Shown here: piece after piece, positions 1 through 38,925 of the stretch | Layout: every line of letters starts with the position of its first letter | Numbering within the stretch: position 1 is the stretch's first letter | From: a bacterium | GTDB lineage: Bacteria; Patescibacteriota; Microgenomatia; Levybacterales; UBA12049 | Assembly (NCBI GenBank): GCA_021824155.1 | Contig: JAKALN010000004.1 | Location: forward strand, 1-38,925 | Direction of reading: 5' to 3' | Length of the DNA stretch: 38,925 bases | Notes under the pieces: model-generated | Databases searched by the model: none | What the model saw: the letters and a program-made list of their open reading frames with translations, nothing else | Told to the model about the DNA's origin: nothing | Translations under genes and position numbers: made by a program

Positions 1-2
1 AA

Positions 3-1073
3 GCAGGCTATGTAGAAACCTCAACTCCAATAATGATAAACTCCGAACTTTTTGTTCAATCCGGACATTTTTCAAAGTTCGGAGAAAACAACATGTACAA
101 TCTGGATCTTTCAGATGATGAAAACGATAAACATCCTAAGACTTATTCCCTAAAACCTATGAATTGCCCCGAATCGACAATTATTTATAGATTCAGGCCC
201 AGAACTTACAAAGAGCTTCCTTTAAGAATTGCGGAAATTGGAAGGCTTCACAGAAAAGAGAAAAGCGGGGAAGTAAACGGACTTTTAAGGGTTAGGCAGC
301 TGACAATGGATGATGCGCATTTGTACGTAAGGGAAAGTCAGATTTTTGACGAGGTATCAAATGTTTTGGATATGATGACAGCCTTTTACAAAAACTTCGG
401 TTTTGAGTATGAGTTCCGCTTTGCTACAAGACCCGAAAAGCGGGCAGGAACCGACGAAATGTGGGACAAGGCGGAAAAAGATTTGGAGGAGGTTCTAAAG
501 AAAAAAAAGATTAGAGCAGGCGATAAAAAAGGGGACGGGGCATTTTACGGACCTAAAATTGACCTTCACATAAAAGATGCTTTGGGACGGGAATGGCAGC
601 TCGCAACAGTTCAAGTTGATTTCTGGATGCCTGAAGCTTTCGACCTTAAATACGTAAACGAAAAAGGGAACTTTGAAAAACCCGTAATGATACACAGGGC
701 AATTTTCGGAAGCTTCGAAAGATTTATAGGAATATTAACAGAGCATTTCCAAGGGTCATTTCCGTTATGGCTTTCTCCCGTACAAGTAGCGCTATTGCCA
801 ATCACCGACCAACAAATTCCATACGGAAAAAAATTATTGGAACAATTCACAGGACAAGGTATAAGAACCGAGCTTGACATAAGAGGTGAAAGGCTCCAGG
901 CAAAAATAAGAGACGCCACTTTACAAAAAGTCCCATTTTTGGGTATAATAGGCAAACAGGAAGTAGAAAAGAGTACTATTTCCGTAAGAACCAGGGAAGG
1001 AAAAGATTTAGGACAGCTTAAGATTTCCGAATTCTTAGATAAAGTAAAACAAGAAATTGATAAAAAGATTTAA
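3..1073 (+). CDS. thrS: Threonyl-tRNA synthetase, C-terminal part (5' truncated by window edge)
   Basis: Frame is open from base 3 (AGYVETSTPIMINSELFVQSGHFSKFGENN...); class II core MNCPESTIIYRFRPRTYKELPLRIAEIGRLHR and C-terminal anticodon-binding domain; followed by infC as in the common thrS-infC-rpmI-rplT order. Confidence 0.96.
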   Translation, partial: AGYVETSTPIMINSELFVQSGHFSKFGENNMYNLDLSDDENDKHPKTYSLKPMNCPESTIIYRFRPRTYKELPLRIAEIGRLHRKEKSGEVNGLLRVRQLTMDDAHLYVRESQIFDEVSNVLDMMTAFYKNFGFEYEFRFATRPEKRAGTDEMWDKAEKDLEEVLKKKKIRAGDKKGDGAFYGPKIDLHIKDALGREWQLATVQVDFWMPEAFDLKYVNEKGNFEKPVMIHRAIFGSFERFIGILTEHFQGSFPLWLSPVQVALLPITDQQIPYGKKLLEQFTGQGIRTELDIRGERLQAKIRDATLQKVPFLGIIGKQEVEKSTISVRTREGKDLGQLKISEFLDKVKQEIDKKI

Positions 1074-1638
1074 GAAAAAACAAGACGACAGAAAATTTTA
1101 CAGGACTAACGAGCGAATTTTTGCTACAACGCTGCGTGTATTAGATACGGGCGGAAAGCAAATAGGGATATTAAGCAAATTTGAAGCATTAGACAAGGCA
1201 AGAAGCGAGGGATTGGACTTGGTAGAAATTGCTCCAATGGCAAAACCTCCGGTTGCAAAGATAATAGACTTCAAAAAGTTCCTTTATCAGGAAGAAAAAA
1301 AGAAAAGGGAAGAAAAGAGAAAGGCTAAAGTATCGGAAACCAAAGAAGTAAGACTCGGGCCTTTTATGAGTGACAATGATTTGGGAGTCATGACTAAAAG
1401 AGCTCGGGATTTTTTAGAAGATGGGGATAAAGTAAGACTGGTAGTAAATTTTTCCGGCAGACAAATAGCCCATCCGGAATTCGGACACAAAGTATTGGAC
1501 AAAGTACTTACAGATTTGGAAGACGTATCAAAAGTAGAAAGAGACAGACACTTGGAGGGTAAAAAATTAATATGTTTAATTTCACCCGAAAGGAAAAATA
1601 AAAATGCCAAAGAAGAAAATAAAGAAATCAGTATCTAA
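1057..1638 (+). CDS. infC: Translation initiation factor IF-3, TTG start, overlaps thrS by 17 bp
   Basis: RTNERIFATTLRVLDTGGKQIGILSKFEALDKARSEGLDLVEIAPMAKPPVAKIIDF is a typical IF-3 N-domain; first usable codon is TTG at 1057. Confidence 0.96.
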   Translation: MIKRFKKKQDDRKFYRTNERIFATTLRVLDTGGKQIGILSKFEALDKARSEGLDLVEIAPMAKPPVAKIIDFKKFLYQEEKKKREEKRKAKVSETKEVRLGPFMSDNDLGVMTKRARDFLEDGDKVRLVVNFSGRQIAHPEFGHKVLDKVLTDLEDVSKVERDRHLEGKKLICLISPERKNKNAKEENKEISI

Positions 1639-1801
1639 AAGATTCAAGGTTACAAAAACCGGTAAGGTTTTGTTTTCGCATCAGTATAAAAGCCACTTAA
1701 AAATGCATAAGTCAAAATCAAGGCTTAGAAGACAGAAAAAAACCGGAATACTTAAAGGCGAATTTGCTAAAAAAATAAAGAAAATGCTTGGAGAAGCATA
1801 A
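1604..1801 (+). CDS. rpmI: 50S ribosomal protein L35
   Basis: MPKKKIKKSVSKRFKVTKTGKVLFSHQYKSHLKMHKSKSRLRRQKK; sits between infC and rplT; overlaps infC 3' end by 35 bp. Confidence 0.95.
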   Translation: MPKKKIKKSVSKRFKVTKTGKVLFSHQYKSHLKMHKSKSRLRRQKKTGILKGEFAKKIKKMLGEA

Positions 1802-1804
1802 ACG

Positions 1805-1881
1805 AAATCCTAAGCACTAAACTCTAAATCCTAGAATATTTAGAAATTAGTATTTTAAATTTAGGATTTGCGACTAAAAGG
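1805..1881. repeat. Heptad-periodic inverted repeat upstream of rplT
   Basis: aatccta agcacta aactcta aatccta ... tttagaa attagta ttttaaa tttagga, all 7-bp steps. Confidence 0.8.
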
Positions 1882-1887
1882 AGAATT

Positions 1888-2232
1888 ATGGCAAGAGTTA
1901 AACGAGGAGTAATATCCAAAAGCAAACATAAAAAACTTTTATCCCGAACAAAAGGGTTTAGGGGTACAAAATCAAAACTGATAAAAGTAGCAAAAGAAGC
2001 AGCGCTGCATGCCGATGCTTACTCTTTTCATGGAAGAAAACTAAGAAAAAGGGACATCAGGGGACTATGGATAATTAGGATTGGCGAGGCGTCAAAAAAA
2101 GAAGGCGTCTCTTACAGCAGGTTTATGAGCGGACTGAAAAAATCCAAAATAGAATTAGACAGAAAAATACTCGCAGATTTAGTAGTTAACGACCCTCAAA
2201 CCTTTCAGAAAATCGTAAAGACCGCAAAATAA
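1888..2232 (+). CDS. rplT: 50S ribosomal protein L20
   Basis: MARVKRGVISKSKHKKLLSRTKGFRGTKSKLIKVAKEAALHADAYSFHGRKLRKRDIRGLWI; SD-like AAAGGAGA just upstream. Confidence 0.96.
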   Translation: MARVKRGVISKSKHKKLLSRTKGFRGTKSKLIKVAKEAALHADAYSFHGRKLRKRDIRGLWIIRIGEASKKEGVSYSRFMSGLKKSKIELDRKILADLVVNDPQTFQKIVKTAK

Positions 2233-2295
2233 CAATCCTCTTTTTATATTCATTGAATAGTGAAAAAAGCCTCGGGTTATGGTATTCTAAGACAT

Positions 2296-3354
2296 ATGGA
2301 AGAAGAACTAATAAGTATTAAAAATGCCGCTCTTTCTTTTATTTTAGAAGCCGAAGATTTAAAGTCACTGGAAGAAACCAAACTCCAATTCTTGGGTAAA
2401 AGCGGAAAATTAACTCAAACAATAAAAGATATAACAAAAATTCCTCCCGAAAAAAGAAAAGAATTCGGAATGCTGGCAAACGAAGTAAAACAGACTATAG
2501 AAGACGCAATTGCACAAAGACAGGAAAACTTAAAACAGAAATCTGAAAAAATCCTAAGACAAAAAATAGATGTTACAAACCCGGGAATTAAACCGCCCCT
2601 GGGCCACGAACATCTGGTAACGCAGGCTATTGAAGAAATCAGCGGTATTTTTGAAAAAATAGGTTTTACCAGGTTAAGGTACCCGGAAGTTGAATGGGAC
2701 TGGTATGCTTTTGAAGCCTTAAACTTTCCCCAAAACCATCCGGCAAGAGACGACTGGGAAACTTTTTTTATAAAAGCCGAAAAAGATGCAAAAAAAGGCC
2801 CAATGGTTTTAACCCCCCATACATCGTCGGGGCAGATAAGGGAAATTGAAAAGAATCTTGCAAAGGAAAATAAAGATAAAAACTTATCTATTAGAATGCT
2901 TAATGTTGCCAAATGCTACAGGAGACAATCCGACGTTTCCCATACCCCAATGTTTCATCAGTTTGAGACACTGGTAATCGATAAAGATATTTCAATTTCG
3001 CATTTAAAAGGGGTTTTGGATTACTTTGCAAAATCATATTTCGGTAAAAACAGAAAAACAAGGATAAGGCCTTACCATTTCCAGTTTACCGAACCGTCTT
3101 TTGAAGTTGACGTTACATGCGGAGTGTGCTTAGGCCGCGGCTGCAGACTCTGTAAGGAAGGATGGCTTGAAATGGGAGGAGCGGGAATGGTCCATCCTAA
3201 TGTTTTAAGAACGGGCGGGATAGACCCGGAAAAATATACCGGCTTTGCTTCCGGTTGGGGAGTGGAAAGAGTCCTTATGATGAGGGAAGGATTGGAGATA
3301 GACGACTTAAGGCTTTTGTATTCCAATAACCTTGATTTTTTAGAACAGTTCTGA
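2296..3354 (+). CDS. pheS: Phenylalanyl-tRNA synthetase alpha subunit
   Basis: CGVCLGRGCRLCKEGWLEMGGAGMVHPNVLRTGG and GFASGWGVERVLMMREGLEIDDLRLLYSNNLDFLEQF; ATG 2296 preferred over GTG 2260 because a -10-like TGGTATTCT (2280-2288) lies 7 nt upstream of it. Confidence 0.94.
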   Translation: MEEELISIKNAALSFILEAEDLKSLEETKLQFLGKSGKLTQTIKDITKIPPEKRKEFGMLANEVKQTIEDAIAQRQENLKQKSEKILRQKIDVTNPGIKPPLGHEHLVTQAIEEISGIFEKIGFTRLRYPEVEWDWYAFEALNFPQNHPARDDWETFFIKAEKDAKKGPMVLTPHTSSGQIREIEKNLAKENKDKNLSIRMLNVAKCYRRQSDVSHTPMFHQFETLVIDKDISISHLKGVLDYFAKSYFGKNRKTRIRPYHFQFTEPSFEVDVTCGVCLGRGCRLCKEGWLEMGGAGMVHPNVLRTGGIDPEKYTGFASGWGVERVLMMREGLEIDDLRLLYSNNLDFLEQF

Positions 3355-3356
3355 AC

Positions 3357-3395
3357 GGATGACTTATGATTTACGATATAAGATTTATGAATAAC
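3357..3395. repeat. Heptad-periodic repeat between pheS and pheT
   Basis: ggatgac ttatgat ttacgat ataagat ttatgaa taacg. Confidence 0.65.
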
Positions 3396-3495
3396 GTTCT
3401 TTATCAAAATTCGAAGAATTTTGAAGAGGAGAAGCCGGCAAAAAGCCAAACTCCGAACGAAGAGAGGAGGAAGGCGCGAAGCCGAGCTTAGACGA

Positions 3496-5445
3496 ATGAA
3501 TATAAAAATAATTGACAGCTGGCTAAGAGATTATCTTAAAACAAATGCAACCGTGCAGAAGATAGAGCAAATTCTGTCCGAGACTAGCGTCTCGGTGGAA
3601 AGACTGGAAAAAATTAAAGACGATTATATATATGACATAGAAGTAACTACCAACAGGCCTGATTTGATGTCTGTAATAGGAATTGCAAGGGAAGCATCTA
3701 CCGTTTTAAAACATAATGGAATAGACGCAGAATTTATACCTTTAAAATTACAGGAACCGCAAGTCCCGAAAACAAACCTGATAGAAATACACAATGACCC
3801 AAAACTTGTCAACAGAATTTGTGCGGTTGTAATGGAAGTCAAAGCAAAAAACTCCCCGGAATATCTTAAAACACGTTTGGAAAATTCGGATATAAGAAGC
3901 CTTAATAATTTAATCGATATAACAAATTACGTAATGCGCACAACCGGGCACCCTGCCCATGTTTTTGATTTTGACAGGCTTAATACGAAAAGTCTGACAA
4001 TAAGAGAAGGGAAAGCAGGAGAAAAAATAAAAACGCTGGATAATAAAGAACATACCCTTTTAGGGGGAGAAATAGTCGCAGTAAACGATAAAAACAATAT
4101 CGTTGACCTTTTGGGAATAATGGGACTGGAAAACAGTGTCGTAACCGAAAACACCAAACGCATTCTTTTTTTCATAGACAACAACGAAAAAACACACATA
4201 AGAAAGGCTTCTATGTCCTTAGGCATAAGAACGGAAGCGGCTGTGTTAAACGAAAAAGGGCCCGACAGCGAACTGGCATATAAAGCGCTCTTATACGGAA
4301 TAAAATTGTACGGACAATTAGCCGAAGGGAAAATATTGTCCGGTATTATTGACATATATCCCAATAAACCAAGCGAAAAAACAATTACGGTACTGCAAAA
4401 TAAAATAAACAAAATAATAGGCGTGGAAATTCCGATAAAGACATCTTCGGATATACTTAAAGGCTTAGGTTTTGAAAATACAATAGACGGCAATTACCTT
4501 AAAATAAAAATACCTTCGTTTAGAAGAGAAGATGTTGAAATAGGGGAAGATATAGTAGAAGAAATCGCAAGAATTTACGGTTATGGAAACATTCCAAGCT
4601 TAATACCTCCTCTTTCTTCAAACCAAACGACCCAACCTTTTATAAATGAATTTTACTGGGAAAAACGGACGAAGGATGCCTTAAAGTACTGGGGGTTTAC
4701 AGAAATGTATACATACTCCATGGTGTCGGAAGACCTGCTTGAAGGCCCGGAAAACGAGTCGGTCGAAATCCAAAATCCGCTTTCCGAAGAATTTGTATAT
4801 ATGAGACTAACTCTTGTACCTAGTCTTCTAAAAGTGGTGTCCGAAAATAAAAAAAGGCAGGAAATAAAAATTTTCGAGCTGTCAAAAGTGTATTTTAAAA
4901 AAGAAAATGACCTGCCAAAAGAAAATTTAATGCTTGCGGGAATAATAAAAAAGCCCAATGCGTCTTTTTATGAAGCAAAGGGAATCATAGAACAATTATT
5001 AGCGGACTTAGGCATAAAAGACTTACACTTTAAGGAATCCCAAAAAGGGGGGTTGGGTGCATCCATATACCTGGATAAAGAATATCTTGGCGAGATAGAG
5101 GTATTAAATACAGACCTGGTTGATTTTGAAATAAGCTTTGAAACAATACTAAAACATGCAAGCCTAAAAAAAGAATATAAGAAATTAACTAAATATCCTC
5201 CTGTTATCGAAGATATATCTGTCATAACAGAAGAAGGAATTAAAACCGAAGACATAATCCGGGACATAAAAAACCAAAGCCCGCTTATTACCGATGTTTT
5301 TCTATTTGACAGATTCCAGAATTCAAGGTCTTTCCGCATTACATACCAAGACCCGGAAAAAAATCTAACAACGGAAGAAATCTCGTCGGTAAGGAAAAAA
5401 ATAATTTCCTCGTTGGAAAATAAATTCAAAGCCACAATAAAATAA
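3496..5445 (+). CDS. pheT: Phenylalanyl-tRNA synthetase beta subunit, short form
   Basis: IEVTTNRPDLMSVIGIAREAS, core catalytic-like domain and C-terminal FDX-ACB-like domain (KYPPVIEDISVITEEGIKTEDIIRDI...). ATG 3496 preferred over TTG 3421. Confidence 0.94.
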   Translation: MNIKIIDSWLRDYLKTNATVQKIEQILSETSVSVERLEKIKDDYIYDIEVTTNRPDLMSVIGIAREASTVLKHNGIDAEFIPLKLQEPQVPKTNLIEIHNDPKLVNRICAVVMEVKAKNSPEYLKTRLENSDIRSLNNLIDITNYVMRTTGHPAHVFDFDRLNTKSLTIREGKAGEKIKTLDNKEHTLLGGEIVAVNDKNNIVDLLGIMGLENSVVTENTKRILFFIDNNEKTHIRKASMSLGIRTEAAVLNEKGPDSELAYKALLYGIKLYGQLAEGKILSGIIDIYPNKPSEKTITVLQNKINKIIGVEIPIKTSSDILKGLGFENTIDGNYLKIKIPSFRREDVEIGEDIVEEIARIYGYGNIPSLIPPLSSNQTTQPFINEFYWEKRTKDALKYWGFTEMYTYSMVSEDLLEGPENESVEIQNPLSEEFVYMRLTLVPSLLKVVSENKKRQEIKIFELSKVYFKKENDLPKENLMLAGIIKKPNASFYEAKGIIEQLLADLGIKDLHFKESQKGGLGASIYLDKEYLGEIEVLNTDLVDFEISFETILKHASLKKEYKKLTKYPPVIEDISVITEEGIKTEDIIRDIKNQSPLITDVFLFDRFQNSRSFRITYQDPEKNLTTEEISSVRKKIISSLENKFKATIK

Positions 5446-5447
5446 CC

Positions 5448-7817
5448 CTACGGAGTAGGAATAACAGAAGGAAGAGGACTTAAGGTCGCGCTTGGTGTTT
5501 GCGTAGGCGCCGGAGTTGGCGTTGGGTTATTGTTTGAACCGCCGGAATACTGGTAATCGGAAGTATCTGTTGGCGGATAATATTCGGGATGGTCCGCCGC
5601 ATAAGTTTGTTTTATCCATGCATTTATACCGTCCTGCCACCTATTTTTGCCGTCTGTTGAAATAGGGTCGTTCATTTTAAATACAATGAAATCCTTAGTA
5701 TCATAATCTCCCGCATTTATTTCTGCCTGATTTGCAAGTTTTCCGCCCTGATGTTTGGATATCTTAAGTTTTTGGTAAATTGCCGAAGGTCCCGTAGGCT
5801 GAGTGCCCTGTATAAAATACTCACTTCTGGTAGGCTGTCCGGGTACCGGAAGACCTCCTCCAAATGCGTCTATCTGCATTGCCAAGACATCGTCCGGTTT
5901 TTGCGGCGGCTCGTCCGGTTTTCCCTTTAAAACCGAACTCATTATTTTATTCCATATAGGAGCGGCACCGGTTATACCGGATGAAACTTTGCTCATAGGA
6001 GAATTGTCGTTATTTCCAACCCATACGCCTACTACATACGAAGGAGTGTAACCCATTGTCCAGTTATCCCTTATATCATTTGTTGTTCCGGTTTTTACGG
6101 AAACACTGGGGTGCCCGGCAACAACAAGCTGTGAATAAGGCCCGAATTCCATTGTCCTTGCGTTGTTATCCAAAAGGATATGGGAAATTATAAAAGATAT
6201 TTCCTGGGACAATTCCCTCTGGGGCGAAGGGGGATTATATTTATACAAAACTTTCCCATGGGAATCGTCAACTTCGGAAATTGAATACAAAGGCTGTTTA
6301 AGCCCTCCATTTGCAAAAACGCTGTATGCCTGCATTTCGTCTATAAGCCTTACGTCCCTTCCTCCCAAAACAAGAGAGTATCCGACGTCATTCATATTTG
6401 CGTCGGTCGGCTGCCAATTTGAAATCCCCATGTCATATGCTTTTTGCATTACGTTTTTTATTCCTACCATAGCCAGCATTTCAACTGCCGGTACATTTAT
6501 TGAATTTGCCAAAGCAAACCTAACTTGTATTGGCCCCCTGTATTTTCCGTCATAGTTAACCGGTATATAATCTTTTTCGCTGTCTGTTGCTTTAAAATTT
6601 ATGGGCACATCCATTAACAAAGTCGAGGCAGTATATCCTCTTGAAAGCCCGACCGCGTATGTAATCGGCTTTAGGGAAGAACCGGGCTGCCTGGACGCTA
6701 AGGCAGCATTAAAATTACCGTCGTTTTTTGTGTCAAAATAGTCTTTGCTTCCGACCATTGCCAAAATTTCTCCTGTTTTAGGATTAGATACCATAGCAGC
6801 TCCATTTCCCACCTTCAGGGTCTTATCTTTATCTATCTCTGTTTTTACAATATCCTCGGCATTTTTTTCGATGTTGTAATCAAGAGTTGTTTTAACCTGA
6901 AGGCCCCCTCTTTCAACCATCTGTTCTCCAAATTGGTCAACAAGCTGCTGTTTAATATAAAAGACAAAATGGGGTGCCTTTATCCCTGCCGTATTTTGTG
7001 TAAACTGCATAAATTTAATTTCTTTAATAGCCGCGTCCGCCTGGGCCTGGGTTATATGATTGTCCCTGACCATAGCATCCAAAACTTCCTGTGAGCGCTC
7101 TATATAATATTTGTTGCCGCTAAAAGGCGAGTAGGCAGTAGGGCTTTGAGGCAATCCGGCGAGTAAAGCACTCTGGGCCAGATCCAAATCCTTAACATTT
7201 TTATTAAAAAAGGTTTCCGAAGCCGCTTCTACCCCGACGGCAGAACCCCCATAAGGCACGTCGTTTAGGTACATTTCCAGTATCTGGTCTTTTGAGTATT
7301 TTTTATCTACCTGTATTGAAAGCATCAATTCCTTTATTTTTCTGGGTATCGTCTGCTGGGAAGTCAAAAGAACATTTTTTACAAGCTGCTGGGTAAGAGT
7401 AGAACCCCCTGAGAGCTGGCGGTATAAAATTAGGTTTCTGACTGCCCTTAAATACCCTGTTATGGAAAAACCCTGGTTATTGTAAAAATTCCTATCCTCT
7501 ATAGATACTGTTGCCTGCTGCAGGTATTTGGGGATATTATTCAGGTTTTCGTAGATTCTATTCTGGTCCTGATAAACAGAGTAAAGTAAAACCCCGTTTC
7601 TGTCATAAATTCTTGTTGAATCCGACTGCTGAGCCTCTACAAGTTTTCCCGGAGCGGGTAAATCCCTGCCGTACCATATAAACAAAACAGTCATCAGGAT
7701 TATAAGACCAATCAGTCCGAAAAACCCGTATTTGGTAATTTTACTTATAAGAACCATCCTGGAGGCATTTAAGGAGTATCTTTGACGTCTGCTTCTTCTG
7801 TGTCCGTAATCCAGCAT
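5448..7817 (-). CDS. Class A penicillin-binding protein (transglycosylase/transpeptidase), PBP1A-like, with Pro/Thr-rich C-terminal tail
   Basis: Single N-terminal TM; SIEDRNFYNNQGFSITGYLRA and GGSTLTQQLVKN (GT51 motifs); SRQPGSSLKPITYAVGL (SxxK) and VKTGTTNDIRDNW (KTG); tail PTPTPAPTQTPSATLSPLPSVIPTP. ATG 7817 chosen because AGTATA (rc TATACT) at 7825-7830 is 7 nt upstream. Confidence 0.93.
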   Translation of the reverse strand: MLDYGHRRSRRQRYSLNASRMVLISKITKYGFFGLIGLIILMTVLFIWYGRDLPAPGKLVEAQQSDSTRIYDRNGVLLYSVYQDQNRIYENLNNIPKYLQQATVSIEDRNFYNNQGFSITGYLRAVRNLILYRQLSGGSTLTQQLVKNVLLTSQQTIPRKIKELMLSIQVDKKYSKDQILEMYLNDVPYGGSAVGVEAASETFFNKNVKDLDLAQSALLAGLPQSPTAYSPFSGNKYYIERSQEVLDAMVRDNHITQAQADAAIKEIKFMQFTQNTAGIKAPHFVFYIKQQLVDQFGEQMVERGGLQVKTTLDYNIEKNAEDIVKTEIDKDKTLKVGNGAAMVSNPKTGEILAMVGSKDYFDTKNDGNFNAALASRQPGSSLKPITYAVGLSRGYTASTLLMDVPINFKATDSEKDYIPVNYDGKYRGPIQVRFALANSINVPAVEMLAMVGIKNVMQKAYDMGISNWQPTDANMNDVGYSLVLGGRDVRLIDEMQAYSVFANGGLKQPLYSISEVDDSHGKVLYKYNPPSPQRELSQEISFIISHILLDNNARTMEFGPYSQLVVAGHPSVSVKTGTTNDIRDNWTMGYTPSYVVGVWVGNNDNSPMSKVSSGITGAAPIWNKIMSSVLKGKPDEPPQKPDDVLAMQIDAFGGGLPVPGQPTRSEYFIQGTQPTGPSAIYQKLKISKHQGGKLANQAEINAGDYDTKDFIVFKMNDPISTDGKNRWQDGINAWIKQTYAADHPEYYPPTDTSDYQYSGGSNNNPTPTPAPTQTPSATLSPLPSVIPTP

Positions 7818-7894
7818 AACCATTAGTATATCAAATTTACGCCTATTCACAAACATATAGCCTTGCCGCAGGCAGGTGTGCTATACTCGCCTTA

Positions 7895-9064
7895 ATGGAC
7901 AAGATTGATGAAATTCTGACCCGGGCAACAGCAAATATCATTCCCGGCAAATCCGAACTGGAAAAACTTCTTAACTCGGGAAAAAAATTAAATGTTTACT
8001 TAGGCATTGACCCGACTTCAACAAAAATACATTTGGGGCATACAGTCGGCCTTAGAAAACTACAGCAATTCGCGGCTCTTGGCCATAACGTTACTTTTGT
8101 AATAGGGGATTTTACCGCACTAATAGGGGATACCTCCGATAAAGATTCGGAAAGGCCAAGCCTCAGCAAGGAAGAAATTGAGGAAAATTTTAAAACATAT
8201 AAAAAACAGGCGGAAAAAGTACTGGATTTTTCAAAAGTAAAAATCAGATACAACAGTGAATGGCTTAAAAAACTTTCTTTTGAAGATATCGTTAAGCTTA
8301 CACAGCATTTTTCGGCAGGGGATTTTACCAGCAGGGAACTGGTTAGGAAAAGGCTGAATGAAGGAAAAAAAGTAGGATTACACGAGTTTTTATATCCCGT
8401 AATGCAGGGATATGACAGTTATTTTATGGATACCGATATCCAAGTAGGCGGAACAGACCAAACCTTTAATATGCAGGCCGGGAGGACTCTCCAAAATGAT
8501 TTAAGGCATAAAGAGTCGTTTGTACTGACAACACCCATCCTGGAGGGCCCTGACGGCCGTAAAATGAGTAAATCCTGGGGAAACGCTATATGGCTTGAAG
8601 ACAAACCAAACGACATCTACGCAAAGGTAATGGCCGTAGAAGACAATTTAATAATCACTTATTTTACGCTCGTTACAAATGTTTTGTCATCAGGCATAAA
8701 GGAATACGAAGAAAGGCTAAAAACCGAAAATCCCATTAATATAAAAAAAGAATTAGCCTTTGAAATAGTAAAAGAACTTCACGGACAAAAAGAGGCAGAA
8801 GAGGCCCAGAAAGAATTTGAGAGCAGAGTTCAAAATAAAGAAATGCCTGAAGAGAAAGAAAAGGTTGAGTTCGATAGGATTTTTACAACAGAAGAAGCAT
8901 TAGTAAAAGCAGGCTTAGTTAAAAGCAAATCGGAGGTAAAAAGACTTATCGAGCAAGGAGGAATTACTCTTAACAATAAGACAGTTAGCGATCCAGGTTC
9001 AAAAATTGAAAACGGAACGCTAAAAATAGGGAAAAGAAGATATATCGAAATTGTGATAAAATAA
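7895..9064 (+). CDS. tyrS: Tyrosyl-tRNA synthetase
   Basis: HLGHTVGLRKLQQF (HIGH-like), GRKMSKSWGNAI (KMSKS), C-terminal S4-like domain. Confidence 0.96.
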   Translation: MDKIDEILTRATANIIPGKSELEKLLNSGKKLNVYLGIDPTSTKIHLGHTVGLRKLQQFAALGHNVTFVIGDFTALIGDTSDKDSERPSLSKEEIEENFKTYKKQAEKVLDFSKVKIRYNSEWLKKLSFEDIVKLTQHFSAGDFTSRELVRKRLNEGKKVGLHEFLYPVMQGYDSYFMDTDIQVGGTDQTFNMQAGRTLQNDLRHKESFVLTTPILEGPDGRKMSKSWGNAIWLEDKPNDIYAKVMAVEDNLIITYFTLVTNVLSSGIKEYEERLKTENPINIKKELAFEIVKELHGQKEAEEAQKEFESRVQNKEMPEEKEKVEFDRIFTTEEALVKAGLVKSKSEVKRLIEQGGITLNNKTVSDPGSKIENGTLKIGKRRYIEIVIK

Positions 9065-9068
9065 GTTT

Positions 9069-9176
9069 ATGGAAACGTTTAGAAAACATCAATGGATTTG
9101 GAAAGTAGTCGTAGCAGTGGCGTCAATAGCCTTAGTAGCATCTTCCGTATTAGCCTTCCTTCCCGCACCGCGATAA
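9069..9176 (+). CDS. Putative 35-aa single-TM microprotein METFRKHQWIWKVVVAVASIALVASSVLAFLPAPR
   Basis: ATG 4 nt after tyrS stop, TAA at 9174-9176, exactly fills the tyrS-recG gap; basic/aromatic N-terminus then hydrophobic helix. Below the ORF track length cutoff. Confidence 0.6.
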   Translation: METFRKHQWIWKVVVAVASIALVASSVLAFLPAPR

Positions 9177-9182
9177 AATTAT

Positions 9183-11195
9183 ATGAACTTACAAACACCA
9201 ATCAGAGAGGCCTCCAGGCCTTACAAAATGTATGCAGGAAGACTTGAAAAACTTGGGATAACAACTGTAGGAGATTTTTTATACCATATCCCTTTTAGAT
9301 ATGACGACTATTCTTTAATTTCAAAAATAGGCCGGGTTCAGGCAGGGGAAAAAATTACGGTAAGGGGGGAAATTACCGATATAAAAAATGAATATACCAG
9401 AAACCGCAAAAGGCTCCAAAAAGCAAAGATAGCCGATGAAACGGGAGAAATAAACGTTATCTGGTTTAACCAACCCTTTATACTAAACACAATTAAAAAG
9501 GGGGACAATGTTTCCCTGTCGGGAAAAGCGGATTTTTTCGGAAATAAACTTACCCTTACATCCCCCGACTACGAAGTAATATTTGGAAACGAAACAATAC
9601 ATACGGGAAGGCTTGTCCCTGTTTACCCGGAAACAAGAGGCGTGTCTTCAAAATGGCTAAGGCGCCAGGTTTACAAAATATTAAACGAGGAAAAAGAAAA
9701 CTTGAAGGAATTCCTTCCCGAAGAAATCATTAAAAGGGAGGGGCTAATGGATTTTAAGAAAGCCCTGGCAGAGATTCATTTTCCGGACTCAATAGAGCTG
9801 GCTAAACAAGCAAGAGAAAGGCTGGCTTTTGACGAACTGTTTTTGCTTCAGCTCTCTACCCTTGAAAAAAGGAAAAAATGGGAGAGTGTGGGGCCCGGAA
9901 TTAAGTTTCGACTTGAAAAATTTAATAAAAATATACAGGACTTTTTAGATTCCCTTCCGTTTGAGCTCACCAACGCACAGAAAAGAGCTGTAAAAGAAAT
10001 TTTTGCGGATTTGGAGGGAGAAAAACCGATGAATAGATTATTGGAAGGAGAAGTGGGAAGCGGAAAAACGGTTGTATCCGCTATTGCTATGTATCTGGCG
10101 TTTTTAAACGGGTACCAGTCTGTACTTATGGCTCCTACCGAAATACTTGTGCAGCAGCACTACTCAACAATCTCAAACCTGTTATTGCCATTTGGACTCA
10201 AAGTCGGCTTAGTAACGGGCAATATTAAACAAAAAGAAGAGTTCGACATATTGGTCGGAACTCATGCTGTACTTTCGGAAAAAATTAAATTTAATAATCT
10301 TTCCCTGGTAATTATAGACGAACAGCAAAGGTTTGGCGTAGAACAAAGGACAGCTATACGAAACAAAGGAAAAAACCCTCACCTTTTAACTATGACCGCA
10401 ACCCCAATTCCCAGAACCGTTGCCCTTACGATTTACGGCGATTTGGACCTTTCGCTTTTGGATGAAATGCCGGTTGGAAGGAAAAAAGTCAAAACATGGC
10501 TTGTTCCGCCTGAAAAAAGAGACGGAGCATATGCTTGGATAGAAAAAGAAATAAACGAAAATAAAACCCAAGCGTTTATAATCTGCCCTTTTATAGAAGA
10601 GTCGGAAAGCATGGTTACCGTAAAAGCGGCAACCAAAGAATTTGAAAAACTTAAAAGCATTTTTCCAAAACTTAATATCGGAATGCTTCACGGAAAAATG
10701 AAAGCGCCGGAAAAGGACAAAATATTAAACTCTTTTAAAAATAAAAAAATGGATATTTTAGTGGCCACCCCCGTTGTAGAAGTAGGGATAGATATTCCAA
10801 ATGCTACTGTCATAATGATCGAGGCTTCCGACAGATTCGGCCTTGCCCAGCTTCATCAGCTAAGAGGAAGGGTAGGAAGAGGAGAAATGCAGTCTTACTG
10901 TCTCTTATTTACCGAAAGCAAAAACGAAAAGACGTTAATACGCCTAAAATCCATGGAGAATATATTCATCGGGGCAGAGCTTGCCGAACTTGACCTAAGG
11001 CTTAGGGGACCGGGGGAACTTGGCGGGACAATGCAGCATGGGAATGATTTATTAAAAATCGCGGATTTTTCCGACTTTACCTTAATTGAAAAAACTAAAA
11101 AAGAAGCGGAGAAAATATTTTACCGGCTGGATAAATACCCTGTGCTTACCCAAAAAATATCCGGGATAAACGTTAAAGAAGTGTCACCGGACTAA
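9183..11195 (+). CDS. recG: ATP-dependent DNA helicase RecG
   Basis: N-terminal wedge/OB domain, GEVGSGKTVVSAIAM (Walker A), IIDEQQRFGVEQR, TMTATPIPRTVALT, HQLRGRVGRG. Confidence 0.97.
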   Translation: MNLQTPIREASRPYKMYAGRLEKLGITTVGDFLYHIPFRYDDYSLISKIGRVQAGEKITVRGEITDIKNEYTRNRKRLQKAKIADETGEINVIWFNQPFILNTIKKGDNVSLSGKADFFGNKLTLTSPDYEVIFGNETIHTGRLVPVYPETRGVSSKWLRRQVYKILNEEKENLKEFLPEEIIKREGLMDFKKALAEIHFPDSIELAKQARERLAFDELFLLQLSTLEKRKKWESVGPGIKFRLEKFNKNIQDFLDSLPFELTNAQKRAVKEIFADLEGEKPMNRLLEGEVGSGKTVVSAIAMYLAFLNGYQSVLMAPTEILVQQHYSTISNLLLPFGLKVGLVTGNIKQKEEFDILVGTHAVLSEKIKFNNLSLVIIDEQQRFGVEQRTAIRNKGKNPHLLTMTATPIPRTVALTIYGDLDLSLLDEMPVGRKKVKTWLVPPEKRDGAYAWIEKEINENKTQAFIICPFIEESESMVTVKAATKEFEKLKSIFPKLNIGMLHGKMKAPEKDKILNSFKNKKMDILVATPVVEVGIDIPNATVIMIEASDRFGLAQLHQLRGRVGRGEMQSYCLLFTESKNEKTLIRLKSMENIFIGAELAELDLRLRGPGELGGTMQHGNDLLKIADFSDFTLIEKTKKEAEKIFYRLDKYPVLTQKISGINVKEVSPD

Positions 11196-11201
11196 AAAGT
11201 A

Positions 11202-11230
11202 TTGCAAGCAAAGCCGAAATAAAGTAAAAT
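11202..11230 (+). promoter_or_regulatory. Promoter of rpmF: TTGCAA (11202-11207), 17 bp, TAAAAT (11225-11230), 7 nt to ATG
   Basis: Consensus-like -35/-10 with 17-bp spacing directly upstream of rpmF. Confidence 0.7.
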
Positions 11231-11237
11231 AGTAGAC

Positions 11238-11474
11238 ATGCCACAAGAACCAAAGAAAAGACATTCCAGGGCAAGACAAGGAAAAAGAAGGGCTGCAATA
11301 AAACTAACCGTCAGAGAAACGGTATTGTGTTCAAATTGCCAAACTCCTGTTTTGCCTCATACAATTTGCAGAAACTGCGGATTTTATAAAGGGAAAGAGG
11401 TAATCAATATGGCTAAGAAGAAAAAACCGGGTGAAGAAAAATCCGCTTCCGGCGGAACAGAAAACACGGCATGA
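11238..11474 (+). CDS. rpmF: 50S ribosomal protein L32 with C-terminal extension
   Basis: [55 protein letters not shown]; two CxxC zinc motifs. Confidence 0.92.
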
Positions 11475-11830
11475 AAAACCCTCTCGACCCGCGACATAAA
11501 AGGAGACAAAAATTAGTTGAGGACCTTTTTAAATTAGAGTTCCACAGGCAGAGAGTGTTGCCGGAAACCAAATTAATTATTTCGAATAAGGAATTAATAG
11601 ATAAAAATATTGAAAAATCTGCTCCCGAATTTCCTATAGACAAAATTAACAGAGTTGATCTTGCAATATTAAGACTGGCGGTATATGAGCTTTTAATAGA
11701 AAAAAAACAGCCGCCGAAAGTAATAGTTGACGAAGCGGTCGAACTGGCAAAAGAATATGGAGGGGATACAAGCCCCTCTTTTATAAATGGTGTTCTGGGT
11801 AACATTATTGTATATGATAAATCTTCCTAA
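11471..11830 (+). CDS. nusB: Transcription antitermination factor NusB
   Basis: [43 protein letters not shown] is a NusB signature; 4-nt ATGA overlap with rpmF. Confidence 0.92.
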
Positions 11831-12500
11831 ATTTAAAAATAAAGAGCTTTTTGAACAATCTTTTATACATAGGTCTTACTTAAACGAGACCAAAAAGAAA
11901 ATTTCATCCAATGAAAGGCTGGAATTCTTGGGAGACAGCGTTATTTCTTTTGTTGTATCCCAATATCTATATTCAAAATACCCTAATTTCAATGAAGGAA
12001 TACTGACTAACCTTAGATCCTTACTGGTAAATACCAAAAGCCTTGCCCAGGCAGCCAAAGATTTGGAGTTTGGAAACTTTCTTAAACTGTCCAAAGGCGA
12101 AGAAGAATCAAGGGGAAGACAAAATCAAAGCCTTTTGGCAGACAGTTTTGAAGCATTTGTCGGTGCTTTGTTTTTAGACAGCGGCATAGATGTAGTTAAG
12201 AAATTTCTCTCCGATGTTCTTCTGCCTAAGGCGGAACTCTACGTTAAAAACAAAACTTTTAAAGACCCTAAAAGTTTACTCCAGGAAAAAATCCAATCCC
12301 AGAAGCAAACTTCACCCGTTTATAAGGTAATAGGCGAACAGGGCCCCGCGCATGCAAAAGTCTTTACGGTAGGAGCTTATGTTAATAATGTTTTAATGGG
12401 GCAGGGAAACGGGAAGTCAAAACAGGAGGCGGAAGAAAGTGCCGCAAAAGAAGCACTAAACAACATTAAAGCAAAAACTCTTGAGAAGCAAACCAAATAA
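11814..12500 (+). CDS. rnc: Ribonuclease III
   Basis: [21 protein letters not shown] and C-terminal dsRBD ([42 protein letters not shown]...[14 protein letters not shown]). Confidence 0.95.
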
Positions 12501-12574
12501 TGGTAGAATAGTAGGATAGTAAATCGTTCATAGTTATTTACCATGAACTCTGAACAAATAATAAACTAAATAAT

Positions 12575-12799
12575 ATGTCAGTAGTAATAAGACTATCAAG
12601 AACAGGAAAAAGAGGCGAAAGAAAATTCCGTATAGTTGTCAAAGAAAAAAGGTCCAAAAGAGACGGAGAGGCAATAGAAACCTTGGGCTTTTTCGAAAAA
12701 GGCAAAAACGGAAAAAAACAAATCAATAAGGAAAGATACAAGTATTGGCTTTCCGTGGGGGCCAAAACAAGTCCTACCGTTTCTAAAATACTGGAGTAA
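12575..12799 (+). CDS. rpsP: 30S ribosomal protein S16
   Basis: MSVVIRLSRTGKRGERKFRIVVKEKRSKRDGEAIETLGFFEK... Confidence 0.95.
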   Translation: MSVVIRLSRTGKRGERKFRIVVKEKRSKRDGEAIETLGFFEKGKNGKKQINKERYKYWLSVGAKTSPTVSKILE

Positions 12800-12803
12800 A
12801 AAT

Positions 12804-13046
12804 ATGAAAGACGCCTTATCTTATATAATTACCTCTATTGTCGATGACCCTAAGCAAGTTGAAATTTCCGAGGAAGAAACCGAAGGGGTCATAAACTTTA
12901 CAGTTACCGTTGCAAAAGAAGACATGGGAAAGATAATAGGCAAAAACGGTAAGGTTATTAAAGCTATAAGAAATGTAGTTAAGATCCCCGCGATAAAACA
13001 AGGAAAGAAAATATATATTTCCCTTGCAGAAAACCCGCAGCAGTAA
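12804..13046 (+). CDS. khpA: KH-domain RNA-binding protein (KhpA/YlqC-like)
   Basis: MGKIIGKNGKVIKAIRNVVKI (GxxG KH motif), located rpsP-khpA-trmD. Confidence 0.88.
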   Translation: MKDALSYIITSIVDDPKQVEISEEETEGVINFTVTVAKEDMGKIIGKNGKVIKAIRNVVKIPAIKQGKKIYISLAENPQQ

Positions 13047-13072
13047 GCCTAATCTGTTTTAACCGAAAAAGT

Positions 13073-13762
13073 ATGAAGATTTCCATTCTTACACTTTTCC
13101 CCGAAATGTTTAAGGGCCCATTTGACCACTCCATTATAAATAGGGCAAAAGAAAATAAAATTGCCGAAATAAATTTTATAAATTTTAGGGACTTTGGAAT
13201 AGGCAGGCATAAGCTGGTTGACGACACCCCCTACGGCGGGGGAAAAGGAATGGTACTAAGGGTTGACGTTTTGGAAGAGGCAATTGAAAAAACCAGAGAC
13301 AAAAGACTTAAAAAAAACGGGGAAAAAGTAATACTTCTTGGAGCGCACGGTAAAACATTTAATCAAAAAAAGGCCAGAGAATTTTCAAAATTGAAACACC
13401 TGATAATTATCTGCGGACATTACGAAGGTTTTGACGAAAGGATAAAATCTTTTATAGACGAAGAAGTATCCATCGGCGATTTTATTCTAACCGGAGGAGA
13501 AATACCCGCTATGCTTATAACCGACAGCATCATAAGGCTTATAAAAGGCGCTATAAGCCAAGATTCTGCCAAATTCGAATCTTTCTCCCCATACCTTGAA
13601 TATCCCCAGTACACAAAGCCCCAGGAATATAAAAATTTGAAAGTTCCCGAAATTCTCCTTTCGGGAAACCATAAAAAAATAGACGAGTGGAGAAAAGAAG
13701 AATCATTGAAAATAACTAAAAAATTAAGGCCCGACCTTATTGAAAACCGCCGGAAGCGCTAG
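13073..13762 (+). CDS. trmD: tRNA (guanine-N1)-methyltransferase TrmD
   Basis: MKISILTLFPEMFKGPFDHSIINRA; CGHYEGFDERI; IGDFILTGGEIPAM knot motifs. Confidence 0.96.
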   Translation: MKISILTLFPEMFKGPFDHSIINRAKENKIAEINFINFRDFGIGRHKLVDDTPYGGGKGMVLRVDVLEEAIEKTRDKRLKKNGEKVILLGAHGKTFNQKKAREFSKLKHLIIICGHYEGFDERIKSFIDEEVSIGDFILTGGEIPAMLITDSIIRLIKGAISQDSAKFESFSPYLEYPQYTKPQEYKNLKVPEILLSGNHKKIDEWRKEESLKITKKLRPDLIENRRKR

Positions 13763-14507
13763 AAGTAGCGGCAGGAACCTGCGGCTGCGGAGCCGGAGTG
13801 GAAACCGGAGCTGCGGGAGCTATTGGAGCTTGGGCATTTCCTCCGGCATTATTCCACGAAGAAAGATTTGTAATCGTAGCAAGACCCTGGGGGGAAACTA
13901 TTGTTACGGGAACATTGTCATTAAAACCAAGCGGAGGAAAAGGCCTAAAATAGAAATAGGCCGTAACTTCGGACGTAGCACTGCTTACCCTAACACTTGT
14001 AACCTCCGATAAGGGAGCAGTCTTATAAAGCTCTGTTATAAATCCTGTTACACCGTTAATTCCTCCGTTTATCGTTAAAACAAGCTTAAGATAAGGGAAA
14101 GAAACCGCTCCCGGCTCTTGAGGCTTGGTAATATCTCCTACCTGAAACTGATAATCTCCTAAAGATACTCCGGACCTGTTTGCGGCAATAGAAACGGCAG
14201 TCAGTATCCCTGCAAAATCTTTTCCGGGAGGAAGAGCGGTGGAAACAATCTGAAGCTGTGTATTTAGCTGAGTTTCGTCAAGGTTTGATAATAAATTCAG
14301 GTTATTCCTTAAAATTGCAAGCTTATTTGCTTCAACCTTTGCCTGCTGCTGTGCACTTAGCAAATTTTGGAACTGGGGAATAATCACAAAAATAAATAAG
14401 AAAGCACAAACCGCGATTACTCCGGCCGGCAGCAAATACTGCTTATACTTTACGTATAAGAATTTCATCATTGCCGAATCTATGTTAACTTTTTTATTCG
14501 TGTTCAT
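13737..14507 (-). CDS. PilO-like type IV pilus assembly protein
   Basis: One N-terminal TM, coiled coil, PilO-like fold region; lies after pilM/pilN-like genes; 26-bp convergent overlap with trmD. Confidence 0.75.
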   Translation of the reverse strand: MNTNKKVNIDSAMMKFLYVKYKQYLLPAGVIAVCAFLFIFVIIPQFQNLLSAQQQAKVEANKLAILRNNLNLLSNLDETQLNTQLQIVSTALPPGKDFAGILTAVSIAANRSGVSLGDYQFQVGDITKPQEPGAVSFPYLKLVLTINGGINGVTGFITELYKTAPLSEVTSVRVSSATSEVTAYFYFRPFPPLGFNDNVPVTIVSPQGLATITNLSSWNNAGGNAQAPIAPAAPVSTPAPQPQVPAATSSASGGFQ

Positions 14508-15040
14508 AATAATGTTGCGCTTAATGACAAAGAATAACTGCCGCTTTTTTCGTTAACGGTTAAACTTTCTATAAAAATTTTACTTACTACTTTTTGCTTT
14601 TGCGAAAGGGATATAACGTTATTAAGAAAAGTATCAATCGACTGAAGAGAATTTGAACTAACTATCAAAACCACATTATCTTTATTTATTTCAAGATCCG
14701 TAGTACTTACCCCCGCGGGCATTTGCTGCCTTATTGTAGCAATTGCATTTGTATAATTTTTCCTTTTTTGAAGAATATTTGTAATATCCGTTAATCTATT
14801 GTTAATAATGGCAAGTTCCGCAGATTTTTTATGGAGAAAGGAAATACTGTTAAGCGTTGAATCCTGGTCTTTCTTAATAGAAGAAAGTGAAAGGGAGCTA
14901 TAAAGAATAAAAATAAGAATCGAAGACAACGCAACAACCGTAAGGGAGACTACCGCAGTTACCCTTATCATTTTCAGTCTCTTTTTTTCATTTAAAGACG
15001 TTGATTCCTGACTTGATACAAGATTTATGTCATTATTCAT
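14504..15040 (-). CDS. PilN-like type IV pilus assembly protein
   Basis: MNNDINLVSSQ... followed by single TM and coiled coil; directly downstream of pilM (8-bp overlap). Confidence 0.8.
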   Translation of the reverse strand: MNNDINLVSSQESTSLNEKKRLKMIRVTAVVSLTVVALSSILIFILYSSLSLSSIKKDQDSTLNSISFLHKKSAELAIINNRLTDITNILQKRKNYTNAIATIRQQMPAGVSTTDLEINKDNVVLIVSSNSLQSIDTFLNNVISLSQKQKVVSKIFIESLTVNEKSGSYSLSLSATLL

Positions 15041-16067
15041 AATCTCTCATTGCCAAACCTACCGCTATTGTATAATCGGACGCGTTGTCTAAAACTTCTT
15101 TAGGAATAGTTTGCGAGGCAAGCACTTTCCAGGGGTTTGCAATTGCAGTTTCTATCCCCGCATTATTTGCAAAATAAATATCAATCCCCGGAAGCTTAGC
15201 TGTCCCTCCGGACAAAAGGATCTGCCTGACAGGGCCTTCGTCTTTATATTTTTGTGCATAAAAAGCCAGAGATTTCTTAGCTTCGATTAAAATTGAATTG
15301 AGTATTGGTTCTGTTGCCTGGCCTATTTTCCCTCCTAAGCTTTTTCCCGAAACACCGTAAACCTTTTTATATTCTTCCGCCTGCTGCGGGGTTAGGCCAA
15401 AATCGGTTGCTATTGCCCGGTTTACAGCGGCTCCTCCTACGGACATAGAATATGTAAATACCATTATCCCGTTTCTGACAATCGCAAACGAAGTGCTTAT
15501 TGCACCGATATTTATTATAAGAGTCGGGGGAAAATTTTCACCCAATATTAAAGGCCGGATAGTCGATAATATTTCCGTTTCCATGGAATTAATTGTAAAA
15601 CCGGCCATAGATATTATTTTCTGGTATTTTCTTATAAGCATTGTTGGGGCGCCGACCATTAAAATTTGCATCTTATCCTGCGCGGTAGGATGTTCGGGCC
15701 TTTTTAAAACATTCCAGGTAAGGGTAATATTTGTAAGCGGAACGGGAATGTATTGTTCTGCTTCCCAGTAGATAGCGGAAGCAAGCTCCCTGTCGGACAA
15801 AACAGGCATTTCCAAAACCTTTGTATAGACCTGGTTTTCTGCCAAAGCAACATTAACATACTTGGTATTAATATTTGCATCCGTTACCGCTTTTTTTATA
15901 GACTGGGCCATTTCTTCTTCGTCAAGGGGAGATTCCGACAGCATACCCTTAGGCGGAGCAGGCGCTATAATAGCCGATTTAAAGATATAGCTTCCTTTTT
16001 GCCCCTCCAAAAACACAATTTTTATCGTCGTGGCACCGATATCCAGGCCAAAGGGTTTTTTATTCAT
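15033..16067 (-). CDS. pilM: Type IV pilus assembly ATPase-fold protein PilM
   Basis: PFGLDIGATTIKIVFLEG; IINIGAISTSFAIVRNG; ILLSGGTAKLPGI (actin-like ATPase fold). Confidence 0.92.
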   Translation of the reverse strand: MNKKPFGLDIGATTIKIVFLEGQKGSYIFKSAIIAPAPPKGMLSESPLDEEEMAQSIKKAVTDANINTKYVNVALAENQVYTKVLEMPVLSDRELASAIYWEAEQYIPVPLTNITLTWNVLKRPEHPTAQDKMQILMVGAPTMLIRKYQKIISMAGFTINSMETEILSTIRPLILGENFPPTLIINIGAISTSFAIVRNGIMVFTYSMSVGGAAVNRAIATDFGLTPQQAEEYKKVYGVSGKSLGGKIGQATEPILNSILIEAKKSLAFYAQKYKDEGPVRQILLSGGTAKLPGIDIYFANNAGIETAIANPWKVLASQTIPKEVLDNASDYTIAVGLAMRDYE

Positions 16068-16073
16068 TTTTAA

Positions 16074-16886
16074 CTAGGGTGAAAAAAGATTGTAAAGAAA
16101 ATATTCGGAGGGCACTTCCGGATATCCCTGGAAGACATTAACCTTACGCGCCGTGGACCCGGCAGTTCCTACAGATGTTATTACCGACCCCTGGGAAGGA
16201 AAAGCGGCAGTTCCTATTAATGCCGCAGGCGTATTTGCATAAACAGGAATTATCCTTGCAATCAATCCGTTGGTTACGGGAATTGTCTGGCTTTGATAAT
16301 AAAATGTCTTTCCCGCCACTGTTGATTGCCCGGGACTAATGTACGTAAAATGATTTCCCGTACTTCTTGTCTGGCAGGGGTCAAACGCGTATCTTTGGAT
16401 AGACGGAGCTGTTCTGGTTCCGGAAATAAGCACAACTTCCAGCGCGGCATTGTTGCAGGCTCCCGAAGCATCTCCCCAATAAACGGTAAAAGTGCCATTC
16501 CACGGATTTTGGTAAAGCGAGGCAGAATCGCTTGAATAGGGAGTAAGCCACAAATCAATTCCGTCATCCTGTGAAATAGGGTTTCCTCCGTTAAGAATAA
16601 ATGTCGTTCCCGAGATTTGGGTTAAAGTGGTAGTAAAACCAGAGTCTTGGGAAAAATTGGAATTTGCAATGGATGCATTGGATTTTATTGCCTGTTCTAC
16701 TCCGGCTTCTGCAGCGGAGAGGGCTTTTTGTGAATTTACCTGGTCTGTGGAATTTTTAAAACTGGTAATACTTCTCGAAGCTATTGATAAACCTACGGTA
16801 AGTGCTATAACCATTACCAAAACTACAATTAGTAAAGATTGACCTTTTTGTGATTTTAGCTTGTTTAAAAAGCTATTTTTTATCAT
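16074..16886 (-). CDS. PilX-like minor pilin
   Basis: SQKGQSLLIVVLVMVIALTVGLSIASRSITSFKNS...ALSAAEAGVEQA, typical PilX N-terminal pattern. Confidence 0.75.
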   Translation of the reverse strand: MIKNSFLNKLKSQKGQSLLIVVLVMVIALTVGLSIASRSITSFKNSTDQVNSQKALSAAEAGVEQAIKSNASIANSNFSQDSGFTTTLTQISGTTFILNGGNPISQDDGIDLWLTPYSSDSASLYQNPWNGTFTVYWGDASGACNNAALEVVLISGTRTAPSIQRYAFDPCQTRSTGNHFTYISPGQSTVAGKTFYYQSQTIPVTNGLIARIIPVYANTPAALIGTAAFPSQGSVITSVGTAGSTARKVNVFQGYPEVPSEYFLYNLFSP

Positions 16887-16904
16887 ATTTAAGGTATCAA
16901 ATAT

Positions 16905-16933
16905 AGAGTAGCAATCATTTATACCTCTGTCAA
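16905..16933 (-). promoter_or_regulatory. Internal promoter before pilX-pilM-pilN-pilO: TTGACA (16933-16928), 17 bp, TACTCT (16910-16905), extended TGC
   Basis: Minus-strand sequence TTGACAgaggtataaatgattgcTACTCT. Confidence 0.6.
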
Positions 16934-16973
16934 GCTGTCGGATTATAATTTAGCCGGCGGGCTTAAAATTTTA

Positions 16974-17606
16974 TTAGAATCCGTTGTTTCTTATTGTAAC
17001 CGACGTTGAAAAAGGTATAGTCGCATTTTTTTCGCTGATAAAAGTGCTTGACGAGGATGAAATTTGGGATAAGGTAAAGTTTATGCCTATTGTAGGCGGT
17101 TCGGTAAGGGTGTGACCAGTACAGGTAAAATAACATTTTGTAGGATCAACGGAAACCGTTGAAGTGTCTATCAGGGAAGAAGAATTTGAAGCAATTGTGT
17201 ACGGGTTTCCCGAACATGAAAACACAGTTTGCCCTCCGTCAAATGAAGTTATTTTAACGTAATAAAACTGTTGCGGGGTAGGGGTAGGTAAGGGGGAAGG
17301 AGAACCCGATGGCAGGGGAGTAGGAGCAGGAACACAGACAGTGGTATAAGTAACACCGTCCGTACTTACACCGTTAAAAGCTTGGGCAAAGGTTAACATT
17401 TTTGAAATTTGGATAATCGCGTAGTTTCCATTTTCCCTTACGTTATTCAAAACAGTTGACTTATTCGAACCCCTTAACGAGGACACGATAATCCCCGTAA
17501 CGATCATGCCTACGACGACCATAATAACTATAACCGTTAAAAGCTCTACTAACGTATAGCCTTTTTGCGGATTCTTAATCCTTAATCCTAAATTCTTAAT
17601 TTTCAT
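16974..17606 (-). CDS. PilW-like minor pilin/prepilin
   Basis: QKGYTLVELLTVIVIMVVVGMIVTGI: class III signal sequence. Confidence 0.8.
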   Translation of the reverse strand: MKIKNLGLRIKNPQKGYTLVELLTVIVIMVVVGMIVTGIIVSSLRGSNKSTVLNNVRENGNYAIIQISKMLTFAQAFNGVSTDGVTYTTVCVPAPTPLPSGSPSPLPTPTPQQFYYVKITSFDGGQTVFSCSGNPYTIASNSSSLIDTSTVSVDPTKCYFTCTGHTLTEPPTIGINFTLSQISSSSSTFISEKNATIPFSTSVTIRNNGF

Positions 17607-18103
17607 TATGGTGTATTAAAAATAGTACCGTTAAGATTTGCAAAACAGGATTTTAAGCCGACATTATGGCAAAATTGGTTATTTTTATCCGTACATTTGC
17701 TGTCCGACCAGGAGACAGTTACGACCGTTAAAGCGCTTCCGCTGCAGGAAGGGGAATTCTGTGTTATATCTACTTCTCTTACAAATATCCCGTAATTTTG
17801 GCCGCAGGAATTAGAAACAGGGTCAACGGTTCTTAAAAGAGTCGTGCCCCCGTCCATACAATACCGCCCTGCAGTATAGGAGGAAAATAAATTCCAGTTG
17901 GATAAACTGGTCTGGCGCATTACCTCCATTGCTTCCTGGGCATACTGGCTGGCAATGTTTTGGTTTTTGGTGTATTGGACGTTGTTTAAGGCGGAAATAA
18001 CAGTTATCGTTATTGCAGATACGACCAAAACGGCCGCACCCAAGGCAACAAGTGCTTCAAGTAAACTTTGTCCCTTTTCTTTATTTTTATCTAATATTTC
18101 CAT
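17606..18103 (-). CDS. PilV-like minor pilin/prepilin
   Basis: KEKGQSLLEALVALGAAVLVVSAITITVISALNN prepilin signature. Confidence 0.75.
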   Translation of the reverse strand: MEILDKNKEKGQSLLEALVALGAAVLVVSAITITVISALNNVQYTKNQNIASQYAQEAMEVMRQTSLSNWNLFSSYTAGRYCMDGGTTLLRTVDPVSNSCGQNYGIFVREVDITQNSPSCSGSALTVVTVSWSDSKCTDKNNQFCHNVGLKSCFANLNGTIFNTP

Positions 18104-18596
18104 TATTATCTATTGTTATTGTAAGTGTTTTACTATAGCCGGTAAGCACAATTTTTGTGTTTCCGCCCGTAGCTCCGCTTGAGATTACAGGGTAGAAAAT
18201 ACTGCTTGCTGTGGTCTGTGAACTGAAAGTAATATTAGCCGGCAGCGTTGTTGTCTGGATACTGTGGGTGCCAAGACAGATAACGCTTAGAGTATAGGAA
18301 TTATTAAGGGTATTTATATCTACCTGATAGCCGTTTAGCACCTGTCCCGAGCACACGGCAGGCACAACCTGCGAAAGAGCGCGTGACCTTGCCAGCGTTA
18401 TTGTATTTTCCAGATCAGACCCTGCCTGCACCAAAGTTTGATTCCTGCTGTAGCTAACAAACGATGCTATCCCCATTGTCGAAAGGATGGCGATAACCGT
18501 AAAAACTACAATTAATTCCAAAAGAGTGAAGCCATCGGAAGATTTACGTTTTATGATTGATAATTCATGAATTTTATTATGTAGGCAGTCAACCAT
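18087..18596 (-). CDS. GspH/FimT-like pseudopilin
   Basis: DGFTLLELIVVFTVIAILSTMGIASFVSYSRNQTLVQAGSDLENTITLARSRALSQ. Confidence 0.82.
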   Translation of the reverse strand: MVDCLHNKIHELSIIKRKSSDGFTLLELIVVFTVIAILSTMGIASFVSYSRNQTLVQAGSDLENTITLARSRALSQVVPAVCSGQVLNGYQVDINTLNNSYTLSVICLGTHSIQTTTLPANITFSSQTTASSIFYPVISSGATGGNTKIVLTGYSKTLTITIDNNGNIR

Positions 18597-18609
18597 AAAT
18601 ATTATTTTA

Positions 18610-19062
18610 TTAAGGGTTTTTTACCGTGTAAGACCAGTTTGTGGTTCCGGTGCATGGGGCTATGTTTGAAGTATCTTTTTGGTTATCGTTAAGGTTTTCA
18701 AGACAGGCTATTATTGAATAGGTTGTGCCGTCCGAAGAAAATGTGTAACTTCCGCCCAAGGGGTCGCACGGGATTGTCTGCATATACGTTGTGCCGTTTA
18801 AGGCCAAGGATGTCGTATTGCAAGCGGGAAGGGAAGTAGGATAACTTCCCTGGTCGGACCTGTAAAGCTCCATTGCCGACTGAATCTGGCGTAAATCCGA
18901 TTTTCTCTGTGCGTCCCTTGCCCTTTGCCTTACGCCTACAAAATTGACCATAAGAAGCGTAGCCAAAACACCTATAATCGCAATTACAATTAAAAGTTCT
19001 ATTAAAGTAAAACCCTTACCCGAATTTTTAACTTTAAATTTTAAATTTTTAATTTGCTTCAT
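18610..19062 (-). CDS. Type IV pilin, GspG-like
   Basis: GKGFTLIELLIVIAIIGVLATLLMVNFVGVRQRARDAQRKSDLRQIQSAMELYRSDQGSYP. Confidence 0.88.
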   Translation of the reverse strand: MKQIKNLKFKVKNSGKGFTLIELLIVIAIIGVLATLLMVNFVGVRQRARDAQRKSDLRQIQSAMELYRSDQGSYPTSLPACNTTSLALNGTTYMQTIPCDPLGGSYTFSSDGTTYSIIACLENLNDNQKDTSNIAPCTGTTNWSYTVKNP

Positions 19063-19604
19063 GGTGTCACATTAGGACTTGTTACTGCAAAATTGCAGGG
19101 CCCGCCGCAGGAATTTGCAGTTATCCCGTTTGCTGCGATGCTCGGACACTCGTTGTTAACCAGATTCTTACAAATCTGCGGGTCGGACGTACCTCTATCA
19201 AGCGTAGCATAAAGATAATAAGATTGTCCAGTTGAATAGTAAACATAATTGTCGGAAGAAACAGGGTCTTTAGGAAGTAAATTCATATATGGCTGCCATT
19301 GGGTTCCCCAATCCGCAGTTGTCAAATCAAGCCTTACAATTCTGTAAAGAGGGGGGGTAACCGCAGAGTAAGACGGATATTTTCCGTTGTCCTGATAATA
19401 GGTTTCAAGGGCCCTTTGGATTTGGGCCAAATCCGATTTTCTTCTTGAATCGTTTGCTTTTTGAAACTGGGCAAAGGGATTAAGCGCAACTATAGATCCT
19501 ACAGCAAGAACAGAAAGAATCCCTATAACAACAATAAGCTCCACAAGCGTAAAACCTTTTTCTTTATTTGAAATTTGAAATTTGAAATTTGAAATTTTAT
19601 TCAT
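19059..19604 (-). CDS. Type IV pilin, GspG-like, leader encoded by a heptanucleotide tandem repeat
   Basis: [43 protein letters not shown]...DSRRKSDLAQIQRALETYYQDNGKYP; ATG 19604 overlaps upstream stop (TAATGA). Confidence 0.87.
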   Translation of the reverse strand: MNKISNFKFQISNKEKGFTLVELIVVIGILSVLAVGSIVALNPFAQFQKANDSRRKSDLAQIQRALETYYQDNGKYPSYSAVTPPLYRIVRLDLTTADWGTQWQPYMNLLPKDPVSSDNYVYYSTGQSYYLYATLDRGTSDPQICKNLVNNECPSIAANGITANSCGGPCNFAVTSPNVTP

Positions 19605-20512
19605 TATTGTGTACATAAACTGCCGCTGCAGGTTGTTGTTCCGGGCCCAGAGTAACAAGTTAAAGTACCGCCATATATCGTACACTGGCTTTGAACTACA
19701 CTGTTACAGTGCCCGCTTGATACTGCATAATAATTAGGATTGCAGTTAAAAGGCGCAGGTGTGGGCGTAGGGGTAGGAGTCGGAGTCGGAACGGGCGTAG
19801 GAGTAGGGCTTGACGTAGGCGAGGGCGTAGGAGTAGGGCTTGACGTAGGCGAAGATGACGGAGTAGAAGAACCGGTAGGCAAAGGAGTAGAAGAACCGAT
19901 AACGGGGTTTGGTAGAGGATTTGCAGCTATATAAGAACAATTTACGTTTCCCGATACAACGCAATAGTTGTAGCCCAAAGCCTGGTAATTTGTAGGTAAG
20001 CAATTTGAAAGCTGGGACAAAGCGCAGGAAGTCTGGAGGCTTGCGGTAGAGGACATTTTTGCAAAAAGGACGTTCCACTGCGGACAGCTGCTGCCGTCTG
20101 TTTCATATAAATAAGAAACCGCCCCCGAAGCAGGGTAATCCGGGTCCTGCGGAACCGTCTGGAGATAAACAGAAGAACCTTTGGTAAACGAACCTCCCAT
20201 GGAAACAGAAGCCGGATAGCAGTTTACGTCGGAGAGGTAAGAATCCAAAGCACTTCTTATCTGCGTTAAATCATGCTGTCTTCTTGCGTCTTTTGCCTTA
20301 TCGAGCTGTTTTATGGGGTTTAAAGTGACTATAGCCATGGTAATAAGGGTAGAAAGAATTACTACAACCACAAGAAGTTCTACTAGAGTAAACCCAAAAA
20401 TACCATTATGCGGGTAACTATTAAATCCCCTAAAAAAAGGCTTATAATGCTTCCTGTTACTAAAAAGGGTCCAAAAGGAATTGTATCTTTTATGGATGCC
20501 TTTTTTCTCCAT
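19604..20512 (-). CDS. Large pilin with Ser/Thr/Pro linker and six-cysteine C-terminal domain; start overlaps pilD by 130 bp
   Basis: [53 protein letters not shown]; linker [30 protein letters not shown]; tail [46 protein letters not shown]. Confidence 0.8.
19801..19860. repeat. 30-bp near-perfect tandem duplication inside the pilin linker
   Basis: gagtagggcttgacgtaggcgagggcgtag followed by gagtagggcttgacgtaggcgaagatgacg. Confidence 0.85.
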
Positions 20513-21198
20513 AGAATTAGTATGAGACCAATAAATGCTCCTGTCAAGAAAGCTAAATATAAAGAAATGATTATTTTAGGAAAGCCCAAAACCAACCCCA
20601 AAAGAAAAGCAAGTTTTACGTCTCCGAAGCCCATTCCTTTTCCTCCTGTAAAAAGAAACAGAATAAAGAAAAATAAAAATGAGCCGGCAGCGGAAATTAA
20701 ATTCAAAATAAAAAACTGAGGATTAATGGCAAGGTATATAAAACTTATAAGAATTGCGGGAAGAACTATCTTATCGGATATTATCCCGTATTTTAAATCT
20801 TCCAAAAAAACAATTATAAAAGACCCTGTAATAAATAAATAATAGAGCAACGATATAATCTTAAGGTAAGGAGGATTTAAAAAAGACGTCTGAATCCCCG
20901 GATAAAAAATAAATATAAAAACCGCGGAAAATAAAATTCCGGTGATAATCTCCGACAAGGGATAATAATAGTTTATTCTTTTATGGCAGTACCTGCATTT
21001 TCCCCGCAGTATTAAAAAAGATAGAAGGGGAACAAGGTCTTCCCATTCCAGGTTTTTTTTGCAGAATTCACAATGCGACCTTCCTTTAACTATAGCTTCG
21101 CCGCTTTTCAGCCTGTCAGCTACAACATTAAAAAACGATCCGAAGAAAGTACCTATAAAAAACAGGAAAAGTACCGAAAGGTAGATTAAATTACTCAT
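20383..21198 (-). CDS. pilD: Prepilin peptidase PilD
   Basis: [29 protein letters not shown] and [14 protein letters not shown] (GxGD aspartic protease motif), multiple TMs. Confidence 0.94.
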
Positions 21199-23201
21199 CC
21201 TTCTATATTCTTAATCGTCTTTGTTAAATCGTCAAGAAAATTAGATTTAAAAACTTTATTGTATTCATTTATGATAGTTTTTGCTTTTTTTTCATTCTTA
21301 AAACAGCTGATATAATTATAATACTGGAAAAAATAGGGGACCGGATTATATCTGTCCAGCTCTATGGCGGCATTCAGGTTCATCTGAGCCAACCCGCAAT
21401 TATTCTCTTTTAGATAGTAATTTCCTATCGACTGAAAGGCTGCCGGATTACTGCCGTCCGCTTCCAGCGCTTTTTGGTAATATTCCGAAGCGGATACTTT
21501 GTCGCCATAGTGGTTAAGAAAATAATTCCCTGTTCTTACCAATGCATTAGAGTAAAACAGGGGAATGTCCGCAATCGTTAAGTTACCCATTACCAAAGTA
21601 TCCGTTTTGGGAATATGAAAACTTTTCCATAATTTCCCCATTTGTTTTTTATACTCGGCGTTTGAGGGAAGGTCTCCTATAAAAAGCTTATTTGACAGCC
21701 CGTAAGGAACCCAATTTAACTGTTTTCCTTTTGTAGGTTCGATATCCGCTATGGAGAAAACCGGTGTTGTTTTTGCTATTTCCAAAGTAACATTAACGTT
21801 GGAATTTATTTTATTTTTCTCATTGGGATATTTTTTTAAGTAACTTTCCTGTTTGTCTTTGAAATATTTATTTTCCGTTACTCCGTTTATGTTTACCACC
21901 TGCACGTCAGGCCTGAAATTTTTACCGAAATGGACATACCACGTATTAAATAAAACAGTGTCTCCATTTAAAAATATCATAGAATTTTTCGGAAGGGGGC
22001 TAAGCAAATCGTAAGCTACATCATCTCCCGCTGTTAAACCGCTTAAATCCGTTTTTACGTAATTAAACCTGAAAAGCATCAGGGGAATTAAAATAAAAAC
22101 ACAGATTATAAGTGATGACAATATCTTTTTGGACAAAAATTTATCTAAAATAGTTTTTAAAAGTAGGAGTCCAAACGGAAAAAGCATTAAATAAACGATA
22201 AAGGAGAGAGTAATAAACCTTTCATAAACCCCTAAATTAAATGAATTTACAAACGGAAAACCGGAATAATAAACAAAAAACGGGCCCGATAATATAAAAG
22301 CCAAAAAAAGGGACAGGAGGAGTTTCCTATTATTTTTAAGAAGATGAATAAGTCCCAGGAAGATAACAAATGATGCCGGAATAGTTGCCTGGGTAATTAT
22401 ATTAAAAAAATAAATTTTAACGTCTATAATTCTTTGCTCAACTGAAGAACTTGCAAACGAGCCGATACTGAATGTACCGTAATCTTTTCTTAACACCAGG
22501 TGTAAAAATGAATCTAAATTATGTACGTGGTCCCAATTTATCGGTGGGTTATGAAAAGATGCTATCGGGATATAAATATAAGGAATTAGTCCTAAAGCTC
22601 CAAACAGAAAACTCAAGACGATATTTTTGGGCTTTTTGAAATCTTTTATAAGCCGGGGAAAAACCAGAACCAAAAGCGAAGGGAATATAAGAATAATCGT
22701 TTGGTGGTTAGTTAAAGAAAGCCCTGCTATAAAGGCAAGCAAAAAAAGATATTTTATATTTTTGCTTGAGGAATATACAACCGCTGTTAAAAAAAGCAAA
22801 AGTGCAAAAAAATTATTCAGGGCAAATACTTCCCCTATTTCATTGTAAAACCAGAAATAGTATGTAAAAGCCAAAAGAAGGGCCGATATTACACTTATGA
22901 GCCTGCTCTTTGTAAATTTTAGGGATAGGTAATAAAAAATTAATACCCCAAACGCTCCGGAGAAAGCGGAAATTAAGCCTATCATAAAAGCAGGGGATAT
23001 AAAGTTTATCCTGGAAAGTAAAAATCCCAAAAAAGTAAAAAGAGGATAACCGGGAGCATGTGCGACACCCATTGTAGCCGCGGCATTTAGTAAATCTCCT
23101 ACATCTCCTCCATAAGTTGCCCTTGAAAGGTTGTGTATATAAATTGCCAGAACGCCGATAAAAATAGTCAGAGGCAGAAGATTCTTTCTAATAAAAACCA
23201 T
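21195..23201 (-). CDS. DUF2723-like multi-TM protein with C-terminal TPR region (putative O-mannosyltransferase-like)
   Basis: GGDVGDLLNAAATMGVAHAPGYPLFTFLGFL is characteristic of DUF2723; C-terminal ALEADGSNPAAFQSIGNYYLKENNCGLAQMNLNAAIELD (TPR). Confidence 0.78.
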   Translation of the reverse strand: MVFIRKNLLPLTIFIGVLAIYIHNLSRATYGGDVGDLLNAAATMGVAHAPGYPLFTFLGFLLSRINFISPAFMIGLISAFSGAFGVLIFYYLSLKFTKSRLISVISALLLAFTYYFWFYNEIGEVFALNNFFALLLFLTAVVYSSSKNIKYLFLLAFIAGLSLTNHQTIILIFPSLLVLVFPRLIKDFKKPKNIVLSFLFGALGLIPYIYIPIASFHNPPINWDHVHNLDSFLHLVLRKDYGTFSIGSFASSSVEQRIIDVKIYFFNIITQATIPASFVIFLGLIHLLKNNRKLLLSLFLAFILSGPFFVYYSGFPFVNSFNLGVYERFITLSFIVYLMLFPFGLLLLKTILDKFLSKKILSSLIICVFILIPLMLFRFNYVKTDLSGLTAGDDVAYDLLSPLPKNSMIFLNGDTVLFNTWYVHFGKNFRPDVQVVNINGVTENKYFKDKQESYLKKYPNEKNKINSNVNVTLEIAKTTPVFSIADIEPTKGKQLNWVPYGLSNKLFIGDLPSNAEYKKQMGKLWKSFHIPKTDTLVMGNLTIADIPLFYSNALVRTGNYFLNHYGDKVSASEYYQKALEADGSNPAAFQSIGNYYLKENNCGLAQMNLNAAIELDRYNPVPYFFQYYNYISCFKNEKKAKTIINEYNKVFKSNFLDDLTKTIKNIEG

Positions 23202-23209
23202 TGGAGTGA

Positions 23210-23779
23210 TTACTCAGAGCACCAATAGCATGTACCCGAAGTTGGATTTGGACACAGGGTTGTAGACAGTGCTGTAGCAAGGCTATTGTTTGTCGTATCG
23301 GATGCGTTCCTCTGAGACCTGGATTTAGGAGCATAACAGGCAGTCAAGTTTGTCGAAGTGCCTTTAACATATATCTGGTTAAGTATATTGGTAACCGATG
23401 TAAAGCTGGATTTAAGTTCTCCGTCGGTTATAAGAGCCTGGATACATCCGTTAGCCCCGAGAAGGTTGCTTAAATTTTCGCCTCCCGCGGTAACTGTTGC
23501 GGCAGATAGCACACAACTTGTTGCACTTGCATTCGCAGTATCATTCCAAGGCATTGCACTGTGAGTTGTATAATACCTTACATTTGCGTCTATATATTCA
23601 ATTAAAGTATTTTTGGTATTTGCATCCTGGGCTTTATTCAGCTGTTCGAAAGGATCGATGGTTGCGATTAACGCTGCTGCCAAAACTCCTAAAATTCCGA
23701 TGACGACCAAAAGTTCGATAAGGGTAAATCCTGAGGATTTTTTGAATAATTTCTTTAGCGCTTCAATGAGCTTTTTCAT
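23210..23779 (-). CDS. Type IV pilin, probable major pilin
   Basis: MKKLIEALKKLFKKSSGFTLIELLVVIGILGVLAAALIATIDPFEQLNKAQDANTKNTL; own promoter upstream. Confidence 0.85.
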   Translation of the reverse strand: MKKLIEALKKLFKKSSGFTLIELLVVIGILGVLAAALIATIDPFEQLNKAQDANTKNTLIEYIDANVRYYTTHSAMPWNDTANASATSCVLSAATVTAGGENLSNLLGANGCIQALITDGELKSSFTSVTNILNQIYVKGTSTNLTACYAPKSRSQRNASDTTNNSLATALSTTLCPNPTSGTCYWCSE

Positions 23780-23790
23780 TGTATATATCA

Positions 23791-23820
23791 ATATTAAACA
23801 TATACCAAATACCTTGTCAA
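23791..23820 (-). promoter_or_regulatory. Promoter for the major pilin: TTGACA (23820-23815), 18 bp, TAATAT (23796-23791), 11 nt to ATG
   Basis: Minus-strand TTGACAaggtatttggtatatgttTAATATtgatatatacaATG. Confidence 0.65.
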
Positions 23821-23834
23821 TAGGCATTTTAGCC

Positions 23835-25040
23835 TTATTGTATGCTCGATATTAAACTGTAAATAGGCGTTATAACAGATATAATTAAAAACGCTACGCC
23901 GACACCCAAAACTACCATAATAAAAGGTTCCATAGCTGTTGTAAGGGCCTTAACCGTTCCATCTACTTCTCTTTCAAAATATTCCGACGCCCTTGTCAGT
24001 GAATCGTCAACTTTTCCCGTTTGCTCTCCTACTTTTACCAGCTGTATAAGAATCGGAGGAAACAGGGGATAAACAGACATCGCATCTCCTATGGTTACAC
24101 CTTTTTCAACCTGTTTGGAAACATCTTTAATGGCGTTTCTGTAATGCACATTATTAGCCGTATCTGCGGTCTCTATAAGTGCATCAACAACCAGAGTCCC
24201 AGTACCAACTAAAAGTCCGAAAGTCCTTGCGAATTCGGCAAGTATTGTCTGCTGTATCAGTTTACCGAAAATCGGAAGCTTTAACATTATACTGTCTATA
24301 ATAAGCTCGCCCTCTACGGTTTTCTTCCAGCGCCTGAAAAAGTAAAATCCGCCCACAACGGCCAATATTACAATAAACCAGAAGGAACTTATAAAATTAG
24401 AAATTCCAATTACTATTTGAGTAGGAAGAGGAAGCGGAACGTTAAGGTTTTGGTATAAAAGAGTAAGCTGCGGTATTACGAAAATCATCATAATAAACAT
24501 AACTACAACCATCAAAATAATAACTATTACCGGATACATCAGGGCAGACCTTATAGTACCCCTTAGTTTTGTCTGTTTTTCCAGGTTGTCCGCAAGCCTC
24601 AAAAGCACTTTATCTAAAAGTCCGGAGGCTTCTCCCGCCTTTATTAAAGAAATATAAATAGGGGAAAATACATTTGGATATTTTGATATGGAAGAAGAAA
24701 GTGTTTTCCCCTCTTCAACGTCATTGATAATACTGTTTACTATTTCCACCATTGCAGGATTTTGCACCTGGTCTTTTAAAATTCCCAAGGCCTTCATAAG
24801 GGTTAATCCAGAAGCAAGCATCGAGGAAAGCTGTCTTGTAAAAAGAACCAAATCCGAGCTTTTTACCCTTTTAAGCATCGGAAAAGCTCTGGCAATAGGA
24901 TTATCCTCTTCCTTGATTATGTGGATAGGGGTTAGTTCTTTGCTTCTTAAATACTGGGCCGCCTCGTTTATGTCACCGGCATCAATTACTCCCTGTTCCA
25001 GTTTTCCGTCTTTTGTCGCAGCTTTATAATGAAGTTTCAT
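23835..25040 (-). CDS. pilC: Type IV pilus inner-membrane platform protein PilC (GspF family)
   Basis: DLVLFTRQLSSMLASGLTLMKAL; two GspF repeats; TTAMEPFIMVVLGVGVAFLIISVITPIYSL. Confidence 0.95.
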   Translation of the reverse strand: MKLHYKAATKDGKLEQGVIDAGDINEAAQYLRSKELTPIHIIKEEDNPIARAFPMLKRVKSSDLVLFTRQLSSMLASGLTLMKALGILKDQVQNPAMVEIVNSIINDVEEGKTLSSSISKYPNVFSPIYISLIKAGEASGLLDKVLLRLADNLEKQTKLRGTIRSALMYPVIVIILMVVVMFIMMIFVIPQLTLLYQNLNVPLPLPTQIVIGISNFISSFWFIVILAVVGGFYFFRRWKKTVEGELIIDSIMLKLPIFGKLIQQTILAEFARTFGLLVGTGTLVVDALIETADTANNVHYRNAIKDVSKQVEKGVTIGDAMSVYPLFPPILIQLVKVGEQTGKVDDSLTRASEYFEREVDGTVKALTTAMEPFIMVVLGVGVAFLIISVITPIYSLISSIQ

Positions 25041-25043
25041 AAA

Positions 25044-26111
25044 TTATCCTACAAGTCTAAGAAGATCATCGGGACGCAAAGCGTAACTCTTAGCCATCTC
25101 AAGACTTATGTTCCCCGACAAAACAAGAGACGCAAGAGAAGATTCAAGGGTTATCATTCCGCTGTCCTGGGAAGTTTGTATAATAGAATCAATAAGATGT
25201 GTTTTTCCCTCCCTTATTGTACTCGCGATTGCGGAAGTGCCCATTAAAACTTCTACCGCAGGCATTCTTCCCCCGTTAATTTCGGGCAGAAGCCTTTGGG
25301 AAACAACCCCTTTAAGCGTGGAGGCAAGCTGGACCCTTATTTGGCTTTGCTGGCTGGGAGGAAATGAATCTATAATCCTGTCTATTGTCTGGGCCGCGGA
25401 ATTTGTATGAAGGGTGGAAAAAACCAAATGGCCGGTTTCGGCAATGGTAATTGCGGCGCTTATGGTTTCGGGGTCCCTCATTTCTCCGACCAGTACTACA
25501 TCGGGGTCCTCCCGCAGGGCCGACCTTAAAGCCATCGACCATGAATGGCTGTCTATGTCCATTTCCCTTTGGGAAATAATACTTTTTCCCGCCGGATATA
25601 CGTATTCAATAGGGTCTTCTATTGTCAATATATGCGTGGCCCGTTTTAAATTTATTTCATTTATTATCGAGGCAATTGTTGTTGATTTCCCGTGGCCGGT
25701 TGGGCCGGTAACCAATACAAAACCCTGTTTCATGTCCGCAAAATTATGAAGGACTTTGGGAAGATTAAGCTCTTCAAGAGTGCGGATGTTGGGCAGTAAA
25801 AACCTGAAAGCAGCGCTTAAAAAACCTCTCTGGTAATAAATGTTTGCCCTAAACCTTCCTAAATTTCCGTAATCTCCGCCTCCAAACCCGAATGAAAAAT
25901 CCAATTCCTTATTGTTTATTACGTATTCTTTTTGCTGCGGGGTAAGAAGGGAAAATACAAGATTTTCAACCATTTCATGGGACAGGGCGGAATAACTTGT
26001 AAGATATCTAAGAGACCCGTCAATCCTAATAACGGGAGGGATTCCCGCCAAAAGATGTAAATCCGAAGCGTTGTTTTTTACAGTTAAATTTAACAGTTCA
26101 TGTATATCCAT
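25044..26111 (-). CDS. pilT: Twitching motility retraction ATPase PilT
   Basis: VTGPTGHGKSTTIASIINEIN (Walker A), LREDPDVVLVGEMRDPETISAAITIAETGHLVFSTLHTNSA. Confidence 0.94.
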   Translation of the reverse strand: MDIHELLNLTVKNNASDLHLLAGIPPVIRIDGSLRYLTSYSALSHEMVENLVFSLLTPQQKEYVINNKELDFSFGFGGGDYGNLGRFRANIYYQRGFLSAAFRFLLPNIRTLEELNLPKVLHNFADMKQGFVLVTGPTGHGKSTTIASIINEINLKRATHILTIEDPIEYVYPAGKSIISQREMDIDSHSWSMALRSALREDPDVVLVGEMRDPETISAAITIAETGHLVFSTLHTNSAAQTIDRIIDSFPPSQQSQIRVQLASTLKGVVSQRLLPEINGGRMPAVEVLMGTSAIASTIREGKTHLIDSIIQTSQDSGMITLESSLASLVLSGNISLEMAKSYALRPDDLLRLVG

Positions 26112-26119
26112 ATCCAAAA

Positions 26120-26151
26120 AATTTCTAATTTCTAATTTCTAATTTCTAATT
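26120..26151. repeat. (AATTTCT)x4.5 perfect heptanucleotide tandem repeat between pilB and pilT
   Basis: aatttctaatttctaatttctaatttctaatt read directly. Confidence 0.95.
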
Positions 26152-26215
26152 TTATTTTAATACCTATATCCATATTAGAACATTAGTGCAATTAGAGCAA
26201 TTAGATTAATTTTCA

Positions 26216-27943
26216 TTATTCCTGTGCAACCCTAAGCACTTCTTCTACCGTTGTTATTCCCTGTAAAACTTTTAAATATCCGTCCTGTTTCATCGTAATC
26301 ATTCCTTCGGAAGTAGCCTCTTTTTCGATTGTACTGCTGTCGGGATTTGATAATACCAGCTTTGTAATTTTATCCGTAATAGGAAGACACTCGAATATTC
26401 CTATTCTTCCCAAATATCCCGACAGACCGCACTGGTCACACCCTTTTCCTTTATATAGTTTGAGTTCGCCGTTTGCGGGCGGAAAAAGAGTCCCCAAGAC
26501 ATTTTTCATTTCGGTAACAATCTGGGGAAGGGGAGTATATGAAACTTTGCAGTTATTGCATATGGTCCTTACAATCCTTTGCCCTAAAATTGCAGTCATT
26601 GTTGAAGCAAGTAAAAATCTTTCCGCGCCCAAATCTACAAGACGGGGCAGAGCCCCTGCGGCATTGGAAGTATGAAGCGTGGAAAAAACCAAATGGCCGG
26701 TTAATGCGGCCTGGATCGCGAGCTCGGTTGTTTCGTTATCGCGGATTTCTCCAACCAGTATAATATTGGGATCCTGCCTTAAAAAGGCCCTAAGTCCGGT
26801 TGCAAAAGTAAGCCCGACCGCCGGGTTTATCTGCACCTGGTTTATTCCCGACATTTGGTACTCGACGGGGTCTTCCAGAGTCATAATATTTACCCTTGTA
26901 GTATTAAGCTTTTCCAAGACCGAATATAAGGTTGTAGTTTTACCCGAACCGGTAGGCCCGACTACTATAATAATACCGTGGGGTCTTAACATTGCCGTTT
27001 CCAGGTTTTTTAAGGAAGTGCCGGAAAGCCCCAGCTCCTGCAGGGTCGGAACCCCGCCGGATTTCCGAAGCAGCCTCATAACAATTTTCTCCCCGTAAAC
27101 TGTGGGTAAGTCCGAAATACGAAGGTCAACCTCTTTATCCTCTACCCTAAAGTTAAAACGTCCGTCCTGGGGAGTCCTGTGTTCGTCTATTTTCATATCG
27201 GAAAGTATTTTAATCCTTGAAATTAAGGCTTCCTGCACGCTTTTAGGAAGGCTTAACCTGTCGTATAAAATTCCGTCAATCCTGTACCTTACCCTTACCC
27301 TGTCTTCCTGGGGTTCGATATGGACATCGGAAGACCTGCTGTTTACGGCATATTCCAGAATTGTCGAAACTATTTTGGCAACAGGCGCCTCTTTAATAAT
27401 CTGGGCTATATCTTTGCTGTCAACCGTTTTTGTTTTGTTGAATTCTTCCGTTTCTTTTACGGCCTGTCCTACTTCTCCGATTATTTCCTGCCTGTATTGT
27501 TCGGATATTGCCCTGCTCACTTCGCTCGGGGCGGCCGCAAAAGTTTTAATTGTAAGACCTGTTTTTTGCTGTATAAAAGAAAGGGCGTCAAGGTCAACGG
27601 GGTTACTCATTGCAACCGAAAGTAACTTCATTTTATCGTCGTACATAAAAGGAATTAAAGAAAACCTTTCGGCAACCGCCCTTGATATATACTCCAAAGC
27701 CTGCGGGGAAAAAGAGGTATCCTCAAGGGAAATATACGGAATATTCAAGAGCTTTGCCTTTGCCTCGGCAAGTTTGGCTTCGGGAATAATGTTAAGGGAC
27801 GTAATAAGAGAATCCTCCGAAATATTCTGGGTGGCACTTTTTACTTTTATGTCGTTGAATTGTTCCTGGGTAAGTAACTTCTCCGCGAGTAAAATATCGC
27901 TTAAAGTCTGATTCTTTATAGGAGTTTGAAAATCGCTGGGCAT
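26216..27943 (-). CDS. pilB: Type IV pilus assembly ATPase PilB (GspE family)
   Basis: IIVVGPTGSGKTTTLYSVLEKLN, RQDPNIILVGEIRDNETTELAIQAALTGHLVFSTLHTSNA, CNNCK...CDQC zinc motif. Confidence 0.95.
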   Translation of the reverse strand: MPSDFQTPIKNQTLSDILLAEKLLTQEQFNDIKVKSATQNISEDSLITSLNIIPEAKLAEAKAKLLNIPYISLEDTSFSPQALEYISRAVAERFSLIPFMYDDKMKLLSVAMSNPVDLDALSFIQQKTGLTIKTFAAAPSEVSRAISEQYRQEIIGEVGQAVKETEEFNKTKTVDSKDIAQIIKEAPVAKIVSTILEYAVNSRSSDVHIEPQEDRVRVRYRIDGILYDRLSLPKSVQEALISRIKILSDMKIDEHRTPQDGRFNFRVEDKEVDLRISDLPTVYGEKIVMRLLRKSGGVPTLQELGLSGTSLKNLETAMLRPHGIIIVVGPTGSGKTTTLYSVLEKLNTTRVNIMTLEDPVEYQMSGINQVQINPAVGLTFATGLRAFLRQDPNIILVGEIRDNETTELAIQAALTGHLVFSTLHTSNAAGALPRLVDLGAERFLLASTMTAILGQRIVRTICNNCKVSYTPLPQIVTEMKNVLGTLFPPANGELKLYKGKGCDQCGLSGYLGRIGIFECLPITDKITKLVLSNPDSSTIEKEATSEGMITMKQDGYLKVLQGITTVEEVLRVAQE

Positions 27944-27983
27944 TACTATTATAGTAGGCTAAAATATGATATAAAGTCAATAC

Positions 27984-28083
27984 AAAACTAAATTCTAAAT
28001 ACTAATATCTAAATCCTAAATAATGTTCAAAATTAAAAATTCAAAACGTTTAGGGTTTAGAATTTAAAAATTAGGATTTGCGA
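27984..28083. repeat. Heptad-periodic inverted repeat upstream of holB-like gene
   Basis: aaaacta aattcta aatacta atatcta aatccta ... ttcaaaa ttaaaaa ttcaaaa ... tttaggg tttagaa tttaaaa attagga. Confidence 0.85.
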
Positions 28084-28095
28084 CTGAAAGGAGAT

Positions 28096-28728
28096 ATGGA
28101 CAGTTTTTTAATAACAGGGCCAATCCGGCAAACAAAAGACTACGCATTTGATTTTTTAAAAAAAGAAAAAATAGACAAAATAGATATAACCGTTGTCGAA
28201 TCGGAAAAAGCAGTGGGAATTGCCCAGGTCAAAGAATTCCGGAAAAAAATTTATTTAAAGCCTTATAAAAGCGATAAAAAAGCGGTAATACTTAAGGCTG
28301 ATACGGGGCTGACAACCGAAGCCCAAAATGCGCTTCTCAAAGTTTTGGAAGAACCGCCAGGCAATACGGTTATTGCAATTCTTATTGAATCTTTGGAAAA
28401 TGTCCTTCCTACAATTATTTCAAGATGCAAAATAATATCTTTGGAAAAAGAAAAGGGAGAAAAAGATCTAAAGGAATTTGAAAATATTTTAACGTCTTTA
28501 AAAAACAGGGGAGTGGGGGAAAGGTTAAAACTGGCCCAGGATTATTCCAAAGACAGGGAAACTGCATTGGAATTTTTAAAAAATCTAATATTTGCATCGG
28601 AAAACTTACTAAAAAATGACAGCGGGCTTTCCCCGACGGTAAAATTACTCCAGGAAACTTATAAGGAAATTAAAAATACAAATACAAACCTGCGTCTTGT
28701 AATGGAACACCTGTTCCTTTCGATTTAG
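28096..28728 (+). CDS. DNA polymerase III delta-prime-like subunit (HolB-like AAA fragment)
   Basis: AVILKADTGLTTEAQNALLKVLEEPPGNTVIAILIESLENVLPTIISRCKII is the delta'/gamma-type signature; RBS AAAGGAGA before ATG 28096; no Walker A seen. Confidence 0.85.
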   Translation: MDSFLITGPIRQTKDYAFDFLKKEKIDKIDITVVESEKAVGIAQVKEFRKKIYLKPYKSDKKAVILKADTGLTTEAQNALLKVLEEPPGNTVIAILIESLENVLPTIISRCKIISLEKEKGEKDLKEFENILTSLKNRGVGERLKLAQDYSKDRETALEFLKNLIFASENLLKNDSGLSPTVKLLQETYKEIKNTNTNLRLVMEHLFLSI

Positions 28729-29198
28729 TGGGGAAGGCGGGGCAATTGGTCTGTTATAGCAAAGTTTGCTTTCGGGTCCTGGGCAAGCCTTGAAACAAGC
28801 CTTAGTTCTTCCAACCCTACCTTTATGGCAGGTTTTATAAGCTCGTCTTCTGCGGGTTCTTTTTTCTCGTCGGTATAGTGGATTGCCGCATAAGGGGCTG
28901 CTTCCTGGTCCATTGCAACAAAACCCCCTTTCTTAACAAGGGAAGTGCCGTTTACAAAATAACTTACCCTTTCGGAAATATCCCTGTCCAAATACCAGAC
29001 ACTAAACCTTACAAGATTTTGCCCGGGAGAAAAACCTTCTACAACCATGCGCTTGTCCCGGGAAAAGCTGTCCGTAATAAATCCCGTATCTCCAACGGGT
29101 AAATGCGAAAGCCTTTGGCGTACTGCTGTTGAAATTTTTCCCGCCAATTCGGCATATTCATGATTTTTTGTGTCTTTGGAGCGCGCTTTTTCCGTCAT
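28725..29198 (-). CDS. Hypothetical protein
   Basis: 157-aa ORF; TATAAT-like box 9 nt upstream of ATG; convergent overlap with holB-like stop. Confidence 0.6.
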   Translation of the reverse strand: MTEKARSKDTKNHEYAELAGKISTAVRQRLSHLPVGDTGFITDSFSRDKRMVVEGFSPGQNLVRFSVWYLDRDISERVSYFVNGTSLVKKGGFVAMDQEAAPYAAIHYTDEKKEPAEDELIKPAIKVGLEELRLVSRLAQDPKANFAITDQLPRLPH

Positions 29199-29246
29199 AG
29201 TCCGAGAATTATATACTGACAGGAGAGAATTTTCAAATACCGGAAG

Positions 29247-29903
29247 TTACTGCTTCTGTATGCTCTGGACCATCTGGTCCATTTGGGAAAGAATCTGCTG
29301 GTCGGGGTTAGTAGGCGCCATGTAAAGTATAGAGCCAAACGTTGTTACAAAAGAATACGAATTGGAGGCGTTTTTCTGGCAAATCGCATACTGGTCTTCG
29401 CCGTTTGGATAGGGGATTTTACTTTTGCTTCTTCTGTAAAAGTTAACGTCACCGCTATAAGACAGCGGAACAAAAGACGTATATTCCTGCGACATCGGTT
29501 CGGGACTTGGGCCCGGATAAGAACATCCTCCGTTTCCCATATTTGTCTGGTTTATCTGCAGTTGGTACTGTCCGTTTGTAATAGTTAATAAATCCTGATA
29601 ATTGTTTGTCGTTTTTTCCTGCTGCCAGCCCAAAGGAATGCTGATTGTATATTTTGGAAAACTTCCGAAGCCTCCGGCTGTTACGGTCTGAGATGCCGCA
29701 CCGGAAGGTACAGGTGTTGCGGGATTTAAACTTTGGACGGGAGAGTTTTGGACAGGAGCTGTACTTGCCTGGGTTTGGCCGGTTGTTGTCTGTCCCTGGG
29801 GTTTATTCAGTCTTATGCCAATATAAATTCCGCCTCCGACTAAAATGGCGAAGATTATTACTCCTAAGACTGCTTTTCCAAATACGGAAAAGAACCTTTC
29901 CAT
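29247..29903 (-). CDS. Hypothetical membrane-anchored extracytoplasmic protein
   Basis: One N-terminal TM, Ser/Thr/Pro/Gln-rich linker, globular C-terminal domain; promoter-like TTGATT-17-TTTAAT-6-ATG upstream. Confidence 0.7.
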   Translation of the reverse strand: MERFFSVFGKAVLGVIIFAILVGGGIYIGIRLNKPQGQTTTGQTQASTAPVQNSPVQSLNPATPVPSGAASQTVTAGGFGSFPKYTISIPLGWQQEKTTNNYQDLLTITNGQYQLQINQTNMGNGGCSYPGPSPEPMSQEYTSFVPLSYSGDVNFYRRSKSKIPYPNGEDQYAICQKNASNSYSFVTTFGSILYMAPTNPDQQILSQMDQMVQSIQKQ

Positions 29904-29987
29904 AAGCGGATTAAAGCAGAATGCGCGTCAAAAATCAATATAGTAATTTAGCAGAAGAAAAAATATTTTTTTTGTTATAATATCCCG

Positions 29988-30182
29988 ATGGTAGAAAAAA
30001 CAGCGGGGCAAAGGACAGCGGCCGAACATATAGAAAGGGCAAGAAAAATAGGCGAAAAAACTGCCGGAACGGCAGCTTCTCCCGATGAAAGGCCAATGTC
30101 TTTGTGGGAAGAAGCAAGAATGAAAGCCATTAACTCCGGGCGCCCGGCCCACACAAACGTCTTCGGATTTAAAATTTTTTAG
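29988..30182 (+). CDS. Small hypothetical protein (64 aa)
   Basis: TGTTATAAT (-10, 29976-29981) 6 nt upstream of ATG 29988. Confidence 0.55.
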   Translation: MVEKTAGQRTAAEHIERARKIGEKTAGTAASPDERPMSLWEEARMKAINSGRPAHTNVFGFKIF

Positions 30183-30191
30183 CCCCTTAAT

Positions 30192-30246
30192 TTGACAGAC
30201 AATATTTTTGGTGGAATACTCTAAATAGATACAAAAAGGAGGTGAT
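30192..30246 (+). promoter_or_regulatory. Promoter plus extended Shine-Dalgarno for the 55-aa ORF: TTGACA (30192-30197), 17 bp, AATACT (30215-30220); AAAGGAGGTGAT (30235-30246)
   Basis: 12-nt AAAGGAGGTGAT is complementary to the canonical bacterial 16S 3' end, 8 nt from GGAGG to TTG. Confidence 0.65.
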
Positions 30247-30250
30247 AACA

Positions 30251-30418
30251 TTGAACAAAAAAATGCAGGAGTGTTTTACTCCTCATGCTTTGATGCACAG
30301 CCTTTTCGGACTGGGGCTCGGAATGCTTTTGGTAAGCCTGGTACCAAGTCTTTCAGTCTGGTGGTACGGAGTAGCGGTACTGGTTGTCGCAGTGGTTCTT
30401 GATTTTTTCAGGAAATAA
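30251..30418 (+). CDS. Putative 55-aa membrane microprotein, TTG start
   Basis: (M)NKKMQECFTPHALMHSLFGLGLGMLLVSLVPSLSVWWYGVAVLVVAVVLDFFRK; two hydrophobic segments; perfect SD; below track cutoff. Confidence 0.72.
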   Translation: MNKKMQECFTPHALMHSLFGLGLGMLLVSLVPSLSVWWYGVAVLVVAVVLDFFRK

Positions 30419-30424
30419 TTTAAT

Positions 30425-30994
30425 TTATTTTTTGTAACGTAAGAATTTTTGCCTGGCATGTCCATGCCGGATGTTGAATTTATCTTTCCAGCGCAAAGTC
30501 CAGGCTTCAAGCAAATCATCGGCAATATCAATTTCCGTACGGGGATTATGCTCGTCTTCAACATAGACGCTCCCTCTTGCAATTAAATCATTTGCCGCCA
30601 ATTCCAAATTTCTGACTCTTAATTTATCTTTCCCGCCGGTATAAAAATGGGCAACTTCCTCTCTTCCAAGGGCAAGCCTTGTCAAAGATGTTTCCAGATT
30701 AATTCTTTTAAGGTCGTCTTTTAGCACCTGTTTTTTTGTGGACGTAAATTCGGGGGAATGGGTTATCCACTCCAAATCATAAAGCCTTGTCCTGACTACT
30801 CTTTCCGCTATAAAAGAATGGAGTAAGATGGAGTCGGAATTGTTAAGGCCCAAAATATATACCAGTTGGCAGTCTTGCATAATATTGCGTGCCTCGGAAA
30901 GGCTTTCCAGCATTTCCCTTGTCGGATTCTGGGCATGCCTTCTTATTACGTCTTCCAGTGTGTATATGGGCGCCGGTCCTATTGTCTCTCTCAT
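30425..30994 (-). CDS. Hypothetical protein
   Basis: 189-aa ORF with soluble composition; convergent to the 55-aa ORF. Confidence 0.6.
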   Translation of the reverse strand: MRETIGPAPIYTLEDVIRRHAQNPTREMLESLSEARNIMQDCQLVYILGLNNSDSILLHSFIAERVVRTRLYDLEWITHSPEFTSTKKQVLKDDLKRINLETSLTRLALGREEVAHFYTGGKDKLRVRNLELAANDLIARGSVYVEDEHNPRTEIDIADDLLEAWTLRWKDKFNIRHGHARQKFLRYKK

Positions 30995-31089
30995 TATGAA
31001 GTGTTAAATATAGCATAAATTTAAAAAAATGGGAACTCATAGTTTATCCTATAGTTGAATTTAGCCTCGGTTTAAAGTATAATTTAGAT

Positions 31090-31368
31090 ATGAAAAGAGG
31101 AAGAGAATCAGAACCATTCCAAAAACAGGAATATCTGCATTTTAAACATAAAGTGGTAAAAGACCGGATAAGGCAGGCGTTGTATAGACCGGAAGGACTG
31201 ACTTCCGAAGAGGAGAGGGAGTTATTCACACACGCAAATTTTGTGGAAATTTTGGTTTATTTTGGAGCTCCTTTACCTTTTGCGCTTAAAGCTCTTGGGG
31301 AATTTATACAATATTCCGATTCTATAATAAATAAAGCTCAAGATTTATCCAGGCCCGAAGGGTTTTGA
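31090..31368 (+). CDS. Small hypothetical protein
   Basis: TTGAAT (31055-31060), 17 bp, TATAAT (31078-31083), 6 nt, ATG 31090. Confidence 0.6.
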   Translation: MKRGRESEPFQKQEYLHFKHKVVKDRIRQALYRPEGLTSEEERELFTHANFVEILVYFGAPLPFALKALGEFIQYSDSIINKAQDLSRPEGF

Positions 31369-31589
31369 TGGCGGTTGTTCCGTTGATTAACACCCTCTAC
31401 CAGCATATCGTGGACGTCCCCGAGCCTAAGCCTTCCCGCCCTTACCAATTCTTCCAATGCTCTTTGTTTATCTATCTCGGATTGTTCTTCTAGCCTTGCT
31501 TTTTGCGCCTTATTTCCGGGAGTTGGATATCCAATCAAGGCAGGATGTTCTTCGGGTTTAATAAATGTAGGCCGTTCTTTACCGCCCAT
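31338..31589 (-). CDS. Small hypothetical protein
   Basis: MGGKERPTFIKPEEHPALIGYPTPGNKAQKARLEEQSEIDKQRALEEL...; TATAAT 10 nt upstream of ATG 31589; 31-bp convergent overlap. Confidence 0.55.
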   Translation of the reverse strand: MGGKERPTFIKPEEHPALIGYPTPGNKAQKARLEEQSEIDKQRALEELVRAGRLRLGDVHDMLVEGVNQRNNRHQNPSGLDKS

Positions 31590-31640
31590 AGTTGGGAATA
31601 TTATACCCAATTCAAAAGAATAAATCGAGGAAAATTTGGT

Positions 31641-32087
31641 TTAAAGCCACCTTCGGACTTTAGATTTATAATCTTTATAGCTTTGTCCGAATTTTTTTTC
31701 CAGAATTTTTTCCTCGGGGGGTATCAAATATTTATCAAAAACTAAAAATTCAATTATTACTACTATAAAAGGGGAGAAATCCCGAAAATATACGGCAACA
31801 CCTAAGGCAATTAAGTTAAGGCTTATATAAAAAGCATTCCTTGTATATTTAAATGGCCCTTCTGTTATTAAAATTTTTGGGTTGGAACCATAGGGGATAG
31901 GAGTTTTATGATGCATAGTAACAAATTGCCAGAATGAAAGCAGAAAACTAAAAATAATCAAAACCCAACCTAAATTCCTAAACTCCAAAGGGATTATTTT
32001 TGCAACGGGAAAGAAAAAATGGAGAAACACTTCCAAAATAACGCTTATTGTAAAAACAGTGGGCGGATGAATAATCTTTTCCTTCAC
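31641..32087 (-). CDS. Isoprenylcysteine carboxylmethyltransferase-like integral membrane methyltransferase, GTG start
   Basis: ITEGPFKYTRNAFYISLNLIALG ... LIPPEEKILEKKFGQSYKDYKSKVRRWL is the ICMT/PEMT signature. Confidence 0.85.
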   Translation of the reverse strand: MKEKIIHPPTVFTISVILEVFLHFFFPVAKIIPLEFRNLGWVLIIFSFLLSFWQFVTMHHKTPIPYGSNPKILITEGPFKYTRNAFYISLNLIALGVAVYFRDFSPFIVVIIEFLVFDKYLIPPEEKILEKKFGQSYKDYKSKVRRWL

Positions 32088-32125
32088 AAGAAAATTATAA
32101 CATTGTTGTTTATTTGGGAGCGGCC

Positions 32126-32617
32126 TTAGCTAGGACCTCCGGGATAAAATGGATTATCTAAAAGTGGCCCATCTTCACTCCTAGTCATCTTAGTGGCAGG
32201 AGATTTGTAAGCTTTTTCAAAAGCTCTATCAACTTTTTCAGGATCCTGTGCGTCCTTTGCGCTTAGGATAGTATGTCCTACCCTAACCCGACCATCTTCC
32301 ATACCTCCAAACACAATTACCTTCTCTGTTGTTTCATGCTCTCGCCAACCTACGCTCCTAGTTTTAGTGTCCAAAATGATTTGATTACCCCAAATAGGCT
32401 TATTTATTACCCCTGCTAAGTTTCGTGCAATTTCCGGAACCACACTGTTTTCTAAAGCATGCCTTCTCAAAGCTTCTCTTCTGTCATCCTCTGCTCGAAT
32501 TAACCTTAACCTTTCTTCTTCTATTCGTTGCAGTTCCGCGCGGCGAAGATCTGCTCGTCTTGATTGTTCTTCTGCCCTTGCTCTTTCAGCTCTAAGTCTT
32601 TCAACAAATCCACTCAT
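32126..32617 (-). CDS. Hypothetical protein with Arg/Glu-rich coiled-coil N-terminus
   Basis: RLRAERARAEEQSRRADLRRAELQRIEEERLRLIRAEDDRREALRR; TATAAT 6 nt upstream of ATG. Confidence 0.6.
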   Translation of the reverse strand: MSGFVERLRAERARAEEQSRRADLRRAELQRIEEERLRLIRAEDDRREALRRHALENSVVPEIARNLAGVINKPIWGNQIILDTKTRSVGWREHETTEKVIVFGGMEDGRVRVGHTILSAKDAQDPEKVDRAFEKAYKSPATKMTRSEDGPLLDNPFYPGGPS

Positions 32618-32740
32618 ACAGTTATTATATCACTATTAGTCAAACTATAAGTTTAATTTAACGAACAGCCGGCTTTTAAACCAATCGTGGTAAAATTTAT
32701 AAAACTCTAGCGTCAACCCCTGGGGTTGAGCGGACAAAAT

Positions 32741-32769
32741 TTGGTTTTGGAGCCTCACAGTAGTATAAT
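32741..32769 (+). promoter_or_regulatory. Promoter cassette copy 1: TTGGTT-17-TATAAT
   Basis: aaaatttggttttggagcctcacagtagtataatcc, shared with 33581-33616. Confidence 0.7.
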
Positions 32770-32779
32770 CCCTTTTTAT

Positions 32780-33049
32780 ATGAATAATATGGTTGAAAAT
32801 CCACAGATAAATGAGCTTAAGGGCAGATTGAATGGGGAAACTTTCCGCTCTGCAATTTCCGGATTAGGAATGTCCGGAGGAATTATCGGGGGCTTAGACC
32901 TTATCGTCAAAGGCGTAGAACAACACGACGCGTTATCTGCTGCTATAGGAGTTTTTGGAGTTGCATTCGGAGTGACTAATTTAAAAAACTTCTTTTTTAG
33001 TATGAGACTCCTCAATAGAACAATAACCGAAATAGAAAAAATAAAATAA
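32780..33049 (+). CDS. Small hypothetical membrane-associated protein
   Basis: MNNMVENPQINELKGRLNGETFRSAISGLGMSGGIIGGLDLIVKGVEQHDALSAAIGVFGVAFGVTNLKNFFFSM; ATG 10 nt after TATAAT. Confidence 0.55.
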   Translation: MNNMVENPQINELKGRLNGETFRSAISGLGMSGGIIGGLDLIVKGVEQHDALSAAIGVFGVAFGVTNLKNFFFSMRLLNRTITEIEKIK

Positions 33050-33103
33050 CCCCCCCGGAAAATTTGGGTTTTGGAGACCGGTTTGTGTGCTACAATTGCT
33101 TAA

Positions 33104-33349
33104 ATGGCCGAAAGACTAAATCCGGGACCCGAACATTTAGGACTCGATCAATTACCGACTGACATACAAAACGCAAGTTGGGGAATTGTAAGATTTGCAT
33201 CCAGGATTCTTCCCGCACAAGGACAAACTCCGGAAGATACCAGAGAAGAACGTATGGCATTATTGGTTTCTCATTACACCGGAGAATTAGGAAAGCTTAT
33301 CCAAAGACTTGGAACCCCCGAAGAAATTACCGCGCTGTCTAAAATTTAA
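33104..33349 (+). CDS. Small hypothetical protein
   Basis: 81-aa ORF; TGCTACAAT (-10, 33091-33096) 7 nt upstream of ATG. Confidence 0.55.
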   Translation: MAERLNPGPEHLGLDQLPTDIQNASWGIVRFASRILPAQGQTPEDTREERMALLVSHYTGELGKLIQRLGTPEEITALSKI

Positions 33350-33366
33350 CAGAAAATTTGGATTTG

Positions 33367-33565
33367 AAAAACTTTTCTTCTCTTGTGCCGACAAGAAGAA
33401 GCAGAAACTCTCGTCTAGCCTTGTCTCCAGCTTTCAAGCTTTCGCTCGTTTATCGGGTGATTTCACCCCCTCCTCAACAAGTTTGTGAGGAATCCCCCTG
33501 ATGCACTCTCTCAAGCTTTCATGCAGTTGACAGCGGACAGACGAACAAACCGAAGAAACAGGAAA
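33367..33565 (-). ncRNA. Candidate structured non-coding RNA (strand tentative)
   Basis: Clustered hairpins: 33455-33468 GGGTGA/TCACCC, 33472-33490 CCTCA(a)CAA/TTGTGAGG, 33378-33401 CTTGT-GCCG-ACAAG followed by a T-run on the minus strand, plus a possible closing pair 33411-33416/33539-33544; no convincing ORF. Confidence 0.4.
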
Positions 33566-33585
33566 ACAAATTTGGAAGGGAAAAT

Positions 33586-33614
33586 TTGGTTTTGGAGCCG
33601 CACAGTAGTATAAT
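33586..33614 (+). promoter_or_regulatory. Promoter cassette copy 2: TTGGTT-17-TATAAT, 6 nt to ATG 33621
   Basis: aaaatttggttttggagccgcacagtagtataatcc; near-identical to copy 1. Confidence 0.72.
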
Positions 33615-33620
33615 CCGGCC

Positions 33621-33869
33621 ATGAGCAGAGAAGTTGATTCATCTAAGTGCACCGCAATTATGGAAGTAGGTCCAAGAGATAAGAGCGGACCCTATATCGG
33701 AATTTGTAAATATTTTGGCACAGGACATTGCTTGATGGACGAATATAAAGAAGGCCCACTTCCGCAAGACGCCAGGATAATCAGGGGCGAATGCAGAGCA
33801 GACTGGGAAGCGTTGAGTAAATTGGGAAAAATTCGCAAAGCCCTTTCAGATTTGGCAAAAAAGGGGTAA
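33621..33869 (+). CDS. Small Cys-containing hypothetical protein
   Basis: MSREVDSSKCTAIMEVGPRDKSGPYIGICKYFGTGHCLMDEYKEGPLPQDARIIRGECRADWEALSKLGK; four cysteines. Confidence 0.55.
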   Translation: MSREVDSSKCTAIMEVGPRDKSGPYIGICKYFGTGHCLMDEYKEGPLPQDARIIRGECRADWEALSKLGKIRKALSDLAKKG

Positions 33870-33925
33870 GATTGTCTCCTCCCAGAATTTAAAAAGCCGA
33901 TAGTGATATAATAAAAGCAATATTT

Positions 33926-34894
33926 GTGACTAATAACATAAGCGATCAGACCGAAGAATTTGTAAAAAACTTTAGAAACTTAGATGAGGAAATCATACCC
34001 TGGATCGATGATGACGCTGTAGGATTAAGCATAATCAAAAATTATCCTGAAAACTCTTTATTCGTTCCTGCAAGAAATCTCAACGGAGAACCAGATTCTG
34101 TAGCACTTATAAAAATTGGTTATACTAATAGTAAAAATATAGAAAAAGAAGAAAATAATGTAAATTTATTTATTTCTATTAGTAAAGTTAGCCGATATTT
34201 ACTTAACAATCACTGGAATTACGATTTCAAAGATCCTAAATCCCCAACAGAAGAATCTCTTAAAAAAAGTAAAGAATCAAAACAACCAATTGATTTAGAA
34301 GATGCCCAGTACCAATATAACTTACCCACAAAAAGATTTTATAACTCTGAAAAGAAAAAATACGTTGAAGCAGGAGAAATTGTTGAGGAGATATATAAAT
34401 TACATTTAAAAACACTTAGGGCTGTTGGTTTTAGGGCTAAAATTAAACTACAAAAACAAATAATCGAATATTCCTATCCAATTAATAAATTATTAATAAG
34501 GACTAATTTCATTTTATTTGGAAGAAAAATTAAAGAATCAAAAAACTTTTCAACAGGAATATTTGAAACATATTCCCACAATGACCTTATCGATTTAACA
34601 ACAGAAAAAACAAAAATTTTAGGTTCAGATTTTCCAATAACAAATCAAACGGCTAGGACGTTTGTAGCTTTTATTACAGTTTTATTTTTATTTAAAATTT
34701 ATAGTGGACGAGATATATTAGGTATTATGTATTTAGTTCAAAAAAGTAGTGAGAATAATCTATTATTGGCCTCTTTTACGGCCACTTTATTATTTATATT
34801 TGACAGAGTCATTCCTCATTTAATACTTTTATTAGTAAATGTACTTATTAGATTGAGACTCTGGTTTATGTTTTGGAAAATAAAATTATCCTAA
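33926..34894 (+). CDS. Hypothetical protein with soluble N-terminus and C-terminal TM segments (GTG start)
   Basis: 322 aa; RTFVAFITVLFLFKIY and NLLLASFTATLLFIFDRVIPHLILLLVNVLIRLRLWFMF hydrophobic segments; very AT-rich. Confidence 0.7.
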   Translation: MTNNISDQTEEFVKNFRNLDEEIIPWIDDDAVGLSIIKNYPENSLFVPARNLNGEPDSVALIKIGYTNSKNIEKEENNVNLFISISKVSRYLLNNHWNYDFKDPKSPTEESLKKSKESKQPIDLEDAQYQYNLPTKRFYNSEKKKYVEAGEIVEEIYKLHLKTLRAVGFRAKIKLQKQIIEYSYPINKLLIRTNFILFGRKIKESKNFSTGIFETYSHNDLIDLTTEKTKILGSDFPITNQTARTFVAFITVLFLFKIYSGRDILGIMYLVQKSSENNLLLASFTATLLFIFDRVIPHLILLLVNVLIRLRLWFMFWKIKLS

Positions 34895-34904
34895 AATATA
34901 ATTT

Positions 34905-35372
34905 ATGACTACAAAAAAAATCATTATCGATTCTACGGAAATGTCCAATACGCTTTCTTCATACGCAAAAAAACTAAAGGAATCTGGAGTATTAAGAGAA
35001 CAATTAGCATCAGCGTTAATCTATGCTGGATTAGCAGAATATTTTTGCGATGAATTTATTAAGGCTTTAATTGATCAATTAAATTTAAAAAACCAAAAAG
35101 GCTCTGTTAATCTAAAATCAAAAATAGTTTATAAAAACGAAAACACCAATTTAGAATATGCTTTAATCAAACTAAAATATATAGAGTATCCTGATAAAAA
35201 CGAAATAGAAGAAATAATAAAGATTATTAAAGATGCACGAAATAATTTATTTCATAATCTTATAAGGGCTGGAGAGAAAAAAATAAACTTAAGTATAGAA
35301 ATAATAAAAATTCAAGATTATACTCCACTTCTAAGAGATAGATTAGCTCAATCTCTCATAAAAACACTTTAA
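34905..35372 (+). CDS. HEPN-like helical protein (putative)
   Basis: 155 aa, helical, with IIKDARNNLFHNLIRAG matching the HEPN R-x4-H pattern; 10 nt after upstream gene. Confidence 0.55.
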   Translation: MTTKKIIIDSTEMSNTLSSYAKKLKESGVLREQLASALIYAGLAEYFCDEFIKALIDQLNLKNQKGSVNLKSKIVYKNENTNLEYALIKLKYIEYPDKNEIEEIIKIIKDARNNLFHNLIRAGEKKINLSIEIIKIQDYTPLLRDRLAQSLIKTL

Positions 35373-35417
35373 AGGCACTAGAATTACTTCATTTTTTCTG
35401 CTAAAATGGTTATATAA

Positions 35418-37373
<1,956 letters not shown>

Positions 37374-37382
37374 CTTTTGATT

Positions 37383-37500
37383 CTAGACAATAGATGCTGG
37401 ATGCTGGATTTTGAAGTTAGAAGATAGATGTTAGATATCCATCCTCTATTATCTAACCTCAAATTCTAATTTCCAGTTTCCACTGTCCATCCTCAACTTT
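37383..37500. repeat. Heptad-periodic inverted repeat upstream of alkA-like gene
   Basis: tagacaa tagatgc tggatgc tggattt tgaagtt agaagat agatgtt agatatc ... catcctc tattatc taacctc aaattct aatttcc agtttcc actgtcc atcctca. Confidence 0.8.
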
Positions 37501-37523
37501 CTATATGGTAAAATTTATGAACG

Positions 37524-38111
37524 ATGAGCAAGATAACTTTTACCGACGGGAAACTTAATGAGCTTGTAAAAAGGTACGGGCCGCCCACTTTTTTGGATAG
37601 AGAAGAACCACTTTTTGAAGGACTTATCGGTTCCATTATTTCCCAGCAGCTTTCTACAAAAGCAGCGGATACTATATATAAGAGGTTTTTGGCATTATTC
37701 AACAACAGATTTCCCACTCCAAAACAGATAATAAAAATAGACAAAGAAAAAGTTAGAGGAGCGGGAATTTCTTATATGAAGATTTCCTACATGAAAGACA
37801 TAGCAAAAGCCTTTGACGAAAAATTAATAGATGAAGAAAAAATAAAAAAAATGGATGACGAAGAAGTAATGGTGGAATTAATAAAATTAAGGGGGGTAGG
37901 GAAGTGGACCGCGGAAATGATTTTAATCTTTAATTTAAAAAGGCCCGATATTTTTTCTTTGGGGGATTTCGGACTAAGGCGGGCAATAAGAATTTTATAC
38001 GGGATAACCGATGAAAAAGAAATTCTTAAACTTTCCGAAAACTGGAAACCAAACAGAAGCATTGCGTGCTGGTACCTGTGGCAGTCTTTGGACAACAGTC
38101 CAAAGATTTGA
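37524..38111 (+). CDS. HhH-GPD DNA glycosylase, DNA-3-methyladenine glycosylase II (AlkA)-like
   Basis: LIGSIISQQLSTKAADTIYKRF; LRGVGKWTAEMILIFNLKRPDIFSLGDFGLRRAIRILYG (HhH-GPD with catalytic Asp). Confidence 0.9.
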   Translation: MSKITFTDGKLNELVKRYGPPTFLDREEPLFEGLIGSIISQQLSTKAADTIYKRFLALFNNRFPTPKQIIKIDKEKVRGAGISYMKISYMKDIAKAFDEKLIDEEKIKKMDDEEVMVELIKLRGVGKWTAEMILIFNLKRPDIFSLGDFGLRRAIRILYGITDEKEILKLSENWKPNRSIACWYLWQSLDNSPKI

Positions 38112-38265
38112 TGATAGACGATAGACGCTTGAAGCTGCCCGCCTGCAACGCTTAATGAGTAGCATCTGCGGGCAGGGATCTTGATACTAGAAGATAGAGG
38201 TTAGATTTCTAACTTCCAGCTTCCAACTTCAATTTCTAATTTCCAGCCTCCACTGTCTATTCTCA
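38109..38265. repeat. Heptad-periodic inverted repeat downstream of alkA-like gene, with a GC-rich hairpin insert
   Basis: tgatgat agacgat agacgct tgaagct [ctgcccgc...gcgggcag] ... ttctaac ttccagc ttccaac ttcaatt tctaatt tccagcc tccactg tctattc. Confidence 0.8.
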
Positions 38266-38293
38266 AATGGTTTTGTGTTATACTCTCCACCTA

Positions 38294-38734
38294 ATGGAAA
38301 ACGAACCCCGACAAAGGATGCTTACCGAACGGGAATACACATTATATCTGGCCGCAAAAGATGCAAAAAGGGACAAAATTTTTAAAACTATGTCTATGGT
38401 AAGCAAAACTCTGACCCAAGAGGGAATAACAGCGGGAGCGGAAGTTTTCCCCGGATGGAAAGATGTTAATTGTTATTTTCCATACCACACAAATCCCGGC
38501 AATACGGTTTTGCATGTCCGGTTAAGTCCGGTAGAAGATGACAAGAGAAAACTAACCGTAACAATGAGGGAATTAAACAGCGAAATAATGCTTGACGAAA
38601 GAAAAAGGGTTTCCATTGGAGCCGAAACCCAGTCACAGGTAAGAATAGTTTTAGAACCAACGTTAATCCCCAACAGGTCTTCCTCTTTAATTAAATTATT
38701 AAAAAAAGAGCTTTCAAAGCCTAAGCATTCATGA
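38294..38734 (+). CDS. Hypothetical protein
   Basis: MENEPRQRMLTEREYTLYLAAKDAKRDKIFKTM...; TGTTATACT (-10, 38279-38284) 9 nt upstream of ATG. Confidence 0.6.
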   Translation: MENEPRQRMLTEREYTLYLAAKDAKRDKIFKTMSMVSKTLTQEGITAGAEVFPGWKDVNCYFPYHTNPGNTVLHVRLSPVEDDKRKLTVTMRELNSEIMLDERKRVSIGAETQSQVRIVLEPTLIPNRSSSLIKLLKKELSKPKHS

Positions 38735-38798
38735 TTAAGAATTTATGAAAACGAAACATTTATTGAAAATTGAAAACTAAAAATTTAAAATTATAATT
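38731..38798. repeat. Heptad-periodic AT-rich spacer
   Basis: catgatt aagaatt tatgaaa acgaaac atttatt gaaaatt gaaaact aaaaatt taaaatt ataatt. Confidence 0.65.
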
Positions 38799-38925
38799 AT
38801 GATAAAGGTTGTTGCTTTCGATTATGCCGGGGTTGTCGCCGAAGGGCCGATGACCAAATGGATAAGGGAAAATGTTACGCCAACAGGGGAAAAATATTTA
38901 TATTACAAACAAAACGCGCATAAAT
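38799..38925 (+). CDS. HAD-superfamily hydrolase-like protein, N-terminus only (truncated by window)
   Basis: MIKVVAFDYAGVVAEGPMTKWIRENVTPTGEKYLYYKQNAHK, HAD motif I-like hhhhDxAGVV. Confidence 0.65.
   Translation, partial: MIKVVAFDYAGVVAEGPMTKWIRENVTPTGEKYLYYKQNAHK

Follow-up and report, generated by a model that had tools for sequence, protein, structure and literature searches.

Proteins of the HEPN superfamily have a four- or five-helix fold, form dimers with a composite active site, and show metal-independent RNase activity. Their sequence hallmarks are an R-x4-6-H motif, a polar residue (most often N, D, or H) after the arginine, and an acidic residue in helix 2, and together these mark the active HEPN RNases (Anantharaman et al., PMC3710099). 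Restriction-modification (R-M) systems are associated with 16 or more HEPN clades, and divergent HEPN families often escape detection by curated profiles (PMC3710099). According to PMC12669027, Csx28 is a pore-forming accessory of Cas13b. The phage defenses of reduced-genome bacteria are poorly known. Here we describe two adjacent genes, ORF1 and ORF2, and our verdict from sequence comparison is that ORF2 is a predicted new member of an uncatalogued, unnamed HEPN family. The result would add to the superfamily a family that occurs in type I-like, II, and III R-M operons of reduced-genome bacteria and also outside such operons.

The window analyzed here is a whole contig of 38,925 nt from an 814-kb assembly (32 contigs; 99.5% complete), whose size and gene content suggest a reduced-genome bacterium of the Patescibacteria (CPR) type. 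Along the contig, core genes are followed by a run of small ORFs and then by ORF1, ORF2, and gyrB, the last three all on the forward strand (Table 1). The earlier note had placed the two ORFs 10 nt apart, and its coordinates, lengths, and gap were all exact. The G+C content of the pair is 26.6%, compared with 39.6% immediately upstream, 40.5% in gyrB, and 38% in the genome. In the 340 kb of the 814-kb genome that the composition statistics cover, the pair has a z score of -4.2 against windows of 1447 nt, ~0.1% of which are equally low, and among 295 ORFs sampled, ORF2 has the lowest and ORF1 the third lowest G+C and GC3 values. Two hand counts of G+C made previously (10/60 and 11/60) were reproduced, while that for gyrB (35/60) became 34/60 on recounting.

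Table 1. Coordinates of the features of the ORF1-ORF2 locus in the window
Feature	Position	Strand	Basis
~20-nt element copies	32734, 33058, 33351, 33579	+	
AT-rich insert, from last small ORF of upstream array to gyrB	33870..35417	.	Composition; variable gyrB 5' site in relatives
TATAAT-like -10 box, candidate promoter of the pair	33908..33913	+	12 nt before ORF1 start, read from sequence
ORF1, 322 aa, GTG start	33926..34894	+	ORF and hydropathy
ORF2, 155 aa, HEPN-like, uncatalogued family	34905..35372	+	Homologues, invariant R112/H117, acidic position 45, HepT register
Codons R112-N-N-L-F-H117, R-x4-H motif, predicted RNase active site	35238..35255	+	Sequence; alignment invariance
gyrB	35418-37373	+	

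ORF2 contains the sequence DARNNLFHNL (R112-N-x3-H117), and the pattern R-[NDH]-x3-H arises in 0.3% of ORF2 shuffles. In an alignment of seven sequences with pairwise identities of 13% to 35%, the invariant residues were L83, R112, and H117 and no others, and with R and H as near-sole invariants, the pattern fits an active site. Position 45 is acidic (E or D) in all seven sequences (E45 in ORF2) and falls within the second predicted helix (residues 31 to 62) of a low-confidence model, the single-sequence AlphaFold prediction of ORF2, which is all-helical with a pLDDT of 43. The ORF2 family also has the polar residue after the arginine that characterizes the superfamily; this position is N in four of the seven sequences, including ORF2, K and R in two, and I in one. 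When the ORF2-family profile was compared with 13 HepT proteins of the same phylum, both R and H aligned in register, with profile-profile scores of 26.0 and 29.5 (none of 40 column-shuffled controls exceeded 17.2) and a probability of only 14% to 32%. The earlier note had called ORF2 HEPN-like, and at the level of sequence this call is upheld by the invariant R and H, the retained acidic residue, and the HepT register. We consider it very probable that ORF2 is a HEPN-type RNase.

The ORF2 family seems to be uncatalogued in Pfam, since none of the HEPN models of Pfam or NCBIfam hits ORF2, the Pfam models having been run on four core members. PF01934 (HepT) matched neither ORF2 nor three relatives, and a PF01934 search of genome G000 found nothing. 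The PADLOC model CARF_HEPN matched ORF2 weakly (E = 5e-4), and sequence searches of the PDB returned nothing relevant to it. Matches to PF06453 and PF16590 were below the cut-off and confined to one member and were put down to chance; those from Foldseek were discarded as noise, the query model being of low confidence.

Four other members of the phylum (genomes G188, G709, G057, and G356) carry clear distant homologues of ORF2, and remoter ones also occur. The G188 homologue is 32% identical to ORF2 (E = 6.5e-12), and those of G709 (E = 6.3e-34) and G356 (E = 1e-20; gene broken by stops) were obtained in searches with profiles A1 and A2, respectively. By BLASTP, the G057 homologue is 24% identical to ORF2 over 92 residues (two-sequence E = 7e-4), and its 30% to 34% identity to the G709 and G188 proteins ties it to the family. 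Remoter profile matches were seen in G598 and G608, where they are the C-terminal part of a 1136-aa protein, and in G008 and G170. Like ORF2, the homologues are AT-richer than their own surroundings. Weak matches at loci L002 and L003 were rejected, one being a broken frame and the other lying within what we read as a core MurB-like gene. Pattern scans of genome contigs and viral contigs and tblastn searches of plasmids and phages yielded nothing. In G170 (L135; L134, 664 to 1389 and 1432 to 1983), a remote HEPN-like gene with RISVVH follows that of a 241-aa protein with the R-N-x-x-x-x-H-like sequence LRNKIHIH; the two may be tandem HEPN-like genes.

In three of the four other clear members, the HEPN gene is located inside or directly after R-M genes of type I-like, II, and III systems (G188, G356, and G709, respectively), a frequency that in our judgment is far above random. 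The order in G188 is an N6-adenine methylase with an HSDR_N domain, a DUF3800 protein, the HEPN homologue, and an HsdS-type specificity subunit. In G709, the HEPN gene lies between genes for a type III-like Mod methylase and a Res subunit, its start overlapping the Mod stop and its stop being 2 nt before the Res start. In G356, a C5 methylase and an R.HinP1I-family nuclease precede the broken HEPN gene. A HEPN-like gene of the remote member G008 is beside another DUF3800 gene; in some CRISPR loci, DUF3800 has been described as an accessory nuclease of the RNase H fold (PMC12669027). In G057, the HEPN gene is directly 5' of gyrB, after a gene for a 272-aa protein with one N-terminal transmembrane (TM) segment and no match to ORF1. 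Among the ORFs read, no R-M gene was present on the window contig or at the G057 locus. The association with R-M genes in three genomes supports a defense effector of the PrrC kind and is in line with the defense link suggested before these comparisons. By analogy, ORF2 is probably a phage-defense effector of a known general kind, and we regard a defense role for it as likely.

The broken G356 gene (L077, 8027 to 8601), which follows R.HinP1I-type restriction genes, is split into two frames, which would be expected if a costly or toxic gene is being lost or could reflect an assembly error.

ORF1 is an orphan protein, with no match in Pfam, NCBIfam, PADLOC, PHROGs, the PDB, plasmids, or viral contigs and no relatives across 82 genomes of the order. 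C-terminal TM segments had been proposed for it, and hydropathy analysis found a hydrophobic C terminus (residues ~279 to 317) and a shorter hydrophobic stretch near residues 243 to 256. The N-terminal part is predicted to be soluble, and the C-terminal region is likely membrane embedded through the former stretch and possibly also through the latter. The single-sequence AlphaFold model of ORF1 has a mean pLDDT of 43. ORF1 accompanies no other ORF2 homologue (loci of G188, G709, G356, G057, and G008), and these loci give no support for conservation of the membrane protein-HEPN pair proposed in the earlier note.

We compared the region 5' of gyrB in 60 genomes of the family. Gene content upstream of gyrB varies widely across the family, and unrelated genes gather at this site. 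A short ORF, which from our own reading of the sequences we take to be holB-like, is directly before gyrB in six genomes (G020, G064, G071, G031, G014, and G011), and its counterpart in the window is at positions 28078 to 28728, leaving ~6.7 kb of variable DNA, the pair included, between the holB-like ORF and gyrB. The variable DNA and the composition of the pair fit horizontal acquisition. That the pair looks horizontally acquired, as had been noticed from its base composition, agrees with how extreme this composition is and with the lack of a significant ORF2 relative in genome G054, of the same genus, and in nearly all 73 genomes of the family. Examination of the flanks revealed no tRNA marking the pair and no convincing repeats bounding it, just short, chance-like AT-rich matches. 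A conserved ~170-aa protein starting M[QVI]I[NK]FYP also recurs within the gyrB 5' interval, in three genera and differing gene orders (L008, L012, and L015).

The small ORFs upstream of the pair are separated by a ~20-nt element, GAAAATTTGG(T/A)TTTGAAACC, often with CCCC before it. The element is also present in the gyrB 5' interval of at least five other family genomes, namely, G043, G002, G072, and G058 and, in a weaker form, G057, where a degenerate copy precedes the HEPN gene, and copies were found in loci L010, L011, L012, L015, L016, L137, and L138. Most copies start 3 to 11 nt past a stop codon, and many lie ~42 nt, often exactly 42 nt, ahead of the next start; the final copies in L010 and L015 are not followed by an ORF start at this spacing. 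Elsewhere in the genome of the window, ~300 kb contained just four matches, all of them poor (up to four edits). The arrangement resembles an array of gene cassettes or else a shared intergenic repeat. An integron reading was rejected, as inspection of the ORFs near the arrays revealed no recombinase, and a literature search found no direct precedent for it. The array element GAAAATTTGGTTTTGAAACC was also considered as a boundary of the pair and was rejected for the window: its core was not found before ORF1 (P = 0.59 on shuffles), and the better full-length element score there stems from the TATAAT part. A second intergenic motif, a palindrome like TCAACCCCTGGGGTTGAG, is beside some copies of the ~20-nt element (window 32710 to 32733, L011, and L138). 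TATAAT-like boxes are found ~5 to 12 nt before starts in the window at 33060 to 33110, 33582 to 33625, and 33900 to 33926, a spacing that suggests that the small ORFs and ORF1 are transcribed without leaders; the position of the candidate -10 box of the pair likewise implies a nearly leaderless transcript.

Our main reading is that ORF2 is a HEPN RNase acting in abortive infection, with ORF1 as its local regulator or sensor, and we assign this full statement a probability of about 0.4. ORF2 would be a small HEPN RNase with R112 and H117 as predicted catalytic residues, supported by E45, and would cut RNA as a second-line effector of the abortive-infection type, directed against phages and other invading DNA. 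When encoded in R-M operons, as in relatives, the HEPN protein would, by analogy with PrrC, be kept inactive for as long as the restriction system is neither inhibited nor overwhelmed. By analogy with PrrC-PrrI and the HEPN clades linked with R-M systems, the family would most likely supply a backup RNA-cutting suicide or dormancy response. Here, ORF2 is outside an R-M operon, and ORF1 may replace the restriction system as regulator, either silencing ORF2 or coupling its release to a membrane signal. The analysis establishes the two ORFs, their composition and homology, the conserved residues, and the R-M setting of relatives, and from there we infer RNase activity, toxicity, and abortive infection, as well as any functional link between ORF1 and ORF2; that ORF1 is a functional partner of ORF2 has, in our estimate, an even or slightly lower chance. 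Counting against the full statement are the lack of a curated HEPN match, the low HepT probability, the unreliable structure model with its noise-level Foldseek matches, the lack of R-M genes among the ORFs read on this contig, and the absence of ORF1 beside the other homologues.

This last observation is also what one would expect if ORF2 were a defense-linked HEPN RNase and ORF1 a mere neighbor, the two being independent genes that met at the variable gyrB 5' site, with ORF2 otherwise regulated or left from a lost R-M operon. The different one-TM protein preceding the G057 homologue and the collection of unrelated genes at this site point the same way, and we take this explanation as a serious, if less than even, possibility. 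Set against it are the common strand, the 10-nt gap, and the same extreme composition of ORF1 and ORF2, and it is of these three features that the case for a unit consists. The operon-like arrangement of two genes would also suit a toxin-antitoxin or stress module concerned chiefly with persistence of the insert or with dormancy instead of phage defense, and toxin-antitoxin systems often contain HEPN toxins, HepT/MNT being the model (PMC3710099, PMC4621449). However, a family search showed ORF1 to match no nucleotidyltransferase or known antitoxin family, and homologues of ORF2 occur in R-M operons without ORF1; such a module is unlikely. ORF2 might instead have a HEPN or HEPN-resembling helical fold without RNase activity, for example, as a structural or RNA-binding accessory subunit. 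The missing curated match and the weak profile-profile probability would agree with this, but R, H, and one Leu as the sole invariants across seven highly diverged sequences argue against it, and we consider it very improbable.

A bolder form of the main reading is that the pair makes up a two-gene system not described before, with a membrane protein that detects infection and then sets a HEPN RNase free. This RNase would come from a HEPN family of R-M operons, would have left its restriction system, and would now travel as cargo into a gyrB-linked array of small genes in reduced-genome bacteria; we regard this reading as rather unlikely. Control of ORF2 by ORF1, if demonstrated, would make ORF1 a novel type of HEPN-effector regulator.

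Among the known systems, HepT (PF01934) resembles ORF2 in its similar size, its all-helical prediction, and an Rx4H motif in register (RNNLFH in ORF2 and RNxLVH in HepT). ORF2 differs in having no match to the HepT HMM, and the Rx4HxY motif with an MNT partner is not seen in ORF2/ORF1, there being no Tyr two residues after the His and no nucleotidyltransferase partner. With the R-M-associated HEPN proteins (PrrC, AbiU2, Ymh, ApeA, and other clades; PMC3710099), it shares R-x4-H, the polar residue after R, the upstream acidic residue, and relatives embedded in R-M operons, whereas it matches none of their Pfam models, has no R-M gene beside it in the window, and is missing the ATPase domain of PrrC/RloC. 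The STY4199-like and Plim_2023-like HEPN-TM fusions (PMC3710099) and Csx28 (PMC12669027) likewise bring a HEPN-type protein and membrane segments together in what may be one functional unit; at the present locus, a separate orphan gene encodes the membrane segments, with no homology shown to either. Finally, although no integron integrase or attC was identified here and ORF2 has no sequence match to solved structures, the locus shares with the integron-cassette HEPN protein (PDB 3jrt, listed in PMC3710099) a small HEPN gene as mobile cargo.
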